Shown here: positions 1 through 64,000 of the stretch, in pieces | Layout: each line of letters opens with the position of its first letter | Numbering within the stretch: position 1 is the first letter of the stretch | NCBI GenBank assembly: GCA_027493885.1 | Contig: JAOSJZ010000001.1 | Coordinates: 2,040,622 to 2,104,621, forward strand | Length of the DNA stretch: 64,000 bases | Direction: 5' to 3' | Source of the DNA: Gaiella sp. | GTDB taxonomy: Bacteria > Actinomycetota > Thermoleophilia > Gaiellales > Gaiellaceae | Made by a program: the position numbers and the translations under genes | The notes under the pieces: generated by a model | What the model was told of the DNA's origin: nothing | What the model saw: the letters and a program-made list of their open reading frames with translations, nothing else | Database searches by the model: none

Positions 1-135
1 GCGGCCGTGATCCGCGCCGCGCTCGAGCACTACACCGGTGAGGTCGAGCGACCTCGGCCGCGTGTCGCGCTTTTCGAGAGCGGTGCCCCCGTCGACGACT
101 GGGATCGCGCGCTGGACGGCTTCGGCGAGCGGTGA
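1..135 (+). CDS. VapB-like antitoxin, C-terminal fragment (cut by window edge)
   Basis: Frame 1 is open from the window edge to a TGA at 133-135 and encodes about 44 residues ending in WDRALDGFGER. The stop overlaps the GTG start of the PIN-domain gene (GTGA), the usual coupling of antitoxin and toxin. Acidic, tryptophan-containing antitoxin tails of this kind bind VapC toxins. The N-terminal DNA-binding half lies outside the window, so its fold class cannot be seen. Assignment rests mostly on position. Confidence 0.55.
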   Translation, partial: AAVIRAALEHYTGEVERPRPRVALFESGAPVDDWDRALDGFGER

Positions 136-548
136 TCGTCGCCGACACGAGTGGCGTCTTCTCGGCACTCGATCGCTCGCAGCCGCGGCACGAGGCCGCG
201 CGGGAGGTCGTGGAGCACGCGAATGTCCTGGTCCTCTCGCCGTTCGTCCTGACAGAGCTCGACTACCTCCTCGCAACCAGGATCTCGGTGGAGGCGTCGC
301 GCGCGCTGCTCGCGGACGTGGAGGGCGGCGCGTACGAGCTGGCGACGTTCACCGCGGCCGACGTCGGAGAGGCCGCCCGTGTCATCGAGAGGTATGCGGA
401 CCTGGAGATCGGCCTGGCCGACGCCTCGCTCGTGGTGCTCGCCGACCGGTACGACACGGACCGCGTGCTCACGCTCGACGAACGCCACTTCCGCGCGCTG
501 CGGAAGAGGGGCGGCGCCCCGTTTCAGCTCCTGCCGGCCGACCGCTGA
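132..548 (+). CDS. vapC: VapC-like PIN-domain ribonuclease toxin
   Basis: A 138-residue PIN-domain protein, the normal VapC length. The acidic metal-binding residues are recognisable: the Asp of VADTSG near residue 5, the Glu of LTELDYLL near residue 40, the Asp of LADASL near residue 98 and the Asp of LTLDERHF near residue 116. VapC toxins cleave RNA (often tRNA) with Mg2+ and are held inactive by the partner antitoxin. The GTG start overlaps the stop of the preceding partial gene, so the pair is translationally coupled. Confidence 0.85.
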   Translation: MIVADTSGVFSALDRSQPRHEAAREVVEHANVLVLSPFVLTELDYLLATRISVEASRALLADVEGGAYELATFTAADVGEAARVIERYADLEIGLADASLVVLADRYDTDRVLTLDERHFRALRKRGGAPFQLLPADR

Positions 549-555
549 CCCCGTG

Positions 556-1587
556 TCACATGGCGACGAGAGCCGCTGCGATGCGTCCGCCTGCCTTCCC
601 GTCGCCGTAGAGCGGCGGCGCCCCAGCCGGGAACGCGGCGGCGCGCACGGCTGCGACGATGGCGTCGGGGTCGTCGTCGACGAGCGTGTTCGCTCCCTGC
701 TCCACCGTGTCGACCCACTCGGTCGACGGGCGCATCGTCACGCACGGCACCCCGTACCAGTACGCCTCCTTCTGGAGCCCGCCCGAGTCGGTCGCGATCA
801 CTCTCGCCTGCGAGGCGGCCGAGGCGAACGCGAGGTAGCCGAGGGGCTCGCGAAGCTCGACGTTCGGGCCGGGCGCGATCCCCTCCTCGCGAAGCACCGA
901 CGCGGTCCGAGGGTGCGCGGGCAGGACGACGGGCTCGTCGAGCCGAGAGAGCCCCTCGACGATCCGGCGAAGCCGCCCCGGCCGGACGTTCGCCTCGCGA
1001 TGGACCGTGGCGACGACGTACGACCCGGGCGGGTGCGGCGGAGGGACGTGTGACCGGGCGATCGGCGCGAAGCGCAGCGACGCGTCCGCCATCACGTCGC
1101 CGGCCACGACCGCGCGGCCGGGAGCTCCCTCCGCGCGCAGCGTCACGACAGATCGCTCGTCGGGGCAGAGGAGGAGCGCGGCCAGCCGGTCGACCTCGAT
1201 CCGCGCCCGTTCCTCCGGCATCGACAGGTCGCCGCTGCGCAGCCCCGCCTCGACGTGCGCGATCGGGATGCCCGCTGCGGCGGCCGCGCGCGCCCCGGCG
1301 AGGGTCGAGTTCGTGTCACCGAGGACGAGCACGGCGTCGGGACGTTCGGCGACGACGATGCGATGGATCGCCGGCTCGAGGGACGAGACGTCGGCGGTGC
1401 GGAGGTCGAGCCGGTATGCGGGCTCGGGCAGCGCGAGCTCCTCGAAGAAGACCTGCGAGAGCTCGTCGTCCCAGTGCTGGCCCGTGTGGACGAGGACCTC
1501 GTCGATGCCCGCCTCGCGCAGCGCTAAGGACAGCGGCGCCGACTTGACGAATTGCGGCCGGTTGCCGACGACGGTCAGGACCCTCAT
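556..1587 (-). CDS. wecB: UDP-N-acetylglucosamine 2-epimerase (non-hydrolysing)
   Basis: A 343-residue cytoplasmic enzyme of the WecB/MnaA family, which interconverts UDP-GlcNAc and UDP-ManNAc for cell-surface polysaccharides. Family signatures include the N-terminal GNRPQFVK, HTGQHWDDELS, VLGDTNSTLAGA, HVEAGLRSGD, TVHREANV and TDSGGLQKEA with the C-terminal GVPCVTMRPSTEW. The ORF track extends 48 residues further upstream, but the ATG at 1587 begins the conserved MRVLTVVGNRPQ and lies 8 nt after TACGCT, a likely -10 box, so I choose it as a leaderless start. The downstream neighbour (vapC) converges on it. Confidence 0.92.
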   Translation of the reverse strand: MRVLTVVGNRPQFVKSAPLSLALREAGIDEVLVHTGQHWDDELSQVFFEELALPEPAYRLDLRTADVSSLEPAIHRIVVAERPDAVLVLGDTNSTLAGARAAAAAGIPIAHVEAGLRSGDLSMPEERARIEVDRLAALLLCPDERSVVTLRAEGAPGRAVVAGDVMADASLRFAPIARSHVPPPHPPGSYVVATVHREANVRPGRLRRIVEGLSRLDEPVVLPAHPRTASVLREEGIAPGPNVELREPLGYLAFASAASQARVIATDSGGLQKEAYWYGVPCVTMRPSTEWVDTVEQGANTLVDDDPDAIVAAVRAAAFPAGAPPLYGDGKAGGRIAAALVAM

Positions 1588-1637
1588 GGCGCGCCAGCGT
1601 AGTTGCACCCCGGGTGGCGTCCGCCCATCCTTGTCGG

Positions 1638-2480
1638 GTGGCCCACCCCGACCTTCCCGCAGAGCAGGCCTACGTCGACCACGTGGCGACTTCCTGCTCG
1701 ACGAGCTCGAGCGGAGCCGCGAGCCGCACATGCGGTCTCGCCTGGCGGGATTTCGCCGAGGTCGAGCGGGCGCTCAACGCGAAGGGCTTCCTCGCGCGCT
1801 GGCTCGACCGCGTGTGGCCGGCCGCGGCGCCCGATGCGCTCGTGCGCCGGCTCCTCACCTCGCCGGCGCGCCTCGCCGAGGCGGCGGACGGCATTCTCGA
1901 CGAGCGCGAGCGGCGGCTGCTCCGACGCTCCCGTTCGAGCTTCTCGTGGGGCGAGCACGACGGCCCGCTCGTCGACGAGGCACGCGCCCTGCTCGCGGAG
2001 CCGCCCCGACGCTTCGGCCACGTGATCGTCGACGAGGCGCAGGACCTGACCCCGATGCAGCTCCGCAACCGCCGGCGCCGTGGTCGAGGAGCTCCGCCAC
2101 GCCTACCGCGTCCCGGCCGAGATCATGGACCTCGCGCTTCCGCTCCTCGAGCTCGTCGCGCCCGGCGTCGCGCCACCCGTCGCGTTCCGGTCGGGCGCGG
2201 CGTCTCCGCGGATCGAGCGCGTCGAGGAGGGCGAGCTCGTCCCGGCGGCGCTCCGCGGGCCCTAGCGCGCGCACGCGAAGACGGGCTCCTCGCGGTGATC
2301 CTCCCGGAGAACAGCCGGGGCATGCGACGATCGAGCGCCCCGTCGCCCGGCGCCCCGAGGGCGGGCTCTCGCCGCACCTGCACATCGTCGTCGGGTGCCA
2401 GTACGCCTGCGACCACACGGCGTGCCCCGAGGGCAGCAGAGCCGCCGACGATGCACCCGCCCTCACCCGGTCCGCTGTGT
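1638..2480 (+). pseudogene. HelD/UvrD-like superfamily 1 helicase remnant
   Basis: Fragments in all three frames read as a decayed SF1 helicase. The start AHPDLPAEQAYVDH resembles HelD N-termini, and VIVDEAQDLTPMQLR near 2025-2070 is a Walker B/motif II. The YRVPAEIMDLALPLL segment in the next frame matches the post-motif-III region, and LARAREDGLLAVILPE follows after a second frame change. The Walker A region and most of the C-terminal half are missing, and the total of about 800 bp compares with roughly 2 kb for an intact gene. Unlike the single-base frameshifts elsewhere, this one combines large deletions with several shifts, so it is a true pseudogene. HelD proteins recycle stalled RNA polymerase. 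Confidence 0.75.
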
Positions 2481-2579
2481 GGATGAGATGCTCGCTGAGG
2501 CTCACGGATCCGGGTTGGCGCCCACGGGGTCGCCGTGCGAAGATCGACCCCCGCCGAACCGCGACGAGGAGGACGAACG

Positions 2580-2957
2580 ATGGAGGCGTCGAGCCGAGAG
2601 CTGCCGTTCACCGTCTGGCTGGCCGCGATCTTCGGCTTCGCCAAGGCCGGCTTCCTCGCGTTGATGGGCGTCATCGGTGTCTTCGCCTGGGACAGCGTCA
2701 CCGACCCCTGGGGGTTCGGCGCGCTCGTCCTCGCGGCGTTGTTCGGCGTCGCCTCGTACCTGCTCCTTCGCGGGAACCGGGTCGCCCGCCTCGTGATCGC
2801 GGGGCTCGCTGTCGCCGGGGGCGCCCTCGCGCTCGTCTACGTCTTCGTCGGGCCGACGAGCGCGATCCTCCCCTCGCTGACGACGGCCGCGCTCGCCGTG
2901 CTGCTGCTCTGGCTGCTCTTCGGGCCACGGTCGGCCCAGGAGTACTTCGCGACGTAG
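2580..2957 (+). CDS. Small four-helix integral membrane protein
   Basis: A 125-residue protein with about four hydrophobic segments (near residues 10-32, 40-58, 62-85 and 92-113) and no charged catalytic motif. The ATG at 2580 is preceded by the purine-rich GAGGAGGACGA, a good Shine-Dalgarno sequence, so the upstream extension in the ORF track is rejected. No family is recognised. It may be a DUF of the TMEM/DoxX size class, but nothing indicates a function. It converges with the following minus-strand gene, with a 3-nt gap. Confidence 0.7.
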   Translation: MEASSRELPFTVWLAAIFGFAKAGFLALMGVIGVFAWDSVTDPWGFGALVLAALFGVASYLLLRGNRVARLVIAGLAVAGGALALVYVFVGPTSAILPSLTTAALAVLLLWLLFGPRSAQEYFAT

Positions 2958-2960
2958 ACC

Positions 2961-3284
2961 TCAGAGCCCGAGCGGCTCGAGCGAGCGCTCGTCTGCGCAG
3001 TCGATCGCCCAGGCCTCGCAGACGTCGCGCAGCGCCCGGGCCTCCGTTGCCGGGGCGTCCGCCTCGACGACGACCTGGTGCACGATCGTCTCGGTGTCCG
3101 GGCTCATGTCGTGGGTGCGCACGGCATCGACGCGCACGCGCGCTGCGGCGGTCGCGAGCAGCCGGCGGGCGAGCCGGTCGACCTCGGCGAGCGTCGCCTC
3201 GCGACCCGAGAGAGGGCCGAAGTTGACGACGACCTCGACCGCGCCGTCGGCGTTCGAGCGAACGAATGCGATCGCCGCGTTCAT
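2961..3284 (-). CDS. Hypothetical protein, 107 residues
   Basis: A compact soluble protein, rich in Ala, Asp and Glu, with alternating strand/helix character (VEVVVNFGPL, then ATLAEVDRLARRLL, then ETIVHQVVVEADAP). This resembles small alpha/beta proteins, but no family is recognised. The ATG at 3284 starts MNAAIAFVRS; the long ORF-track extension upstream would run through a promoter region and is not supported. It is convergent with the membrane protein at 2580 and divergent from the PDDRA-repeat protein. Confidence 0.55.
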   Translation of the reverse strand: MNAAIAFVRSNADGAVEVVVNFGPLSGREATLAEVDRLARRLLATAAARVRVDAVRTHDMSPDTETIVHQVVVEADAPATEARALRDVCEAWAIDCADERSLEPLGL

Positions 3285-3476
3285 GCCGTTCGTGTACCCC
3301 AAGGCGCGGTGCGCCAACCGCCGGGCAGGAACCGTGGAAACGAGCAGCCCGACCGCGTGCTTCCTACGGATGCCGAAGCCGACCGGGCGTGCAACGCTGG
3401 TGACGGCGAAAGAGCAGAGAGTGGCTTTCCCTGCTCCCGGTTGCAGGATGCGACCGGAACGAGGAGGCGTACTGCC

Positions 3477-3983
3477 ATGACGGTCCGCACGCTCATCAGC
3501 GGGCTCGCCGTGGTGTCCGTGATGCTGCTCGTGCCCGCAGGGCTCGCCGCCGAGAGGCCCGACGACCGGGCCGGCCCGATCGGAGTCGGCGGCGTCGCGC
3601 AGGCCGAGACTCCCCAGTTCGAGGCCTACGGGACGGCCGACACGATCGTGGCGCGGATCGAGGCGGGGTTGGATGCGTACGGCAACGAGGTCGCCGCCGT
3701 GAGGCCCGACGACCGGGCCGACCGCTTCGCCCCCGACACGGCCGCGTCGGCGCCGGTCATTCCCGACGACCGCGCGGAGCGGTTCACGCCGGGCTCGGAG
3801 GCGCAACCCGTCACCGCCACCACCGAGGACGCGGGGATCGAGTGGAGTGACCCGCTCGTCGTCGGCCTGCTGGCGGCGCTCGCCGCGGGGCTGGCGACGG
3901 TGGCCGTCGTCGCAGTCGTCCATCGCCGCGGCGGCGGGCCGGGCACGAGAGGCATGCCGGGCACACCGACACACAGCCACTGA
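3477..3983 (+). CDS. Secreted, membrane-anchored PDDRA-repeat protein
   Basis: A 168-residue exported protein. Residues 1-25 form a Sec signal peptide ending at GLAAE. The mature part has three copies of a (R/I)PDDRA(G/D/E) motif, near residues 27, 77 and 98. A hydrophobic segment near 125-150 is followed by a short basic, Gly- and His-rich tail. The arrangement suggests an extracytoplasmic stalk anchored by its C-terminal helix. The function is unknown. A Shine-Dalgarno GAGGAGG lies upstream of the ATG. Promoters for this gene and the divergent 2961-3284 gene must sit in the 190-bp gap between them. Confidence 0.7.
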   Translation: MTVRTLISGLAVVSVMLLVPAGLAAERPDDRAGPIGVGGVAQAETPQFEAYGTADTIVARIEAGLDAYGNEVAAVRPDDRADRFAPDTAASAPVIPDDRAERFTPGSEAQPVTATTEDAGIEWSDPLVVGLLAALAAGLATVAVVAVVHRRGGGPGTRGMPGTPTHSH

Positions 3984-4081
3984 ACGAGGGCCGGGCCCGG
4001 GTGCCTGTGGCGGCGACCCGGGCCCCGCTCGCTGCGTGTCTCGCTTCCGTACGTCCCGCAGGGATCCGGAACGGAACCCTC

Positions 4082-7000
4082 TCAGCCAGACCGGTGTCGC
4101 CTTCCGCCGGGTGCGCGCGCAGGCGCCGCGAGCTCGACGCCGGTTCGACGGGCCGTCGTCTCGAGCCTCTCACCCAGGCGCACCGCGCCGATCGCCGATG
4201 CATCGCCGTATGCACCGCGGAGCTCGACCTCGGACTCGCCCGCACGGCCTGCATCGAACAGCGACTCCGCGAGCCGCCACCGCCCGTACAGCCGGTAGTA
4301 CGCGTAGTCGCAGCGCGCAACGGCGTCCTCCCACAACGCCGGGTCGGGGGCAACGGCGCGCGACAACTCCGCCCTGGCGAGCGCGAGCTGGGTGGCGGGC
4401 GTCTCCATCTGCAGGGAGCCTCCGACGGGCGGCGGATAGGTGGCGAGGAGCTCGCGGCCGCGCTCGAGGGCCGCGTGGGCGCGCCGGACGTGGTCGTCTC
4501 CCGGGCCACCGGTCGCTGCGAGCGCCGCATCCACCTCCGCCCGGGCCAGCGGTGCGAGGACGGCGAGCTTCGTAGCCTCCTCGGACGGGGCGACACCCAC
4601 GGCGAGGTACGCCGCGGCAACCGCGCGCACGTCGCCGATCCGGCCCTCGTCCGCGGCGATCTCGGCGAGAAGCGGGTAGTACTCGTGGTACCAACCGGGC
4701 GGGACGCCGTGCTCCCGCAGCTCGTCGAGGGCCGCGTGCACGTCGTCGAGGCGGCCCTGCATCCACCGCAGCGTGCAGCGGGTAACGAGGTAGCCGACCC
4801 GGTCCCAGCCCTCGAGGTGGCGGCGGCCGAGGAGCTCGAGAAGGTCTTCGGCGCGCTCCCACTCCCCGCTCTGGAAGAAGACGTACGGCAGCCAGTTCTC
4901 CGCGACGACGCGCTCGCCGAAGCGGGGGTCGTCGGGCGGAAACCGCGTCAGCATCTCGTCCGCGAGGCGGGCCGGCGCGGAGCGCCTTGCCTCGGGGTGG
5001 AGGTAGAGCAGGTCGAAGAAGGAGCGGTACGTCTGGAGCAGGGTCGCCGGGTCGCCGATCGCGAGCGCGACACCGAGGGCCGCCTCGTACAGCTGCACTC
5101 CCTTGTCGTCCTCCCCGTTCCAGACCAGCGCGCGCCCGAGCGCCCGCCGCGCGTAGACGAGGGCGAAGGGGTCTCCGGAGGCCTCTGCCTCGGCGAGCGC
5201 CTGCCGGCAGAGAGGAAGCGCCGCGCGCGAGTCGAGATCGACCGCGAGCAGGTGAACGCGGGCGCATGCTGTCAGCGCCCAGACCTTCGCCGGCGAGGGG
5301 TCGAGCCGATGAGCGGCCTCGCAGGCCCGCTCCGTCTCCTCGTAGGCGGCAGCCTCGTCGCCGCCGAGGAACAGCGCCGTGAGGAGGAGAGCCCGGCACT
5401 CCGCCTCCGTCTCGAGGTCGACCCGCCCCTCGAGCGCGGCTCGCAGCTGTGCGATGCACGGCTGCAGCCGGCGTCGATCGAAGCCGTGCCAGGCGAGCGC
5501 GCGCGCGAGCTCCGCCGCCTCCGGCTCGTGATGGTTCTCGAGCGCCCAGTCCAGAGCCGCGTGCAGGTTGGTGCTCTCGGCCTCGAGGCTCTCGTGGAGC
5601 TCCCAGCTGCCCGGCCCGTGCACGCGGGCTGCCGCGTCGCTCGCGAAGCGCGCGTACCACCGCATGTGCCGCAGGTGGGTGGCGTCCGCTTCGCCCGTCT
5701 GCTCCAGGCGCTCGAGTGCGTAGTGGCGCACCGTCTCGAGAAGGCGGTGACGTCGCGTCGTCTCGGCCTCGTACGTCGAGACCAGCGACTTCTCCACGAG
5801 GTTCGACAGGATGACGACGGAGGACTTCTCGTCGCCGGCGTCGGCGCAGACCTCGCCCACCGCAGCGATGTCGAATCCGCCCTGGAAGACGCCGAGGCGG
5901 GCGAACAGCGTCTGCTCCTCCCCGTCGAGCAGGTCGTAGCTCCAGTCCAGCGTGGCCTCGAGCGTCCGGTGACGCTCGGGAGCCGTCGACGGGCCGCCCG
6001 TGAGGATGCGGAAACGGTCGTCGAGGTGGTTCGCGATCGACTCCGGGCTGAGCGAGCCGACCCTGCCCGCGGCGAGCTCGATCGCAAGAGGAATCCCGTC
6101 GAGCCGCCGGCAGATCCTGGCGACCGCGTCGGCGGTGGCGCCGTCGAGCACGAACGACGGCCGTGCGAGCGACGCCCGTTCCTCGAACAGCCGTACCGAG
6201 TCGAACGCGCGGAGCGGAGCGAGCGCGACACCGCCCTCGTCCGGGAACGCCATCGGCGGCACGTCGTAGACGACCTCGCCCGGAACCCGTAGCGGCTCCC
6301 GGCTCGTGGCGAGCACCTTCACGCCCGGCCCTGCCTCGAGCAGTGCGCGGGCCAGCGAGGCAGCCGCGCCGAGGACGTGCTCGCAGTTGTCGAGCACGAT
6401 CAGCGTGGTGTCCCGGGCGACCGCAGAGGCGACCGCGCCCGTCGCGTCACCGGCTCGGGTCTGGAGCCCGAGGGCGTTCGCGACCTCGAGCGGGACGAGG
6501 CCAGGGTCGTGCAGCTTCGCGAGCTCGGCGAGCCAGCACCCGTCCGGGAACGCGCTCAGCGCCGTGTCGGCGACGTGGAGCGCCAGACGCGTCTTCCCGG
6601 CGCCCCCGACCCCGGTCAGGGTCACGAGCCGGTGCTCGGCGAGCAGTCGCCCGGCCTCCGCGAGCTCGTGCTCACGGCCGACGAACCCCGTCAGCTCGAC
6701 GGGAAGGTTGTGCTGCGGCGATCCGCCGAGACGCTCGTCGTGCACGAGGATCCGCCGCTCGAGCTCCCGGAGGCCGGCGCCCGGCTCGAGCCCGATCTCC
6801 GCGAGTGCCGCATACGCCGCGCGGTAGGCCGCGAGCGCTTCGGCGTGGCGGCCCGCCCGGTACCGGGCGGTCATCAGGAGCTCCCACGGCCGCTCCCGCA
6901 GCGGGTGCTCGACGACGAGACGCTCGAGCTCGGGCAGAACGTCGTGCTCTCGGCGGAGCTCGAGGAGCGCACCCGCTCGCAGCTCCCGCAGCATCAGGTG

Positions 7001-7570
7001 CAGCTCCTCCAGGCGTGCGATCTCCGGTTGGGCGAAGTCGTCTTCTCGAAGCGCGTCGTACGGCGTTCCACGCCAGAGGTCGAGAGCGGTCGCCGACGCC
7101 TCCAGCACCCCGTCCCACTCGTCCGCGGCGGCTGCGCGCCGTGCCTCGTCGGCGAGCGCGGTGAACGCGTCGGCGTCGAGGGCGTCGCCGGGCAGGTCGA
7201 GCCGGTACCCCTGGTCCTCCGTGACGATCAGCTCCCGCGACAGGAGCTTGCGAAGCGCCGCGACGTGCATCTGGAGGGTCGCTCTCGCGCTTGCAGGCGG
7301 AGCGCCGGCCCAGTTTCGGTCGATCAAGGCGTCGGTGTCGACTCGTCGATTCGCGTGCAACGCGAGGATCGACAGCAGCCGGCGGTGAGACGCGCGTTCC
7401 AGTACGACCTCCACGTCGCCGCAGACCCGCAGCGGGCCGAGGACCTCGATCCTGAGCTCCGGCGCTGTCGCGGCCCCCTCCACAACAGGATTCTGTCCGA
7501 CGGCGTTTGGGGCGCGTTTGGGGATCGTCCCTACGGTCGCGTGCAGTTCCCGACCAGGAGGTTCAGTCAT
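4082..7570 (-). CDS. AfsR/SARP-family transcriptional regulator (wHTH-BTAD-NB-ARC-TPR)
   Basis: A large regulator of about 1,160 residues. An OmpR-type winged helix (LRIEVLGPLRV to QGYRLDL) is followed by a bacterial transcriptional activation domain (AFTALADEARRAA onward). An NB-ARC-like NTPase follows, with Walker A LTGVGGAGKTRLAL and Walker B LIVLDNCEHV, and a long alpha-helical TPR-like C-terminus completes it. This is the AfsR architecture: SARP proteins bind direct repeats at activator-dependent promoters. The start is uncertain. The ATG at 7570 would overlap the ATG of the divergent gene head-on and bury that gene's promoter. A later GTG at 7483, just before the conserved wHTH, would leave the promoter intergenic and I consider it at least as likely. 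No frameshift is seen. Confidence 0.88.
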   Translation of the reverse strand: MTEPPGRELHATVGTIPKRAPNAVGQNPVVEGAATAPELRIEVLGPLRVCGDVEVVLERASHRRLLSILALHANRRVDTDALIDRNWAGAPPASARATLQMHVAALRKLLSRELIVTEDQGYRLDLPGDALDADAFTALADEARRAAAADEWDGVLEASATALDLWRGTPYDALREDDFAQPEIARLEELHLMLRELRAGALLELRREHDVLPELERLVVEHPLRERPWELLMTARYRAGRHAEALAAYRAAYAALAEIGLEPGAGLRELERRILVHDERLGGSPQHNLPVELTGFVGREHELAEAGRLLAEHRLVTLTGVGGAGKTRLALHVADTALSAFPDGCWLAELAKLHDPGLVPLEVANALGLQTRAGDATGAVASAVARDTTLIVLDNCEHVLGAAASLARALLEAGPGVKVLATSREPLRVPGEVVYDVPPMAFPDEGGVALAPLRAFDSVRLFEERASLARPSFVLDGATADAVARICRRLDGIPLAIELAAGRVGSLSPESIANHLDDRFRILTGGPSTAPERHRTLEATLDWSYDLLDGEEQTLFARLGVFQGGFDIAAVGEVCADAGDEKSSVVILSNLVEKSLVSTYEAETTRRHRLLETVRHYALERLEQTGEADATHLRHMRWYARFASDAAARVHGPGSWELHESLEAESTNLHAALDWALENHHEPEAAELARALAWHGFDRRRLQPCIAQLRAALEGRVDLETEAECRALLLTALFLGGDEAAAYEETERACEAAHRLDPSPAKVWALTACARVHLLAVDLDSRAALPLCRQALAEAEASGDPFALVYARRALGRALVWNGEDDKGVQLYEAALGVALAIGDPATLLQTYRSFFDLLYLHPEARRSAPARLADEMLTRFPPDDPRFGERVVAENWLPYVFFQSGEWERAEDLLELLGRRHLEGWDRVGYLVTRCTLRWMQGRLDDVHAALDELREHGVPPGWYHEYYPLLAEIAADEGRIGDVRAVAAAYLAVGVAPSEEATKLAVLAPLARAEVDAALAATGGPGDDHVRRAHAALERGRELLATYPPPVGGSLQMETPATQLALARAELSRAVAPDPALWEDAVARCDYAYYRLYGRWRLAESLFDAGRAGESEVELRGAYGDASAIGAVRLGERLETTARRTGVELAAPARAPGGRRHRSG
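7503..7537 (+). promoter_or_regulatory. SARP-type direct-repeat box plus -10 element
   Basis: Two perfect 10-bp copies of GCGTTTGGGG lie at 7503-7512 and 7514-7523 with an 11-bp period. After exactly 8 bp comes TACGGT (7532-7537), a plausible -10 box for the gene starting at 7569. SARP activators of the ActII-ORF4/DnrI/AfsR type are known to bind heptamer repeats with 11- or 22-bp period, the last one 8 bp from the -10. The match in spacing, and the SARP-type gene transcribed away from this site, make it a likely operator. The binding itself is inferred. Confidence 0.65.
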
Positions 7571-8515
7571 GAACGCTCGGAGAGTCGCAGCCGTTGCAGC
7601 TGCGGCCGTGGCACTCGTCGTCACGGGATCCCTCGCCGCGTCGCTCACCGCCATCCCGCCGGGCAATCTGGTGAGGAACCCGGGCGCGGAGGCCGGCCCC
7701 GGCCATACGTCCACGGCGTCGGCTTCACCGAACACCGTCCCGCCGGGCTGGGAGTGGGAGATCTTCCCCCGTCGAACAACCCGGCCCAGGTCGGCTTCGT
7801 CGCTGCGCAGTACGGGAGCCACGGGTACTTCCCGTCGAAGGCCGTCGCGGCCGTGATCGGAGGAGGCAGGAACTTCTTCTATGCCGGCTATCCACCGCAG
7901 CGCTCGATCGCGTTTCAGACGATCGACCTTGCCGGAGCCACTGCGGAGATCGACGGCGGCGGCGTCAAGGCCTGCCTGTCGGGCTACCTGGGCAGTCTGC
8001 GCAAGAACCCCGACTCCAGCATCGCGATGGCGCTCGAGTTCCTGGGCGAGGACGGCTCGCGCCTGGGCCAGCTCGCGGTTGCCCCAGTGCGTGGTGTGAC
8101 TCTCACCGAGACGACGATGCTGCGGCGCGCCGCGCAGGGCACCGTCCCGCGCAACACCCGGCAGCTGCGCATCGTCCTGACGGGACAGCGGCCCGTGTCG
8201 GGTGGCTCGATCTACGGCTTCGCCGACAACGTCGCGGTCCAGCTCACGCAGGGTGCGTGCGATCCCGTGCTCGCCGCCCGCTGCACGGGGGGTGCGCTCG
8301 TCGCGACGGTGACTCCCTCCGACATCGCACGCACGCAGCGCGTCCGCTTCCAGGTGCGCGGCGCCAAGGGGAAGAAGGTTGTCGACGACGCCCGCGCTCC
8401 GTTTACGGCGAAGATTCCGATGAGCGGGCTGACCGGCAGGCTGACCGTCACCGCCACCGTGACCCAGGCCGGATCCGGGCCGCTCACGCTGACGAAGAAG
8501 TCGAAGCGATGCTGA
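7569..8515 (+). CDS. Secreted protein, interrupted by one frameshift
   Basis: A signal peptide (MNARRVAAVAAAAVALVV, cleaved near LAAS) leads into NLVRNPGAEAGPG, the usual beginning of carbohydrate-binding-like jelly-roll regions. The frame then changes after GWEWEIF at a run of five C (7766-7770). Restoring one C gives EIFPPSNNPAQVGFVAAQYG and an open frame of about 315 residues. The C-terminal part is a beta-rich domain followed by a Lys-rich tail ending KSKRC. AGGAGG precedes the ATG. The likely role is an extracellular or cell-surface protein; no enzyme motif is visible. It overlaps the next gene by 7 nt, so the two are co-transcribed behind the SARP-like box. Confidence 0.75.
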
Positions 8516-9540
8516 TCGGAAATCGCCGCCAGCGGCCGGCCGGCACGGCCCGGTCGAGGCACGCGCTCGCGATCCTGCTCGTGACGGCGCTCGCCGCCGC
8601 CGCCGTGGCCCTCACCGGCTGCGGCGGCGGTGACGGCGACGCGGGGGCGCAGGACGCACCGGAGACGCTGCCGGCCGAGACCCAGGCCGCCGGCGACTCG
8701 GAGGCCGATGCTCCGGCAGAGGAGCCGACCGTCGATCCGGGCGCGGTTCCGCCTCCGGGTGAGGCCCGTGTCGAGGTCGACGGCGAGGTCTACGTGTTCC
8801 GGGCCGGCGAGTCGAGCCACTACGACTGTGCGGTCGGCGAAGACGAGGTATTGGTCAACTACCAGGAGACCGACAGCGGCGACTTCCTCTTCTCGGCCAC
8901 CCGGCAGTCGGGTGACTGGTACGGGAACCTCACCTTCCTTCCGACCGGGGACGACGTCTACAACGGCCTGCTGTCGCCGAGCGAGCCGGGACTCGCGCTC
9001 GGCACCGGGGCCTTCACGTACACCGGGACGGTGACCTACGGCACGCGCACGGATCCCACGACGACGCGCGACGTCGAGGCGAGCATCGCCGCCAGCTGCA
9101 GCACGTCGGAGTCGGCGACCGAGACCGCGGAGACGCCCGAAACCGAGACGTCGGCGCCCGCCACCGGCGGCGGGGCGGCTCCCGCTCCCGGGCAGGGCAC
9201 GCTCTCACTCGACGACGGCCGCTCCTACTCCATCGCGATCGGCGAGTGCGAGTTCCGGGAGAACGGCACGATCGAGGTGAAGGGCACGAGCGACGAGGGC
9301 TCGACCTTCGACATGACGCAGTTCCAGCTCGGCGACGAGTGGCGCCAGACCGACGCCTCGATCCAGTTCGCCAACGGCGACCAGATCTACGTCATCGTGA
9401 GCTCCGCGAGTCCCGACGGCGCGCCGGCGGAGGTCGAGGGGAAGACGATCACCTGGGAGCAGACCTTCCAGGAGCTCGACGAGTCGGCGAACTCCATCGT
9501 CTACCGAGGGAGCGGGAAGCTGCGGCTCGCCTGCCCGTAG
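8509..9540 (+). CDS. Exported lipoprotein with two similar beta domains
   Basis: A 343-residue protein with an n-region of Arg residues, a hydrophobic core and a lipobox LTGC followed by Gly/Asp, so it is a predicted lipoprotein. An acidic, Thr/Pro/Ala-rich linker follows. Two beta-rich domains (about residues 85-190 and 230-343) each begin with a VDG or DDG turn plus YVF or YSI and contain paired Cys residues, suggesting a duplication. Its ATG lies inside the end of the upstream gene, showing translational coupling. No known ligand or enzyme family is recognised. Confidence 0.75.
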   Translation: MLIGNRRQRPAGTARSRHALAILLVTALAAAAVALTGCGGGDGDAGAQDAPETLPAETQAAGDSEADAPAEEPTVDPGAVPPPGEARVEVDGEVYVFRAGESSHYDCAVGEDEVLVNYQETDSGDFLFSATRQSGDWYGNLTFLPTGDDVYNGLLSPSEPGLALGTGAFTYTGTVTYGTRTDPTTTRDVEASIAASCSTSESATETAETPETETSAPATGGGAAPAPGQGTLSLDDGRSYSIAIGECEFRENGTIEVKGTSDEGSTFDMTQFQLGDEWRQTDASIQFANGDQIYVIVSSASPDGAPAEVEGKTITWEQTFQELDESANSIVYRGSGKLRLACP

Positions 9541-9893
9541 ACCCGCCGCGACAGCACACAGCGTGCACCTCGCGGCGGCGGGCCACGCGGCCGGCCGCGA
9601 TCCTGGTCGGGAAGCCGCCGGCCGTGGTGGCCCCGTCACGTCGGTATCCGACCCGGCGTGCCGACCCTCACGCGCCGCGGCTGGAACGACCGCGGCGTCG
9701 CCGACCTGTTCTTCCCGCTCGTGAACGACTTGCTGCTGTCCCCGGGCGGCGCACGTGCGAGCGGTCCAGCGAGGTCTACGGCATGCGTCACGTGCCCCGC
9801 TTGCAGAGATGTCTGACCGTGCGTTGACCCTGCTCGGTTCGCTCGGCTCGAAGCCGGTATCAGCATCTCCGCAATTGCAGGAGGGTCAGACGA

Positions 9894-9918
9894 CGATGGG
9901 CCGTGAAGGATTCGAACC
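9894..9918 (-). repeat. Partial att-like copy of the tRNA-Lys 3' end
   Basis: CGATGGGCCGTGAAGGATTC and the next five bases (25 bp in all) are identical to 26833-26857, the 3' end of tRNA-Lys plus flanking bases; the sequence then diverges. It lacks the rest of a tRNA and so is not a gene. A GTTGACCC arm-type sequence lies about 65 bp to its left, the same geometry as at the element's right end. Confidence 0.7.
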
Positions 9919-9946
9919 CCCTGCAAATCGGACTGTTTCCTCACTC

Positions 9947-9961
9947 GTGGGGGCACCGGTG
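9947..9961. repeat. 15-bp direct repeat, left copy
   Basis: GTGGGGGCACCGGTG occurs here and again at 11633-11647, 1,686 bp apart in the same orientation. The two copies flank the toxin-antitoxin region just inside the two tRNA-derived sequences. It may mark ends of an older insertion. Confidence 0.4.
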
Positions 9962-10033
9962 GGGGCGCGTTCTGCGCCCGCGCGGTCATGCCTGACACGT
10001 CTGGGGCGCGTCCTGCCCGCCTGGTCGCGGCGT

Positions 10034-10249
10034 CTATCGGGCGTAGATCGCGGGCCGGTAACGAGGCTCGGGGATCGGTCTTCCGGCCTCGCGCGCTGCA
10101 GCAAGCCACGCGTCCTTCGCCTTCGCCACCTCGGCGAGCGCTTCCTCGGGAGTCGAGCCGAACGCCGAGCACGCCTCGAGATCGGGGATGTCGGCGATGT
10201 AGCCGCCGTCCTCGTCGCTGTAGAAGACGTTGATGTGGTAGTCGCTCAG
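10034..10249 (-). CDS. hicB: HicB-like antitoxin (non-ATG start, missed by ORF track)
   Basis: Translating the minus strand from CTG at 10249 gives 71 residues beginning SDYHINVFYSDEDGGYIADI and ending RYRPAIYAR. YSDEDGGYIADIPDLEACSAFG is the HicB partial RNase H-like fold with its GSTPEEALAE helix. No ATG, GTG or TTG is in frame upstream, so translation either starts at the CTG or depends on coupling, because the CTGA overlaps the stop of hicA. HicB proteins neutralise HicA and repress the operon. The protein is short and has no C-terminal DNA-binding extension. Confidence 0.75.
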   Translation of the reverse strand: MSDYHINVFYSDEDGGYIADIPDLEACSAFGSTPEEALAEVAKAKDAWLAAAREAGRPIPEPRYRPAIYAR

Positions 10250-10503
10250 GGTTCGTCCTCCAGGCTCAGAGCGTAGCGCTCGACCAGACGGAGGAACTGG
10301 CGGATCTGGTACGGCTTCGCCTGGCCACGGACCTCCTGCAGATTGAGGAGCTCGCGAACATCCGGGTGCACGAACACGTGGTGGCTCCCGCTCGTCCGCC
10401 GGAGCTCGAAGCCGAACGCCTCGACCAGCCGTCGCATGTCCGAGAACGAGACGTTCGCGAGATCGCCGCGAGCGATGCGCGCAAGGAGTCGCCTCGGATT
10501 CAT
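10246..10503 (-). CDS. hicA: HicA-like mRNA interferase toxin
   Basis: An 85-residue protein with the HicA signature GSHHVFVHP, containing the catalytic His, followed by LLNLQEVRGQAKPYQIRQFLRLVE. HicA toxins are small dsRBD-like ribonucleases that cut mRNAs independently of the ribosome. It precedes hicB, the common order in HicAB loci, and overlaps it by 4 nt. The pair lies in a scar region between two att-like sequences, consistent with stabilisation of a mobile segment. Confidence 0.85.
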   Translation of the reverse strand: MNPRRLLARIARGDLANVSFSDMRRLVEAFGFELRRTSGSHHVFVHPDVRELLNLQEVRGQAKPYQIRQFLRLVERYALSLEDEP

Positions 10504-10511
10504 CGGGGTCG

Positions 10512-10835
10512 CTACTGGTGGCGTCGAAACCAGCTAGCCCACGCCTGCCTTATCGCAGGCGGGAGGACGAGCTCGCCCCATAGGTCGCGGAGTTGGTCGG
10601 CTTCGACGTAGTAGCGGACGTCGTCTTCGGTTCCGTCGCTGAGGACCTGCTCGTAGACCCGCGCCCGATCGGCCCGATCGTCGAGGTCGTAGGTAATCGG
10701 CGGGCCACTCCGGCGAATGTGAAGCGGCAGCTCGATCCGTCCGCGGGACTTGGGCAGCGTGGGGTCGTCGAGATCTTCCGGTACGGCGACCGGCCGTGCG
10801 GCGGGGCCGAGCTCGGAGCTACGCGTAGTTGCCAT
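10512..10835 (-). CDS. Hypothetical protein, RIELPLHI family
   Basis: A 107-residue protein: disordered start, then RIELPLHIRRSGPP, YDLDDRADRARVYEQVLSDG, DDVRYYVEADQLRDLW and LVLPPAIRQAWASWF. I recall similar small proteins encoded upstream of nucleotidyltransferase (AbiEii-type) toxins in actinobacteria, but that partner is absent here, so the link is only a suggestion. The ATG at 10835 begins the conserved-looking part. It lies 8 nt upstream of hicA on the same strand and is probably co-transcribed with hicAB. Confidence 0.6.
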   Translation of the reverse strand: MATTRSSELGPAARPVAVPEDLDDPTLPKSRGRIELPLHIRRSGPPITYDLDDRADRARVYEQVLSDGTEDDVRYYVEADQLRDLWGELVLPPAIRQAWASWFRRHQ

Positions 10836-11015
10836 CGCTCGATCAGTGTAAGTGGGCGACGCATCCGCAGAGGCTGCGGGCGAGGCTCGAGTCGCACGCT
10901 CTAGCACGGCGCGAACCGTTGACGGCCACCACTGACGACCGCCGTGCGCTGTCGGGACGATTCGGGCGACCAAGCGACAGCGAGGGCGGTGGCGTTTGCC
11001 TAGTCTCCGAGCCCG

Positions 11016-11594
11016 ATGAAGTATTCGGTTCGGTGGCGCTCGAGCGAGAACGCGACGGAACCTACCTCGCGTGGGTCCACGAACTCCCGGGCTGTTTCGT
11101 TCGCGGCGCGACGCGCGCCGAGGTACTCGAGCGACTGCCCGAGGCCGTCCGAAGCTTCCATGACTGGCTGCGGAGCCTTGGTGAGGCCGTTGACAAGGCC
11201 TTCGAGGTCGAGATCGTGAGCAAAGTCGAGTCGTTGATCGAGGCAGGCGAGGACACCGAGGTCCTCCTCGATCCAGACCGGGCTCCGCTCACCGCGAACG
11301 ATTGGAGGAGGATTGAGCGGTGGCTCATGCACTCCCCGTTCGCGCGAAGGCCTCCTGCGTTTCCTCGAATGGACGCGTCACGTCGCTCAGGGACGGATGG
11401 GCGAGCTTGCCGAGACGGATGAGGGAACGGTCACATACGCCGAATGGGGATGTGCACCGCGTCCAGAGCCATGGACGGCTCGGAAGACTGCTCGTCGGCT
11501 CATCTGGCACGAGCTCCTCCACCTGCGCGAGATCGCCGATGCCTTTCCCCTCAGCACCAAGCCGTACCTTCCCGGTAGTGACGCTGAGGGCTGA
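11016..11594 (+). pseudogene. HicB-like/DinB-like fusion gene, disrupted
   Basis: The ATG at 11016 starts MKYSVRWRSSENA, then the frame must change to reach TYLAWVHELPGCFVRGATRAEVLERLPEAV, a HicB-type antitoxin fold. It continues through LTANDWRRIERWLMHS and then jumps frame again to SREGLLRFLEWTRHVAQ and AARRLIWHELLHLREI-like sequence, typical of DinB-like C-termini. Relative to intact fusions of this type, the central helices between the two parts are missing. A frameshift plus an internal deletion make this a true pseudogene. Confidence 0.65.
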
Positions 11595-11632
11595 GTTTCA
11601 CCTTCAACGAGCGACTCCCGGCGGCAGACGCC

Positions 11633-11647
11633 GTGGGGGCACCGGTG
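11633..11647. repeat. 15-bp direct repeat, right copy
   Basis: Second copy of GTGGGGGCACCGGTG (first at 9947-9961), 86 bp left of the element's attL. Confidence 0.4.
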
Positions 11648-11732
11648 AGGTCACGCCACGCAGAGGGATGTCTTCCGTGACACGCCCGTCTCGCTCAACG
11701 ATGCGGCCTTCGCGCAATCAAGCGGCGTCGAG

Positions 11733-11775
11733 TGGGCCGTGAAGGATTCGAACCTTCGACCTTGGGATTAAGAGT
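11733..11775 (-). repeat. attL: 43-bp tRNA-Lys 3' duplicate
   Basis: TGGGCCGTGAAGGATTCGAA and the following 23 bases match 26836-26878 exactly, then diverge. It contains the T-arm and anticodon region but no 5' half, so it is an att site rather than a tRNA gene. Confidence 0.92.
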
Positions 11776-11872
11776 GGCTGCCGCGGCGTTCGAGGAAGCT
11801 GGCGCGTCCCGGCAAAGCGGCATGGCTGAGCCAAAGCGCCTCGGGTGCTCTCGCAGCCTTTCGTGATTCGTT

Positions 11873-11891
11873 GTTGACCCTTCGTTGACCC
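11873..11891 (+). promoter_or_regulatory. Left arm-type repeat pair GTTGACCC x2
   Basis: GTTGACCC at 11873-11880 and 11884-11891, 11-bp period, about 100 bp inside attL. The same pair and period occur inside attR. Likely integrase/excisionase arm sites. Confidence 0.6.
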
Positions 11892-11920
11892 CGTGGGCCT
11901 CGGGGGCGGCGGGCTCAAGG

Positions 11921-11948
11921 TTGACGGTCTTCGTCCGATAGCTACACT
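11921..11948 (+). promoter_or_regulatory. Promoter for the NYN nuclease gene
   Basis: TTGACG (11921-11926), 16 bp, then TACACT (11943-11948) form a sigma-70-type promoter. The predicted transcript has a leader of about 105 nt before the TTG start at 12062. Confidence 0.55.
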
Positions 11949-11999
11949 ACGACCATCAAACCTCCACTCGGGGCTACGGCTCTGGGTGTATTGGAACGC

Positions 12000-12023
12000 C
12001 GGGGAGCGCGAAAGTGCTCCCCG
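12000..12023 (+). promoter_or_regulatory. Leader hairpin upstream of the NYN gene
   Basis: CGGGGAGC (12000-12007) and GCTCCCCG (12016-12023) form a perfect 8-bp stem with an 8-nt loop GCGAAAGT, followed by TATTGTTT. It lies in the predicted 5' leader. It could be an attenuator, or a structure recognised by the nuclease itself. Confidence 0.5.
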
Positions 12024-12061
12024 TATTGTTTCCGCCCACCCCGAGCGCAGGAGGTTTGTCC

Positions 12062-12691
12062 TTGATCTACCGCACCCGTATCTTCCTCGACTTCTGGAAC
12101 TTCCAGCTCGCCTGGAACTACAAGACGCTGGATGCGGCGTCGGGGGAGTCGCTTCGCTGCGACTGGACCGCGATCCCCCGCGTGCTCACCGCTGCCGCCG
12201 CGGAGGTGATCCAGAAGACGGACGCTGACGCTGGCCTGAACCTCGAAGAGACGCTTGTCCACGCGTCGTACAACCCGATCAGCGACTCCGATCGGCGGCT
12301 GAAGCAGTGGCTCGACAACTTCCTCGACAAGCAGGCGAGCTTCCGAGTGAAGCTCAGAGAGCGGCGTCCCCAGCCCACGAAGATCCGCTGTACGAGCTGT
12401 CAGCACGAGCTCGAGGCCTGCCCGAACTGCGGCGCTGGCTACGTCCGATACCCGGAGAAGGGCGTCGACTCGGCGCTCCTCGTCGACGTCCTGACGCTCG
12501 CGTGGGAAGGCGCGTATGAGGTAGCCGTGCTCGTCTCGAGCGACGCCGACTTGATTCCCGGGGTGGAGAAGGTCCAGGAGCGCGGGTTGAGGGTCATCAA
12601 CGCGACGTGGAGTGACCGGGGCCACCATCTGGCGAAGGCATGCTGGGGCTCATTCCGGCTCGATGACCTGGTCGACCAGTTGCGCAGGTGA
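12062..12691 (+). CDS. NYN-domain nuclease with embedded zinc ribbon
   Basis: A 209-residue NYN (PIN-like) protein. The motif RIFLDFWNFQLAW supplies the first acidic residue; KGVDSALLVDVLTLA and VAVLVSSDADLIPGVEKV supply the others. Between them lies CTSCQHELEACPNCG, a four-Cys zinc ribbon. Start choice: AGGAGG at 12049-12054 is 7 nt from a TTG at 12062, so the ORF-track start at 12014 (inside the hairpin) is rejected. NYN enzymes are metal-dependent ribonucleases, some with roles in RNA quality control or defence. First gene inside attL and convergent with the restriction operon, so it is probably cargo. Confidence 0.8.
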   Translation: MIYRTRIFLDFWNFQLAWNYKTLDAASGESLRCDWTAIPRVLTAAAAEVIQKTDADAGLNLEETLVHASYNPISDSDRRLKQWLDNFLDKQASFRVKLRERRPQPTKIRCTSCQHELEACPNCGAGYVRYPEKGVDSALLVDVLTLAWEGAYEVAVLVSSDADLIPGVEKVQERGLRVINATWSDRGHHLAKACWGSFRLDDLVDQLRR

Positions 12692-12707
12692 GGAGCGCGT
12701 TTATCGC

Positions 12708-15203
12708 CTACTTGCCTTCGGTCTCGAAGAGCTGGCGCAGGTGTCCGTTGTCCTTGACCCCGCGCACCTTGTCGCGCACGTCGCCGTCGTTCACGTTGAG
12801 CCGAACTAGCTTGTCCTTCTCCTTGATGATCAGCTCGATGCGGCCGAAGCGGTCGCCGTGGGTCTTGGCGAAGTCGGCGAGGCCGGCGGCCTTGGCCGCG
12901 CTGTCGTCCTGAGTCAGGCGATGCGGCTCGAGGATGTCGACGACGACCCCTTCGCCCTGTTTGCGGAAGAAGAGGAAGTCGGGGTACATCGGCGTGTCGT
13001 CGCCGTCGTACTTGTAGGGCACCTTGAACGCCCAGCTCTTCCTTGGCACGTTCCTCAGCCAGCCGACGACATCGTCGCGGGCCAGCTCGGCCTCGACCGT
13101 TGCCCGCTCCCACTCGTTGACGTTGCAACTGAAGAGGCCCCTCTCGTCGGCGAACAGATGCCGGTCGTAGATGCTGTCCTCGTCGATAATCGACCCGTAG
13201 ACGTCCGGCAGCTCGAGCTCCTCGGGCTCGGGCTTGGCCGCCTGCCGGCGCAGCTTGCGGTAGGTCTCCCGGCGCGCCTCGGGCAGCTCGCGGATCGCCG
13301 CCTTGTGGTTTTCGGCCTCGGCGTTGAAGGTCTTGCCGGCGACCTCGTCGAGCGTCTTGACCGTCTTCTCGTCGTCAAGCAGAGCTGCCAGCTCGAGCTT
13401 GGCTGTCTTCGGCTTCACCTTGCCAGTCGCCACCCGCGCCTTCAGGTAGGCCGCGTTCAGGCCCTCGCCTAGCTTGCGCCCGGCCTGCGCATAGAGGTCG
13501 TCGATGTTCTGGCTGACGGCGGCGACCGACTCCGCCGTCTCGTCTGGCTTCTCCTCGTCGCCGCCGCGATAGACGACGCGGACGCCGCGCATGTCGATCT
13601 CGGCGCGCTCCTTGAGCGTCTTCTTGAATGTCGGGCTCTTCTCGAGCCGCTTGCGCTCGGCGTCAAGCGTGGACACGACGAGCTTGCGGAAGCGGTCAGC
13701 GGCCTCCTTGTCCAGCTTGTCGTAGGCCAGTGCCCGCCCGAGGCGGATCAGCCGACGGACGTTGCTGGCCTTCGACAAACGCTCGATGGCGTAGGTCGGC
13801 AGCGTCTCGGCCAGCTCGAACAGCTCGGCTTTGTCCTCGGCACGCGGCAGTTCGACGAGATCGTCGCCCTCGACGAACTCCGGCGCGACGGCGAGCCCGG
13901 TCTCGGGCTTGGAGAGGTAGTCGATGACCGTCTTCAATGCCTTCTTGTCGTAGTGCGGCAGGTACAAGGAGACGCCGTTCAAGAAGTCGTTGGAGGGGAT
14001 CGCCCGCGCGAGCGGCGTTCTCACCAACCGCCCGACGAGCTGGGCGATGCGCGTGTAGTCGAGCGCGCGGCGGAAGGACATGATCACCTCGGCGCGCGGG
14101 CAGTCCCAGCCGGTGTTCAGGCTCAGCTTGAAGAAGACGACGCGCAGGTTCTCGTCCTCCTGGATGTCCGCTGGCGACACGTAGCGCAGGGCGTGCTCCC
14201 CGACCTCGACGGCGTGGCCCTCCTGGAAGGCGTGTCCGACCTCCTCCTCGTCAAGGTCGCCGAGCACCTCTTCGAGCACGTCAAGCGCCTGCTCGAGGTC
14301 GGTCCTCGAGACGGTGCCGTCGGACGCGTCCTCGACCTGCACGACCAGGATCGGGTCGACCGCCGGCTCCTTCTCCCTGGCGCAGTAGGCCGCCCACTGC
14401 TCGGCATACGACTTCAGCTTCTCCGCCGAGGCCCTGAGCAGAGACCAGTCCGACGGCTGCTTGTCCGTTGGGTGGTAGAGGACGATCGTCTCCTTCAACA
14501 GGCCCGACACGCGCACGTCCTCGGGGTCGACCGTGATCTCCCGGCGCGTGCGCTTCGTGCCCTTGAGGAGCTCGACGAAGCGGTCGGGCGTCGCGCTAAT
14601 GCCGAGGATCAGCGGGACTGCGGGGATCTCGCCGGGCGAGCCCTTGATGAACTTCTGGGCGATCGTCGTCGCGTCCTCGGCCGCCTTGCCCTCGAGCATC
14701 CCCTTGTGTGCCTCGTCGAGGACGAGCCAGAAGCTGCCCGCCGACTGCCCGACGGTATTGGCGATCGTCTCCCAGATGGTGTGGTCGCGCTCGTCGGCCG
14801 GGGCGACCAGGTTGGTGCCCTTACCAAGCTTCTGGATGTTGAGGAAGTAGACCTTGCCCGGCTCGAGCCGCTCGGCGTCGAAGTCGGCGTCGATCGTCAC
14901 CAGGTCGTCGATGCCGAAGCTGGCCGAGGCGGCGAGGATCTTGCGCCGCGACTGCTCGTTGAGGTCGGGCTGGTCGGTCAGCCAGAGGAACGTCGCCTCG
15001 TCGTCGGGCGCGTGCTCGTCATCGCCCTCGACGATCCGCTCCATCAAGGCCGTCGCGATCACTGTCTTCCCCGAGCCGGTCGGCGAGGCGAGCACCAGCG
15101 CCTGCTCACGGCCGCCTTCCTCGACCTCGCGCTTGGCCGCTCGCGCCTCGACGTAGAGCTCGTCGACGGTGTTGGTCTGGAAGTCCTTGAGGGTCAGCTT
15201 CAC
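12708..15203 (-). CDS. res: Type III restriction enzyme, Res (helicase-nuclease) subunit
   Basis: An 831-residue SF2 protein. Walker A is LASPTGSGKT (near residue 42), motif II LVLDEAHKGM, motif III GISATPDR and motif VI RIAQLVGRLVRTP. The C-terminal third includes YPDFLFFRKQGEGVVVDILEPH, a PD-(D/E)xK nuclease core. Type III Res translocates or slides between two head-to-head sites and cuts DNA only in complex with Mod. The GTG start overlaps the mod stop, so both are in one operon read toward attL. Length is slightly below the usual 900-1,000 residues, but all key motifs are present. Confidence 0.9.
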   Translation of the reverse strand: MKLTLKDFQTNTVDELYVEARAAKREVEEGGREQALVLASPTGSGKTVIATALMERIVEGDDEHAPDDEATFLWLTDQPDLNEQSRRKILAASASFGIDDLVTIDADFDAERLEPGKVYFLNIQKLGKGTNLVAPADERDHTIWETIANTVGQSAGSFWLVLDEAHKGMLEGKAAEDATTIAQKFIKGSPGEIPAVPLILGISATPDRFVELLKGTKRTRREITVDPEDVRVSGLLKETIVLYHPTDKQPSDWSLLRASAEKLKSYAEQWAAYCAREKEPAVDPILVVQVEDASDGTVSRTDLEQALDVLEEVLGDLDEEEVGHAFQEGHAVEVGEHALRYVSPADIQEDENLRVVFFKLSLNTGWDCPRAEVIMSFRRALDYTRIAQLVGRLVRTPLARAIPSNDFLNGVSLYLPHYDKKALKTVIDYLSKPETGLAVAPEFVEGDDLVELPRAEDKAELFELAETLPTYAIERLSKASNVRRLIRLGRALAYDKLDKEAADRFRKLVVSTLDAERKRLEKSPTFKKTLKERAEIDMRGVRVVYRGGDEEKPDETAESVAAVSQNIDDLYAQAGRKLGEGLNAAYLKARVATGKVKPKTAKLELAALLDDEKTVKTLDEVAGKTFNAEAENHKAAIRELPEARRETYRKLRRQAAKPEPEELELPDVYGSIIDEDSIYDRHLFADERGLFSCNVNEWERATVEAELARDDVVGWLRNVPRKSWAFKVPYKYDGDDTPMYPDFLFFRKQGEGVVVDILEPHRLTQDDSAAKAAGLADFAKTHGDRFGRIELIIKEKDKLVRLNVNDGDVRDKVRGVKDNGHLRQLFETEGK

Positions 15204-17326
15204 AGCCGCACCTGGCGCCGGTAGTGGCGCAGGAAGTCGCGGTAGAGCATCAGCGTCTCGCGCCCCGCGCCGACCCGCTCGCGCATCTCGGCGTACGCCT
15301 CCTCGGAGTCGGTCACGAAGGCGACGTGGGTGACCGCGTCCTGCCCGGCCAGCGCCTCCTCGAAGTCGCGGAAGGCGTCTTCCTCGAACAGGACGGCGTA
15401 GCCGCAGTCGGGGTTGATCAGGAACGGCCCATCGACCTCGGGCCGCTCGCCGCGCCCGCCGGCAGCGAGCCAGAGCAGCGGGTGCACGGCGTCGAAGCAG
15501 GCGCCGAGCTCGACCTCCTCGCCGTCGAGGTAGTCGAGGCGGAAGAACTCGACGTTCTCATCGAAGCCCTCGGCGTAGGGCCGCTCGTCGAGGTAAGCGC
15601 CGGGCGCGTCGCTGCCGTCCTTGCGCTTGCCGGTTATGGCGGCCTCGACGCGCGGGCGGGTGACGGCCTCGAAGATTCCCCTGGCCTCGTACTCCGGCGT
15701 CCCGCGCAGGTGGCCCTCGCGCTTCAGCTTGGCGCGCGTCTCGGGGTCGACCTCGTTGTTGGTGACGAGGATGCAGCGACGCCGACCGGCGTCCTCGTGG
15801 TTCAAGAGCAGCGTTGCGTGCAGCGTCGTCCCCGAGCCGGCGAAGAAGTCGAGGATCAGCGCGTCGGGCTTGTCACCGACGACGGCGGCCAGAGTGTCGC
15901 GGGTCGCGTAGAGCGACTTCGGGAACGGGAAGATCCGCGCGCCGAGGAAGTCACCCAGCAGGTCGGCTCCATAGGCGCCGGCGTCGTGGCGGGTGCGGTG
16001 CCAAACCGTCTTCAAGCGGCGCGTCGGCGCTTCGACGTAGCGCATCTGGACGACGTTGCGCTCCTCGTCGTAGCCGGCGACCTCGATCACGCCCTCGGCG
16101 ACCTGCTTGAGGATCGCGCGGTAGGGATAGCTGAGCGCCCACGTCTTTCTCTCCGGGTCATGGCCGCCGAGGGCGACGTAGCCCTTCTTGGCGTACTCGG
16201 TCAGGGTCTTGTGGCCGAGGTACCACCGCCCCCACGAGCCGTCGGAGCGCACCGGCCAGACGGCGGTGTAGCCGTCGATCTTGGCGTCGAGGTCGGGCTC
16301 GGGCCACTCCTTGTCGCCGTTCGTCTCGACCGGCAGCAGCGGCTCGCCGGCGCGGACGACTGCGCCCTTCTCCTCGTCGATGAGGACGGGGTAGAACATG
16401 TTGGGCCGGTCTTGGCGGCGGGCGCCTTCACCAGAGTGCAACAGGCCCTGCCAGCGGACGCGCGGCATCTTGCCGGCGCCGTTGGCCTGCGCCTTGCCCT
16501 TCTGTGGCGTCAGCAGGTCATCGCCGCGCCCCTCGAACAGCATCCCCTCGGGGTAGACGAAGATCGCGTGCTCCTCGACGCGTGAGAGGCCGCCTTGGGT
16601 GACGCCCTTTGGGTTGATCACGATCGTGACCATCTGCCGGTTGCGGTCGGGGAACAGCTCTTCGAGTAAGAGGCCGAGGTGGTGCACCTCGTGCTCGTCG
16701 ATGGTCACGATCAGCACCCCGTCCGGCTTCAGCAGGCGCTTGGCCAACTTCAGCCGCTTCTCCATCATCGACAGCCACTTCGAGTGGCGGTAGGCGTCGT
16801 TCGCGTCGACGAAGCGGTTGTTGTACGTCCAGTCCTTCGCGCCGGTGTTGTAGGGCGGGTCGATGTAGATCAGGTCGACCTGCCGCTGGTAGACGAAGGT
16901 CAGAAGCTGGAGGACGTGGAAGTTCTCGCCGTCGATGACAGCGTGGTAGGGGCGCTCCTCCGAGCGAGTCGTCGCCCCGAGCGGAGTCAGGCCGACATCG
17001 GTCGGGTCGCCGAAGCGGCGAACGGTGAGGAGGTCGGCCACCGGCACTTGCCGCTCCTTGCCGTCCTTCAAGGAGAGGATCGTCGCCTGGTCGCCGTCGA
17101 TATCGACGAGGCGGAAGTCGTGGCCGTTGTTCGCCTCCTCTCGCGGGCGGACGTGATCGCCGGGCTTCAGACCGTCGCGGTCGCCTACGACGACCGTCTC
17201 CGGAAGGTGGCGCTCGTAGACCAGGCCAAAGCGCGTCCGGCCCTTGAGGGCCGCAACTTCAGCTTCGAGCTCGGCTCGGAGCTTCGCGTCGCTGACGTCT
17301 TCGAGTAACTGCTCTAGCTTTGCCAC
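15200..17326 (-). CDS. mod: Type III DNA methyltransferase, Mod subunit
   Basis: A 708-residue beta-class N6-adenine methyltransferase. The catalytic motif DLIYIDPPYNTG comes first (about residue 163), then the target-recognition region, then the SAM-binding motif ILDFFAGSGTT near residue 470. This order defines the beta class. An N-terminal helical segment (VAKLEQLLEDVSDAKL) probably mediates dimerisation. The GTG at 17326 begins this segment; the ORF-track extension is Pro/Arg-rich noncoding-like sequence. Mod gives the system its sequence specificity and protects host DNA. The target site cannot be read from the sequence. Confidence 0.92.
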   Translation of the reverse strand: MAKLEQLLEDVSDAKLRAELEAEVAALKGRTRFGLVYERHLPETVVVGDRDGLKPGDHVRPREEANNGHDFRLVDIDGDQATILSLKDGKERQVPVADLLTVRRFGDPTDVGLTPLGATTRSEERPYHAVIDGENFHVLQLLTFVYQRQVDLIYIDPPYNTGAKDWTYNNRFVDANDAYRHSKWLSMMEKRLKLAKRLLKPDGVLIVTIDEHEVHHLGLLLEELFPDRNRQMVTIVINPKGVTQGGLSRVEEHAIFVYPEGMLFEGRGDDLLTPQKGKAQANGAGKMPRVRWQGLLHSGEGARRQDRPNMFYPVLIDEEKGAVVRAGEPLLPVETNGDKEWPEPDLDAKIDGYTAVWPVRSDGSWGRWYLGHKTLTEYAKKGYVALGGHDPERKTWALSYPYRAILKQVAEGVIEVAGYDEERNVVQMRYVEAPTRRLKTVWHRTRHDAGAYGADLLGDFLGARIFPFPKSLYATRDTLAAVVGDKPDALILDFFAGSGTTLHATLLLNHEDAGRRRCILVTNNEVDPETRAKLKREGHLRGTPEYEARGIFEAVTRPRVEAAITGKRKDGSDAPGAYLDERPYAEGFDENVEFFRLDYLDGEEVELGACFDAVHPLLWLAAGGRGERPEVDGPFLINPDCGYAVLFEEDAFRDFEEALAGQDAVTHVAFVTDSEEAYAEMRERVGAGRETLMLYRDFLRHYRRQVRL

Positions 17327-17528
17327 GCGTCTTCTGTTTCTGTCCCGTTGCCGCCTACATCCTAGGAAGCGAGGCGGCGGGGGCTGGAAGCTTGCGATGC
17401 GCAGGCTGCTGGGCCCAGTGCCCGGTCGGCAGCGCGATTTCATCGAGCCGAGCGCGACATAGCCGACGCGAGGGTCCCCGGCCGGCGCGGAGCGCCGGCC
17501 GCTTGATCCTGTAGAGAAAGTTGGAACC
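17327..17528. promoter_or_regulatory. Divergent intergenic region between mod and the HD gene
   Basis: About 200 bp that must carry both promoters. It contains the GC-rich inverted repeat GGCCGGCGC/GCGCCGGCC around 17480-17500 and no gene. Confidence 0.4.
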
Positions 17529-18098
17529 ATGATCGAGCAGATGACGAGTCGCGCCGAGTCCGAGCTCATATGGGCGGAGAGGGCAGCTACGGAGCTCCTC
17601 TCACCGCTGGAGGCTCGCTGGCGGCATACGCTGCGAGTGGTCGATCGGGCGCAGTCGTTCCGGAACGTGCTAGATCGCGATGAGCTCGAGGTGCTGCTCG
17701 CGGCCGCTTACCTGCACGACGTCGGCTACGCGCCCGACCTGGCGGAGGTCGGGTTCCATCCGCTTGACGGCGCGCGGTTCGTGCGCGAAGCCGGGCACGA
17801 GCGACTCGCTGGCCTGGTCGCGCACCATTCCGCGTCCGACGCGGAGGCTATGGAGCGTGGCTTCACAGAGGAGCTCGCGGAGTTCCCTACCGAGGACTCG
17901 CTCGTCGCCCGGGCGTTGACGTACTGTGATCTGACAACGGGCCCGAACGGCGAGGAGGTCGGCGTCTCGGCTCGGCTCCTCGAGCTCGGGGGTCGCCTCG
18001 GCGAGGACGATCCGACGGTGCGGGCCGTGCGCCGCGAGGCGAGCCGGCTCGCGGCCGTCGTGGACGAGATGGAGTCGCTCCTCGCCGCCGGCCGGTGA
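17529..18098 (+). CDS. HD-domain phosphohydrolase
   Basis: A 189-residue HD-domain protein. Metal-binding motifs are RWRHTLRVVDRA (first His, near residue 36), AAYLHDVGYAP (the HD pair, near residues 63-64), and AHHSASDAE and LTYCDLTTGP (later His and Asp). This is the pattern of small HD nucleotidases, related to YfbR- and RelA-type enzymes, which hydrolyse nucleotide phosphates; the substrate is unknown. It lies between the restriction operon and the Nudix/HTH operon, convergent with the latter, and is probably element cargo. An in-frame ATG at 17541 is an alternative start. Confidence 0.8.
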   Translation: MIEQMTSRAESELIWAERAATELLSPLEARWRHTLRVVDRAQSFRNVLDRDELEVLLAAAYLHDVGYAPDLAEVGFHPLDGARFVREAGHERLAGLVAHHSASDAEAMERGFTEELAEFPTEDSLVARALTYCDLTTGPNGEEVGVSARLLELGGRLGEDDPTVRAVRREASRLAAVVDEMESLLAAGR

Positions 18099-18108
18099 CC
18101 CGACGCGG

Positions 18109-18583
18109 TCAGCCGATGTACGGCTCCGGCCGCCCCTCGGCGTAGTGCTGGATGCGAAGCCGGATCGACGGGTGGATCTCGAGCGCCTCGGTCTCGCCGA
18201 GCTCGACGAAGCGCACCTCGGAGGACTCGTCCGACGTGCGGAGCTCCCCCGCCGACGGCGCGGCAGAGGAAGCAGACGGAGAACTGCTGGCGCACCTCGC
18301 CGTCGTCGTAGACCGAGACGTGGCGGGGGTTGGAGTAGACGCCCAGGATCCTCTGCACCTCCACCTCGACCCCCGTCTCCTCCTCGACCTCGCGTACGAC
18401 CGTCTCCGCGATGCTCTCGCCGGGCTTCATCGCGCCGCCAGGGATCGACCAGTACTCGTTGTCGGTGCGCCTGTGGAGGAGGATCCGTCCCTCGTCGTCG
18501 ACCACGACCGCCGACGCGGCCGGAACGAGGCTGTTCGCCTCCGGCGCGTTCGGGTCGTCGAGGAGGTCGCGGCGGGGGCTCAT
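18109..18583 (-). CDS. Nudix hydrolase, one frameshift (Pif-like role possible)
   Basis: MSPRRDLLDDP leads into a Nudix domain with the box GGAMKPGESIAETVVREVEEETGVEVE, which matches GX5EX7REUXEEXGU. The frame is lost at five C (18246-18250); removing one restores GGELRTSDESSEVRFVELGE and ends EPYIG, giving 157 residues. Nudix enzymes hydrolyse nucleoside diphosphates linked to X. In the AICE pSAM2 the immunity protein Pif carries a Nudix domain and blocks redundant transfer, so this gene could be the equivalent. It overlaps the HTH gene upstream (ATGA). Confidence 0.82.
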
Positions 18584-19329
18584 GGCGCGGTTGGCGGCGT
18601 TGGAATCGGAACGGACGTTGCCCAGATGTCCTCGAGGTGGGTGAGGTAGTTGTCGAAGATGCCATCCTCCTGCCGGCGGCGCAGGTGGAGGAGCGGCGCG
18701 AGGCGCCCGGGCCGGCCGTAGACGTGCGGAGTCACGAACATGTCGTCGTCGAAGCGGAACACGGAGCTGTACATGGGAGTGTCGTGGTAGCGGAGTTCGA
18801 TCCCTACACAGTCGCAAAGCGGGTCGAGATAGTGGAGCGAGGTGCGGATCCTGGCGGCCAGGGTGCCGCCGAGGCGTTCCTCTTCGTCGCGCCGAGCGAC
18901 GTTTGCGGACTCAGGGTCGGCGACGGCGATGCGGATCGTGCAGTCCGCCGCGGCCTTTCCGCGGAGGAGGTCGACGAGACGCGGGTGGTTCTCGGGCACG
19001 TGGAGGAGCGCGTAGCCGAGTAGGTCGACGTGCTCCTTCGCGTCGCAGAGGAGTTGCCACCAGAGCTCGCCGGGAACGTCGGCTCGGTGCGCGTAAGCGT
19101 TGACGATCTCAGCCGTCGCTGTCTCTGAGCGTGGCGAGGACAGCTCGGGCCAGAGGTCGGCCTCGTCACAGTTGAGGAGTTGTACGAGCGGGAAGCGGTA
19201 CCGGCGCTGGGGAGTCCGGCCGGGCTGGATCCATCGCCGGGCAGTGTCGTGAGTGGCGCCGGTCACGCGGGCCAGGTCGTCGATGTCGACGCCGGCCTTG
19301 TTGAGCGCTTGTCGAAGGCGCTCGTTCAC
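18580..19329 (-). CDS. XRE-like regulator with C-terminal DUF5919-like domain
   Basis: A 249-residue protein. Residues 1-60 form a helix-turn-helix (LRQALNKAGVDIDDLARVTGATHDTARRWIQ). The remainder resembles the phospholipase-D-like DUF5919 domain of Streptomyces regulators: HVDLLGYALLHVPENHPRLVDLL, CTIRIAVADPES and SVFRFDDDMFVTPHVYG. The GTG start lies 7 nt after CATACT, a likely leaderless promoter, with three GACGT repeats just upstream that could be its own operator. Its pairing with a Nudix gene recurs on Streptomyces-type elements. It is a candidate master repressor of the divergent transfer operon. Confidence 0.8.
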   Translation of the reverse strand: MNERLRQALNKAGVDIDDLARVTGATHDTARRWIQPGRTPQRRYRFPLVQLLNCDEADLWPELSSPRSETATAEIVNAYAHRADVPGELWWQLLCDAKEHVDLLGYALLHVPENHPRLVDLLRGKAAADCTIRIAVADPESANVARRDEEERLGGTLAARIRTSLHYLDPLCDCVGIELRYHDTPMYSSVFRFDDDMFVTPHVYGRPGRLAPLLHLRRRQEDGIFDNYLTHLEDIWATSVPIPTPPTAP

Positions 19330-19336
19330 GAGACCG

Positions 19337-19369
19337 AGTATGGACGTCTTCAGACGTTTTCGAGACGTC
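19337..19369 (-). promoter_or_regulatory. Operator of three GACGT repeats with -10 box
   Basis: GACGT occurs at 19343-19347, 19353-19357 and 19364-19368 (10- and 11-bp spacing), directly upstream of the minus-strand -10 CATACT (19337-19342). One-helical-turn spacing suggests cooperative binding, most simply by the HTH protein encoded here. Confidence 0.5.
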
Positions 19370-19470
19370 GCGAAGTGTCCGAACGTGTGCAGAAACGCAC
19401 TACCGCCGTCGGCGCGGCTCGTCTTCCATCGGTGTCATCGCCGAGAAACCAAGACGAAAGGAGGTCGGCG

Positions 19471-19839
19471 ATGCCACCGACAGGATTCCCCAGGTACCCC
19501 GCGATCCCGGTCGCGACGAACGAGGTGCAGCTCGTGTGCGCCGGGGAGCCGCGCACGGTGCTCGAGGACGACGGCGTGACCGAGCGCCGCTCCCCGGACG
19601 GAGTCCGGCTCTGGAAGGTGCCCTGCATGCTCGGAAGCTCCGGGCAGCATCGGCGGAGCGAGATCGTCCAAGTGACGATCGCGTCCGAGGAGGCACCGGC
19701 GGTTGAGTTCGGAGAGCGGCTCGAGGCGGACCGGCTCGTCGTCTTCTTCTGGGGTATGGAAAGAAACGGAGAGCTCATTGCGGGTCTCTCGTTCCGCGCC
19801 GACAGCCTCAGGACGCCGACGGCTCGCAAGGCGGCGTGA
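19471..19839 (+). CDS. Hypothetical AICE protein upstream of traSA
   Basis: A 122-residue soluble, beta-rich protein: VATNEVQLVCAGEPRTVLEDDGV, RLWKVPCMLGSS, EIVQVTIASEEAPAVEFGERLEADRLVVFFW. AAAGGAGGT lies 6-9 nt before the ATG, a strong ribosome binding site. It is the first gene of the transfer operon, 6 nt ahead of traSA. Small proteins at this place in Streptomyces elements are often annotated as regulatory or SpdB-like, but I see no HTH or membrane helix. Function unknown. Confidence 0.65.
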   Translation: MPPTGFPRYPAIPVATNEVQLVCAGEPRTVLEDDGVTERRSPDGVRLWKVPCMLGSSGQHRRSEIVQVTIASEEAPAVEFGERLEADRLVVFFWGMERNGELIAGLSFRADSLRTPTARKAA

Positions 19840-19845
19840 CGACCG

Positions 19846-21258
19846 ATGGCGAGCACGGGTGCAGCCGGGCGCGTCGTCCAGGCGCGGACGCTCGCGGAGG
19901 AGGCGTTGGTACTCCTCTGGGAGCGGGTCGGCGGGCTGTGGCGGTGGCGTGAGCTCACGCTCCCGCCTGCCGCCATCTACGTCGCGTACGCCACGGCAGG
20001 CGGCTACGCCGCCTCGTGGGTGGCAGCTGTGCTCAGCCTCGTGGTCGGGTCGGTTGGCCTTGTGCGGCCGAGCGTGCTCTCCCGGATCCCGAGGCGGTGC
20101 GCTGCGAGGAGCCGGTGGCATGGCCGGCTGCGCCGTTGGCCGCGCTTCTGCGTCGGTCTGCGCTGGTACCGCAAGCTCGAGGAAGGGGCGCTACTCGTCC
20201 CGGCTCTTCTCTCGTGGGAGGAACGGGCTGGTCAGGTAGCGGTCGAGGTGCGTCCCCTCCCCGAGCAGCATGCGAGCTCGTGGGACGCGATGGCGGACGC
20301 GTTCCGTCGCTTCCTCGGCGGGGCGAGTGTCGAGTGGCGCGAGTCGTTCGGGACGCTTCGGATCGTCGTCAGCCGCGTCGGGCTCCCAGACTTCCTCCCT
20401 TGGCACGCGCACGGTGCGCCAGAGGGCCGGCTCGTGCTCGGGCGGCGCCACGGTGGCGGCTCGCTCGCGATCGATGCGCGCACGACTCCGCACGTTCTGC
20501 TCGCAGGAGCAACAGGGAGCGGCAAGGGCGGCGCCATCAGGGCAGCCGCGGCCGCGGCGCTCCAGGGAGGCTGGCACCTGGTCGTGCTCGACCCGAAGGA
20601 AGCCGGCGAATACGCGTGGCTCGAGGACGTCCGCGTGCCGGTCGTGACGGAGCTACGCGAGCAGGTCGAGACGCTGGAGCACCTCGCGGCCGTGCGGCGG
20701 GCACGACAGGAGCTCGTGCGGCGCTACGGCGCCGACTCCTGGCTCGACCTCCCGGGCGAGACGCTCCAGATCTGGCGGCCGGTTCTCGTGGTCGTCGACG
20801 AGGCCGCCGACTTGCTCGCGGCGACGAAGGGCAAGAGCGGAGAGGACCGGCTCCGAGCGACCCTCCAGCACAAGGCGGGCGAGTTGATCGCCGAGCTCGC
20901 GCGCAAGGGAAGAAGCGCCGGTATCCACCTTCTGGTCGCTATCCAGAGACCGGAAACGGCTCAGCTCGGCGACCAGGGCGGCTCGCTGCGCAACAACCTG
21001 ACTGCACGGCTTGCGCTCGGAGCATTGGACGCCGACGGCCTGCGCATGCTCGGGATCTCCGCGACCGACCCAGTCGCGCTCGCGCTCGACGGCACTCCGG
21101 GCCGCGGGATCTGCGTGGGCTTTGCAGGCGACCCGCGTCCGAGTGTCTGCCAGGTCGCCTGGCTCGACCAAGAGCGAGCGGTGGCCGAAGTGACGCCCGC
21201 GTACATGCAGGGTCTCCATCTGATTCAGCCGCCGACGATCGCGGAGGACACAACGTGA
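19846..21258 (+). CDS. traSA: TraSA/FtsK-SpoIIIE-like DNA translocase
   Basis: A 470-residue FtsK-family protein. Hydrophobic segments near residues 45-75 (AIYVAYATAGGYAASWVAAVLSLVVGSVG) anchor it in the membrane. The ATPase has Walker A LLAGATGSGKGG near residue 220 (Gly after the Lys, a variant common in this subfamily) and Walker B PVLVVVDEAADLLA near residue 315. HLLVAIQRPETAQLGDQGGSLRNNLTARLAL follows. TraB/TraSA hexamers move double-stranded DNA between mycelial or adjacent cells at a clt site. The stop overlaps the GTG of repSA. Confidence 0.88.
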   Translation: MASTGAAGRVVQARTLAEEALVLLWERVGGLWRWRELTLPPAAIYVAYATAGGYAASWVAAVLSLVVGSVGLVRPSVLSRIPRRCAARSRWHGRLRRWPRFCVGLRWYRKLEEGALLVPALLSWEERAGQVAVEVRPLPEQHASSWDAMADAFRRFLGGASVEWRESFGTLRIVVSRVGLPDFLPWHAHGAPEGRLVLGRRHGGGSLAIDARTTPHVLLAGATGSGKGGAIRAAAAAALQGGWHLVVLDPKEAGEYAWLEDVRVPVVTELREQVETLEHLAAVRRARQELVRRYGADSWLDLPGETLQIWRPVLVVVDEAADLLAATKGKSGEDRLRATLQHKAGELIAELARKGRSAGIHLLVAIQRPETAQLGDQGGSLRNNLTARLALGALDADGLRMLGISATDPVALALDGTPGRGICVGFAGDPRPSVCQVAWLDQERAVAEVTPAYMQGLHLIQPPTIAEDTT

Positions 21259-22480
21259 CCCCGGTCGTCGCCGCGGCCGACGAGGTCCGACGCGCGGTCG
21301 GGTGCGTCGATCCCATCCGCCTGCGTGGCTGGCACGAGCGCATCGACCCGACGACGGGCGAGCTCCTCGCGAGGGTCATTTCCGCTCGACACCCCGGCGG
21401 CGTGCTCGTCGTGCCTTGCGGCGATCGCCGTTCGGCGAAGTGCCCTGCCTGCGCCGAGACGTACCGGCACGATGCGTTCCAGCTCGTCGTATCGGGGCTA
21501 CGTGGTGGCAAGGGCGTGCCCGACGCGGTTACCGGTCATCCCGCTGTCATGGCGACGCTCACCGCGCCCTCGTTCGGGCGCGTACACACGATCCGCGACC
21601 GCGACGGCCGCTGCCCCTGCGGCGACCGTCATTCGCCAGACGACGAGGTGCTCGGCACGCCTGTCGATCCGGGGTCATACCGCTACGAGGAGCAGGCGAC
21701 GTGGAACCACCTCGCCCCGGCGCTCTGGAAGCGAACGGTTCAGGCAATCCGACGGAGGCTTGCCCGGGAGCTCGGAGTGTCCCGCGACCGACTTGGCGAG
21801 CTCGTCCGCGTGCGCTTCGTGAAGGCCTCGGAGTTCCAGAAGCGAGGCGTCGTCCACTACCACGTCGTCGTTCGACTCGACGGAGCGGAGGATCCAGGAT
21901 CGGAGCCGCCGGCCAAATGCACTGCGGCCTTGCTTGCGCGTGTCGTGAGATCTGTCGTTCGCGACGTCGAGCTCCCCGCGCAGTCGTCTCAGAGCAGCGG
22001 ACCGCTGCGATGGGGACGTCAGAGCGAGATCGTTCGACTCGCGCCTGGCGAGGTGGGCCGCGCTGCGGGTACATCGCCAAGTACGCGACCAAGGCAACCG
22101 AGGCGGTCGCGGGTGGCGAGCTGATACCTCGAGTGCGTCGGCGACGCGAGATCGACCTTCTCCAGCTCCCCGCTCACGCGAGGCGGCTCGTCGAGGCCGC
22201 CTGGCATGTCGGCGATCGGACGGAGCTCGAGGGTGCACGGCGCTGGGCACACCAGTTCGGCTACGGCGGCCACACGCTGACGAAGAGCCGCGACTACTCG
22301 GTCACCTTCACAGTGCTTCGGGCAACTCGCGCCGCGTGGAATGCGGGGACGCCGATGATCTCCTGGACCTCGGCGATCACCCGCGGTACGCTCGTCTACG
22401 CGGGTCGTGGATACACGAAGCGAGACTCGGCTGTGCTCGCGCTGGTTGCAGCAGGAGCAAGCGCGCGGGGTTCACCGTGA
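21255..22480 (+). CDS. repSA: RepSA-type replication initiator, frameshifted
   Basis: The GTG at 21255 overlaps the traSA stop. The first frame encodes Cys pairs (CGDRRSAKCPACAETYRH and CPCGDRHS) and the HUH-like RGVVHYHVVVRLDG. Reading must shift one base near 22055-22065 to continue with CGYIAKYATKATE, which holds the Tyr of the RepSA family, and ends at 22480. The shift site is GGCCGCGCTGCGGG, not a long run, so it could be a real lesion or an error. RepSA starts rolling-circle replication of excised pSAM2-like elements. The 3' part runs through GGHTLTKSRDYSVTF, typical of the family. Confidence 0.82.
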
Positions 22481-22824
22481 GCGCGGGGGGACAGGTGCGG
22501 AGCCTTCGGGGCGTGGATCCTGCCGGCCGCCCGACTCTCGGTGGTTACGCCGGTACTGGCTCGGCCTTCGCGTTCGGAACACTCCTGGAGGAGCTCGCCG
22601 AGCGTATTGCGGAGCGACTCGCGGAGAAGCTCGAGGAGCGTCGGTGGGCGGCTCGCCAGGAAGCATGCGAGCTGTTGAGCGTCCAAGAGGCGGCTGAGGT
22701 GCTCCGCTGCAAGCCTCAGCGCGTCTACGACCTCCGGAGCGCCGGTCGACTTCCTCGCACGACGGAGGGCGGTCGCGCCGTCGTCCGCCGTACAGACCTC
22801 GAGCGACTCGTCGCGGAGGGGTAG
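22477..22824 (+). CDS. xis: Excisionase, MerR-type helix-turn-helix
   Basis: A 115-residue protein. The C-terminal 50 residues (LLSVQEAAEVLRCKPQRVYDLRSAGRLPRTTEGGRAVVRRTDLERLV) form the winged HTH seen in actinobacterial excisionases. A Glu/Arg-rich amphipathic helix (LLEELAERIAERLAEKLEERR) precedes it. The GTG overlaps the repSA stop (GTGA), and the integrase starts 2 nt after its stop. Xis bends att DNA and tips the integrase toward excision. The ORF-track start at 22336 lies inside repSA and is rejected. Confidence 0.85.
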   Translation: MSAGGQVRSLRGVDPAGRPTLGGYAGTGSAFAFGTLLEELAERIAERLAEKLEERRWAARQEACELLSVQEAAEVLRCKPQRVYDLRSAGRLPRTTEGGRAVVRRTDLERLVAEG

Positions 22825-22826
22825 AA

Positions 22827-23930
22827 ATGACGGCTCGGCTCAAGCGCACGCGCCATCCCGGCATTTACGAGACCGGGGAGTCGTACGTCGTCCGCTATCG
22901 GGATCAGAGCAGACGCCAGCGGCAGAAGACGTGCCGGACCCTGGACGAGGCCAAGCGATGGCGCGCGAAGGTCACGCTTAACCCTGCGGCCGGGTCGCCG
23001 CGCAGCGGGCCAACCGTCTCGGAGTACGCGGAGGACTGGCTGACGATGCTCGCGGGCGTACGGCCTGCGACTGCGATCGAGTATCGCCGCGACCTCGAGA
23101 ACTACGTCCTCGCGCGGGTCGGCGCAGTGCGGCTCGGGGCGCTGGATGCACGGCGGATCAGAAAGCTGGCGTACGAGCTCCGGGAGGAGAAGACGGCGCG
23201 CGCGCCGTCGGGGCGATCGTGGTCAACGGTGCGTCGGATCCTGGCGCCGTTTTCGGTGATGCTGAGCGCGGCAGCCGAGGATGGCGTGATCCCCGCGAGG
23301 CCCTGGCCTCGCCTGCCGACGCCGCGCCGCGAACCGACGAAGCGGCGCCATCTCTCGATCGAGGAGCTCGCCCGTCTGCTCGCGGCGCTTCCGACGCCGC
23401 AGGATCGTCTGCTCGTCCGCTTCCTGGCAGAGACGGGTCTGCGGATCTCCGAGCTCAAGGCGGTCCGGTGGGGCGACCTCGAGCTCGACGGCGACCCGGT
23501 CGTCTGCGTCAGGCGCCGGCATCGACTACTCGACGGCGAGCAGGAGACCAAGAGCGAACGGAGCTCGGGCAACGTCCCGATCACGGCCGAGCTCGCGCGC
23601 GAGCTCAAGGCGCATCGGCTCCGGAATGGCCAGCCGGGCCCGGAGAGGCTCGTCTTCACAGCCGGGGACGGCCGGCGGATTGACGAGGCGAACTACCGGC
23701 GGCGCACCCTCGACCCCGCATGCGTCCGCGCCGGCATCCCGCCGATCGGCTTCCACGTACTCCGCCACACGCACGGCTCGATCGTTGCCGCGGCGACAAG
23801 GGATGTCCGGGCCGTCCAGCGGCGACTGCGGCATGCGTCCGCGTCGTTCACGCTTGAGACGTACGTACACCTCCTCGACGATCGCGCGGGGGTTGACGCC
23901 GTACGACGAGCGCTGGATCAGACCCAGTAG
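22827..23930 (+). CDS. int: Tyrosine recombinase / integrase
   Basis: A 367-residue phage-type integrase. An N-terminal arm-binding AP2-like domain (GESYVVRYRDQSRRQRQKTCRTLDEAKRW) is followed by a SAM-like core-binding domain (VSEYAEDWLTML) and the catalytic domain. Catalytic residues are Arg in LAETGLRISELKAVRW, the HxxR box in FHVLRHTHGS, the RLRHAS region and the nucleophile in LETYVHLLDD. It catalyses integration into tRNA-Lys between the 43-bp repeats. Unusually, more than 2 kb of cargo separates the gene from attR. Confidence 0.92.
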   Translation: MTARLKRTRHPGIYETGESYVVRYRDQSRRQRQKTCRTLDEAKRWRAKVTLNPAAGSPRSGPTVSEYAEDWLTMLAGVRPATAIEYRRDLENYVLARVGAVRLGALDARRIRKLAYELREEKTARAPSGRSWSTVRRILAPFSVMLSAAAEDGVIPARPWPRLPTPRREPTKRRHLSIEELARLLAALPTPQDRLLVRFLAETGLRISELKAVRWGDLELDGDPVVCVRRRHRLLDGEQETKSERSSGNVPITAELARELKAHRLRNGQPGPERLVFTAGDGRRIDEANYRRRTLDPACVRAGIPPIGFHVLRHTHGSIVAAATRDVRAVQRRLRHASASFTLETYVHLLDDRAGVDAVRRALDQTQ

Positions 23931-23960
23931 ATGGAAAGCTGTGGCAGGACTTCCGATCCC

Positions 23961-23981
23961 TGTGATCTATACTGTGATCTA
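23961..23981 (+). promoter_or_regulatory. Promoter/operator of the TIGR04255 cassette
   Basis: TGTGATCTA occurs twice (23961-23969 and 23973-23981, 12-bp period). Between and within them is a perfect -10 box TATACT (23968-23973), 7 nt from the ATG at 23981, so the transcript is predicted to be leaderless. The repeats overlap the -10 box and start, a layout that would let a repressor block transcription directly. Confidence 0.6.
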
Positions 23982-24769
23982 TGGTTGGCCCGCAACTTCC
24001 TGCCGTGGACCACGAGCGCTTCGCGAACCCGCCTCTACGAGCGATGCTCGGCCAGGTTCAGTTCCCAGCGATCCTGCGCCTGCAGAAGGGAATGGAGGCG
24101 ATCGCCGACTTCCAGGAGGCGATCCGCGAGCTGTTCCCCTCGTTCGGTGTCGAGCATCAGGTCCAGATAGCGATTCCGGCTACGGCGACCGACGCGGAGC
24201 CGATGACCAGCCGGGCCGTTGCGTACCGATTCACGAACGAGGAAGAGACCTGGAGCGCTCTTTTGACAGCGAACGCCCTGACGCTGGAGGCCGTCGCGGG
24301 CGGCCGGTACAGCAGCTACACCGAGTTCTACGAGCTCTTCGGCAAGCTGTGGAACGCGACGCTTGAGCACCTGCGGCCAGGCAAGATCACCCGGCAGGGA
24401 CTGCGCTACGTCGACCACATCGAGGGCGAGCGACCACCAAGCGAGTGGACGGAATGGATCAATCCGGAACTGCTCGGCGGGTTGGCGGGCGAAGTCCTTA
24501 GCCCCGGCTTGGAGCGGGCCGTCTGCGAGATGGTCTACACGGACGGCACCAATCGCCTGGTCTTTCGCCACGGCCTCACCCAGGCAGGGCCGGAGAACGC
24601 ACAGGGGTACCTGCTCGATTTCGACGCGATCCACGGTGAGCCGGTCGACCCGACCGACATCGAAGCGCTGATGGCCCGCTTCGATGAGTCACACGAGATG
24701 CTCTATCGCTTCTTCCGATGGTGCGTGACCGATCGAGCTCTGGAGGAGTTCCGTCGTGCCGGCGACTGA
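23981..24769 (+). CDS. TIGR04255 family protein
   Basis: A 262-residue protein with the family's features: FANPPLRAMLGQVQFPAILRL at the start, FQEAIRELFPSF, then RFTNEEETWSALLTANALTLEAV, YSSYTEFYELFGKLW and the conserved GLRYVDHIEG. TIGR04255 proteins are widespread, biochemically uncharacterised and frequently encoded on mobile or defence-rich DNA. It opens a three-gene cassette inserted between int and attR and overlaps the next gene by 14 nt. The leaderless promoter with repeats lies directly at its start. Confidence 0.85.
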   Translation: MVGPQLPAVDHERFANPPLRAMLGQVQFPAILRLQKGMEAIADFQEAIRELFPSFGVEHQVQIAIPATATDAEPMTSRAVAYRFTNEEETWSALLTANALTLEAVAGGRYSSYTEFYELFGKLWNATLEHLRPGKITRQGLRYVDHIEGERPPSEWTEWINPELLGGLAGEVLSPGLERAVCEMVYTDGTNRLVFRHGLTQAGPENAQGYLLDFDAIHGEPVDPTDIEALMARFDESHEMLYRFFRWCVTDRALEEFRRAGD

Positions 24770-25481
24770 GACAGCGTGGAAGCCTTTCTCCTTGCGGGCT
24801 GACCCGCCGCCGTTTGTCTTCTTTCAGGACATCGACGTGCCGGGCGTCGTTCAGGGCCGGGAGCCGTCCCTCGTCAACAGCTACGACGTCAGGATCGTTG
24901 CGGCGGAGGCGGTGGCGACGACCGTGTTCTACGTCATCCCGGGGACGATCACTCTCCCGATCGCGCACGAGAGCCCCACCTGGCGGGCGTGGCTGCCCGA
25001 GGTCGACGCCAGGGTCTTCGGGACGGGCCTCCGCTCGCGCAGCACAATCGGGCAGCAGGTCGCAGAGATCCAGCGCATCACCGGACTCAGCGACAGTCAG
25101 CTCGCAGCCGCCTTCCCGCCCGGCCTATCTCGCGAGACCGTCAATCGCTGGCGCAACCGACCGAACCCAAACCTCCGCGAGGAGAACATCTACCGGCTCG
25201 GCCTCCTCCACGAGCTCGCGCAGCGGATGGAGGAAGCGGGGATCGACGCCCGCGTCTGGCTCCACCAAGCGGGTGAGGAGGACGAGACTCCCTACGCGCT
25301 CATCTGTCAGGGCCGTCTCGGCGATGTTCGCCGGGCGGTCGAGCTCGTCGCCACAGGCGCCGTCTCGCCCGCTGGGAGGATGGCCGCGGTCCGCGCGTAT
25401 CGTGAGCACGACGTCGTTGTCGAAGAAGACGACGAAGGCGACTGGACGTGGGGCGAGGCGGATGGAGAGACGGAAGAGTGA
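24756..25481 (+). CDS. HTH protein with MbcA/Xre-antitoxin-like C-terminus
   Basis: A 241-residue protein in three parts. Residues 1-90 are beta-rich (FVFFQDIDVPGV, YDVRIVAAEAVATTVFYVIPGTI). A central helix-turn-helix follows (QQVAEIQRITGLSDSQLAAAF, SRETVNRWRNRPN, LREENIYRLGLLHELAQRM). The C-terminal GIDARVWLHQAG plus YALICQGRLGDVRRAVELV resembles the toxin-binding region of MbcA/ParS-type antitoxins. A highly acidic tail ends the protein. It overlaps the TIGR04255 gene and sits 3 nt before the unknown third gene, so it may act as an antitoxin or a repressor of this cassette. Confidence 0.72.
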   Translation: MPATETAWKPFSLRADPPPFVFFQDIDVPGVVQGREPSLVNSYDVRIVAAEAVATTVFYVIPGTITLPIAHESPTWRAWLPEVDARVFGTGLRSRSTIGQQVAEIQRITGLSDSQLAAAFPPGLSRETVNRWRNRPNPNLREENIYRLGLLHELAQRMEEAGIDARVWLHQAGEEDETPYALICQGRLGDVRRAVELVATGAVSPAGRMAAVRAYREHDVVVEEDDEGDWTWGEADGETEE

Positions 25482-25484
25482 CCG

Positions 25485-26168
25485 GTGAACTGGCTACCAG
25501 ACGACTTCTTCATTGGTCATCCCGCTCCGCCTCAAAGTAGCCCCACTCGCCCTCTCGGCCAGGGGGATGTCTTCCTCGAGGTGCCCGTTGCTGGCCGCAC
25601 AGGCGTCAGGAACGGGCAGCCAGGGCTGAGGGCGAAGCTCGAGAACGTCATCGTCGTCGGCAGCTCTTGCGGCATTAGGAAGGAAGGCGGTGAACTGAAC
25701 GACGTCATCCACGTGGCCCCGATCAAGCACCTCGCATCTATGGCGCCTGGCTGGGGGCCTCCGTGGAGCGGGTGGCTGCACGTCCTGCCCCTGCCGGGGC
25801 TCGAGATCAACGGGGAGGGGGACTGGGCAGCCAATCTCGCACGCATCGGCCTCGCCGGTACGGACACGCTGACCGCGGCACACCGCGTCGCGTCCGTGTC
25901 GCAGCAAGGGATGGAGGCGCTGAAGGCGCGTGTCGCCACCTACTTCGTCCGCGCCGATATCCCCACGACGGTCCTTGGCGTCGGTGCACACGAGGAGTGG
26001 CACGAGCTGGACTTGTGGGAGCGTTGGGTGGAGCGGACGGGCGCTCAGGACGGGTTCCAGCAGTGGCTGGACGAGGAAAACCCGAACTACCCGGGGCGAC
26101 GACGACGGGACACTCTTTACGACGATTTGGCCGGCGTACGTCAGCAACTGGACGAGACGACCGCATAG
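25485..26168 (+). CDS. Uncharacterised third gene of the TIGR04255 cassette
   Basis: A 227-residue soluble protein of no recognised family. The N-terminal half has LGQGDVFLEVPVAG and ENVIVVGSSCGIRKEGGELNDVIHVAPIKHL, a strand-rich pattern with one conserved-looking Cys. It is reminiscent of small QGD..VP...S.(D)C(D)I proteins I cannot name. The C-terminal half is helical and charged (EEWHELDLWERWVERTG, FQQWLDEENPNYPG, RRDTLYDDLAGVRQQLDE). The GTG start is 3 nt after the HTH gene stop. By position it is the candidate effector, but no catalytic motif is certain. Confidence 0.6.
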   Translation: MNWLPDDFFIGHPAPPQSSPTRPLGQGDVFLEVPVAGRTGVRNGQPGLRAKLENVIVVGSSCGIRKEGGELNDVIHVAPIKHLASMAPGWGPPWSGWLHVLPLPGLEINGEGDWAANLARIGLAGTDTLTAAHRVASVSQQGMEALKARVATYFVRADIPTTVLGVGAHEEWHELDLWERWVERTGAQDGFQQWLDEENPNYPGRRRRDTLYDDLAGVRQQLDETTA

Positions 26169-26435
26169 CCCAGGTGGATGCACCGACCGGCCGCTTGCCG
26201 GCGCGCGGAGCGTTGGTCGGCCCTCGATCACGGCGAGAGCCGCCACGATGATGGACCTTCGGCGCCAGAAGGCGTGGTTGATTGCGTGTCCGTCCGGCTC
26301 ACTCTCTAGCCTCTCGCCCGCGCGTGTCGACACGCGCGTTGCGGCGTGCTCTTGGTCGTCCGAGGCCGTTGCTAGAAGGACCTTCCCGCGGTCCCTCCTG
26401 GGGACCGCCTTACTCCTGTGAAGGGGGTGATTCAG
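26169..26435. other. Gene-free interval with palindromes
   Basis: About 270 bp without a supportable gene. It contains the 20-bp palindrome at 26319-26338 and the hairpin GCGGTCCC/GGGACCGC near 26388-26408, which lies in the probable leader of the YjzC-like gene. Confidence 0.4.
26319..26338. promoter_or_regulatory. 20-bp perfect palindrome
   Basis: CGCGCGTGTCGACACGCGCG is its own reverse complement. A loop-free perfect palindrome suits a dimeric DNA-binding protein rather than a terminator. It is about 100 bp upstream of the YjzC-like gene. Confidence 0.5.
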
Positions 26436-26609
26436 ATGGCGAAGCCGAAATACCGCCCGGGCGAGACTGTCCCGGTCAGCGGCCAGTACCCGGTCGTCGG
26501 GCCGAAGGGCGGTAAGACGGGGCAGGAGGTTACGTCCGTCAAGGGCGAGCCGTTCCCGCCGACGCCGAAGCCCGGTATGGGCTACGGCGCTCCTGATAAG
26601 ACGAAGTAG
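26436..26609 (+). CDS. Small YjzC-like protein
   Basis: A 57-residue protein: MAKPKYRPGETVPVSGQY, then GPKGGKTGQEVTSVKGEPFPPTPKPGMGY. The RPGE.vP.SG.Y pattern and K.G..FPPTP match the small YjzC-like family, whose role is unknown. The ATG at 26436 is preceded by AAGGGGGTG at a good distance, so it is preferred to the GTG-like upstream start at 26418. It is the last gene before attR and inside the element. Confidence 0.65.
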   Translation: MAKPKYRPGETVPVSGQYPVVGPKGGKTGQEVTSVKGEPFPPTPKPGMGYGAPDKTK

Positions 26610-26754
26610 TCGGTTCGTCACCTGAGCGAAGGCCGGGGTGATCGCCCGGCCTTCGCCGCTCTCGGCGACGGCGACAACTTCGAGTTCGGGATTGTAGGTC
26701 CTCCGGAGTACGGCATGCGTCGGTAGGCAGGAGCGGCGACTGCCGCCGATCAAA

Positions 26755-26773
26755 GTTGACCCTGCGTTGACCC
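26755..26773 (+). promoter_or_regulatory. Right arm-type repeat pair GTTGACCC x2
   Basis: GTTGACCC at 26755-26762 and 26766-26773 with 11-bp period, about 60 bp inside attR; counterpart of the pair at 11873-11891. Confidence 0.6.
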
Positions 26774-26835
26774 GCGCACCACACGGAGACCGCACGCGTG
26801 TGAGAGAAATCGCGGCGTGCAGAGATTCAGAGCGA

Positions 26836-26908
26836 TGGGCCGTGAAGGATTCGAACCTTCGACCTTGGGATTAAGAGTCCCCTGCTCTACCAGCTGAGCT
26901 AACGGCCC
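26836..26908 (-). tRNA. tRNA-Lys(CTT)
   Basis: The minus strand reads GGGCCGT...ACGGCCC (7-bp acceptor stem) with discriminator A. The D-arm is GCTCAGCTGGTAGAGC, the anticodon loop CTCTTAA (anticodon CTT) and the T-arm GAAGGTTCGAATCCTTC. No CCA is encoded. The last 43 bp at the 3' side (26836-26878) are the attR core and recur exactly at attL, so integration kept the tRNA intact. Confidence 0.95.
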
Positions 26909-27101
26909 GCGGAGGGGGAAGGATAGCGCCGGCACGTCCAGCGCTGACCCGTGCCACTCCGGTCGCGGCCGGAGGCCGGCTTTGCCGGCCGGGAGGCCAG
27001 GCGCCGTTCGTGCTGTGCGTTTCGCAGAAGGAGGGGGCCGGCGTGGAAACCATGGGTTCCCCCACGTTCGGCCCACGCTCTCTGATGTAGTCTCGCGCGA
27101 G

Positions 27102-28157
27102 GTGATCCGCCGGGGCGCCATGATCAGAGTGACCGTGATCGCCGTGCTCGCGGCGATCGTCACGACCCTCGTCGCCGTCCTCATCCGCTGGCTGCCGGAG
27201 TCGGCCTCGGAGCAGATGGACCGGATCACGTTCACCTACTGGTTCGCGACCGTGATCTCGATCGCGATCTTCTCGATCGTGATCGGGCTGATCGTCTACT
27301 CGGTGTGGGCGTTCCGGGTGCAGCCGGAGGACGACACGGACGGCCCGCCGATCCACGGCAACACGAAGCTCGAGATCGCGTGGACGATCGTGCCGGCACT
27401 GCTCGTGATCTCGATCGGGCTCGTGAGCGCGGTCGTCATCTCGAAGAACGCGAACGCGGGGAGCGATCCGCTGGAGGTGAAGGTCTTCGCGCAGCAGTTC
27501 GCGTGGAAGTTCGAGTACCCGGGCGAGGTGCGCTCGGACGAGCTGGTGATGCCGCTGCGGAGGCCGGTCGAGTTCCACATGGAGTCGGCCGACGTGATCC
27601 ACTCGCTCTGGATCCCGCAGATGGGCCAGAAGCAGGACGTCGTCCCGGGCGTCACCACGAAGATCGTGATCACGCCGACCCGTACCGGGACGTTCACCCT
27701 CATCTGTACGGAGCTCTGCGGCCTCGGCCACGCGACGATGCGCGCGCCGGTGCGCGTGCTCGAGCAGCCGGAGTTCGCGAGCTGGCTCGCGAAGCAGCGC
27801 GCCGCCGGGGCGGGCGCGGCGGGCGGCGCCGCGTCGGGCGGGACGGGCGGCGGTACCCAGGCAGGCGGTGCGGCGAGCGCGCTCGGCAAGCAGACCTTCG
27901 CGTCCGCCGGCTGCGGCGGCTGCCACGCCTTCGAGCCCGCGGGCACGGACGCCCAGATCGGGCCCGGCCTCGACAACCTGGTCGCCGACGCGAAGAAGGC
28001 GGGCGAGCCCGAAGACGCCTACATCGAGCAGTCGATCGTCGAACCGAACGCCGTCGTCGTCGCGGGCTACCAGCCCGGCGTGATGCCGCAGACGTTCGGA
28101 GAGACGCTGTCACCCGAGGAGCTCGACGCGCTCGTCGCGTTCCTGAGCGGGAAGTGA
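27102..28157 (+). CDS. ctaC: Cytochrome c oxidase subunit II with fused cytochrome c domain
   Basis: A 351-residue subunit II. Two transmembrane helices (about residues 8-28 and 48-72) are followed by the cupredoxin domain with the CuA site: His in SADVIHSLWIPQMGQK, then CTELCGLGHATM supplying Cys, Glu, Cys, His and Met. A Gly/Ala linker joins it to a class I cytochrome c domain with haem motif CGGCH and a later GVMPQTF Met. It accepts electrons from cytochrome c and passes them to subunit I. I choose the GTG at 27102, 8 nt after TAGTCT (leaderless), because VIRRGAMIRV fits the family; the ATG at 27120 is an alternative. Confidence 0.92.
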   Translation: MIRRGAMIRVTVIAVLAAIVTTLVAVLIRWLPESASEQMDRITFTYWFATVISIAIFSIVIGLIVYSVWAFRVQPEDDTDGPPIHGNTKLEIAWTIVPALLVISIGLVSAVVISKNANAGSDPLEVKVFAQQFAWKFEYPGEVRSDELVMPLRRPVEFHMESADVIHSLWIPQMGQKQDVVPGVTTKIVITPTRTGTFTLICTELCGLGHATMRAPVRVLEQPEFASWLAKQRAAGAGAAGGAASGGTGGGTQAGGAASALGKQTFASAGCGGCHAFEPAGTDAQIGPGLDNLVADAKKAGEPEDAYIEQSIVEPNAVVVAGYQPGVMPQTFGETLSPEELDALVAFLSGK

Positions 28158-28174
28158 GCCGGAAGGAAGCCCCT

Positions 28175-30109
28175 GTGACCTCGACCACCGAACCGCACTC
28201 GCAGCACGGGCTCCGGCCCGGCGACCCGCCGCCCAGGCGTCGTGGGATCTTCATGCGCCCGGGCTACCTCCGCGCGTCGTGGGTCACGCCGCTCTTCTTC
28301 CTGATCGGGATGTACATCGTGGTCGCGCTCCGCGCGCTCGCGGGCTGGGATCCGGTCTACGACTGGGAGTACATCGTCCTGATCGCGGGCATGGTGACCG
28401 CCCCGATCGGCTTCCTGCTCGGGATGGGCGTGTTCGACTACTGGCTGTACTGGATCTCCGGCCGGCCGACCGTCGCCGACGACCACGCGAGCCACGGTGC
28501 CTACAGCTGGAAGGACTACTTCAAGGTCAACACCGATCACAAGGTGATCGGGATCCAGTACCTCGTGACGACGTTCTTCTTCTTCGTCGCCGGCGGCTTC
28601 CTCGCGATGCTGTTCCGCGCCGAGCTGGCCGAGCCGGGGATGCAGTTCTTCGACACGCAGACCTTCAACGGGCTCGTGTCCGCGCACGCGACCCTGATGA
28701 TCTTCGTGTTCATCATCCCGGCCTTCGCGGGTCTCGCGAACTTCGCCGTGCCGCTCATGCTCGGCGCCCCGGACATGGCGTTCCCGCGCCTGAACGCGCT
28801 CAGCTTCTGGATGCTCCCGGTCGCCGGCGCGCTCTTCCTCGCGAGCTTCCTCGCGCCGGGCGGCGCCTTCGCTACCGGCTGGACGAGCTACGCGCCGCTC
28901 GCCTCGGAGCAGCCGTTCGGCCAGGTCTTCTTCAACATGGGCGTCCAGTGGGCGGGCGCGTCGTCGATCGCGACCGCGCTCAACTTCCTCGTCACGATCA
29001 TCACCATGCGCGCGCCGGGGATGACCTTCTGGCGCATGCCGCTCCTCGTCTGGGCGAACTTCACCACCTCGCTCCTCGTCGTGATCGCGACGCCGTTCAT
29101 CGCCGGGTCGCAGTTCTTCGTGATGTTCGACCGGGTGATGCACACGAGCTTCTTCACGCCGGACAACGGCGGCTACGTGCTCGGCTACCAGCACATCTTC
29201 TGGTTCTACTCGCACCCCGCCGTCTACATCATGGTCCTGCCCGGCTTCGGGATCATCTCCGAGGTGATCTCCGTGTTCAGCCGCAAGCCCATCTTCGGCT
29301 ACCGCCTGATGGCCGTCTCGTTGATCGGGATCCTCGTGCTCGCGTTCTCCGTCTGGGCGCACCACATGTTCGTCGCCGGGATGGCCGACTGGCTACGCAT
29401 CCCGATGATGATCTCGACCCTCCTGATCGCGGTGCCGACCGGAATCAAGGTGTTTTCGTGGTTGGCAACGCTCTGGGAGGGGAAGCTTCACCTCTCGACG
29501 CCGATGCTGTTCGCGCTCGGCTTCATCTCGACGTTCGTGATCGGAGGCCTCTCCGGCGTCTACGTCGCCTCCGTCCCGATCGACATCCACGCCTCCGACA
29601 CGTACTTCGTCGTTGCGCACATCCACTACGTCCTCTTCGGCGGCTCCGTGTTCACGATCTTCGCGGGCCTCTATTACTGGTTCCCGAAGATGACCGGCCG
29701 CATGTTCGACGAGCGTCTCGGCAAGCTCCATTTCTGGCTGACGTTCGTCACGTTCAACCTCACGTTCTTCCCCATGCACTGGCTCGGGCTCGACGGGATG
29801 CCGCGTCGCGTCGCCGACTATGCGGGCACCTACGGCGCGCTCAACATGGTGGTCTCGATCGGCTCGTTCGTGCTCGGCGCGTCCGTCGTGATCTTCGCCT
29901 ACAACATCGTCGTCAGCTGGGCGCGCGGCCCGGTCGCCGAGTCCAACCCGTGGAAGGCGATGACGATCGAGTGGCAGGTCTCCTCGCCGCCGCCGGTGTT
30001 CAACTTCGACGAGATCCCGCAGGTGGTCGGCGGGCCGTACGAGTACGGCGTCCCGGGCGCGCGTCACGCGGTGCTCAGGGGCGGAGCGCTCCAGGAGGCG
30101 CACGCATGA
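28175..30109 (+). CDS. ctaD: Cytochrome c oxidase subunit I
   Basis: A 644-residue haem-copper oxidase subunit I with about 12 or more transmembrane helices. Ligands are visible: LVSAHATLMIF (low-spin haem a), YSHPAVYIM (CuB His with the cross-linked Tyr), VWAHHMFVAG (two CuB His) and VVAHIHYVLFGG (haem a3 and a). It reduces O2 to water and pumps protons. GGAAGGA lies 7-8 nt before the GTG at 28175; a GTG at 28154 is also in frame. The stop overlaps the ATG of the next gene. An A-type oxidase is indicated by NFAVPLMLGAPDMAFPRLN. Confidence 0.96.
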   Translation: MTSTTEPHSQHGLRPGDPPPRRRGIFMRPGYLRASWVTPLFFLIGMYIVVALRALAGWDPVYDWEYIVLIAGMVTAPIGFLLGMGVFDYWLYWISGRPTVADDHASHGAYSWKDYFKVNTDHKVIGIQYLVTTFFFFVAGGFLAMLFRAELAEPGMQFFDTQTFNGLVSAHATLMIFVFIIPAFAGLANFAVPLMLGAPDMAFPRLNALSFWMLPVAGALFLASFLAPGGAFATGWTSYAPLASEQPFGQVFFNMGVQWAGASSIATALNFLVTIITMRAPGMTFWRMPLLVWANFTTSLLVVIATPFIAGSQFFVMFDRVMHTSFFTPDNGGYVLGYQHIFWFYSHPAVYIMVLPGFGIISEVISVFSRKPIFGYRLMAVSLIGILVLAFSVWAHHMFVAGMADWLRIPMMISTLLIAVPTGIKVFSWLATLWEGKLHLSTPMLFALGFISTFVIGGLSGVYVASVPIDIHASDTYFVVAHIHYVLFGGSVFTIFAGLYYWFPKMTGRMFDERLGKLHFWLTFVTFNLTFFPMHWLGLDGMPRRVADYAGTYGALNMVVSIGSFVLGASVVIFAYNIVVSWARGPVAESNPWKAMTIEWQVSSPPPVFNFDEIPQVVGGPYEYGVPGARHAVLRGGALQEAHA

Positions 30110-30963
30110 ACGAGACCGAGCCGAGGCACGTCCTCGTCGTCGCGAACGAGACGCTCGTCGGGGAGGAGCTGCTCGACGCCGTCCGCCGGCGCGCGTCGCA
30201 GGGCTCCATTCGGGCCGTCGTGATCGCACCGGTGAACGAGCCGAGCGCGGGCTACGTCGTCTACCGGAACTCGCGCCGGGCGTCCGCCGGCCGGCGCGTC
30301 GACCGGATGGTCACGGCGCTCCGCGAGGCGGGGATCCCGGCGCACGGGGATGTCTTCGAGGGCGGCCCGATCGCGGCCGTGGAGGACGTGCTCGCGATGG
30401 AAGTCGTGGACGAGCTGATCGTCTCGACCCATCCCGAGCAGAAGTCGGGGTGGCTGCGCAAGAAGAACGTGCTCGCCGAGCTCCGCCGCCTCGCAGGCGA
30501 GAGGCCGTTCGAGCACGTCGTCTCCGACGTCGCGTCGCGCACAGGCGAGGCGAACGTGCTCGTCGTCGCGAACGAGACGGTCCTCGGCGAGCGCCTGCTC
30601 GATCGGATCCGGCAGCGTGCGGCCGAAGGGCCTTCGGCGTTCCTGCTCGTCTGCCCGCAAAGCGACCCGGACGCCGGCGAGTACCCCGCGGCCGAGCGAC
30701 GGCTCCGCGCGGCCCTCTCGGCGCTCCGCGACGAGGGCATCGAGGCGCACGGCGAGATCGCGCACCCCGACCCGTACACCGCGACGATGGCCGTCCTCGG
30801 CGACGAGCGGGTCGACGAGATCATCGTCTCGACGTTTCCGGGCGAGCGCTCCGGTTGGCTCCGCCGAGACGTCGTCGAGCGGCTCCGAAGGGACGCAGGG
30901 ATTCGGGTCGAGCACGTTGTCGCGGATCTCGCTCCGCGAGATCCAAGTGGGGCCAGAGCATGA
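30106..30963 (+). CDS. Tandem-domain nucleotide-binding-like (Usp-type) protein in the cox operon
   Basis: A 285-residue protein made of two homologous alpha/beta units. Each unit begins with HVLVVANETLVGEELLD or NVLVVANETVLGERLLD and ends with DELIVSTHPEQKSGWLRKK or DEIIVSTFPGERSGWLRRD plus an HVV-D strand. The Rossmann-like pattern resembles universal stress proteins, but the GxxG(S/T) ATP loop is not clear. A third copy is encoded at 31820-32458. It is coupled to ctaD (ATGA overlap), so a role in oxidase expression, assembly or energy sensing is possible but unproven. Confidence 0.7.
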   Translation: MNETEPRHVLVVANETLVGEELLDAVRRRASQGSIRAVVIAPVNEPSAGYVVYRNSRRASAGRRVDRMVTALREAGIPAHGDVFEGGPIAAVEDVLAMEVVDELIVSTHPEQKSGWLRKKNVLAELRRLAGERPFEHVVSDVASRTGEANVLVVANETVLGERLLDRIRQRAAEGPSAFLLVCPQSDPDAGEYPAAERRLRAALSALRDEGIEAHGEIAHPDPYTATMAVLGDERVDEIIVSTFPGERSGWLRRDVVERLRRDAGIRVEHVVADLAPRDPSGARA

Positions 30964-31031
30964 CGGCTTCGCAGGAGCGATTCGCAGTGCGCTCGGCGGG
31001 ATCGACTCCGAAGGAGGCGAGACCGCGGTGA
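30960..31031 (+). CDS. Possible 23-residue coupled small ORF
   Basis: ATGA at 30960 overlaps the stop of the preceding gene, and its TGA overlaps the GTG of ctaE (GTGA). The peptide MTASQERFAVRSAGSTPKEARPR is basic and has no membrane helix. Coupling at both ends suggests translation; the sequence itself gives no function and it may be fortuitous. Confidence 0.3.
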   Translation: MTASQERFAVRSAGSTPKEARPR

Positions 31032-31672
31032 GCGACATTCCGATCAGCGGTGGCCCACACCTGGCGGGGTCGCATCCGCAGGAGGCGATCCCGCACGGGC
31101 CGCCCCCCGCAAACCGCAGCTCGCGGCTCGATGCGGCAACGCTCGGGATGTTCCTCTTCATCGCGTCGGAGGCGATGCTCTTCGGCGCGTTCTTCACGGC
31201 CTACTTCTTCGTGCGCGTCGTCAACCCGACCGCGACCGAGACCTGGCCGCCCGCGCCCTTCGAGTTCCCCGTCTTCGTCGCGGGCGTCAACACCGCGATA
31301 CTCGTCACCTCGAGCTTCACCATCCACTGGGCGACGCAGGCGATCAAGCGGAACGACCGGAACGGGCTTCGCGCCGGTCTGGTCGTCACGATCCTGCTCG
31401 GCAGCGCGTTTCTTCTGACGCAGGCGATCGAGTACGCGCACGTCGGCTTCAACACGGGCGACGGCGCGTTCGCGTCGGTGTTCTTCGGTCTCACCGGGCT
31501 CCACGGCGCGCACGTCTTCGTCGGCCTCTCGCTGCTGACGATCGCCGCCGTGCGTGCCTTCCGCGGCCATTTCTCGGCCGAGCACCACCACGGCGTCGAG
31601 ATCCCCGGGATCTACTGGCACTTCGTTGACGTGATGTGGATCATCGTGTTCTTCGCCGTGTACGTGCTCTAG
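31028..31672 (+). CDS. ctaE: Cytochrome c oxidase subunit III
   Basis: A 214-residue subunit III with five or six helices. Family motifs are LGMFLFIASEAMLFGAFFTAYFFVR (with the conserved Glu), QAIEYAHVGF, FFGLTGLHGAHVFVGLSLL and the C-terminal HGVEIPGIYWHFVDVMWIIVFFAVYVL. The GTG at 31028 follows AAGGAGG. Subunit III stabilises the oxidase and its proton uptake. The stop codon abuts a palindromic hairpin (31672-31694). Confidence 0.93.
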   Translation: MSDIPISGGPHLAGSHPQEAIPHGPPPANRSSRLDAATLGMFLFIASEAMLFGAFFTAYFFVRVVNPTATETWPPAPFEFPVFVAGVNTAILVTSSFTIHWATQAIKRNDRNGLRAGLVVTILLGSAFLLTQAIEYAHVGFNTGDGAFASVFFGLTGLHGAHVFVGLSLLTIAAVRAFRGHFSAEHHHGVEIPGIYWHFVDVMWIIVFFAVYVL

Positions 31673-31694
31673 GCACCTCGCTGCGCGAAGTGCC
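31672..31694. repeat. GGCAC-hairpin repeat copy 1
   Basis: GGCACCTCGC-TGC-GCGAAGTGCC: 10-bp stem with one G-T wobble, starting on the last base of the ctaE stop. Member of a dispersed hairpin family (see 31797, 32461, 61670, 61729). May also terminate transcription. Confidence 0.7.
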
Positions 31695-31796
31695 AGGGAA
31701 GAGCCAACGACCCGGCTCCCGGCACGGCCGTCGAAGTTCGTGCAGAGTGTTGCCATGTCGGTGCGTGCCCCGCAGGCGCGAGCCCATGCTCTCTCT

Positions 31797-31819
31797 GGCA
31801 CTTCCCGCAGGGAAGTGCC
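31797..31819. repeat. GGCAC-hairpin repeat copy 2
   Basis: GGCACTTCCC-GCA-GGGAAGTGCC, perfect 10-bp stem. With copy 1 it brackets about 100 bp without a gene; flanking CCAGG/CTGG bases are also inverted, so the two copies form a REPIN-like doublet. Confidence 0.75.
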
Positions 31820-32458
31820 TTGAGGAATCCGCTCCGAGACGAGGCCTCCGCCTTCCAGGTTGTCCTGGTGACGCTCGGCGGCGCGATCCTGGTCGTGATC
31901 GCCGCCTGGATCTCGACGTGGCTCGGGCTCGCCGTCTTCCTCGTGCTCCTCGGCGCCGCACTCTGGGCGATCAGGGGCGGCCTGCGGCAGCGGCCGCCGC
32001 AGGCCCACGTCGTCCACGATGGCGGTCCCGCCAGGCGCATCCTCGTCGTCGCCAACGAGACGGTGGGTGGAGGCGAGCTGCGTGAGCTCATCGGCCGCAG
32101 GGCGACGGGCGTCCGCGAGGACGTGCTCGTCGTCTGCCCCGCCCTCAACTCGAAGCTCCACACCTGGACCTCGGACGAGGACGGCGCGCGGGCCGCCGCG
32201 CAGGCGCGTCTCGACGCGAGCCTCGACCGGCTACGGGGCGAGGGCATCGCCGCGCGCGGCGAGATCGGGGACGGCGACCCTTTGCAGGCGCTCGAGGACG
32301 CGCTCCGCGTGTTCCCCGCGGACGAGATCGTCATCTCCACCCATCCGCCGGGCCGCTCGCACTGGCTCGAGCGCGGCGTCGTCGACCAGGCCCGTCTTCG
32401 CTTCGACGTGCCTGTGACCCACGTCGTCGTGGATCTGGAGGCCGGTCCGCCGCTCTAA
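31820..32458 (+). CDS. Membrane-anchored single copy of the cox-operon Usp-like domain
   Basis: A 212-residue protein. MRNPLRDEASAFQVVLVTLGGAILVVIAAWI and LGLAVFLVLLGAALWAIRGG are two transmembrane segments. The cytoplasmic domain is homologous to those at 30106-30963: RILVVANETVGGGELRELIG, DVLVVCPALNSKLHTW, GDPLQALEDALRVFPADEIVISTHPPGRSHWLE. The TTG start comes directly after hairpin copy 2 with no clear Shine-Dalgarno sequence. Conservation of the NPLRDEASAF start in relatives I recall supports it. Same likely functional theme as the soluble tandem version. Confidence 0.75.
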   Translation: MRNPLRDEASAFQVVLVTLGGAILVVIAAWISTWLGLAVFLVLLGAALWAIRGGLRQRPPQAHVVHDGGPARRILVVANETVGGGELRELIGRRATGVREDVLVVCPALNSKLHTWTSDEDGARAAAQARLDASLDRLRGEGIAARGEIGDGDPLQALEDALRVFPADEIVISTHPPGRSHWLERGVVDQARLRFDVPVTHVVVDLEAGPPL

Positions 32459-32460
32459 CT

Positions 32461-32483
32461 GGCACTTCGCGGAGCGAAGTGCC
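32461..32483. terminator. GGCAC-hairpin copy 3, probable bidirectional terminator
   Basis: GGCACTTCGC-GGA-GCGAAGTGCC, perfect 10-bp stem, located exactly between two convergent genes (stops at 32458 and 32487). Confidence 0.7.
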
Positions 32484-32486
32484 TCG

Positions 32487-33200
32487 CTACGTGCCGGCGT
32501 TCTCCGCGACGAACGTCGCGACGGCCTCGATCTGCGCATCGCTCAGCTGGCCCTCGAAGGCGGGCATCCCGCCGCGGCCGTTCGTGATCCGGTCGAGCGC
32601 GAGCTCCTTCGACGGCTGGGTCTCGTCGAGGTTCGGGCCGACCGTGCCGGTGGCCCCCGCCGCGGCGAGCACATGGCAGGCGGCGCAGCCGGCCGAGGCG
32701 AAGAGAGCCCCGCCGTCCGTACCCCCGCCCGGCGGTGTCGGTGTCGGTGGGCTCGCCGGGTTCATCGGCTGGCCGCTCGCGTCGAGCCCGGCGACCGAGG
32801 CGACGTAGACGGCGACGTCGTCGGCGGCCTGCCCCACGACGATGTCCGCCGGCATGCCCGGGGCGCCGGTGGAGGGCGCCGTCACGGGATAGGCGATCTG
32901 CCCGCGGACGACCTGGAGGATCGTGTCCTCGCCCAGCCCGTCGATCCGGGACTGAACGAACGCATAGTCGAGGTCGGGGCCGATCGTGCCGGTTGTCCCC
33001 GCGTCGCGCAGCGTGTGGCACGAGCCGCAGTGCTGCTGGAAGAGCTCCTTGCCGCGGATCCTGTCGCCCGTCGCCTGCGTGTAGCCGACCGTGTCGCCGC
33101 AGGCCGCGAGGCCGAGCGCGGCGACTAGGCCGAGCGCGACCAGGGTGATCGCCCGCCACGAGCGTCGGCTCGCGCGAGTGCTGGGGGCCGGATGCTCCAC
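32487..33200 (-). CDS. Dihaem cytochrome c lipoprotein
   Basis: A 237-residue exported protein: signal sequence with lipobox LAAC, then two class I cytochrome domains. Haem sites are CGSCH (about residue 58) and CAACH (about residue 172). Sixth-ligand Met residues lie in GAPGMPADIV and GRGGMPAFEG. A Pro/Thr/Gly linker separates the domains. It probably carries electrons from a bc complex to the adjacent cox oxidase at the outer membrane face. The start is GTG at 33200. Confidence 0.9.
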   Translation of the reverse strand: MEHPAPSTRASRRSWRAITLVALGLVAALGLAACGDTVGYTQATGDRIRGKELFQQHCGSCHTLRDAGTTGTIGPDLDYAFVQSRIDGLGEDTILQVVRGQIAYPVTAPSTGAPGMPADIVVGQAADDVAVYVASVAGLDASGQPMNPASPPTPTPPGGGTDGGALFASAGCAACHVLAAAGATGTVGPNLDETQPSKELALDRITNGRGGMPAFEGQLSDAQIEAVATFVAENAGT

Positions 33201-33212
33201 GCGGGAGCGAGT

Positions 33213-34064
33213 CTATCCCGACGCGGCGGCGGCGGTCCCGCGGAGCTGCTTCACCTGCTCGCGGACGACGCCCGCGCTCGGGTCGTCGGGCGCGAGCTTC
33301 AGGAACTGCTCGTAGGCGGCGATCGCGGTCTGGGCGTCGCCGACCTGTTGCGCCGCCTGCGCCAGCTCGAGCTGGACGTTCGGATCGTCCGGCTGGAGCG
33401 CGACCAGGCGCTTGTAGGCGTCGACCGCGAGGGCAGCCTCCGTCTGCGCGTCCTGGAGCGCCGCGCTCACGGTCGTGCTCGCCTGCGCGTTGATCGCCGT
33501 GCCGATGGGGTCGGAGAGGACCGGCTGTCCCGACGGCGCGGTCAGGAGGAGGAAGCCCTGCGAGGGTGCAAGGAACGCGGCGCGGAACTGGGCGAGCTGC
33601 GCGTCACGCTGGCGCTCGGTCGCCCTGCTCAGATGGAGGCCGGCCAGCTCGCGGTACGCGCTCGCGTCCTTCGGGTCGAGATCGATCGCCGTGTCGAGCG
33701 CCGCGATCGCCTCGGCGGTGTTCCCCTCCGTCTCGAGCGCGGTCGCGTAGTCGCGCCACGCCTGCGGGTCCTTCGGCCGGTCTTCCGTCTTCTCGCGGGC
33801 GCTCGAGACCGACGGCCCCGACGAGCCGCCCGAGCCGCGGAAGATGTCGCCGACTCCCGTGCCGCCGGCGCCGACGCCGAAGAAGACGAATCCGAGCCCG
33901 AAGACGAGCGCGAGCAGCACGAACATCCACTTCGCGTGGCGCCGCAGCCGCGGGAAGAACATCGTGTCCTCGATCGACGGCGCGGTCTGCCCCCGGGGGC
34001 GCGCGGGCGCTACCGCAGCATGCGGCTTCGCGCTCTTCGGGCGGCTCTTCTCGAATCTGGCCAT
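33213..34064 (-). CDS. Membrane-anchored TPR protein
   Basis: A 283-residue protein. After a basic N-terminus, one transmembrane helix (WMFVLLALVFGLGFVFFGVG) and a Gly/Ser linker lead to TPR repeats: PQAWRDYATALETEGNTAEAIAALDTAIDLDPKDASAYRELA and VQLELAQAAQQVGDAQTAIAAYEQFLKLAPDDP. Such proteins scaffold envelope complexes, and its place next to cytochrome genes suggests, without proof, a respiratory-assembly role. The ATG at 34064 lies inside the frame-corrected end of the upstream amidohydrolase. Confidence 0.8.
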   Translation of the reverse strand: MARFEKSRPKSAKPHAAVAPARPRGQTAPSIEDTMFFPRLRRHAKWMFVLLALVFGLGFVFFGVGAGGTGVGDIFRGSGGSSGPSVSSAREKTEDRPKDPQAWRDYATALETEGNTAEAIAALDTAIDLDPKDASAYRELAGLHLSRATERQRDAQLAQFRAAFLAPSQGFLLLTAPSGQPVLSDPIGTAINAQASTTVSAALQDAQTEAALAVDAYKRLVALQPDDPNVQLELAQAAQQVGDAQTAIAAYEQFLKLAPDDPSAGVVREQVKQLRGTAAAASG

Positions 34065-35286
34065 GCGCTCGTGCCTCGCCGGTAGCGGACCTCGCCAGCA
34101 ACGAGAGTAGCTGCAACCCGCTCCGGCGACCCCCGAGCACGGCCGCGACAGCAGGATCTTCAACCGGCTCGAGCGGCGACCCCTCGAGCGAGACGACGGT
34201 GATGTCGGCCCACTTGCCCGGGACGAGCGAGCCGATCTCGGCGTCGAGCCCGAGCACACGCGCGCCGCCGAGCGTGCCCAGCTCGAGCGCGTCCTCCGCC
34301 GTGAGGGCGTCGGGGCGCCGCTCGCGGGCCCGCGAGGCGACGACCGCGGTGCGCAGCTCTTCGAAGAGGTCGAAAGACGGCGTGGAGGCCGGGCTGTCGG
34401 TCGCGATCCCGACCGCGAGACCCGCGTCGAGGAGGTCGCGCAGCGGCGCGACCCCGCAGCCGAGGATGCCGTTCGAGCGCGGGCAATGCGCAACGCCGAC
34501 GCCGTGCGCGGCGAGAAGCTCGATCTCGTCGGGCTCGACGTCGACGCAGTGCGCTGCCAGCATCCGCGGGCCGAGCAGCCCCGCGCGGGCCAGCATGCGG
34601 ATGCCGGTCGTCCCGGGCGGTGGCACGAGCATCTCCGAGAAGACCGACCAGTTCCCGGATCCGTCCTCCAGGTAGGCGCGCTCGGACTCGCTCTCGGCGA
34701 GATGCGTCGCGAGCGGGAGGCCGAGCGCGACGCACTCCTCATAGAGCTCGAGTGCGCAGGTGTACGGCGCGTGGGGGGAGACGCCGAGCCGGACGCGGTC
34801 GGAGAGCACGGGCTCGATCCGGTCGCGCAGCTCGGCGAACCGGTCGATCGCAACCGCGTCGCGCCCGAAGACCTCGAGATAGGCGACCGCGCGCAGCCCC
34901 GTGAGCGCGGCCGCTTCGGCTGCCGCGCCCGCGAAGCTGCAGTCACCCACGGTCGTGATCCCCGAGCGGAGGCACTCGTGTGCGCCGTCGGTCGCGATCG
35001 CGCGCATCTCGTCGAGGTCGAGCAGTCGCTTGCGCGCGACGTGGAGCCCGATCCAGGACGAGAAGGGCAAGCCGTCACCGAATCCCGCATAGACCGCGTA
35101 CTCGAGGTGCGAGTGGCAGTTGACGAAGCCGGGCAGGATCACGCACCCGGGGAAGGCGTCGCCGGTCCCGAGCTCGGCGGCAGGGCCGACGGCGGCGATC
35201 CGGCCGTCGTCCGAGATCGCGACCGCGCCGTGCGGGACCGGCTCGCCCTCGACCGGGAGGACCCAGTCGGCCGAGACGATTCTCAC
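34010..35286 (-). CDS. Metal-dependent amidohydrolase (deaminase-like), one frameshift
   Basis: COG0402-type enzyme of about 425 residues. Metal ligands are HSHLEYAVY (HxH), THLAESESE, AHCVDVEPDE and ATDSPASTP; a substrate-binding SPHAPYTC is also present. The family includes MTA/SAH deaminases and aminodeoxyfutalosine deaminase; the EYAVYAGFGDGLPFSSWIGLHV stretch makes the futalosine (menaquinone) enzyme possible. The frame breaks at five C (34130-34134). Adding one base restores GGSPERVAATLVAGEVRYRRG and a stop at 34010, overlapping the TPR gene by 55 nt. The GTG start overlaps the tatC stop. Confidence 0.85.
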
Positions 35287-36045
35287 AGCGCTTCCGCGGC
35301 CGACCGCTCCCAGCGTCGCTCCATCACGACCGCGATCCAGATAGACACCTCGAAGAGCACGAGGAGCGGCGCCACCTCGAGCGCGAGCGAGACCGGGTCG
35401 ACCGTCGGCAGGAGGATCGCGAAGGCGAGCATTGCGACGTAGCCGATCCGCCGGTTGCGCCGCAGGCGGTCGGCCGAGAGCACCCCCAGGCGAACGAGCC
35501 CGAGCACGAAGATCGGCATCTCGAATGCGATCCCGAACGCGAGCAGGGTGAGCGCGACGAAGGAGAGGAAGTAGCTCGCCCGGATCTGCGAGGTGTAGAG
35601 CTCCGAGTCGTAGTCGACGAGGAAGGAGAGCGCCTTCGGGAGGACGATCGCGTAGCAGAACGCGACTCCGACCGCGAAGAGGCCGGTCGCGAGCACGACG
35701 AAGAGGCCGAGGATGCGCTGCGTGTCCTCTCCTGCCGCCGGGGCGAGGAAGGCCCAGGCCTGCCAGAGGAGGATCGGGAGAACGAGTGCGATCGCAGCGT
35801 AGAAGCTGACCTTGAGCGAGGTCGTGAACGGCTCGGTGACGCCCAGCGTCACGATCGGCGTCCCCCTCGGGGACGAGATCCATCAGCCGCGAGATCAGCC
35901 TCTCGTGGAATGCGTAGGCGAGGGCGAAAGCCGGGACGATCGCGACGATGCAGACGAGCAGACGGTGCCGGAGCTCGGTGAGGTGCTCGACGAGGGTCGC
36001 CTCCTCGTCGTGGCTCAGGCGCCGCGGGACGATCCGGCGGGCCAT
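35283..36045 (-). CDS. tatC: Twin-arginine translocase subunit TatC, one frameshift
   Basis: The six-helix TatC channel component. The first frame gives LVEHLTELRHRLLVCIVAIVPAF, the classic HLxELRxR start. The second gives VTEPFTTSLKVSFYAAIALVLPILLWQAWAFLAPA and FGIAFEMPIFVLGLVRLG. A run of five C (35862-35866) must lose one base to join VPEG to TPIVTLGVTEPF; the corrected length is 253 residues. TatC recognises twin-arginine signal peptides. It lies directly downstream of tatA. Confidence 0.92.
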
Positions 36046-36060
36046 CGCGCGTGGGGGTTC

Positions 36061-36307
36061 TTAGGAGACGGTGTCGCGCTCGCGCGCGGACGGGGGTCGC
36101 GGTCGCCGGCTGCTCGGCCGCGGGCGGCAACTCCGCCACGTCGTCGACCTCGTCGTCGTCGTCGACCTTGCCGGAGACCGAGTCCTTGAACTCGCGCATC
36201 CCCTTGCCCAGTTGCCGGCCCATCTCCGGCAGCCGCTTGGGGCCGAACACGAGCAGCAGCACGAGCAGCAGGATGAGCAGCTCCCAGATGCCGATACCGA
36301 AGGGCAT
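36061..36307 (-). CDS. tatA: Twin-arginine translocase subunit TatA, C-terminal frameshift
   Basis: The short N-terminal helix FGIGIWELLILLLVLLLVFGPKRLPEMGRQLGKGMREFKDSV carries the TatA hallmarks: FGP hinge and amphipathic helix. The acidic tail then runs into five G (36092-36096). Removing one base gives TPSARERDTVS and a TAA at 36061; without it the frame enters tatC. The corrected protein has 81 residues, normal for TatA. The ATG at 36307 begins MPFGIGIWE. Confidence 0.9.
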
Positions 36308-36415
36308 GAGCTCAGGGTACAGCAATGCAGGGGCGATCGGACCGCGTCGGCCGGGCCGGTGACTCCGCGTGAGGGGCGGGTGGGGGAACCACGGGTTGCC
36401 CTACCCTGGTCCGGC

Positions 36416-36455
36416 TACCATCGGACGTGGGCGCGCGCAAGGGAGGATCTTGCGC
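36416..36455 (+). promoter_or_regulatory. Candidate suf promoter and operator
   Basis: TACCAT (36416-36421) is a possible -10 box. GCGCAAG (36435-36441) and CTTGCGC (36449-36455) form an inverted repeat just downstream of the predicted start point, suited to a repressor of the suf operon. No sufR gene is in the window. Confidence 0.4.
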
Positions 36456-36491
36456 ACGACCGCTCTCTCGATCCGCAACCGAAGGACATCC

Positions 36492-37271
36492 GTGGCACTG
36501 CTCGAGATCACGAACCTGCACGTCGCGCTGGAGGACGGTACCGAGATCGTCAAAGGTGTCGACCTCGCGCTCGACACGAACCAAAAGCACGCGATCATGG
36601 GCCCGAACGGGTCGGGCAAGTCGACGTTCGCCTACGCGCTGATGGGCCACCCGGCCTACGAGATCACCGAGGGCGAGATTCGCCTCGACGGCGAGTCGAT
36701 CCTCGAGCTCGAGGCCGACGAGCGCGCGCAGCGCGGGCTCTTCCTGGCGTTCCAGTACCCGCACGCGATCCCGGGCGTCACGGTCACGAGCTTCCTCCGC
36801 AGCGCGATCAACGCGAAGCGGAAGGCGGCCAACGGCGGCGAGGAGAACCCGATCCCGGTCAAGGAGTTCCGGACGAGCCTGCTCGGTGCGATGGAGCGGC
36901 TCAGGGTGCCGCGCGAGCTGGCGCAGCGGTACCTGAACGACGGGTTCTCGGGCGGCGAGAAGAAGCGCGTCGAGATCCTGCAGATGGCGATGCTCGAGCC
37001 GCGGATCGCGATCCTCGACGAGACCGACTCCGGCCTCGACATCGACGCGTTGCGGATCGTCGCCGAAGGCGTGAACGCGCTCGTCGGGCCGGGGATGGGC
37101 GCGCTCGTCATCACCCATTACCAGCGGATCCTCAACTACGTGACGCCGGACCACGTGCACGTGTTCGTGGACGGGAGGATCGTCGCCTCCGGCGGCGCGG
37201 AGCTCGCGCTGCAGCTCGAGCAGGAAGGCTACGACCCTTTCTTGCCGGCACTAGCGGGGAGTGAGTCATGA
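36492..37271 (+). CDS. sufC: Fe-S assembly ATPase SufC
   Basis: A 259-residue soluble ABC ATPase. Walker A is [19 protein letters not shown]-loop [14 protein letters not shown], signature [15 protein letters not shown], Walker [17 protein letters not shown] and switch His VITHYQRIL. SufC powers the SufBC2D scaffold. The GTG at 36492 follows GAAGGA by 5 nt; the longer ORF-track start includes the operator region. The stop overlaps the ATG of sufB. Confidence 0.96.
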
Positions 37272-38680
37272 GCCAATCCGAGACCGACGTCATCCGCGAG
37301 ATCCGGGCCGACTACGGCTACGGGTGGCACGTCGAAGACAAGCCGATCTACAAGGCGCCGAAGGGGCTCTCGCACGAGCTGATCGACGTCATCTCAGACC
37401 ACAAGGGCGAGCCCGACTGGATGCGGAAGTTCCGCCACCAGAGCCTCGACTACTTCCTCGCCCGCCCGCTGCCCGGCTGGGGCGCAGACCTCACGGACAT
37501 CGACTTCGAGAACATCCACTACTACGTCCGCCCGACCGAGAAGCAGGCCGACAAGTGGGAGGACCTTCCCGCCGAGATCCTCGACACGTGGGACCGGCTC
37601 GGGATCCCGGAGGCGGAGAAGAAGTACCTCGCGGGCGTGGGGGCGCAGTACGAATCCGAGGTCGTCTACCACAAGCTCCAGGAGGATCTCGCCTCGAAGG
37701 GCGTCGTCTTCCTCGACATGGACTCGGGGCTGCGCGAGCACGAGGAGCTCGTGAAGCAGTACTTCGCGACCGTGATCCCGCAGAACGACAACAAGTTCGC
37801 CGCGCTCAACTCCGCGGTCTGGTCGGGGGGCTCGTTCATCTACGTGCCGCCGGGCGTCTCGATCGAGATGCCCCTCCAGGCCTACTTCCGCATCAACGCC
37901 GAGAACATGGGCCAGTTCGAGCGGACGCTGATCATCGTCGACGAGGGCGCGTACGTGCACTACGTCGAAGGCTGCACCGCCCCGATCTACTCGTCCGACT
38001 CGCTGCACTCCGCGGTGGTCGAGATCATCGTCAAGAAGGGCGGCCGCTGCCGCTACACGACGATCCAGAACTGGTCGAACAACGTCTACAACCTCGTTAC
38101 GAAGCGCGCGGTCGCCTACGAGGGCGCGACGATGGAGTGGGTCGACGGGAACCTCGGCTCGAAGGTGACGATGAAGTACCCGGCCATCTGGCTGATGGGC
38201 GAGGGCGCGCACGGCGAGGTGCTCTCGATCGCGTTCGCGGGCAAGGGCCAGCACCAGGACGCGGGCGGCAAGGTCGTCCATGTCGCGAAGAACACCTCCA
38301 GCGTGATCACGTCGAAGTCGATCTCGAAGAACGGCGGGCGCGGCGGCTATCGCGGCCTGCTCGAGGTCGCGAAGGGCGCCACCGGCTCGAAGTCGAAGGT
38401 CGTGTGCGACGCGCTGATCCTCGACGAGGAGTCGCGTTCCGACACCTACCCGTACATCGACGTGAAGGAGAACGACGTCGACCTCGGTCACGAGGCGACC
38501 GTCTCGAAGATCGGGGAGGAGCAGCTCTTCTACCTGATGAGCCGGGGGCTCTCGGAGGCCGAGGCGAGCGCGATGATCGTCGCCGGCTTCGTCGAGCCGA
38601 TCACCAAGGAGCTCCCGCTCGAATACGCGGTCGAGATGAACCGGCTGATCCAGCTGCAGATGGAAGGCTCCGTCGGCTAG
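37268..38680 (+). CDS. sufB: Fe-S scaffold protein SufB
   Basis: A 470-residue SufB. Family landmarks are [71 protein letters not shown] and the core beta-helix ending [40 protein letters not shown]. It receives sulfur from SufS/SufU and builds the cluster with SufD and SufC. The ATG overlaps the sufC stop. Confidence 0.97.
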
Positions 38681-38683
38681 GGC

Positions 38684-38703
38684 CAAGTAACGTTTGTTAC
38701 TTG
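38684..38703. promoter_or_regulatory. AT-rich inverted repeat after sufB
   Basis: CAAGTAAC-GTTT-GTTACTTG, an 8-bp perfect inverted repeat, is strikingly AT-rich for this genome and sits 3 nt after the sufB stop, 20 bp before the VOC gene. It is either an operator for a downstream promoter or a processing/termination hairpin. Confidence 0.5.
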
Positions 38704-38723
38704 CACTCGAAGCGCAGCTCACG

Positions 38724-39113
38724 ATGGCGGAGACGACGATCACCAGGGCCGACTTCGTCGCCGTGCCCTCGACCGACTGGGAGCGGTCGCGGGCGTTCTA
38801 CGTCGACACGCTCGGCCTCCGGCCCGACGAGCACGCGCAGGCCGAGTTCTGGGCCGGCGAGCAGTGCTTCGGGATCTGGGAGCCCGCTTCGTTCGGGATG
38901 GAGTTCGCGCCGCAGCGGAACGCGCACATCGCCCTGCACGTCGAGGACGTTGCCGTGGCGCGCGCCGAGCTGGAGGCGAAGGGCGTCGAGTTCTTCGGCG
39001 AGGTGATGGACACGGGCGTCTGCCACATGGCCTTCTTTCGCGACCCGGACGGAAACGACCTGATGCTGCACCACCGCTACGCGCCGCGCGCCGAAGGGCG
39101 GACCGACTCGTGA
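38724..39113 (+). CDS. VOC (glyoxalase-like) protein 1 in the suf cluster
   Basis: A 129-residue vicinal-oxygen-chelate protein: DFVAVPSTDWERSRAFYVDTLGL, AHIALHVEDVAVARAELEAKGVEF and CHMAFFRDPDGNDLMLHHRY. The terminal ExxLHxR-type ending and paired beta-alpha-beta-beta-beta modules are typical. Substrate unknown; the family includes glyoxalases, dioxygenases and resistance proteins. The stop overlaps the next gene (GTGA), with which it shares close similarity, indicating tandem duplication. Its place between sufB and sufD is unusual. Confidence 0.85.
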   Translation: MAETTITRADFVAVPSTDWERSRAFYVDTLGLRPDEHAQAEFWAGEQCFGIWEPASFGMEFAPQRNAHIALHVEDVAVARAELEAKGVEFFGEVMDTGVCHMAFFRDPDGNDLMLHHRYAPRAEGRTDS

Positions 39114-39484
39114 TCACCGTCGAGCGGAGCGACTTCGTCTCGGTCCCCGTCACCGACCTCGAGCGCTCGACGCGGTTCTACCGCGACACGCTCGGCCTCG
39201 AGCAGATCGGCCACGGCGACTGGCCCGAGTTCTCCCTCGGCGAGAACGTCTCGCTGTACCTGCTCGATCCGACGAACATCGGGCAGGAGTTCCGCGGCCC
39301 CCACACGGCTCCGATCGCGCTGCGCGTCCCCGACGTCGAGGAGGCACGCAACGCGCTCGAGGCAAAGGACGTCGTCTTCGCGGGCGAGACGTTCGACACC
39401 GGCGTCTGCCACATGGCGCACTTCCACGACCCCGACGGCAACACGCTGATGCTCCACCGGAGGTATGCGCCGCATGAGAGCTGA
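39110..39484 (+). CDS. VOC (glyoxalase-like) protein 2 in the suf cluster
   Basis: A 124-residue paralogue of the upstream VOC protein: DFVSVPVTDLERSTRFYRDTLGLEQ, ETFDTGVCHMAHFHDPDGNTLMLHRRYAPHES. The second half is nearly identical in pattern (DTGVCHMA.F.DPDGN.LMLH.RYAP). Its GTG overlaps the previous stop, and its last codons overlap the sufD start. Possibly an oxidative- or electrophile-stress protein co-regulated with Fe-S biogenesis. Confidence 0.85.
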   Translation: MITVERSDFVSVPVTDLERSTRFYRDTLGLEQIGHGDWPEFSLGENVSLYLLDPTNIGQEFRGPHTAPIALRVPDVEEARNALEAKDVVFAGETFDTGVCHMAHFHDPDGNTLMLHRRYAPHES

Positions 39485-40637
39485 GCTGCTCGAGCGCTAT
39501 CGCTCGCTGGCGCTGCCGACCACGCGGGACGAGCACTGGCGCTTCACCAACCTCGAGGGCTTCGACCCGGACGCGTGGAGCGTGGAGGCGGCGGCCGCGG
39601 CCGTGGTGCCGTCGATGCTCGACCTCGACGTCGCCGCGTCGGCGACGATCGACGAGGCCGGCGTGCACGTCTCGACCCCGGTCGAGGGCGTCCGCTTCGA
39701 GCCGCTGACCGACGACAACCCGCTCGTCGGCTCGCTCGTGCAGCCGGACGACAAGCTCCGCGCCCACAACGCGGCCGTCTGGGAGCACGGGCTGCTCGTC
39801 CACGTGGCCGCGGGCGTCGAGCTCTCCGAGCCGCTCTACCTGCGTGTCGCGAGCGGCATGCCGGGCGGCTCGCTCTTCTGGCGCGTCCTGGTGGTCGCCG
39901 AGCCCGCCTCGCGCTTCACGCTCGTCCAGGAGCTGACCTCCGCAACCGAGGACCTCGAGGCGTACGTCAACGGCGTCGTCGAGGTTGTCGTCCGCGACCA
40001 TGCCAAGGCGGAGATCGTGAACGTGCAGCGGCTGTCGCGGGCCTCGTGGCTCTTCGCCTCCTGCCACGCGCGCGTCGAGCGCGACGCCGAGCTCGACTGG
40101 GTCGAGGGCGGCTTCGGCTCCGCCCGGGGGAAGGTGTGGGTCCAGAACGACCTCGCCGACCACGGTGCGACCTCCCGTGTCACCGGCGCGTACTTCGCCG
40201 ACGGCTCGCAGCACCTCGACTACGACACCTACCAGCTCCACCAGGCGCCCGACACGACGTCGGACTTCGCCTTCAAGGGCGCGCTGCGCGATACCGCGGC
40301 GACCGTCTGGCGCGGGATGATCCGCGTCGAGGAGGGCGCGCAGAAGACGAACGCCTACCAGGAGAACCGCAACCTCCTGCTCTCGAAGACCGCGACCGCC
40401 AACTCGATCCCCGGCCTCGAGATCCTCGCGAACGACGTGCGCTGCACGCACGGCGCCACGCTCTCCCAGGTCGACCGCGAGCAGCTCTTCTACCTGATGG
40501 CGCGCGGTCTACCGCGTCCCGACGCCGAGCGGCTGATCGTGCGCGGCTTCTTCCAGGACGTGCTCGACCGGATCGAGCTCGAGCCTGTGCGCGAGGCGCT
40601 CGGCGCCGCGCTCGAGGCGCGCATCCCGCAGGCGTGA
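39474..40637 (+). CDS. sufD: Fe-S assembly protein SufD
   Basis: A 387-residue SufD paralogue of SufB. It has ALPTTRDEHWRFTNLEGFDP near the start, a right-handed beta-helix core (LDYDTYQLHQAPDTTSDFAFKGALRD, AVWRGMIRVEEGAQKTNAYQENRNLLLS) and the C-terminal ATLSQVDREQLFYLMARGLPRPDAERLIVRGFF. The ATG at 39474 is 10 nt from GGAGG; the ATG at 39465 is only 1 nt away from it, so the later start is chosen. Confidence 0.95.
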   Translation: MRAELLERYRSLALPTTRDEHWRFTNLEGFDPDAWSVEAAAAAVVPSMLDLDVAASATIDEAGVHVSTPVEGVRFEPLTDDNPLVGSLVQPDDKLRAHNAAVWEHGLLVHVAAGVELSEPLYLRVASGMPGGSLFWRVLVVAEPASRFTLVQELTSATEDLEAYVNGVVEVVVRDHAKAEIVNVQRLSRASWLFASCHARVERDAELDWVEGGFGSARGKVWVQNDLADHGATSRVTGAYFADGSQHLDYDTYQLHQAPDTTSDFAFKGALRDTAATVWRGMIRVEEGAQKTNAYQENRNLLLSKTATANSIPGLEILANDVRCTHGATLSQVDREQLFYLMARGLPRPDAERLIVRGFFQDVLDRIELEPVREALGAALEARIPQA

Positions 40638-40641
40638 CCGC

Positions 40642-41295
40642 ATGGCGTGTTCGTGCTGCGCGGGTGAGGCCCTCGACATCTTCGGCGAGAAGAGCGCCCG
40701 GCGCGCGCTCCGCCGCTACCTCCGCAATGGGCTCGGCGGTGCCGATGCGAAGCGGATCGCGGCCTGGGCCGCGGACGGCGGTCTCGGCGGCGCAACGGTC
40801 ATCGAGATCGGCGGCGGAATCGGACAGCTCCAGGCCGAGCTCGTCTCTCGCGGCGCCGAGCGCGGCACCGTGGTCGAGGTGGTCGCCGGCTACGAACGCC
40901 CTGCCCGAGAGCTCGCGGACGCACTCGGGATCACCGACCGCAGCACGTTCCTGCTCGCCGACCTCGTCGAGACGCCCGACGCGGTCGTTCCCGCCGACAT
41001 CGTGGTCCTGCGGCGGGTCGTGTGCTGCTCGCCGGTCGGGCCATCCGTGCTCGCCGCCGCGGCAAGCCGGACGCGCCGCACGTTGCTCTCGAGCTACCCG
41101 CGCGACCGCCCCGCCGTCCGCGCCGTGATCCGGCTTCAGAACGCGGTGCTCGCCCTGATGCGCAAGCGCTTCCGCATCTTCGTGCACCCGCCTGGCGAGC
41201 TCGCACGGGCGGCGGAGGAACACGGCCTGCGCCTCACGAGAATCAGCCGGGACGCCGTCTGGGAGACGGCGCAGTTCGACGTCGCCGCATCCTGA
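40642..41295 (+). CDS. Class I SAM-dependent methyltransferase with Cys-rich N-terminus
   Basis: A 217-residue protein. MACSCCAGEALDIFGEKSAR is followed by a SAM-binding motif I, TVIEIGGGIGQLQAEL, and an acidic strand end VVEVVAGYERPARELA. Post-motifs include DIVVLRRVVCCSP. The N-terminal CxCC may bind metal. The substrate is unknown. It starts 4 nt after sufD, so it is probably the last gene of the suf transcript. Confidence 0.75.
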   Translation: MACSCCAGEALDIFGEKSARRALRRYLRNGLGGADAKRIAAWAADGGLGGATVIEIGGGIGQLQAELVSRGAERGTVVEVVAGYERPARELADALGITDRSTFLLADLVETPDAVVPADIVVLRRVVCCSPVGPSVLAAAASRTRRTLLSSYPRDRPAVRAVIRLQNAVLALMRKRFRIFVHPPGELARAAEEHGLRLTRISRDAVWETAQFDVAAS

Positions 41296-41345
41296 CACAT
41301 TCCTGACACGCCCCTCAGGCTCTCCTGACGCACCCCTCGTAGGGT
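41291..41345 (+). promoter_or_regulatory. Direct repeats with 11/22-bp period and -10 box
   Basis: CCTGACAC at 41291-41298 and 41302-41309 and CCTGACGC at 41324-41331 are spaced by 11 and 22 bp. After 8 bp comes TAGGGT (41340-41345), a plausible -10 box. Spacing matches SARP/OmpR-type activator sites and precedes a tiny hydrophobic ORF. Confidence 0.55.
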
Positions 41346-41351
41346 CGGCCT

Positions 41352-41408
41352 ATGCGCTTCATCGCCATTCTCGGCCTCGTCACCGCGATCCTGATCCTGG
41401 TTCTCTAG
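41352..41408 (+). CDS. 18-residue hydrophobic peptide ORF
   Basis: ATG at 41352 to TAG at 41408 encodes MRFIAILGLVTAILILVL, a single hydrophobic helix after one Arg. The predicted -10 TAGGGT lies 6 nt upstream, giving a leaderless transcript. Too short to confirm by composition; it resembles single-helix membrane miniproteins. Confidence 0.4.
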   Translation: MRFIAILGLVTAILILVL

Positions 41409-41457
41409 GCGCTGGCCACCACCCGGGGCGCCACGCTCCGGGGCGTAGTCTTGGCGG

Positions 41458-42072
41458 ATGGAGATCGGCCTGTTTCCGCTCGGGATCGTCCTGCTCCCGA
41501 CCGAGCAGGTGCCGCTCCACATCTTCGAGCCGCGGTACCGCGAGCTGATCGCCGAGTGCCTCGACAACGGGAAGCCGTTCGGGCTCGTCTACGCCGACGA
41601 CGACGGGCTTCGGCGCACCGGCACGCTGGCGAGCGTCGTCGAGGTGGTCGAGCGATTCGACGACGGGCGCCTGAACATCGTCGTCGAGGGGGGCGAGCGC
41701 TTCCGCCTCCTCGAGCTGACGGACGGCCGGAGCTTCCACACCGGCACCGTGGAGCCGCTGGCCGACAGCGGCGAGGCGGCCGATCCCGAGGACGTGACCC
41801 GCGGGATCCGGCTGTTCGCGCGCCTCGTCGAGCTCACCGGCGCCGAGGTCGAGGTGCCGGTGGACGAGCTCGAGCAGCCGTCCTTCTCGCTGGCGTCGCG
41901 GTTCGAGCTGGCACCGGAGCTCAAGCTGGAGCTGCTCGAGGAGGAGAGCGAGCGCGTCCGGCTGAAGCGGCTCTGCGAGATCCTCGAGACGGTTGCCGCG
42001 GCGGTGGAGCGCCAGCGCGAGACCGCCGAGCTCGCGTCGCGGAACGGGCATCCTCGCCCACGCCCCGCCTAG
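41458..42072 (+). CDS. Lon N-terminal (LAN) domain protein
   Basis: A 204-residue stand-alone Lon substrate-binding (PUA-like) domain: IGLFPLGIVLLPTEQVPLHIFEPRYRELIAECLDNGKPFGLV, then GTLASVVEVVERFDDGRLNIVVEGGERFRLLEL and a C-terminal helical bundle. No AAA or protease domain follows, as is normal for this small family. TAGTCT ends 6 nt before the ATG, predicting a leaderless mRNA. Confidence 0.88.
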   Translation: MEIGLFPLGIVLLPTEQVPLHIFEPRYRELIAECLDNGKPFGLVYADDDGLRRTGTLASVVEVVERFDDGRLNIVVEGGERFRLLELTDGRSFHTGTVEPLADSGEAADPEDVTRGIRLFARLVELTGAEVEVPVDELEQPSFSLASRFELAPELKLELLEEESERVRLKRLCEILETVAAAVERQRETAELASRNGHPRPRPA

Positions 42073-42106
42073 CGGCAGGCCGAAGGGCCCTGGCTAGGAT
42101 GGCCGT

Positions 42107-43351
42107 ATGACGTCCACAGCGCTGCCTGTCCTCGACGCGCACCGCCTGCGCGCGGATTTCGCGGTCTTCGACGACCTCGTCGACGGGCGGCCGGTCGCGT
42201 TCCTCGACTCGGCGGCGTCGACCCAGAAGCCACGCCAGGTGCTCGATCGCATGCGCACGTTCTACGAGCACGAGTACGCGAACGTCCACCGCGGCGTGTA
42301 CCGCCTCGCCGAGCGCGCCACCGAGGGCTTCGAGGGGGCTCGCCGCACGGTCGCCGGCCTGCTGAACGCGCCCTCGGAGAAGGAAGTGATCTTCACGCGC
42401 AGCGCGACCGAGGCGCTCAACCTGGTCGCGTACGCGTGGGGGCTCGACAACCTGGGGCCGGGCGACATCGTCGTGGTCACGGAGCTCGAGCATCACGCGA
42501 ACTTCGTCCCCTGGCAGTACATCGCCCACCGCACCGGCGCGAGCTTCCGCAACATCCCGATCGACGACCTGGGTGAGCTCCAGCTCGACGCGCTCGACGG
42601 GCTCGCGCGCGAGGGCAAGGTCAAGGTCGTTGCGAACAACCTCGTCTCGAACACGCTCGGGACGATCAACCCGGTCGAGAAGCTCGGCGCCTGGGCGCAC
42701 GAGCAGGGCGCGATCATGGTCGTCGACGCGGCCCAGGCGGCACCGCACCGCCGCGTCGACGTACGGACGCTCGGCGCCGACTTCGTCGCCATCTCCTCGC
42801 ACAAGCTCTGCGGCCCGAGCGGCGTCGGCGCCCTCTGGGGCAGGCGCGAGCTCCTCGAGGCGATGAGCCCGTTCAACCTCGGCGGCGAGATGATCCGCTC
42901 GGTCGGGCTCGACAGGACGACCTTCAACGAGCTGCCCTACAAGTTCGAGGCCGGCACCCCGGCGATCGCCGAGGCGGTCGGCTTCGGTGCCGCGATCGAC
43001 TACGTCTCCACGATCGGGCTCGAGACGATCGAGCGTCACGAGCATGCGCTCGTCGAGCAGGCGATGAACGCGCTCGAGGAGCTGCCGTGGGTGCAGGTCT
43101 TCGGCCCGCCACCCGACCGCCGCGCGGGAATCGTCTCCTTCGACGTCGAGGGGATTCACCCGCACGACGTCGCGCAGATCCTCGACTGGGAGGGCGTCGC
43201 CGTCCGCGCGGGTCACCACTGCACGCAGCCGCTGATGACCCGACTCGGCGTCTCCGCGACGACCCGGGCGAGCTTCTACCTCTACTCGATCCCCGAGGAG
43301 ATCGACCGCCTGATCGCCGGGCTGCACAAGGTGAAGGCGTCGCTCGGCTGA
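42107..43351 (+). CDS. sufS: Cysteine desulfurase SufS
   Basis: A 414-residue class V aminotransferase-fold enzyme. The PLP-binding Lys is in FVAISSHKLCGPSGVGALWG, the His stacking on PLP in ELEHHANFVPW, and the catalytic Cys in VAVRAGHHCTQPLM. It releases sulfur from cysteine to alanine, passing persulfide to SufU. TAGGAT is 6 nt from the ATG (leaderless). The stop overlaps the sufU ATG. Confidence 0.96.
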   Translation: MTSTALPVLDAHRLRADFAVFDDLVDGRPVAFLDSAASTQKPRQVLDRMRTFYEHEYANVHRGVYRLAERATEGFEGARRTVAGLLNAPSEKEVIFTRSATEALNLVAYAWGLDNLGPGDIVVVTELEHHANFVPWQYIAHRTGASFRNIPIDDLGELQLDALDGLAREGKVKVVANNLVSNTLGTINPVEKLGAWAHEQGAIMVVDAAQAAPHRRVDVRTLGADFVAISSHKLCGPSGVGALWGRRELLEAMSPFNLGGEMIRSVGLDRTTFNELPYKFEAGTPAIAEAVGFGAAIDYVSTIGLETIERHEHALVEQAMNALEELPWVQVFGPPPDRRAGIVSFDVEGIHPHDVAQILDWEGVAVRAGHHCTQPLMTRLGVSATTRASFYLYSIPEEIDRLIAGLHKVKASLG

Positions 43352-43786
43352 TGTCGGAGTTCGAGCAGCTGTACCGGGAAGTCATCCTGGACCACTACAA
43401 GGCGCCCCGGAACCACGGGGCTGCTGGAGCCACACGACGCGATCGCCGAGGGCCAGAACCCGCTCTGCGGAGACGAGGTGACGGTTTCCGTCCGCTTCGG
43501 CGACGGCGACATGATCGAGGACGTCGGCTTCGAGGGCCGCGGCTGCGCGATCAGCCAGGCCGCCACCTCGATGCTCACCGACCTCGTCAAGGGGCGCACC
43601 GCCCAGGACGTCTCGGCGATGCCCAAGGAGGAGCTCCTCGACGAGATCGGGATTCCGCTCACGCCCGTCCGGCTCAAGTGCGCCCTGCTCGGGCTCGGCG
43701 TGCTGAAGGTCGCGCTGCACCGCGCGAAGGGGACGCCCCTACCCGACGAGTGGGGCACCTCCTCCGGGGAGATCTCGCTCAGTTGA
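43351..43786 (+). CDS. sufU: Sulfur-transfer protein SufU, one frameshift
   Basis: MSEFEQLYREVILDHYKAPRNHG is in one frame; LLEPHDAIAEGQNPLCGDEVTVSVRF and CAISQAATSMLTDLVKGR continue after removing one base from GGGG (43417-43420). The three Cys ligands (PLCGD, GCAIS, RLKCALLG) bind zinc in SufU, which accepts persulfide from SufS. Corrected length is 144 residues, normal for SufU. TTG of the Rieske gene overlaps the stop. Confidence 0.92.
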
Positions 43787-44103
43787 CGGAGATCGAGGCG
43801 CTCCCACTCGAGGAGCTGCCGGACGGGTCGATGCGGCTCGTCCCGGCGGACGGCTTCACGATCGGGCTCTACCACTGCCAGGGCGAGCTCCATGCGGTCG
43901 AGGACCGCTGCACGCACGACGACGGCCCGCTGTGCGAGGGCGAGTGGGACTGCGAGGCCTGCGAGGTGGTTTGCCCGAGACACGGCTCCCGGTTCGACCT
44001 GCGCACCGGGGCCGCCCTCTCGTTGCCGGCCTACCTGCCCGTGCCGACGTTTCCCGTGCGGGTCAGGGAGGACGGAATGGTCGTGATCGACACGCGCGCC
44101 TGA
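43783..44103 (+). CDS. Small Rieske [2Fe-2S] ferredoxin
   Basis: A 106-residue Rieske protein: CTHDDGPLCEGEWDCEACEVVCPRHGSRFDL gives C-x-H and C-x2-H ligand pairs. Preceded by typical beta strands (GLYHCQGELHAVEDR). It is the non-haem oxygenase-ferredoxin type often found at the end of actinobacterial suf operons, where it may supply electrons for cluster assembly. The TTG start overlaps the sufU stop. Confidence 0.9.
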   Translation: MTEIEALPLEELPDGSMRLVPADGFTIGLYHCQGELHAVEDRCTHDDGPLCEGEWDCEACEVVCPRHGSRFDLRTGAALSLPAYLPVPTFPVRVREDGMVVIDTRA

Positions 44104-44180
44104 CGTCGCGCGCGCGGAGTGGGGTGAGGACGTCGAGGCGACGCCGGGCGAGTCACCGCCGATGATCTAAGCTCGGCTGC

Positions 44181-44768
44181 GTGCTCGACGACCGCGTGAG
44201 AGCCGTTCTGGGCCGCTTGGAGGCCGAGGAAGCGGCCGACCGGGCCGCCGGAATGCCCGAGACGCAGCGCTCGCTCTCCGTCGGCCCCGAGGCGGGACGG
44301 CTGCTCTTCGCGCTCGTTGCACCGAACGCCGGGTGCGAGGTGCTGGAGATCGGCGGCTCGCGCGGATACTCGACGCTCTGGCTCGCAGCGGCCGCGCGGA
44401 TCCTCGGCGGCCGCGTCGTCTCGCTCGAGAGCGACCCGGCCAAGGTCGAGGCGTGGCGCAGCAACGTCGCCGACGCCGGGCTCGAGGAGTGGGCGGAGCT
44501 CGTGGAGGGCGACGCGAAGGAGACGCTGCCGCGGCTCGAGGACGGGTTCGACGTCGTCTTCATCGACGCCTGGAAGAACGACTACGAGACGTTCTTCGCC
44601 CTCGCCCGCGGGAAGCTCGACCCGGGCGGGGTCGTCGTCGCCGACAACGTCTTCTCGAACGAGGTCGTGAAGGCGTACGCGGCGGCCCGGCAGGCCGATC
44701 CCACGCTCGTCTCGGTGACCGTACCGGTAGGGAGCGGGCTCGAGGTGACGACCGTGCTCCGTCCCTGA
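44181..44768 (+). CDS. O-methyltransferase-like SAM enzyme
   Basis: A 195-residue class I methyltransferase of the COG4122 (COMT-like) type. CEVLEIGGSRGYSTLWLAAA is motif I, VVSLESDPAKVEAWRSN motif II, DVVFIDAWKNDYETFFALA the metal-binding Asp region and GGVVVADNVFSNE the following one. The substrate is unknown. The GTG is 7 nt after TAAGCT, predicting a leaderless transcript. Confidence 0.85.
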   Translation: MLDDRVRAVLGRLEAEEAADRAAGMPETQRSLSVGPEAGRLLFALVAPNAGCEVLEIGGSRGYSTLWLAAAARILGGRVVSLESDPAKVEAWRSNVADAGLEEWAELVEGDAKETLPRLEDGFDVVFIDAWKNDYETFFALARGKLDPGGVVVADNVFSNEVVKAYAAARQADPTLVSVTVPVGSGLEVTTVLRP

Positions 44769-44848
44769 CCGCTGCCCGCCCGCCCGCAGCCTGCGGCCCG
44801 TCCACCCGCATTGCTATCGTGCGCCTACCGCGGAAAGGAGGTGGTCGG

Positions 44849-44893
44849 GTGTCAGATTCGTGTAGTACCGGCAGTGGAGGTGCCAGCGGGTAG
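44849..44893 (+). CDS. 14-residue leader-type peptide inside the candidate RNA
   Basis: AAAGGAGGT is followed at 8-9 nt by GTG TCA GAT TCG TGT..., encoding VSDSCSTGSGGASG and ending TAG. Ser/Gly-rich with one Cys. Ribosome binding would open helix A, and reaching the stop would open helix B, as in attenuator peptides. Translation is not proven. Confidence 0.4.
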   Translation: MSDSCSTGSGGASG

Positions 44894-45016
44894 AGGCGTG
44901 TCCCCGGGACCTACGGGGAATCGCCATAGCCACGCGTAGGGGACTCGCGCTCTCGCGCCGCCGACCACCTCGGTCAGGCAGGAAGCGCCTCTACCAAATC
45001 CAACGCTGGTCACCGC

Positions 45017-45055
45017 AACGTCTGGAGGCCGTCCACGGGGCGGCCTCCAGACGTT
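45017..45055. terminator. 15-bp bidirectional terminator hairpin
   Basis: AACGTCTGGAGGCCG pairs perfectly with CGGCCTCCAGACGTT across a 9-nt loop, between the candidate RNA (+) and the end of the SDR gene (-). The A and T ends give each strand a short U tract. Confidence 0.85.
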
Positions 45056-45951
45056 CAGCGCGGCTGCGACGCAGCCGCGTGTCGCAGCTGCTCGTCGAGC
45101 CCGACGAGGTCGCCGAGCCCGAGCCGGCGCAGCGAGGCGCCGCCGTCCGTGACGACGTTGTCCGGCCCCTCGAGCATCCGCAGCTGGTCGCGCGTCAGAA
45201 GCGCCGGGGGCATCCGCTCGAAGAGCGCGGCGGGGCCGCGCGCAAGCCAGAACGGCACGTGCAGCACCGGACGCCGCGTGCCGAGCGCGAGCTTGATCCG
45301 CCGCCACAGCTCGCTCCACGTGACGGCCTCCGGGCCCCCGAGCTCGACGGGCGGGCCGCTTCCCTCCGCGTCGACGGCGAGGCGCACGGCGCGCGCGAGG
45401 TCGTCGATCCAGATCGGCTGCACGCGCTGCGTCCCCGGACCGATCACGGGCGTGACCGGGGCGAGGCGCGCGATGCGGAGAAACCGTGGCAGCGCGCCAC
45501 CGTCGGTGCCGAAGACGAAGCTCGGACGCAGCACGGCGTGGTCGACGCCCGACGAGGCGACGGCCTGCTCGGCCGCCCATTTTGCGCGGAAGAACGGGAC
45601 GGTCGCCCCGGGCCCGGCCCCGAGGGCGCTCATCAGCACGATTCGCCGGACGCCGCTCTCGCGCGCGGCCTCGACGAGGTTCCCGGTCCCGGCCGCCATC
45701 ACCCGCTCGAAGGTCGCGGGTGAGCCCTCGACGATCGCGACCAGGTGGACGATCGTGCGCATGCCGCGGGCGGCGGCGCGGAGCGAGGCCGGATCGGTCA
45801 CGTCGCCCCGCACGAGCTCGCACTCGACGCCCTCCAGCATCGCCGCGCCACGCGCCGTACGGACCATCGCGCGCACCCGTGTGCCGTCCGCCGCCAGGTC
45901 GCGCACCACGTGGCGCCCGACGAAGCCGCTCGCACCCGTGACCAGGATCAT
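45055..45951 (-). CDS. NAD(P)-binding SDR protein, NDUFA9/NmrA-like
   Basis: A 298-residue atypical short-chain dehydrogenase. [19 protein letters not shown] is the GxxGxxG dinucleotide site; [32 protein letters not shown] and [18 protein letters not shown] follow the NDUFA9-like pattern. The YxxxK catalytic pair is replaced by [10 protein letters not shown], so it may bind nucleotides without being a classical dehydrogenase. Its ATG overlaps the dcd stop by 4 nt. Confidence 0.85.
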
Positions 45952-47549
45952 CGGTCGTCCGCGAAGTTCTGCCAGTAGCGACTCGGCGTCGGCCCGCGCT
46001 GCCCCTGGTACTTCGAGCCCAGCGTGCCCGACCCGTACGGCGTCTCCGCCGGCTCGGACATCTGCACGAACGAGAGCTGCCCGATCTTCATCCCCGGGTA
46101 GATCGTGATCGGGAGGTTCGCGACATTCGACAGCTCGAGCGTCACGTGCCCGTCGAATCCCGGGTCGATGAAGCCCGCCGTCGAATGGATCAGCAGGCCG
46201 AGCCTGCCGAGGCTCGAGTTGTGCGTCGGGATGTACGAACGCGTCACGAGGTAGAGGCCCCGCGGGGACGACACCTCGATGCAGCGCACCGGGACGCTCG
46301 GGACGTCGCGGACATCCGCAATCGCCCTGAAGCAGTGATACTTGCCGTGCTGCTTCTGCCGTGCCCGCTTGCGCGGGAGGCGGAACACCGGGCGGTCGGG
46401 TGTGAACTGAATCTGGTACTTCGGGCCACAGTCGCGGCCACGCAACATCGCTCGCTTCTGCGCAAGGGTCGGACGGAAGCCGAGACTGCTCACCAGCTCC
46501 ATCACGTCGAAGGCAAGACCCTCCCGAACGGTGGTGAGATCGCAGCGGCCGAGCTTGTCTACGTGGCCGTCGGTGTCCATCAACCCTTCGAGTAGCGCTT
46601 GCCGCTGGGCCACGCTCGCCCGGAGGTACACGAAGGGAATCCGCTTGCCAGGTGACAGCCCCGTCGATCGCAGCGTGCTGCAGAGCGAGTCGTTGGGCAT
46701 GGACCGACCAGTCGCCGGATCGCGCGAATGACCGGCCCCGCCGATCCGACTCACGAGGGGCATGGTCATCGTTGGCGCGACCGCGTAGCCGGCGAGCTCG
46801 ATCTCATCGAGGATCTCGGCGTCCGCGGACGTGATCTCGGCCTTGGTCGTCGTGCCGTCGCCGAGCCACGCGCCGAACACGTAGGGGTCGATCGGAAGCC
46901 GTCGTTGCGGGTACTCGACAGGGCCCGCGAGGTCGACCTGATGATTCCTCTCGCCTCTCACGAGCAACGACTCGTGGATCGTTTTCGTCGTCACGATCCG
47001 ACTGCGCCGGCGGCCGTACCGGCGACCGTTCTTGTCGACGGTCTCCCACTCGTGCGACGCGTCACAGACGACCGACGTGCCGTCGGAGAAGACGACCTCT
47101 TTGCAGGGGCGTCCGACCAAGGGCGGCGTCGCGCCGACGACGACCGTGGGCTCGCCGTCGGCGCCGAAGACGATGTCCCCCGGACGGACCTCCGCCATGA
47201 GCCGCCAGCCTTCGCTCGTCGGGACCTCCGTGTCGAGCGCCAGAGCCTTCCCCTCGAGCCTCGCGACGAGGTCGTCCGGGAGCGTTACGCGCTCGAGGGT
47301 CGAGCCGAGGACGAACTCGCCGGGGTGCAGGATGAAGGGCTCGGTGCCGTCGACCTCGACCAGCTCGGTGAGGTCCTCCTGCTCGGCCTTGACGTCGATG
47401 TACGGGTAGCGGGAGTTCCGGAACACGCGGAAGAGCCGGTCGACGCGCACGTCGAGGCTCGACGGCTGCATCAGTGCCGGGTCGTACGGGTCGATGCCGA
47501 TCCGGCCGGCCTCGACGAGGCGCCGGATGGCGCGGTCGGAGAGCACCAT
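45948..47549 (-). CDS. dcd: dCTP deaminase precursor interrupted by an intein
   Basis: The exteins are residues 1-101 ([21 protein letters not shown] to LVARLEGK) and the last 89 ([21 protein letters not shown] to [10 protein letters not shown]). Together they form a 190-residue Dcd, the usual size. Dcd deaminates dCTP to dUTP, feeding dTMP synthesis; the catalytic Glu lies in the C-extein HVTLELSN-adjacent core and the RLEGKSSLGR active-site loop is split exactly by the intein. The ATG is 8 nt after TACGAT (leaderless). Splicing is required for activity. Confidence 0.93.
46218..47246 (-). mobile_element. Class-3-like intein with LAGLIDADG endonuclease (in dcd)
   Basis: A 343-residue intein, residues 102-444 of the precursor. 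It begins [14 protein letters not shown], so Ala replaces the usual Cys1/Ser1. Block B is [13 protein letters not shown] (His plus Trp), block F PVRCIEV (Cys) and block [12 protein letters not shown] before Ser+1. Trp, Cys and Thr at these places are the WCT signature of class 3 inteins, which start splicing from the block F Cys. Two LAGLIDADG motifs, [14 protein letters not shown] and [13 protein letters not shown], indicate a homing endonuclease that would target the uninterrupted dcd active-site codons. Confidence 0.9.
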
Positions 47550-47605
47550 CGACGCGGATCGTAGAGCGCGGGCTCGCTCGACGCCGTGCTCGATCCCCTA
47601 CACTC

Positions 47606-48799
47606 ATGGATCCGGTGTCCATGCTGTATCCATCGCTCGACCCGAACGAGCGTTTTCGCGATCGTCGGAAGAACGCGCGACGCCGGAAGCGGCGGCGTCG
47701 GGCCGCCGTCGCCGGGATCTTCCTCCTCGCGGTGCTCGCCCTCGCGGGCGGGATGACGCTCGCCGGCAAGTCGGGGAAGACCGGTGCAGACACCGGTACC
47801 CGCGCCGCGTCCCAGGCCGCCGCCGAGCTCCGCGTCGCACTGCGACCGCGTCCGCTTCCCGTCGAGATCCGCGGCGTCCACGTCACCGGCGCGCTCGCGT
47901 CGATCCCCGGCAAGCTCGCCGAGTACCAGGCCTACACCAAGCACGGCCTCAACACGATCGAGCTCGACGTGAAGGACGAGGGCGGCGAGATCGCCTTCGA
48001 CCCGGGCGTTCCCCTCGCGAGGAAGACCGGCGCCGTGCGGGACTACTACGACCCGCGCAAGGTCGCGCGGGAGATGCACCGCAAGGGCATCTACCTCATC
48101 GGGCGCGTGGTCGTCTTCCAGGATCCCTATCTCGCCCGGACGCGTCCGGACATGGCGATCAAGCGGCGGGACGGATCGCTCTGGGCGACGAGCGCCGGCC
48201 TCGAGTGGGTCAATCCCTACGACCGGCGCGTGTGGGACTACGCCATCTCGGTCGCCGCCGCGGCGGCTCGGGCGGGCTTCGACGAGATCATGCTCGACTA
48301 CGTGCGCTTCCCCTCCGACGGCGACGTCGCGGCCGCGGTCTACCCCGGCCGGACGAGCGTTCCCAAGGGGCGGCTGATCGCGAGCTTCGCAAGCTACGCG
48401 AACGAACGGCTCTCGCCGCTCGGGGTGCGCGTCTCCATGGCGCTCTTCGGGCTCTCCGCGACGCGCGACCTGGGGATCGGGCAGGTGCCACGCTGGATCT
48501 CTCGACACGTCGACCAGGTGCACCCGATGTCATACCCGGCCCTCTACACCGACGGGGAGCTCGGCATCGCGTCACCGAGCGCAGAACCGGGCGAGACGGT
48601 GTTCCGCACGCTGATCGACTTCAAGCGCGAGCTCGAGGGCAGCCGCGCACAGCTCGTCCCGTGGGTGCAGGACTGGAGCTATCGCCCCGAGCAGGTGATG
48701 CAGCAGGTCCGCGCCGCGCGACTCCAGGGCGCCAAGGGCTTCCTCCTCTGGAACGCCTCGGGGATCTACACGAAGAGCGCGCTAGCCCCGCCGTCCTGA
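47606..48799 (+). CDS. Putative glycosidase, DUF4015 family
   Basis: A signal-anchor (after RRKNARRRKRRRR, AAVAGIFLLAVLALAGGM) leads to a TIM-barrel-like DUF4015 domain. Motifs are VRGVHVTGALASIPGKL, YTKHGLNTIELDVKDEGGEI, GIYLIGRVVVFQDPYLA, FDEIMLDYVRFPSDGD, VSMALFGLSATR, VHPMSYPALY and WVQDW. Acidic residues in ELDVKDE and LDYVRFPSDG may be catalytic. It is likely exported and acts on cell-surface polysaccharide. TACACT (47599-47604) lies 1 nt before this ATG, so the ATG at 47621 may be the true start. Confidence 0.82.
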   Translation: MDPVSMLYPSLDPNERFRDRRKNARRRKRRRRAAVAGIFLLAVLALAGGMTLAGKSGKTGADTGTRAASQAAAELRVALRPRPLPVEIRGVHVTGALASIPGKLAEYQAYTKHGLNTIELDVKDEGGEIAFDPGVPLARKTGAVRDYYDPRKVAREMHRKGIYLIGRVVVFQDPYLARTRPDMAIKRRDGSLWATSAGLEWVNPYDRRVWDYAISVAAAAARAGFDEIMLDYVRFPSDGDVAAAVYPGRTSVPKGRLIASFASYANERLSPLGVRVSMALFGLSATRDLGIGQVPRWISRHVDQVHPMSYPALYTDGELGIASPSAEPGETVFRTLIDFKRELEGSRAQLVPWVQDWSYRPEQVMQQVRAARLQGAKGFLLWNASGIYTKSALAPPS

Positions 48800-48825
48800 C
48801 GGACGGCAGGGCTAGGCTGAGGGTG

Positions 48826-50147
48826 ATGGCCGCCACGCGGACGATCGAGCTGCGCACGGAGATTCCGGGGCCCCGCTCACGGGCGATCGCAGTGCGCGAG
48901 GAGCGGGTCATCGCCCACCCGCTGCTCGTCCACCTGCCGGTCTTCGCCGAGCGCGCCGAGAACGCCACGATCACGGACGTCGACGGAAACGTCTTCATCG
49001 ACTTCGCGGGCGGCGTCGGCGTGGTGAACGCCGGGCACGCGCACCCGCGAATCGTCCAGGCGGTGGTCGAGCAGGCGACGCGCTTCCTCCACACGGACTT
49101 CACGATCGTCCCCTACGAGCCGGCGGTGGCACTCGCGGAACGGCTCTGCGCGGTCGCTCCGATCTCCGGGGAGAAACGGGCGGCGTTCTTCAACGCCGGG
49201 ACGGAGGCGGTCGAGAACGCCGTCAAGCTCGCGCGCCTGCACACGGGGCGCCCCGGCGTGATCGCATTCGAGGGCGCGTTCCACGGCCGCACCCTGCTCT
49301 CGATGACGATGACCTCGAAGTTCCACCCGTACAAGGCCGGAATGGGGCCGTATGCGCCCGAGGTCTACCGCGCGCCGTATCCCGACGAATATCGCGGGCC
49401 GGGCGCCGCGGAGGCGCTGGCGGCGCTCGAGCGGCTGTTCGAAATGCACGTTCCACCGGAGCACGTCGCCGCCATCGTGATCGAGCCGCAGCTCGGCGAG
49501 GGTGGGTTCGTTCCGGCGCCGCGGGTCTACATGCAGGCGCTCCGTGCGATCTGCGACCGGCACGGGATCGTTCTCGTCGCAGACGAGGTGCAGACCGGCT
49601 TCGGTCGCACCGGGCGGATGTTCGCGATGGAGCACTTCGGTGTCCAGCCCGACCTGATGACGGTTGCGAAGTCGATTGCCGCCGGCCTGCCGCTCTCGGG
49701 CGTCGTCGGGCGGGCGGAGATCATGGACGGCGCCCACCCGGGGGCGATCGGGGGACGTACATCGGGAACCCGGTCGCCCAGGCGGCCGCGCTCGCCGTCC
49801 TCGACGTGTTCGAGGAGGAGGACCTCGTCGGCCGCGCCGAGATCGTCGGCGAGCGCATCCGCGGGGAGATGCTCGACTGGCAGCGGCACTGGCCTGCGAT
49901 CGGTGACGTCCGCGGGCTGGGCGCGATGCTCGCGATCGACCTCGTCCACGACCCGGCGACGAAGGAGCCTGCGCCCGAGTTGGCACGTGCCGTCATCGAC
50001 GAGGCGCTCCAGCGAGGGTTGATCCTGCTCAAGGCCGGCGTCCACGGGAACTGCATCCGCGTCCTCTGCCCGCTGACGATCGAGGACGCCGTCCTCGACG
50101 AGGCGCTCGAGGTGTGGGAGGACGCGCTCGCGTCCGTGCTCGGCTAG
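48826..50147 (+). CDS. gabT: Class III aminotransferase (GABA-type), one frameshift
   Basis: A PLP enzyme of about 440 residues. FFNAGTEAVENAVKLARLHTGRPGVIAFEGAFHGRT is the family start, IVLVADEVQTGFGRTGRMFA binds PLP and the Schiff-base Lys is in MTVAKSIAAGLPLSG. The frame breaks at five G (49750-49754); one more G restores AIGGTYIGNPVAQAAALAVLDVF. The closest match by pattern is 4-aminobutyrate aminotransferase; ornithine-type specificity cannot be excluded. TAGGCT is 7 nt from the ATG (leaderless). Confidence 0.88.
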
Positions 50148-51172
50148 TACACCAGCCCACTGCGGCGTTCGTGCCGCTCGAGCGCCAGCGCGATCAGCCG
50201 GTCGAGGAGCTCCTGGTAGCGGATCCCGGACGCCGCGAAGAGTCGTGAGTAGAAGCTCGTCGCGGTGAAGCCGGGGATCGTGTTGAGCTCGTTGATCACG
50301 ACCTCGCCGTCGGAGGCGCGGACGAAGAAGTCGGCGCGCGCCATTCCCTCGCACGACGTCGCCACGAAGGCCGCGAGGGCGAGCTCTCGCGCGCGCTCGA
50401 CCTGCGCCTCGCTCAACCCGGGCGGCGGGATCACGAGCTCCGAGCCGCCCTCGTCGTACTTCGACGAGTAGTCGTACCAGTCGGCGTGGTGCGAGACGAC
50501 CTGCCCGGGCTGCGAGGCCACCGGCGAGGGCAGGTTGCCGAGCACGCCCACCTCGATCTCCATCCCGTCGACGAACTCCTCGATCATCACCTTCTCGTCG
50601 TGGCGGCGCGCGAGGGCGACCGCCTCGGCGAGCTCGCTCTCCGAGCGCACCTTCGAGATCCCCACCGACGAGCCCATGTTCGCCGGCTTGACGAACACGG
50701 GGTAGCCGAACGGGTTCGCGACCGGGTCGCCGAGCCGGAGCGCGACGTGGCTGGCGACCGGGATGCCGGCGCCGCGCATCAGCGTCTTGAAGACGTCCTT
50801 GTCCATGCAGACCGACGAGGCGAGCACGCCCGGGCCGACGTAGGCGACCCCGGCGAGCTCGCAGAGCCCCTGCACCGTCCCGTCCTCGCCGAACGGGCCG
50901 TGGAGGATCGGCAGGACGACGTCCACCGCCCCGAGCGTCGCGGGCGCGGAGTCGGCCGGCACGGGGAGCGTCTCGGCGGTCGTCCCCGGCAGGCCCGCGC
51001 GAGCGTCGCCCGGCGGCAGCGCCCAGCGGCCGTCGCGGCCGATCTCGATCGTGCGGACGTCGTAGCGCTCGTGGTCGAGGGCCGCCGCGACCGAGGCCGC
51101 CGACGCGAGCGAGATCTCGTGCTCGCTCGACCGGCCACCCGCGAGCACGGCGAGCCGGATGCGGCCGGTCAC
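50144..51172 (-). CDS. ddl: D-alanine-D-alanine ligase
   Basis: A 342-residue ATP-grasp ligase. LAVLAGGRSSEHEISLASAASV, LPILHGPFGEDGTVQGLCELAGVAYVGPGVLASSVCMDK, FGYPVFVKPANMGSSVGISKV and INELNTIPGFTATSFYSRLF are the Ddl hallmarks. It makes the D-Ala-D-Ala dipeptide of peptidoglycan. It is the last gene of the cell-wall operon; the GTG overlaps the pknB stop. Confidence 0.95.
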   Translation of the reverse strand: MTGRIRLAVLAGGRSSEHEISLASAASVAAALDHERYDVRTIEIGRDGRWALPPGDARAGLPGTTAETLPVPADSAPATLGAVDVVLPILHGPFGEDGTVQGLCELAGVAYVGPGVLASSVCMDKDVFKTLMRGAGIPVASHVALRLGDPVANPFGYPVFVKPANMGSSVGISKVRSESELAEAVALARRHDEKVMIEEFVDGMEIEVGVLGNLPSPVASQPGQVVSHHADWYDYSSKYDEGGSELVIPPPGLSEAQVERARELALAAFVATSCEGMARADFFVRASDGEVVINELNTIPGFTATSFYSRLFAASGIRYQELLDRLIALALERHERRSGLVY

Positions 51173-53129
51173 GGGGCTGTCGGGACGGTGCTCGTCGTCG
51201 TGTCGGTCGGTGTCGTCGGCGTGATCGGGGTCGTCAGGTCGGGCGGCGGCACGTAGCGGCCGACGGTGATCGTGACGACCGACTTCGGGTCGGCCTGGGC
51301 GCTTCCGGCCGGGTCCTGGGAGATGACGAGACCGTCGAGCGACTCGTCCTCGGTGTCCTGGCCCACGACGCTGACCTTGAAGCCCGCAGCCCGGAGCGTC
51401 GCCCGTGCGTCCGCGACCGTCTGCAGCGCGACGTCGGGCACCGTCACGGTCGTGGGGCCCTTCGAGACGGACAGCGTGACGGACGACCCCTTCGACGCAG
51501 TCGAGTTGCCCGGCGGGTCCTGACCGACGACCTGGCCGGCGGGAGCATCGTTGTCGACGTCGGTCCGACCGACCGTGAAGCCGGCGGACTGCAGCTGCGC
51601 CGCGGCCACGTCGTAGTTCGACCCGACCACGTTCGGCACCGCGACCGGCTTCGGGCCGGACGAGACGTTGATCCGCACGGACTTGCCGGCGACGACGACG
51701 ACGCCGGCCCGGGGGTCCTGCGCGATCACCTGGTTGGGCGTCCGGTCGGACGGGACCTGGACGACGCGCGCCACCAGCCCGCGCTGCGTCAGCTCCGCCA
51801 CCGCCGTGTCGCGCGACTTCCCGACGAGCGCGGGTACCGTCACCTTCGGCTTGCCGCTCGAGACGAGAATCGTCACCAGCGAGCCCTTCGGCTGCTTCGT
51901 GCCCGCATCGGGGTCCTGCTGGTAGACGTAGCCCGGCTGGACGCTCGCGTTCGGCAGCCGCCGGACGTTGTGCTCGAAGCCGTCCTTGTCGATCAGGGCG
52001 ACGGCGTTCCGCTCGAGGATGCCGGTGTAGAGCCCCACTGCGACCGGCTCGTTGGCGTCGATCTGTGCCCGGATGTTGTCGTACAGCACCCAGCCGCCGA
52101 TCCCCAGCGCGATCGCCACGCCGAGCGCGAGCAGCCACGGCCACCACGCTCTCCCCCGTCCTCACCTGGCCCTCGTAGGAGCGGTACCGCTCGTCGCCGC
52201 CGTAGCTCGCAGCACGGGGAGCGACCGCGGTCGCGGCGGTCGTCTCGCCGCGGAGCACCATCGTCGCGGCCTCCTCGGTCTCCGGCCCGACCGCGTCGCC
52301 GCGGCCGACGAGCTCGAGGTCGCGATCCATCTCCTTCGCCGAGCGGTAGCGGTCGGCAGGCTCCTTCGCGAGCGCCCGGAGGACGACGAGGTCGAGGTCG
52401 CGGGGGATCTCGGGACGGATCGTCGACGGCGCCGGCGGCACCTGCGAGAGGTGCTTCATCGCGATCTCGACCGGCGTCTCGCCCGTGAACGGCACCTTCC
52501 CGGTCACGAGCTCGTACAGGACGATTCCCGTCGAGTAGAGGTCGGAGGACTCGTCGACCGGCGCGCCGCGGGCCTGCTCCGGTGAGAGGTACTGCGCCGT
52601 CCCGATGATCGAGCCCGCCTCGGTCATCTGGCTCGAGCCGGCACGGGCGATGCCGAAGTCGGCGACCTTCACGCGCCCCTCGTGGTCGACGAGCACGTTG
52701 TGCGGCTTGATGTCCCGGTGGACGATCCCGTTCCTGTGCGCGTAGCGCAGCGCGGCGAGCACCTGCCGCACGTAGGAGATCGCGACCGGCACGGGGGCAG
52801 GGACCGCGGGTCACGATCAGCTCCTTGAGCGTCCGGCCCTCGACGTACTCCATGACGATGAAGTACGACCCCTCGGCCTCGCCGCGGTCGAAGATCGAGA
52901 CGACGTTCGGGTGCGAGAGCCCGGCCGCGTGGGTCGCCTCGCGGCGGAAGCGCTCGACGAACTGCGTGTCGTTCGCGTAGCGGGCGTGAAGGATCTTGAT
53001 CGCGACCTTGCGGCCGAGCTCCTGGTCCTCCGCGAGCCAGACGTCGGCCATGCCGCCGCCGCCGAGCTTGCGCTCGAGGCGGTACCGGCCGGCGAAGATC
53101 GTGCCGCGTCGCTCGTCTATGGTCGCCAT
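51169..53129 (-). CDS. pknB: PASTA Ser/Thr protein kinase PknB, two frameshifts
   Basis: Kinase domain: LGGGGMADVWLAED (Gly loop), VAIKIL (Lys), GIVHRDIKPHNVLVD (catalytic loop), VADFGIARA (DFG) and GTAQYLSPEQA (activation segment). A transmembrane helix AWWPWLLALGVAIALGIGGWVLY then leads to about four PASTA repeats ending in a Thr-rich tail. The frame breaks at five G (52793-52797) and five C (52153-52157); each run has one base too many. The corrected length is 652 residues. PASTA domains sense muropeptides or lipid II, and this kinase regulates growth and wall synthesis. Confidence 0.93.
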
Positions 53130-53196
53130 CCGGTCACGAAGGGTAGATGCTCGATCGGCAGGCCCAGGGCCGGCGGCCCCTGCAGCGACATGCCGC

Positions 53197-54676
53197 TCAC
53201 GGGTTCGCCGCCGGACGCAGGAGTGCCTGCATCACCGCGCGCGCGATCGGCGCCGCCGTGACACCGCCCGTCAGGCTCTGGCGCTCGAGCGCGACCGCGA
53301 TCGCGACCTCCGGCCGCTTGCCCGGCCTGCCGGCGAAGGCGATGAACCAGGTCGTGTTCTGCCCCTGCACGCCCGTCTCCGCCGTGCCGGTCTTCCCGCC
53401 GATCCGGTAGCCGGCGATCTGCGCCGCGGTACCGGTACCCCCCTGGACGGCGCTGACCATCATGTTCGCGATGTCCCGCGCGTTGACGGGGCCCACGGGA
53501 CGGGAGAGACGCTCGGGCTCGGTGCGCGAAACGGTCGTCCCGCGCGGCGAGACGAGCTTCTCGACGACGTAGGGCCGCATCAGGATCCCCGCGTTGCCGA
53601 TCGCGGCAGCGACCATCGCCATCTGCAGCGGCGTGACGAGCAGGCGCTCCTGGCCGAACGCCATCCGGCCCGCGTCGACGTCGGAGTCGCGTTTCGGGTA
53701 CCAGAGCTCGCGGTTCCGGTAGAGGCCGCTCGGGTAGCGCTCCCCGTCCGGGGTCTCGAGGGGCGGCCGCTCGTAGAAGCCGAACTTCTTCGCCTGCTCG
53801 AGGATCCGCTTCGCGCCGAGCGCCTTGCCGATGTTGCAGAAGACCGAGTTCACGGAGTGCTCGAGCGCCGTTGCGAGATCGATCCTCCCGAACGGGCGAC
53901 TCGTGTCGAAGTTGTTGACCCGCTTGCCGTACGCGATGCAGTAGCCGGGGTCGACGAACTCGGAGTCGGGCGCGAAGCGGCTCGACTCGAGCGCCGCCGC
54001 AGCGGTGACCACCTTGAACGTGGAGCCCGGCGGGTAGAGGCCCTGCGAGGCGCGGTTGACGAGCGGCGCAGCGGGGGCGGCAATCGGCCGTGATCTTCGA
54101 GATCTTCCCGAAGTCGTTCTCGACGAGGTTGGGGTTGTAGCTGGGCGACGACGCCATCACGAGGAGCTTCCCGCTCCGCGGATCGAGGGCGGCGACCGCG
54201 CCGCAGGTGCCGCCGAGCGCCTCGAGCGCGACCTTTTGCGCCGCCAGGTCGAGCGTGGTGACGACGGTGTCGCCGACGATCGGCTTGCCGCGCGCCTCGT
54301 CGAGCTGCCGCTCCACCAGCGTGGCGAGGTCGCGCTCGGTGCCGGTGAGGATGCCGTTGAGCGACTTCTCGAGCCCGGCCCGGCTCCGCGACGCGGTCGA
54401 GTAGCCGACGACGTGTGCCGCGAGCCGTCCCTGCGGGTAGCGGCGGAAGTAGAACGTCTTCGCGCGGCGCTGGACGGTCCGGTTGCGGGCGAGGACGCGG
54501 CCGGGCGCGAGGATCAGGCCGCGCCGCACCTGGAACTCGGCGACGCGCTGGATCTCGTTGTCCTGCCGCGCGGCGAGGCCGGGACGTGCCCACGTCTGCC
54601 AGTACGTCGTCCCGACGACGAGCGCGACGATCAGCCCCATCGCCACCCACGCGACTCGTGTCAGCTGACGATTCAC
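53197..54676 (-). CDS. pbpA: Class B penicillin-binding protein PbpA, one frameshift
   Basis: An N-terminal helix VAWVAMGLIVALVVGTTYWQTW precedes the PBP dimer domain (GLILAPGRVLARN). The transpeptidase follows: SxxK in GLYPPGSTFKVV, SxN in ALEHSVNSVF and KTG in YRIGGKTGTAE. The frame breaks at five G (54073-54077); losing one base joins CRP to AAPLVNRASQG. The corrected length is 492 residues. It crosslinks peptidoglycan with the adjacent SEDS polymerase. The GTG at 54676 overlaps the rodA stop. Confidence 0.93.
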
Positions 54677-55980
54677 GTCGGCTGGTTCCGGACGGCGCGA
54701 TGGGAGACGAGCAGCAGGAGCGCGAGGAGGACGAAGTTCGAGACGATGCTGGAGCCGCCGTACGAGACGAAGGGCAGCGTGATCCCCGTGAGGGGGACGA
54801 GCCGGAGGACGCCGCCGACGATGATGAACGTCTGTAGCGCGAGGCCGAAGCTGAGCCCGGCGGCGAGGAGCTTCGAGAACCCGTCGTGCGCGACGAGCGC
54901 GACGCGCATCCCGCGCGCGACGAGGGCGAGGAAGAGCAGGAGGACGGCCGCGGCGCCGACGAGGCCGAGCTCCTGTGCGATCGCCGAGTAGATGAAGTCG
55001 GTCTGCAGGTAGGGGATCAGCGGCGTCCCGTCGACCGTCTCGAAGGTGCCGCGCCCGATGCCCGTGCCGCCGTAGCCGCCGTTCGCGATCGAGTAGAGGC
55101 TCTTCACGAGCTGGTACGAGTCGCAGTTCTGCCGGTACTCGAGAAGGCCGTTGACGGAGCACGGGACCTTCTCGTCGGTCCACGGCTGGAGCCACACCGT
55201 GACGCGCTGCTCCACCCGCGAGAGCGAGTCGTAGAGAAGCGCGGCGCCGCCGGCGAACAGCGCGAGGCCCGCGAGGACGAACGACAGCCGCCCCGTGGCC
55301 GCGTACACCATCGCGAGGAAGATCCCGAAGTTCAGGAGCGCGGAGCCGAGGTCGCTCGTCTGGACGAGCACGAGCATCGCGCCGCCCCAGATCGCGAGGA
55401 GCGGCCCGACGTCCTTGAGGCGCCCGCTCGCGAGCGACTCGCGCTTGTCGCGAAGGTACGCCGCGAGAAAGACGACCAGGAAGATCTTCGCGATCTCGCC
55501 CGGCTGGAACCGCAGCGGCCCGATGTCGACCCACAGCTTGACGCCGTTCACCCGCTGCCCGAGGCCGGGGACCGACGGGAGCATCAGGAGCACGATCGCC
55601 GAGACGCCGAAGACGTACTTGTAGCGCTCGAGGACGCGGTAGTCGTAGCGGAGCCACACGAGCACGACCGCGAAGATCGCCACGCCGACGGCGACCCAGA
55701 CGAGCTGGCGACGTGCGTCCTCCGGGTCGATCCGGTAGACGAATACGAGCCCGACCGAGGTGATGAGCGCGACGAGCGGGAGCAGCGTCGGGTCGGCGTC
55801 CGGGACGGTCCAGCGCGCGACGAGATGCGCCGCGACGAAGATCCCGGCCAGCACGGCAGCCCACGGCAGCCAGCCGTAGTCGATCGTGGCGAGGCCGGAG
55901 ATCCACGCGCTCGCGAACGCGGTCGAGGCGACCAGCCCTGCGAGCACGAGGGTCGCGAGCTCGCGGTTGCGGGCGCTCAC
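54673..55980 (-). CDS. rodA: SEDS glycosyltransferase RodA/FtsW
   Basis: A 435-residue membrane protein with about ten helices. SEDS motifs are KLWVDIGPLRFQPGEIAKIFLVVFLAAYL, LLVLVQTSDLGSALL, NGGYGGTGIGRG, TDFIYSAIAQELGLVGA and LPFVSYGGSSIVSNF. It polymerises lipid II glycan strands and pairs with PbpA. The ORF track begins at 55998, but the GTG at 55980 overlaps the pstP stop as GTGA, the same coupling used by most genes of this operon. Confidence 0.95.
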   Translation of the reverse strand: MSARNRELATLVLAGLVASTAFASAWISGLATIDYGWLPWAAVLAGIFVAAHLVARWTVPDADPTLLPLVALITSVGLVFVYRIDPEDARRQLVWVAVGVAIFAVVLVWLRYDYRVLERYKYVFGVSAIVLLMLPSVPGLGQRVNGVKLWVDIGPLRFQPGEIAKIFLVVFLAAYLRDKRESLASGRLKDVGPLLAIWGGAMLVLVQTSDLGSALLNFGIFLAMVYAATGRLSFVLAGLALFAGGAALLYDSLSRVEQRVTVWLQPWTDEKVPCSVNGLLEYRQNCDSYQLVKSLYSIANGGYGGTGIGRGTFETVDGTPLIPYLQTDFIYSAIAQELGLVGAAAVLLLFLALVARGMRVALVAHDGFSKLLAAGLSFGLALQTFIIVGGVLRLVPLTGITLPFVSYGGSSIVSNFVLLALLLLVSHRAVRNQPT

Positions 55981-56900
55981 CGCAGCAGCACGCTCCACCA
56001 GATGACGAGCGCGGCGACCGCGAGGAGCGCGAGGACGAGGAGCAGCGCGGGCCAGCGGCTGCCCTTCCCGGCGCCGTGCCGCTGCACGACGCCCTCGAGC
56101 ACGGGCTCGGAGGTCACCTCGTCCGCCGGTGCGGTGACGGGGAGCCGATCGGCCGCTGCCGCCGCGCCTGCCGCGGGCCGGGGCTGGCCCTCGAGCAGCT
56201 CGAAGAGGACGACCGTCACGTTGTCCTCGCCGCCGGCGGCGTTCGCCGCGCGCACGAGAGCCTCGGAGGCGACGTACGGGTCGCGGCCGGACTCGTCGAG
56301 CAGCCGCGCGATCTCGTCGTCGCGCACCATCGCGCTCAGGCCGTCCGAGCAGAGCAGGACGAGGTCCCCCGGCTCGAGGCGGAGTGACAGGGTGTCGACC
56401 TCGACCTCCGCCTCCGTGCCGAGCGCGCGCGTGATCACCGAGCGGTGCGGATGCACGGCCGCCTCGGCTTCGGTGAGGCGGCCGCTGCGCACGAGCTCGG
56501 CGACGAGCGAGTGGTCGGTCGTCAGCTGCTCGAGCTCGCCGGCGCGGTAGCGGTAGGCGCGCGAGTCGCCGACGTGCGCCAGCGTGAGCGTCTCCGCATG
56601 CTCGTCCACGAGCGCGACGGTCGCGGTCGTGCCCATCCCGGCCACGGCCGGGTCGCTCAGCGACCGCTCGAAGATGCGGGCATTCGCGGCACGAACGGCT
56701 CCTGCGACGCCATCCTCGTCGCCAGCGGCGGCTGCCTCCTCGATCGCCGCGGCCGCGAGCCGGGAGGCGAGCTCGCCCGCCTGCGCGCCGCCCATGCCGT
56801 CCGCGATCGCGAAGAGCGGAGGCTCGCAGACGAACGCGTCCTCGTTCTGGCGGCGCCTCCGCCCGGTGTCCGACAGGCCTGCCGCGCGTCCGACGAGCAC
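55977..56900 (-). CDS. pstP: PP2C-family Ser/Thr phosphatase PstP
   Basis: A 307-residue PPM phosphatase. Metal-binding motifs are RRQNEDAFVC, FAIADGMGGAQAG, TLTLAHVGDSRAYRYR, LCSDGLSAMV and GGEDNVTVVLFEL. A Pro/Ala linker and a C-terminal transmembrane helix (WPALLLVLALLAVAALVIWW) complete the normal actinobacterial architecture. It reverses PknA/PknB phosphorylation. The GTG shares one base with the fhaB stop (TAGTG). Confidence 0.95.
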   Translation of the reverse strand: MLVGRAAGLSDTGRRRRQNEDAFVCEPPLFAIADGMGGAQAGELASRLAAAAIEEAAAAGDEDGVAGAVRAANARIFERSLSDPAVAGMGTTATVALVDEHAETLTLAHVGDSRAYRYRAGELEQLTTDHSLVAELVRSGRLTEAEAAVHPHRSVITRALGTEAEVEVDTLSLRLEPGDLVLLCSDGLSAMVRDDEIARLLDESGRDPYVASEALVRAANAAGGEDNVTVVLFELLEGQPRPAAGAAAAADRLPVTAPADEVTSEPVLEGVVQRHGAGKGSRWPALLLVLALLAVAALVIWWSVLLR

Positions 56901-57382
56901 TACGCCTCCACGAGCAGGTCGGTGTGACCGATCCGGATCACGTCGCCGGGCTGGAGGAGGCGCGCGCTCGTGACGCGCGCGCCGTTGACGAACGTCCCGT
57001 TCGTCGACCCGGCGTCCTCGACCCAGAGGCCGTCCGAACGGCTGTCGATCGTCGCATGCCTCCCGGAGACCGTCGTATCCGCGTCGAGCCGGATCGTGTT
57101 CTCCGCGCCGCGACCGACCCGCGCCGTCGAGGACAGCTCGATCGCCGTTCCCGGCTCGAGCGCGGGGCTGTCCAGCACGACGACACGTCGCAGCGTGATC
57201 CCGGCGGCGGCACGCAGGGCAGCCGCGTCGGCGGCGCCGATGACGATGCTCTCCTGCGGCGCGCCCGCCGACAGCCCGCGCGTCGCCGAGCGCACCACGA
57301 TCCAGACGAACAGGTAGAGGAGGGCCAGGAACGCCACCTTGAGGCCGAGCAGGGCCTCGTCCACCGTCACGGCGTCGCTCAC
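56900..57382 (-). CDS. fhaB: FHA-domain protein FhaB
   Basis: A 160-residue protein. One transmembrane helix (LGLKVAFLALLYLFVWIVV) precedes an FHA domain: VGRGAENTIRLDADTTVSGRHATID and VEDAGSTNGTFVNG, with the Arg, Ser-x-x-His and Asn needed to bind phosphothreonine. FhaB links kinase output to the RodA/PbpA machinery. The GTG overlaps the fhaA stop. Confidence 0.93.
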   Translation of the reverse strand: MSDAVTVDEALLGLKVAFLALLYLFVWIVVRSATRGLSAGAPQESIVIGAADAAALRAAAGITLRRVVVLDSPALEPGTAIELSSTARVGRGAENTIRLDADTTVSGRHATIDSRSDGLWVEDAGSTNGTFVNGARVTSARLLQPGDVIRIGHTDLLVEA

Positions 57383-58185
57383 CGGAGGCTGCGGCCGAAG
57401 ACGAGCTCGGTCCCGCCGATCGTGATGCGGTCTCCGTCGTCGACGCGCTTCCGTCCGGAGACGCGCCGGCCGTTCACCTCGGTGCCGTTGGTCGAGCCGA
57501 GATCCGCGACGGCCCAGGTCGTCGGCCCCTCCTGGACGAGCTCGAAGTGGCGCCGTGACACGTTGCCGTCGTCGACGCGGATGTCGCACTCGCGCGAGCG
57601 GCCGACCACGACCCGCTCCGCGGTGACGGGGATCGTGCGACCGTCGACCGTGAGCGTCACCCGCTCGCGCAGGACCTCTCGCGGGGGGCCGTTGTCCTCC
57701 GAGAGGGGAACGTCGGGCCGGTAGACCATCGTCGCGGCGGGCGGCTCGGGTGCCGGAGGCGCCGCCGCTGCGACCGGGGTGGGCAGCGGCAGCGCCGCCG
57801 CGACACGCGCCTCGTCGGGTTGCGCGACGCGCGTGGCGATGCCGAACTCGCCCATGGCGAGGTCGTCGTCGGTCTGGATCAGCACCCGCGGCGGCGTGAG
57901 CAGCGCGTACGCCTCGCGCCGTGCGTGCTCGACGAGGTACTCCTGGAGCTCGCCCACGAGCGACCCCTCGTATGCGGCGAGCTGCGACCGGTCGGAGGGC
58001 GACAGGTAGACGGTGTACTCGTTCGGCACGTAGACCCGGGAGACAGACACCGAGCGATGCTCGTCCATCTCCTTGGCGAGCTTTCGGGCGAGCTCGACAG
58101 GCTGCACGTGTGTCCGGAAGGCGCGGCCGAAGACCCCCTCGAAGAGGCCCTCGATCGTGCTCTCGATCGCGCGAAGAACGCTCAT
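57379..58185 (-). CDS. fhaA: FHA-domain protein FhaA (DUF3662-FHA)
   Basis: A 268-residue protein. The N-terminal DUF3662 domain (IESTIEGLFEGVFGRAFRTHVQPVELARKLAKEMD, YVPNEYTVYLSPSDR) is followed by an Ala/Pro linker and an FHA domain with VVVGRSRECDIRVDDGNVSRRHFEL and LGSTNGTEVNGRR. In mycobacteria FhaA binds phosphorylated MviN and adjusts peptidoglycan synthesis. It is followed by fhaB with a start/stop overlap. Confidence 0.94.
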   Translation of the reverse strand: MSVLRAIESTIEGLFEGVFGRAFRTHVQPVELARKLAKEMDEHRSVSVSRVYVPNEYTVYLSPSDRSQLAAYEGSLVGELQEYLVEHARREAYALLTPPRVLIQTDDDLAMGEFGIATRVAQPDEARVAAALPLPTPVAAAAPPAPEPPAATMVYRPDVPLSEDNGPPREVLRERVTLTVDGRTIPVTAERVVVGRSRECDIRVDDGNVSRRHFELVQEGPTTWAVADLGSTNGTEVNGRRVSGRKRVDDGDRITIGGTELVFGRSLR

Positions 58186-58212
58186 GGGGCTGGGCGCCTC
58201 CCCCGGACGAGT

Positions 58213-59907
58213 CTAGCCGTCACCCTGTCGCACGATCCCCGCGCCATCTCGGCGAATGGTGCCGACGAACGGCCGGGCGGCGAGCATTCCACAGAGGAGC
58301 CAGGTGCCGAAGACGAGCCCCACCCAGGGCACCGCGGGCGCCCAGGCGAGGACGAGCACGAGCTGCAGCACGCCGAGCCCTGCGATTCCCGGCAGGCCGC
58401 GGGAGGTCGCCCACGGAAGCAACGCCGCGACGATACCCAGGGCGAGCGCCGTGGTCGTGATCGCGCTGCTCTCCGCCAGGACGGCCCCGAGCGCATGGAG
58501 CACGTCGGCAGGCCTCTCGCTGCGGGCGACGCCCAGGTCGCCCACCGCCGCCTCCGTGAGGGGTAGCTCCTTCCCGGCGAGACCGGCGACGGCGGCCGCC
58601 GTGAAGATGCCGGCCCCGGCATGGAGGCCCCGGCGCCACCAGCCCCGCGCCGGCTGGACCGCGAGCGGCAGCAGCGCCAGCAGGCCGAGCGGCGCCAGCA
58701 GCGGCCCCGCGCAGAAGGCCAGCCCGGCACGTGGGTCACGCCACGTGACGGCGAGCCATCCCAGCGCGAGGACGCCGTAGACGACCGCCGCCGCCTGCGC
58801 GACGTTCCCGAGCGGGAAGACCGGGGCCGCGAGCGCCAGCGCGAGGCCGAGCCGTGGGGCGCGGAGCGCCACGAGCCCGGCGACGGCCGCGAGCGCGGCG
58901 AGGAGCGGCGCGGGCCAGAACGGGAGCAGCGAGCCTCCGACCGCGGTGGCGACCGCGACCGCGCCGGCGTGGACCGTGCGCCGCGCGAGCGAAGCCGGGA
59001 TGCGAACCGCCTTCGGGCCTGCGCGCGCCGGCGCCCGACGTGCCGGCGCCGCTGGACGCGTGGACCGCGCTCGCGGGGCGGGGGCGACGAACGCCTCGCG
59101 GAGGTCCGCCGCGAGCCTCGCCGCGGGAGGACGCCTAGCGGGATCGACCGCGAGCGCGGCGTCGACCACCGCGAGCAGCCGCCGGGGAAGATCGCCCCGC
59201 CGCGCAGACAAGGGCGGTGCGCCGGAGGAGATCGTCGATGCGACCTGCGGCAGCGGCACGCCCCAGAACGGGTGGCTGCCAGCGAGCGCCTCCCAGAGCA
59301 TCACGCCGACGGCCCACACGTCGCTCCGCTCCGACGCCTCCTCGCCGTCGAGGCGCTCGGGCGAGATGTAGGCAAGCGTGCCGGGGACGTCGCCGACGGC
59401 GGTGAGCGTGTCGGCCTCGTCGAACTGGGCGAGCCCGAAGTCGAGCACCCGGACGGAGACGTCGGCGGTGTCCTCGACGAGGACGTTCGACGGCTTCACG
59501 TCCCGGTGGACGATGCCGCGCCGGTGCGCGTGCGCGAGCCCGTCGAGCACCTGAGCGGCGATCTCGACCGCGGTGGCGTCGTCGACGTCGCCCGCGCGGA
59601 GGATCTCCCGCAACGTGCTCCCGCGTACGTACTCGTAGGCGATGTAGACGTGCCCGCTGTCGCCGGCGAAGTCGTAGGCGCGAACGCACCGCTCGTGGCG
59701 CAGGCGTGACGCGGCTTCCATCTCGCGCGCCGCCCGCGCCGCCCGCTTTCCCTCGCGGGGAACGATCTTGAGCGCGACCTCGAGCCCCGTGCGCTCGTCC
59801 CGCGCGAGCCAGACCGACCCCGAGCCGCCCCGTCCGAGCGGGCGGAGCGGGCGGTAGCGGTCGAGGACGAGCGCTCGGTCCGGGAGGGCGAAGGCAGCGG
59901 ACGACAC
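58213..59907 (-). CDS. Ser/Thr protein kinase with polytopic membrane C-terminus
   Basis: A 564-residue protein. The kinase domain (about residues 15-280) has LGRGGSGSVWLARD, ALKIVPREGK, GIVHRDVKPSNVLVED, VLDFGLAQFDE and GTLAYISPERLDG. After a basic Pro/Ala linker comes a region with about eight hydrophobic helices (HAGAVAVATAVGGSLLPFW onward). It has no PASTA or other sensor domain. It is the first gene of the wall operon and occupies the place of pknA in mycobacteria. The membrane region may sense lipids or carry a transport function. Confidence 0.85.
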   Translation of the reverse strand: MSSAAFALPDRALVLDRYRPLRPLGRGGSGSVWLARDERTGLEVALKIVPREGKRAARAAREMEAASRLRHERCVRAYDFAGDSGHVYIAYEYVRGSTLREILRAGDVDDATAVEIAAQVLDGLAHAHRRGIVHRDVKPSNVLVEDTADVSVRVLDFGLAQFDEADTLTAVGDVPGTLAYISPERLDGEEASERSDVWAVGVMLWEALAGSHPFWGVPLPQVASTISSGAPPLSARRGDLPRRLLAVVDAALAVDPARRPPAARLAADLREAFVAPAPRARSTRPAAPARRAPARAGPKAVRIPASLARRTVHAGAVAVATAVGGSLLPFWPAPLLAALAAVAGLVALRAPRLGLALALAAPVFPLGNVAQAAAVVYGVLALGWLAVTWRDPRAGLAFCAGPLLAPLGLLALLPLAVQPARGWWRRGLHAGAGIFTAAAVAGLAGKELPLTEAAVGDLGVARSERPADVLHALGAVLAESSAITTTALALGIVAALLPWATSRGLPGIAGLGVLQLVLVLAWAPAVPWVGLVFGTWLLCGMLAARPFVGTIRRDGAGIVRQGDG

Positions 59908-60029
59908 CGGATACCGTCCTTCGCCGTACCACGGGAACGTCCTTCGCCGCCGAATCTCCCGTACACTCGACCGCTGGAAGGTGCTCGCGGCCCGCCCGCC
60001 GAGCGTCACCGGCCCGGCGGCCAGAGACG

Positions 60030-61200
60030 ATGACCGTGCACGACGACGACATCCTCGACTTCGACTTCGTCGACGACGAGACGCGCGAGCTCGCGCCGCC
60101 GTCACGTCCCAGCGGACGCCCGCCTGGCGGAGGGCCGAGCGGCGGGGGTGGAGGTGGCCCGCGGCGTCCGCAGCTTCGGGCTCCGCACGGGATCACGCCC
60201 CTCCTCCGGCTCGCCGGCCTCGTCGCGCTCGCGATCCTCGTGGTCGTGCTCCTCGCCGTCTGGGTACAGGGGTGCGCAGGCACGGACGAGCAGACCGCGT
60301 ACGGCAACTACCTCGCGAGCGCCGGCGAGGTGGGCAAGGACTCCGCGAAGGTGGGGGGCGGATCTGGCGACGCTCCTCACGACGCCCGGCCTGACGCAGA
60401 CCGAGCTCGAGACGAAGCTCGGCGGCTTCGTGCAGCGGCAGCAGCTCGACGTCGAGCGCGCCCGCGATCTCGACCCGCCCGGCCCCCTGACACCCGCCCA
60501 CGCCCACGCCGTGGAAGCGCTCGGTCTCCGGGTCGCCGGCCTCGAGGGCATGCTCGCGACGTTCCGCGCGACGAAGAGCACCGACGACCAGGCGGCCGCG
60601 GGGGAGCAGCTCGCCTCGTGGGGGCAGCGCCTCCAGGCGAGCGACGTGATCTGGAAGGACCTCTTCCAGGGGACGGCGCAGGCGACGATGGCCGCGGAGG
60701 GCGTCGAAGGGCTGACGGCGCCCGCCTCCGTCTTCGTCGAGAACCCGGACCTGTACACAGCACGATCGATGAGCTCGATCTGGCAGCGTGTCCACGGTGC
60801 CTCCACCGGCGGCACGCCGAGCGGCCTCCACGGCAGCGCGCTCGCGTACACGAAGGTGCTGCCGCAGGGCACGCAGCTCTCGACGACGACGGAGACGAAG
60901 ATCACCACCTCGGTCGACACGGGGTTCGAGGTCGGCGTCACGAACTCGGGCGAGTTCCAGGAGGTCGGCGTCCAGGTGAAGCTGACGATCCCTGCGCAAC
61001 CGACCCCCATCGTGAAGACCGGAACCGTCGACGTGATCGACCCGGGCGAGACGAAGCCGGTGACGTTCAAGGACTTCCCGGACTTCCCCTACCAGGAGAA
61101 CACCACCGTGCAGGTCAGCATCGAGCCGGTCGACGGGGAGACGAAGACCGACAACAACACCGCCGAGTATCCGGTGGTCTTCGCGATCGCGCCGTCGTGA
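60030..61200 (+). CDS. Membrane protein with extracellular CARDB-like domain, one frameshift
   Basis: An acidic N-terminus (MTVHDDDILDFDFVDDETREL) and Pro/Gly linker precede one transmembrane helix (LVALAILVVVLLAVWVQGC). The exported part has a helical region (LTQTELETKLGGFVQRQQLDVERARDL) and a C-terminal Ig-like CARDB domain (VGVTNSGEFQEVGVQVKLTI, NTTVQVSIEPVDGETKTDNNTAEYPVVF). The frame breaks at six G (60353-60358); removing one joins KVG to ADLATLLTTPG. It is divergent from the kinase gene. Role unknown; the GTG of the next gene overlaps its stop. Confidence 0.8.
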
Positions 61201-61667
61201 GCCTCGAGCTCGGGGTGGCGATCGCCGCGGTCGCGATCTCGGCGGTCGCGCTCCTCTCGACCATCGCTGCCTGGCGGCGTGTCCGCGCCCTCCGTCGCGA
61301 CCAGCGCGCGATCCTGGGCGGCTCGACGTCCGACGTGGTCGACTTCGCCGTCTCCCTGCAGGGACGGATCGACGATCTCCATCGGGCGGTCGACGAGGTT
61401 GCCGCGGGCCTGACGCGGGTCGACCGGCGCCTCGACGGCGCCGTCACGAACACCTCCGTCGTGCGCTACGACGCGTACCGGGACGCGGGCGGGCAGCAGT
61501 CCGCGTCGGTCGCCTTCCTCGACTCGACGCGCACCGGCACGGTCGTGACGGCGATCCAGGGCCGCGACTACGCGCGGGTCTACGTGAAGGAGCTCGAGCG
61601 CGGCCAGCCGAACCTCGCCCTCTCGCCGGAGGAGACCCAGGCGGTCGAGAGAGCAATGGCGCGCTAG
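61197..61667 (+). CDS. DUF4446 family protein
   Basis: A 156-residue protein: N-terminal hydrophobic helix (LGVAIAAVAISAVALLSTIAAW), a coiled-coil-like stretch (LQGRIDDLHRAVDEVAAGLTRVDRRLDG) and the DUF4446 core VRYDAYRDAGGQQSASVAFLDSTRTGTVVTAIQGRDYARVYVKELERGQPNLALSPEE. The family is common in Gram-positives and uncharacterised. Coupled to the CARDB-domain protein, with which it may form a membrane complex. Followed by a hairpin doublet. Confidence 0.88.
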   Translation: MSLELGVAIAAVAISAVALLSTIAAWRRVRALRRDQRAILGGSTSDVVDFAVSLQGRIDDLHRAVDEVAAGLTRVDRRLDGAVTNTSVVRYDAYRDAGGQQSASVAFLDSTRTGTVVTAIQGRDYARVYVKELERGQPNLALSPEETQAVERAMAR

Positions 61668-61669
61668 GA

Positions 61670-61693
61670 CACTTTCGCCTGGCGGCGAAAGTG
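61670..61693. repeat. GGCAC-hairpin repeat copy 4
   Basis: CACTTTCGCC-(4 nt)-GGCGAAAGTG, directly after the DUF4446 stop; outer bases GGACAC/GTGCC are a degenerate form of the family tip. Confidence 0.65.
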
Positions 61694-61728
61694 CCAGGAC
61701 CGCGAGGCCGGGCGTTCGGGTCGTTCCT

Positions 61729-61758
61729 GGCACTTTCCGGGCTTGCCCGGAAAGTGCC
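61729..61758. repeat. GGCAC-hairpin repeat copy 5
   Basis: GGCACTTTCCGGGC-TT-GCCCGGAAAGTGCC, a perfect 14-bp stem. With copy 4 it forms an inverted doublet 35 bp apart, with CCAGGA/TCCTGG extending the symmetry. Confidence 0.75.
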
Positions 61759-61774
61759 CTGCTACGCTCGCGCC

Positions 61775-62296
61775 GTGAGTCACGTGCTCGTCCTCAACGC
61801 CAGCTTCGAGCCGTTGAACGTGTGCTCGACGCGGCGCGCGCACGTGCTCGTCTGGAAGGGGAAGGCGGAGGTCGTCGAGCGCCTCGACGAGCCGCTGCGG
61901 ACGGCGACGAACACGTACGTCCGTCCGCACGTGATCCGCCTCGTCACCTACGTCCGGGTGCCTCGCTCGGTGAAACGGCGGATCTCCCGTCGTGCGCTCT
62001 TCGCGCGCGACGGCTGGCGTTGCGTCTACTGCGGCGACGCCGCCGGGCGCCTCACGCTCGACCACGTCGTCCCGCGCTCGCGTGGCGGCGACTCCGTGTG
62101 GGAGAACGTCGTCACCGCATGTTCGCCCTGCAACCTCCGCAAGGGCGACCGGTTGCTCGACGAGGCGCACATGCAGCTCGCGCGAGCCCCGCGCGCGCCT
62201 TCGCCGGTGCTGTTCATCAGCCTGGGGCTCCACCACGTCCCCGACGCCTGGCTCCGCTACCTCCCGGCGAGGGAGACGACCGCCGAGGCGGCCTAG
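61775..62296 (+). CDS. HNH endonuclease (McrA-like)
   Basis: A 173-residue HNH protein: ARDGWRCVYCGDAAGRLTLDHVVPRSRGGDSVWENVVTACSPCNLRKGDR contains CxxC, the DH of the beta-beta-alpha metal fold, Asn and a second CxxC. The N-terminal VLNASFEPLNVCSTRRAHVLVWKGKAEVVE is typical of the chromosomal actinobacterial subfamily, which is not part of a restriction operon and has no known substrate. TACGCT is 6 nt before the GTG, so the mRNA is predicted leaderless. Confidence 0.9.
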   Translation: MSHVLVLNASFEPLNVCSTRRAHVLVWKGKAEVVERLDEPLRTATNTYVRPHVIRLVTYVRVPRSVKRRISRRALFARDGWRCVYCGDAAGRLTLDHVVPRSRGGDSVWENVVTACSPCNLRKGDRLLDEAHMQLARAPRAPSPVLFISLGLHHVPDAWLRYLPARETTAEAA

Positions 62297-62315
62297 CCCA
62301 GCCCACGCGGCGCCG

Positions 62316-63200
62316 TTACGGCCAGCGCCCGGCCCGCTGCACGCGGCCCGGCATGGGTCGCGCGAGCACCTCTGCGAGCCAGCGCGCGGTTCCGATCAGC
62401 GCGTCGAGGTCGACGCCCGTGGCGATCCCCTCGCGCTCGAGGACGTACACGACGTCCTCGGTGGCGACGTTCCCCTGCGCCCCCGGCGCGAACGGGCAGC
62501 CGCCGACGCCTCCGACGGAGCCGTCGACGAGCGTCGCGCCCGCCTCGAGCGCGGTGAGGACGCACGCGACCGCGGTCCCGCGCGTGTCGTGGAGGTGCAC
62601 GCCCGTCGCGGCGCCGAGGTCACGGACGCACCGCTCGACGAGGCCGCGCACCTCCGAGGGGGCGGCGACGCCGATCGTGTCGGCGAGCACGACCTCGTCC
62701 ACGCCGTGTGCGACTGCCCGCGCCGCGAGCGCCTGGACCACGCCGGGGTCGACCGGGCCCTCGTAGGGACAACCGAACGCACAGCTGAGCGTGACGGACA
62801 CGCGCCGCCCGTCGGCGTGCGCGCGGCCGGTGACGGCGAGGGCGCGGGCGAGCCCGTCCGCGACCGACGAGCCGCCGTTTCGCTGTTGGAAGGTCTCCGT
62901 GACGCCGAACGTCGCATGCGTCTCCGGGAGCGACGTCGCGGCGAGCCGGTCGTAGCCGCGCTCGTTGAGCACGAGCCCGGCCCAGGTCGTGGCGCCGCCG
63001 ACCGGGAGCGCGGCGACGACCTCCTCCGCCCCTGCCATCGCCGGGACGAGCTCGTCCCGGACGAAGCTCGCGACCTCGACGCGCTGCAGCCCGGACGCCG
63101 CCAGCCTCCCGGCGAGCTCCGCTCGGGTCCCCGGCGGGAGGACGAGCTCGAGCGACTGGAGCCCGTCGCGGGGCGAGACGTCGCACAGCTCGAGGCGCAT
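62316..63200 (-). CDS. Hydroxymethylglutaryl-CoA lyase-like enzyme
   Basis: A 294-residue DRE-TIM enzyme. VSPRDGLQSLEL is the metal/catalytic start (the DRE Arg and Asp), VEVASFVRDELVPAM, FGVTETFQQRNGGSS, CAFGCPYEGPVDP, LADTIGVAAP, HLHDTRGTAVA (metal His pair) and GGVGGCPFAPGAQGNVATED, with the catalytic Cys. HMG-CoA lyase cleaves HMG-CoA to acetoacetate and acetyl-CoA in leucine breakdown. The ATG at 63200 begins the conserved part. Confidence 0.92.
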   Translation of the reverse strand: MRLELCDVSPRDGLQSLELVLPPGTRAELAGRLAASGLQRVEVASFVRDELVPAMAGAEEVVAALPVGGATTWAGLVLNERGYDRLAATSLPETHATFGVTETFQQRNGGSSVADGLARALAVTGRAHADGRRVSVTLSCAFGCPYEGPVDPGVVQALAARAVAHGVDEVVLADTIGVAAPSEVRGLVERCVRDLGAATGVHLHDTRGTAVACVLTALEAGATLVDGSVGGVGGCPFAPGAQGNVATEDVVYVLEREGIATGVDLDALIGTARWLAEVLARPMPGRVQRAGRWP

Positions 63201-63238
63201 GGCCGGATTCTTAGCCTGAATCGCGCCGCAGGCGTGAT

Positions 63239-64000
63239 TCAGGCGGCGACGGTCTCCCACCCCTCGTCCCGGTCGGCCCGGTAGGAGCCGAAGACCCGCA
63301 GGCGCGCGGTCTCGGCGCGCATCTCGGCGAGCGCGGCCGCGACCTCGTCGTCGAGCGGGTGCCCGCCGAGCACGCAGTCGAAGCGGTAGTCGAACGGGCG
63401 CGACGGGATCGGGCGCGAGACGAGCTGCACCATGTCGATCCCGCGCCGCGCGAGCGGCTCGATCGCCTGGTGGAGCGCACCCGGTCGGTGGTGCGTCTCG
63501 AAGGTCAGCGCGGTGCGCCAGTCGCCGTGGCGGCGGTCGAGCCGCGTGTACGGGGCGAGCGCCGCGAAGCGCGTGTACGCGGCATGGTCGCCGACGTCGT
63601 TTGCGAGCACGGCGAGCCGGTGCATGCGCGCCGCCCGCACGCTCGCGACGGCGACGACGGACGGGTCGGCGAGCTCGGCGACCGCGGCGGCGGCATCACC
63701 CGTCGTTGCCGCGACGACCGCAGTCGCCCACGGCATCGAGGCGAGCAGGCTCCGGCACTGGTCGAGCGCGACCGCGTGGGAACGGATCTCGCGGACGTCC
63801 TCGAGCGGGACCTCCGCGGGCCCGACCAGGCAGTGGTGGATCGGGAGGACCGCCTCTGCGACGATCGAGAGCGCGGAGTCGTAGAGGAGGTCGTGCGTCT
63901 CGTTGACCGGCCCGACGAGCGAGCTCTCGATGGGAAGCACGCCGTACGTGCACGCGCGCTCCGTCACCGCGTCGACGACGTCCCGGAAGGACGCTTGTGC
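63239..64000 (-). CDS. pheA: Prephenate dehydratase, 5' end beyond window
   Basis: The minus-strand frame is open to the window edge (AQASFRDVVDAVTERACTYGVLPIESSLVGPVNETHDLL). It gives the C-terminal part of prephenate dehydratase, with PIESSLVGPVNETHDLL, AEAVLPIHHCLVG and the C-terminal ACT domain WRTALTFETHHRPGALHQAIEPLARRGIDMVQLVSRPIPSRPFDYRF. The ESRP-type motif here is RPIPSRPF. It converts prephenate to phenylpyruvate and is feedback-controlled by phenylalanine through the ACT domain. The N-terminal roughly 50 residues are missing. Confidence 0.92.
   Translation of the reverse strand, partial: AQASFRDVVDAVTERACTYGVLPIESSLVGPVNETHDLLYDSALSIVAEAVLPIHHCLVGPAEVPLEDVREIRSHAVALDQCRSLLASMPWATAVVAATTGDAAAAVAELADPSVVAVASVRAARMHRLAVLANDVGDHAAYTRFAALAPYTRLDRRHGDWRTALTFETHHRPGALHQAIEPLARRGIDMVQLVSRPIPSRPFDYRFDCVLGGHPLDDEVAAALAEMRAETARLRVFGSYRADRDEGWETVAA

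Follow-up and report, generated by a model that had tools for sequence, protein, structure and literature searches.

A conserved cassette of TIGR04255, Xre/MbcA-like and MazF-fold genes on an integrative element of Gaiella sp. as a candidate three-component toxin-antitoxin-type module

A cassette on an integrative element of Gaiella sp. raises the question whether three genes next to an integrase form a new toxin-antitoxin or defence system. The window, meaning the whole stretch of 64,000 nucleotides that was analysed, had been predicted to hold three overlapping or abutting genes between int and attR, and this was confirmed (int 22827-23930, attR 26836-26878). P1 and P2 overlap by 14 nt, P2 and P3 are separated by a 3-nt gap, and all three genes lie on the + strand with a coding-like base composition. 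The cassette consists of the following features:

23960..23982, + strand, putative operator/promoter: CTGTGATCTAT twice at a 12-bp spacing, and a -10-like TATACT at 23968-23973
23981..24769, + strand, P1: TIGR04255 family protein of 262 aa (NCBIfam E 1.1e-42)
24756..25481, + strand, P2: HTH protein whose C-terminal region is Xre/MbcA/ParS-like; putative antitoxin-repressor
25485..26168, + strand, P3: predicted MazF-fold protein, extended at its C-terminus by helices; putative toxin

P1 matches TIGR04255 with 146.6 bits against a curated cut-off of 30, over model positions 1-252 of 252. To our knowledge TIGR04255 is a sporadic family without an assigned function, and no mention of the name 'TIGR04255' was found in the literature searched, which left out most subscription papers. 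P2 and P3 stayed below every cut-off in Pfam, NCBIfam, PADLOC and PHROGs, and PADLOC (2023) holds no model for P1, P2 or P3.

Do the three genes belong together? When 397 genomes of the phylum were searched with P3 alone as query, it was found in six, the window's genome and five others, and at 5/5 of the other matches a TIGR04255 gene lay upstream with an HTH gene in between. TIGR04255 itself was present in 26/299 genomes. As single-sequence queries the window P3 and P2 gave no match in genome contigs or plasmids. The P3 family alignment as query retrieved 49 loci from a sample of one genome per species (85,462 species); every locus with a named lineage is actinobacterial, and two are from 'bacterium' MAGs. 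The trio is complete, in the same order and on one strand in 46 of the 49, and P2 and P3 are both present in 48, the locus L094 being a fragment. Thus candidate toxin and antitoxin are conserved as a pair in one short operon, as in type II toxin-antitoxin systems (48/49), and gene borders mostly overlap by 4 to 20 nt or lie a few nt apart. Protein distances co-vary over 28 complete sets (Mantel r 0.89 for P1-P2, 0.89 for P1-P3 and 0.92 for P2-P3; the observed r was reached by 0/2000 permutations), a correlation to which shared host descent can contribute too. The cassette at 23981-26168 is a genuine conserved gene unit. Co-occurrence of the three families beside integrases had been proposed as a check: the trio itself recurs, and a tyrosine recombinase was found within 6 kb at 5/49 loci. 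None of the viral contigs or phage records searched yielded a P3 relative.

The structure of the third protein, whose prediction had been proposed as a check, points to a known toxin superfamily. The AlphaFold model of P3 (pLDDT 87.7, pTM 0.85) matched MazF in the PDB by Foldseek with E 5e-6, probability 1.00 and TM by target of about 0.7, and all 50 PDB matches listed for it are MazF-type toxins. The P3 profile aligned to PemK/MazF by hhalign with scores of 28.8-31.0 against a maximum of 17.9 in 100 column shuffles. Both model and profile therefore place P3 in the MazF/PemK superfamily fold, while Pfam PemK_toxin (PF02452) matched neither the window P3 nor the family members. The columns that align, over a distant alignment, with the MazF catalytic Arg (in 'RP') and Thr are not conserved in 41 P3 proteins; thus P3 is not predicted to act as an RNase, and its barrel may have a different function. 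The family has its own invariant residues (R22, G27, D28, R65, W94, R134, R149, R156 and E174, with C62 nearly so) and a near-invariant HPC..R motif, which is intact, for instance, in the Leifsonia copy (L055). The window P3 departs from near-invariant positions by H60S, P61S, T26Q and Q148A, with SSC replacing HPC, and judged by these substitutions this copy may have diverged or become weaker. A reading of P3 as a RES or housekeeping protein was rejected, having no support in Pfam or NCBIfam; the finding that had been named as damaging to the original prediction, a third gene from an unrelated housekeeping family, thus did not appear.

The C-terminal part of the middle protein had been thought to resemble the toxin-binding region of antitoxins, and profile comparison bears this out. 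The best PDB match of the P2 family profile is MbcA (6fkg_C, E 0.0035). Against RES-linked Xre antitoxins, a comparison set taken mostly from loci with a RES gene, hhalign gave E 5.8e-12 and a score of 76.6 (shuffle maximum 19) over 87 columns, which run from the HTH into the first part of the toxin-binding region ('W..P ... TPLDLL'). P2 therefore combines an HTH with a C-terminal region related to the toxin-binding one of MbcA, as Xre/MbcA/ParS antitoxins do. On the P2 loci Pfam Xre_MbcA_ParS_C (PF09722) stayed below its cut-off and did not rise above 24.5 bits, the best being that of genome G778 (E 0.19). The N-terminal region of the window P2 differs from that of the family, and this copy may be divergent.

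Just two copies of TGTGATCTA exist in the whole window, both upstream of P1 (at 23961 and at 23973, with a 12-bp spacing), where 0.01 occurrences are expected by chance. The TATACT box overlaps the repeat and ends 7 nt before the P1 ATG, a position consistent with a leaderless start, and a search for a complete sigma-70 site, -35 box included, was negative. The layout recurs across the phylum. A 12-bp period upstream of P1 reached z 12.2 against shuffles in 40 non-redundant upstream regions; in 45 loci, which include some close relatives, GTT-N9-GTT-N9-GTA was present upstream of P1 in 21 (0.02 expected) and a TAnnnT box starting at -13 or -12 from the start codon in 31 (about 0.8 expected per offset). 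The upstream sequence of the window differs from the phylum pattern, with the 12-bp period and the box position kept. The direct repeat with a -10-like box embedded in it is thus confirmed, and the conserved layout supports leaderless transcription and a repressor covering the -10 box; the promoter is likely leaderless and self-repressed. P2 would be the binder of the 12-bp-period repeats.

Outside the narrow P3 family the third gene varies. Of the 29 TIGR04255 loci that a class survey with narrow and wide P3 profiles covered in 26 genomes, 20 carry a P3-like gene in third place, one has a RES gene, two are cut by a contig end and six have neither, the wide profile being partly trained on six of the 29 surveyed loci and the assignment of L140 being weak. 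The wide kind ('QGD ... QTCDIV ... ADL') aligned to narrow P3 with a score of 41 (maximum of 80 shuffles, 21.6) and had no direct profile match to PemK. The RES-domain gene (G553:C143:42790-43260) stands third behind TIGR04255 and an Xre-like HTH gene; its score in the genome search is marginal, 23.5 bits against a cut-off of 23.2, and it was missed by Pfam hmmscan and by NCBIfam. In an independent tblastn search of plasmids, Sinorhizobium P1 and P3 matched 11 and 8 records, six of them common to both, and in these six about 620-695 bp lie between P1 and P3, which leaves room for an HTH gene. By profile the trio was found on held-out plasmids of Paenarthrobacter, Rhizobium etli, Sphingomonas, Gloeocapsopsis and Acinetobacter, the last being the weakest. 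Thus looser relatives of the trio occur on alphaproteobacterial, gammaproteobacterial, cyanobacterial and actinobacterial plasmids, and the Rhodococcus pNAPH plasmid has the narrow form. The trio rule has exceptions, since on a Rhizobium sp. CB3060 plasmid (L127) TIGR04255 is followed by two genes that match neither the P2 nor the P3 profile; this locus adjoins a multiubiquitin / ThiF / DUF6527 cluster. At another locus (L146, G439:C1:3707300-3711800) the gene for a three-Cys-motif partner protein, TcmP, lies downstream of TIGR04255 (TIGR04474, 8.2e-25).

The mobile setting of the window copy is plain. Its host is an actinomycete-type integrative element of 15.1 kb, bounded by 43-bp att repeats that are 100% identical to each other, and every component of a pSAM2-type integrative element (AICE) was found in it, namely tRNA att repeats, tyrosine integrase, Xis, RepSA and an FtsK-type translocase:

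11733..11775, attL: 43-bp copy of the tRNA-Lys gene 3' end
19846..21258, + strand, FtsK/SpoIIIE-type DNA translocase (Pfam FtsK_SpoIIIE 2.5e-19)
21255..22480, + strand, pSAM2-type replication initiator RepSA (Pfam RepSA 2.1e-83 on 21255-22061)
22480..22824, + strand, excisionase-like HTH_17 protein (Pfam 4.6e-12)
22827..23930, + strand, tyrosine integrase of the element (Pfam Phage_integrase 5.3e-20)
26836..26878, attR: right end of the element, tRNA-Lys 3' end (tRNA gene 26836-26908, - strand)

It should be noted here that the RepSA reading frame (21255-22480 of the window) shifts near 22060; the replication initiator looks broken, or there is an assembly error at that point. The cargo of the element also includes a type III restriction-modification pair at 12708-17569 on the - strand (ResIII 4.4e-12; N6_N4 methylase 4.6e-21), an HD protein and, next to attL on its inner side (12062-12688), an NYN-domain protein that has a zinc-ribbon-like stretch. 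A third att/tRNA-Lys copy, of 25 bp, lies at 9894-9918, 1.8 kb left of attL, and may be what is left of an earlier or a tandem element.

Our data favour, as a fairly probable explanation, a three-component toxin-antitoxin-type module on an integrative element, in which P3 would be the toxin, P2 both antitoxin and repressor, and P1 an accessory. The P3 fold, the antitoxin family of P2, the operon coupling, the operator layout and the marginal RES swap in G553 together point to a module of this type. The gene unit, the P3 fold, the P2 family, the conserved promoter layout and the mobile setting are computed, and from them we infer toxicity, neutralisation and repression. P3, with its MazF/CcdB-type barrel and helical extension, would be a growth-inhibiting effector bound by the C-terminal region of P2, and P2, alone or in complex, would repress the operon from the repeats of 12-bp period that cover the -10 box. 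The regular third partner, P1, would most likely serve as a sensor, a stabiliser or a co-inhibitor and decide when P2 releases P3. The purpose of the module would be to stabilise its element or to abort phage infection; this purpose and the role of P1 are inferred in the same way. The idea of a toxin-antitoxin candidate thus stands on co-occurrence, the P2 family, the toxin-superfamily fold of P3, the promoter layout and one RES swap. In one respect it is amended: the original prediction allowed that the HTH protein restrains either the TIGR04255 protein or the third one, and P3 is the more likely of the two.

A dedicated anti-phage system overlaps this explanation; what sets it apart is its purpose and the part played by P1, which would recognise a phage product or event, while P2 checks the operon and P3, and P3 stops the growth of phage or host. 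The type III restriction-modification pair on the same element would argue for it, as may the neighbours of related loci, among them type I restriction parts, SoFic and further PADLOC families. A patchy spread (P3 in six and TIGR04255 in 26 of the genomes searched for each) fits as well, and so does the known toxin-antitoxin-chaperone system that uses its third protein as a phage sensor (PMC11618068). However, such defence neighbourhoods are common to many toxin-antitoxin modules, and we regard a dedicated anti-phage role as a serious possibility that falls somewhat short of even.

The roles of P1 and P3 could also be exchanged: the toxicity would then lie in P1, and P3 would bind RNA or DNA as a cofactor, its MazF-like barrel having lost catalysis. 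Of the three proteins P1 is the one found most widely, its place is kept with various third genes, including RES and the wider P3 relatives, and the lack of conserved MazF catalytic residues in P3 would fit. The model of P1 (pLDDT 87.4) consists of two similar alpha-beta halves, each built as strand-helix-strands-helix, and its topology may recall TBP and AdoMetDC. It had no confident structural match in the PDB; a known fold was rejected for P1, with best PDB TM-scores below 0.3, and in a viral structure library the matches were weak and TBP-like, apart from one unnamed protein at 0.45-0.55. This exchange of roles is improbable, as the model bears no resemblance to a known toxin and the one locus with RES in third place retains P1 and the Xre-like HTH gene, which suggests that the third position is the toxin slot. 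A toxin-free regulatory or maintenance operon of mobile elements, in which P2 controls element genes and P1 and P3 are structural or accessory, would suit the integrases, relaxases and transfer genes that it adjoins on plasmids and elements, but it is quite unlikely in view of the scarcity of nearby tyrosine recombinases noted above and of a MazF fold, an Xre/MbcA-type antitoxin and an operator over the promoter, which is standard toxin-antitoxin anatomy.

How does the favoured toxin-antitoxin-type module compare with known systems? It is closest in its regulator to the Xre-RES systems (MbcTA, ParST and the Xre-RES of P. putida), sharing an HTH antitoxin of the Xre/MbcA/ParS superfamily, a short operon and likely autorepression at promoter repeats. 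It differs from them in a toxin candidate of MazF fold rather than RES, except in G553, and in an extra gene, TIGR04255, in first place. In P. putida the Xre antitoxin complex mediates autorepression and binds an imperfect inverted repeat (PMC12204516), whereas the putative operator of the cassette is a 12-bp tandem direct repeat. With the MazEF / PemIK / CcdAB superfamily it would share the modelled MazF barrel of P3, but its antitoxin candidate is of Xre/MbcA and not of MazE/CcdA type. In P3, moreover, the catalytic Arg/Thr of MazF are not conserved, the C-terminus is extended by helices, and the family shows invariant G-D, R, W and E residues of its own together with the near-invariant HPC..R. 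Tripartite toxin-antitoxin-chaperone systems (TAC, CmdTAC) likewise have three genes for a toxin, an antitoxin and a third partner, and in CmdTAC the third protein can sense phage (PMC11618068); in contrast to them, a SecB-like chaperone was not among the PDB matches listed for the P1 model.

A bolder extension, which we put forward tentatively, gives TIGR04255 proteins the part of trigger or sensor in a hitherto undescribed immunity or addiction system that has three components, spans phyla and can exchange its toxin, the latter being either RES or a Cys-containing MazF-fold protein with non-MazF chemistry or another target. By belonging to a conserved trio, alongside an Xre-type antitoxin and a predicted MazF-fold protein, the orphan family TIGR04255 becomes a testable system. 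P3 would add to the MazF fold a branch without the MazF active site, and the cassette would newly join those toxin-antitoxin modules that have a third component, here possibly a sensor.

Follow-up and report, generated by a model that had tools for sequence, protein, structure and literature searches.

What spreads or maintains the hairpin of GGCACTT and AAGTGCC arms that recurs at gene boundaries of a Gaiella genome, and does it belong with mobile bacterial palindromes, with transcription terminators or with elements that act in RNA? A sequence-only reading of the stretch of 64,000 nucleotides analyzed here (the window) had described five hairpins with a shared tip, partly in inverted doublets, and had likened them to REPINs, which elsewhere are moved by RAYT transposases. 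We analyzed these copies, searched the 3.29-Mb genome to which the window belongs (G000, a soil-type actinobacterium of the Gaiellales) by pattern, sampled it in stretches, and compared its sites with those of related genomes.

Five hairpins and two doublets in the window

All five hairpins are present (31672-31694, 31797-31819, 32461-32483, 61668-61695 and 61729-61758), four of them at the starts first given and one at 61668 instead of 61670. Their folds are stable, at -14 to -26 kcal/mol. The description of two pairs enclosing gene-free spacers with extended inverted symmetry was borne out: the spacers measure 102 and 33 bp, and in computed folds the symmetry of the doublets runs beyond the hairpins (AAGTGCCAGG...CCTGGCACTT). 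The stop codon of the upstream gene coincides with the first hairpin of each doublet or lies at most one base from it. In doublet A this gene encodes cytochrome oxidase subunit III (cox3; 31148-31672, forward strand, as called here; the true start may be further upstream), and the first G of hairpin 1 (GGCACCTCGCTGCGCGAAGTGCC; 31672-31694) is the last base of its stop TAG (31670-31672). Hairpin 1 is imperfect, one arm reading GGCACCT, and has a degenerate orthologue in the sister species G004. The spacer (31695-31796) starts with AGGGAAGAGC and ends with GCTCTCTCT, continuing the inverted symmetry and closing on a CT tag (31795-31796); in G004 it has shrunk to 2 bp (TA). Hairpin 2 (31797-31819; perfect 10-bp stem) adjoins the TTG start (31820) of a gene for a 212-aa protein (31820-32458, forward strand), and its loop and right arm contain a Shine-Dalgarno (SD)-like AGGGAAG (31809-31815). 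This start is backed by orthologue N-termini in G004 (ATGAAAAATCCT) and in the congener G006 (ATGCGCAATCCA). The protein has an N-terminal hydrophobic segment, no NCBIfam match, and a likeness to a Usp-like neighbor gene judged by eye only.

The single hairpin (32461-32483; CT tag 32459-32460) separates this gene from a convergent gene for a diheme c-type cytochrome (32487-33200, reverse strand). In doublet B, hairpin 1 (GACACTTTCGCC..GGCGAAAGTGCC; 61668-61695) stands immediately 3' of a stop TAG (61665-61667) and is imperfect, its first arm reading GACACTT. The 33-bp spacer (61696-61728) has AGG...CCT ends with a CT tag at 61727-61728, and the spacer at the same site in G004 is 27 bp long and of different sequence. 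Hairpin 2 (61729-61758; perfect 14-bp stem) lies upstream of a -10-like TACGCT (61763-61768) and of the GTG start (61775) of an HNH-domain protein gene (61775-62296, forward strand), which was used for the comparison of orthologous sites. Rfam returned nothing above the gathering score in 31000-33000, and a terminator scan of 30000-33500 flagged none of the hairpins there.

Abundance, anatomy and distribution of the family

The window has three matches to the pattern GGCACTTN{2,30}AAGTGCC, and 100 shuffles gave none. The genome-wide count that had been proposed as a check of over-representation gave 19 perfect copies, against none for a reversed control. Among 7-base hairpin stems seen at least four times in a 464-kb sample, GGCACTT is the most enriched (15 observed, 0.047 expected, about 300-fold); this sample includes stretches picked for containing matches, so that the whole-genome figure of 19 against none is the unbiased one. 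Dropping the outer G from the pattern adds only two sites, and all seven bases are therefore held. The family comprises about 21 near-perfect copies, or about 30 when degenerate ones are counted, and like REP families it consists of dispersed, over-represented palindromes of 20-40 bp. Doublet spacing, also proposed as a check, departs from chance: three pairs lie less than 200 bp apart and nine copies fall within 60 kb, neither of which was reached in 20,000 random placements. The runners-up in stem enrichment are sub-strings of GGCACTT and a second palindrome family of G000 (GGTGTCCGACT-AAGTCGGACACC), which has about 54 sites and a constant core throughout and which was used as an internal control, representing an ordinary REP-like family. 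This second family (GTCCGACTNAAGTCGGAC) forms tandem arrays at C1:32752-33070 and 2343875-2344425 of G000, with 60-bp and 133-bp spacing. A reading of GGCACTT as a DNA-uptake sequence was rejected because the unpaired motif is too scarce (33 GGCACTT and 30 AAGTGCC in 544 kb, with 19 in hairpins).

Only the lower 7 bp of the stem are conserved across the family. The inner stem sequence is distinct in 18 of the 19 copies, yet it pairs nearly up to the loop, and mean pairing beyond the fixed 7 bp is 4.1, as opposed to 1.3 in 2000 shuffles (shuffle maximum 2.3). A CT dinucleotide directly borders the hairpin in 17 of 19 copies, and just 2 of them carry it on both sides (P about 2e-15); lying mostly on one side, it gives the unit a direction. 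Doublets carry their tags inside, in the order hairpin-AGG...CCT-hairpin, and further examples in G000 are located at C1:1348119/1348293, 1370617/1370658, 1508392/1508484 and 2432967/2433093. Inverted dimers number about 6-7 in G000, single units are common, and spacer length shifts between orthologous sites.

Most copies are situated where genes of essential operons end or start, at stop codons and SD sites in the operons of rps, rpo, nuo, cox and atp genes. Occupied sites, some with gene names assigned from protein sequence by eye, include the rplL-rpoB, rpoB-rpoC and rpsN-rpsH junctions, the rpsE tail, the surroundings of an N-terminal extension of rpsQ, cox3, the nuoH-nuoI and leuD-leuB junctions, erpA, cysND and phoPR. 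The choice of sites is far from random, with many in rps, rpo, nuo, cox, atp and 2-oxoacid dehydrogenase genes. As described for REP sequences, copies are intergenic, near 3' gene ends and between unidirectional or convergent genes; some are in frame, within an error-prone DNA polymerase (DnaE2-type), the linker of a 2-oxoacid dehydrogenase E2 subunit and the rpsE tail. The stop codons of several upstream genes are supplied by the element or form its start.

Within the genus, the palindromic repeat family is real and restricted to the lineage of G000 and G004: among 61 genomes the exact pattern occurs 19 times in G000, five times in G004, and not at all in five other congeners or 54 other relatives. 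Sites common to the two species are those at HNH, cox3, rpoB, rpsE, rpsN and atpG. In G004 the HNH doublet is kept with different inner stems, the two cox3 hairpins are only 2 bp apart, and the hairpins at rpoB, rpsE and rpsN are degenerate; between the two species the inner stems have thus diverged around a lower stem that is retained. The HNH doublet is missing at the same junction in G006, G005, G003 and G007, G004 and G006 lack a hairpin between leuD and leuB, and the erpA site is absent in G004. Filled and empty sites of the kind that mobility would leave can thus be recognized from sequence at HNH, leuD-leuB and erpA, in a comparison that had weak or no coverage for the glmM, phoPR and nuoG sites. 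Shared and empty sites together place the family in the common ancestor of the two species, with sites gained or lost since. At L065:4769-4843 of G004, proC-like and atpG flanks that are about 19 kb apart in G000 meet at a hairpin doublet, through rearrangement or mis-assembly.

At the junctions that GGCACTT hairpins occupy, other congeners carry different palindromes; in G003, for example, the N-terminal extension of rpsQ and the rpsE tail contain in-frame palindromes of the GGGGACTGTCCCC type (L184, L174). Matches across the class were rejected as relatives, most genomes having a single match, at control level; G127, of another genus in the same family, and the distant genus g53 were followed because they hold several copies with paired inner stems. 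In G127, GGCACTT hairpins occur just before the TTG start of dnaX, where the right arm contains the SD, and downstream of rplL (L365:768-792, L367:2026-2056), locations of the same sort as in G000. G281, of another family, has seven matches (L368), and those listed are all GGCACTTN8AAGTGCC with a fixed 22-bp length, resembling an operator.

Transposases and known palindromic repeats

The likening held as far as REP-like behavior goes: the elements are dispersed and over-represented, with one-sided tags, inverted dimers, lineage-specific occurrence, empty sites, in-frame copies and stops that they supply. The connection to RAYT transposases did not hold in this genome. No RAYT-like Y1 gene flanked by the same hairpins was found in G000 or G004. 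G000 has a single Y1 transposase gene (C1:905784-906119), with a different palindrome, GGTGTCAGACACC, on its flanks; in G004 too, Y1 genes have no GGCACTT flanks, showing other palindromes or none. Many Y1 genes of the class lie between palindromes or long inverted repeats that have a common outer part and an element-specific inner part. Genus g53, in the same class, has solo palindromes of ACCCCGGTGTCAGGCACTTAACCG with a variable paired inner stem, and these arms also enclose RAYT genes in G071 and G197, where they form inverted repeats of 23-26 bp (L371:1277-1985, L372:1341-2048), a g53 RAYT being bounded by GGCACTTAACC arms. By analogy, these loci show a fixed-outer, variable-inner design within a RAYT element, while the sequence shared with the Gaiella family may be coincidence, since g53 was found with the same 7-mer as search key.

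REPINs, reportedly described by Bertels and Rainey in 2011, are two palindromes in inverted order with a short spacer between them. The GGCACTT doublets share the inverted pair around a short spacer, whereas the copies are mostly single, spacers range from 2 to about 150 bp, and the genome holds no RAYT with the same palindrome. The REP super-families GTAG and CGTC are palindromes of 20-40 bp with a one-sided tag, found singly and as inverted dimers near gene 3' ends (Di Nocera et al. 2013, PMC3733652); published families also occur in DnaE2 genes and supply TAG stops, and some have complementary variable loops (PMC3733652). The present family resembles them in size, dispersal, one-sided tag, single and inverted-dimer forms, location at 3' gene ends, TAG stops and an in-frame DnaE2 copy, and differs in its CT tag, with GTAG and CGTC absent from the units, in tags placed inside the dimers, in a copy number of about 20-30 and in an inner stem that differs in almost every copy. 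The family works like REP sequences and lacks two of the REP/REPIN features that were tested, the GTAG/CGTC tag and RAYT linkage. TIRYT genes, or TIRtrons, are RAYT genes with long terminal inverted repeats (PMC3733652); they share the constant outer and element-specific matching inner arms also seen at Thermoleophilia RAYT loci, although no autonomous copy with GGCACTT arms is found in G000 or G004. The Rickettsia palindromic elements RPE-4/6 are in-frame palindromic insertions in protein genes (PMC3733652), comparable in that respect to the in-frame copies; their sequence is unrelated, and GGCACTT copies lie mostly at gene boundaries. A literature search on Thermoleophilia palindromes or hairpin families with compensatory stems returned nothing relevant.

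Probable mobile palindromes or possible intercistronic RNA hairpins

By a judgment that falls just on the favorable side of even, we take the GGCACTT hairpins to be a low-copy family of REP-like, non-autonomous palindromic repeats with a fixed lower and a free upper stem, settled in intercistronic positions. The unit is a CT dinucleotide plus a hairpin with a GGCACTT/AAGTGCC lower stem and a varying paired upper stem, present singly or as inverted dimers with the tags inside. It may have spread as single-stranded hairpins handled by an HuH endonuclease of the TnpA_REP/RAYT type, which would read the lower stem and CT by sequence and the upper stem as structure only; the upper stem, needed only as structure, could then drift by paired changes. 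In vitro, the upper stem-loop matters to E. coli TnpA_REP as a structure, whatever its sequence: the upper stem can be swapped for its complement and cannot be removed, and bases of the lower stem are contacted specifically (PMC8266576); other TnpA_REP enzymes cut at CT (PMC8266576). A fixed lower stem, a free upper stem and a basal CT are, by this analogy, what a TnpA_REP-like enzyme would leave. The copies of today would be retained chiefly where core operons have their stop codons and ribosome-binding sites; in RNA form, these intercistronic hairpins may protect ends, damp read-through or mask the ribosome site. Against this reading count the lack of a RAYT flanked by these hairpins in G000 or G004, the missing GTAG or CGTC tag, the low copy number and the bias toward core operons, which would suit selected RNA elements better; nuoH, in which one arm is native coding sequence, is not explained by simple insertion.

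A rival reading, to which we give a real yet clearly minority probability, is that these are non-mobile RNA hairpins kept or re-created by host selection at stops and ribosome-binding sites for mRNA processing, stability or translational coupling, the lower stem being the site of a host RNA-binding or -cleaving factor. Its main support comes from the hairpins at gene ends of G000 at large. The ends of nuoI, nuoH, rpsH and rpsJ are long near-perfect palindromes (L110:7284-7331, L110:6712-6754, L049:10570-10608, L049:18178-18211) with native coding sequence as left arm and its reverse complement, after the stop, as right arm. The inverted copies of the adjacent gene end measure 23 bp at nuoI, 18 bp at rpsH and 15 bp at rpsJ, and the second arm is lacking in congeneric orthologues of nuoI, nuoH and rpsH. 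Perfect hairpins (arms of at least 9) number 13 per 100 windows around stops, 7 around starts and 1.5 inside genes in G000, and core-operon junctions hold unrelated hairpins whose apex contains the stop codon or SD. A GGAGG SD occupies the apex, with the start codon in or beside the right arm, at L049:10984-11010, L049:10505-10533, L110:7363-7399, L110:10287-10313 and upstream of rpoC (L050); at rpoC and rpsH, some congeners hold an SD-apex hairpin with different, still pairing arms. Hairpin 31797-31819 likewise contains the SD of its downstream gene, as does the G127 hairpin before dnaX. Host selection alone leaves unexplained the one-sided CT, the in-frame copies in DnaE2 and the E2 linker, the copy between convergent genes and the relatives' junctions without hairpin, and tag orientation relative to transcription, 9 to 4 by hand count, has no clear bias.

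In a wider arrangement, a stop-codon hairpin is joined through an AT-rich linker to an SD hairpin at rpsJ-rplC, rpsH-rplF and nuoI-nuoJ, with sequences unrelated to GGCACTT; at rpoB-rpoC the same layout has a GGCACTT hairpin as its 3' hairpin, the first member. The intercistronic linkers (L049:17488-18194, L050:11714-11805, L110:7311-7395) are 85-92 bp long with 51-57% AT in a genome of 72% GC, and occur mostly in ribosomal, RNA polymerase and nuo operons. As a speculative extension that we consider rather doubtful, core operons of the lineage might carry mRNA-punctuation cassettes of 3' stop hairpin, AT-rich linker and 5' SD-apex hairpin, with arms often being inverted gene-end copies, in which GGCACTT would be a recurrent, possibly mobile module supplying either hairpin; such cassettes would set the processing and stoichiometry of the ribosome, RNA polymerase and respiratory complexes. 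The GGCACTT family is linked to the unrelated SD- and stop-apex hairpins by position only.

The hairpins had also been suggested to double as terminators. Many copies are 3' of stop codons, one is between convergent genes, and the stable folds are what intrinsic terminators share with them; plain intrinsic or U-less terminators whose outer stems are alike by chance are nonetheless improbable, and the suggestion is not supported as a general explanation. Intrinsic terminators close a transcription unit with a stem-loop and a T-run behind it, whereas none of the 19 perfect copies has a T-run after the hairpin on either strand, and copies lie inside operons (rplL-rpoB-rpoC, rpsN-rpsH, nuoH-nuoI) and reading frames; the shared lower stem and CT tag find no explanation in this account. 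Still less probable is a role as operator in double-stranded DNA, bound by a regulator or nucleoid protein that recognizes palindromes, a role for which the fixed outer half-sites and the fixed-spacing sites of G281 might speak: in G000 the half-sites are 7 to 29 bp apart, and the complementary inner part would be superfluous. Chance or assembly artefact comes into question because the closest relatives are metagenome assemblies, as probably is the genome that the window comes from; it is refuted, to near certainty, by shuffled and reversed-pattern controls that yield nothing and by orthologous hairpins in an independently assembled sister genome.

If the reading as REP-like palindromic repeats is right, the family would be a natural demonstration of what the TnpA_REP experiments hint at in vitro, a mobile hairpin known by its lower stem and flank whose upper stem is free as long as it stays paired. 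It would also show how a repeat family lodges in the most conserved bacterial operons. Within the genus, the palindromes at these shared junctions seem to be particular to each species, so that filled and empty sites in sister species would make it possible to test whether such palindromes are REP-like parasites or working RNA parts.
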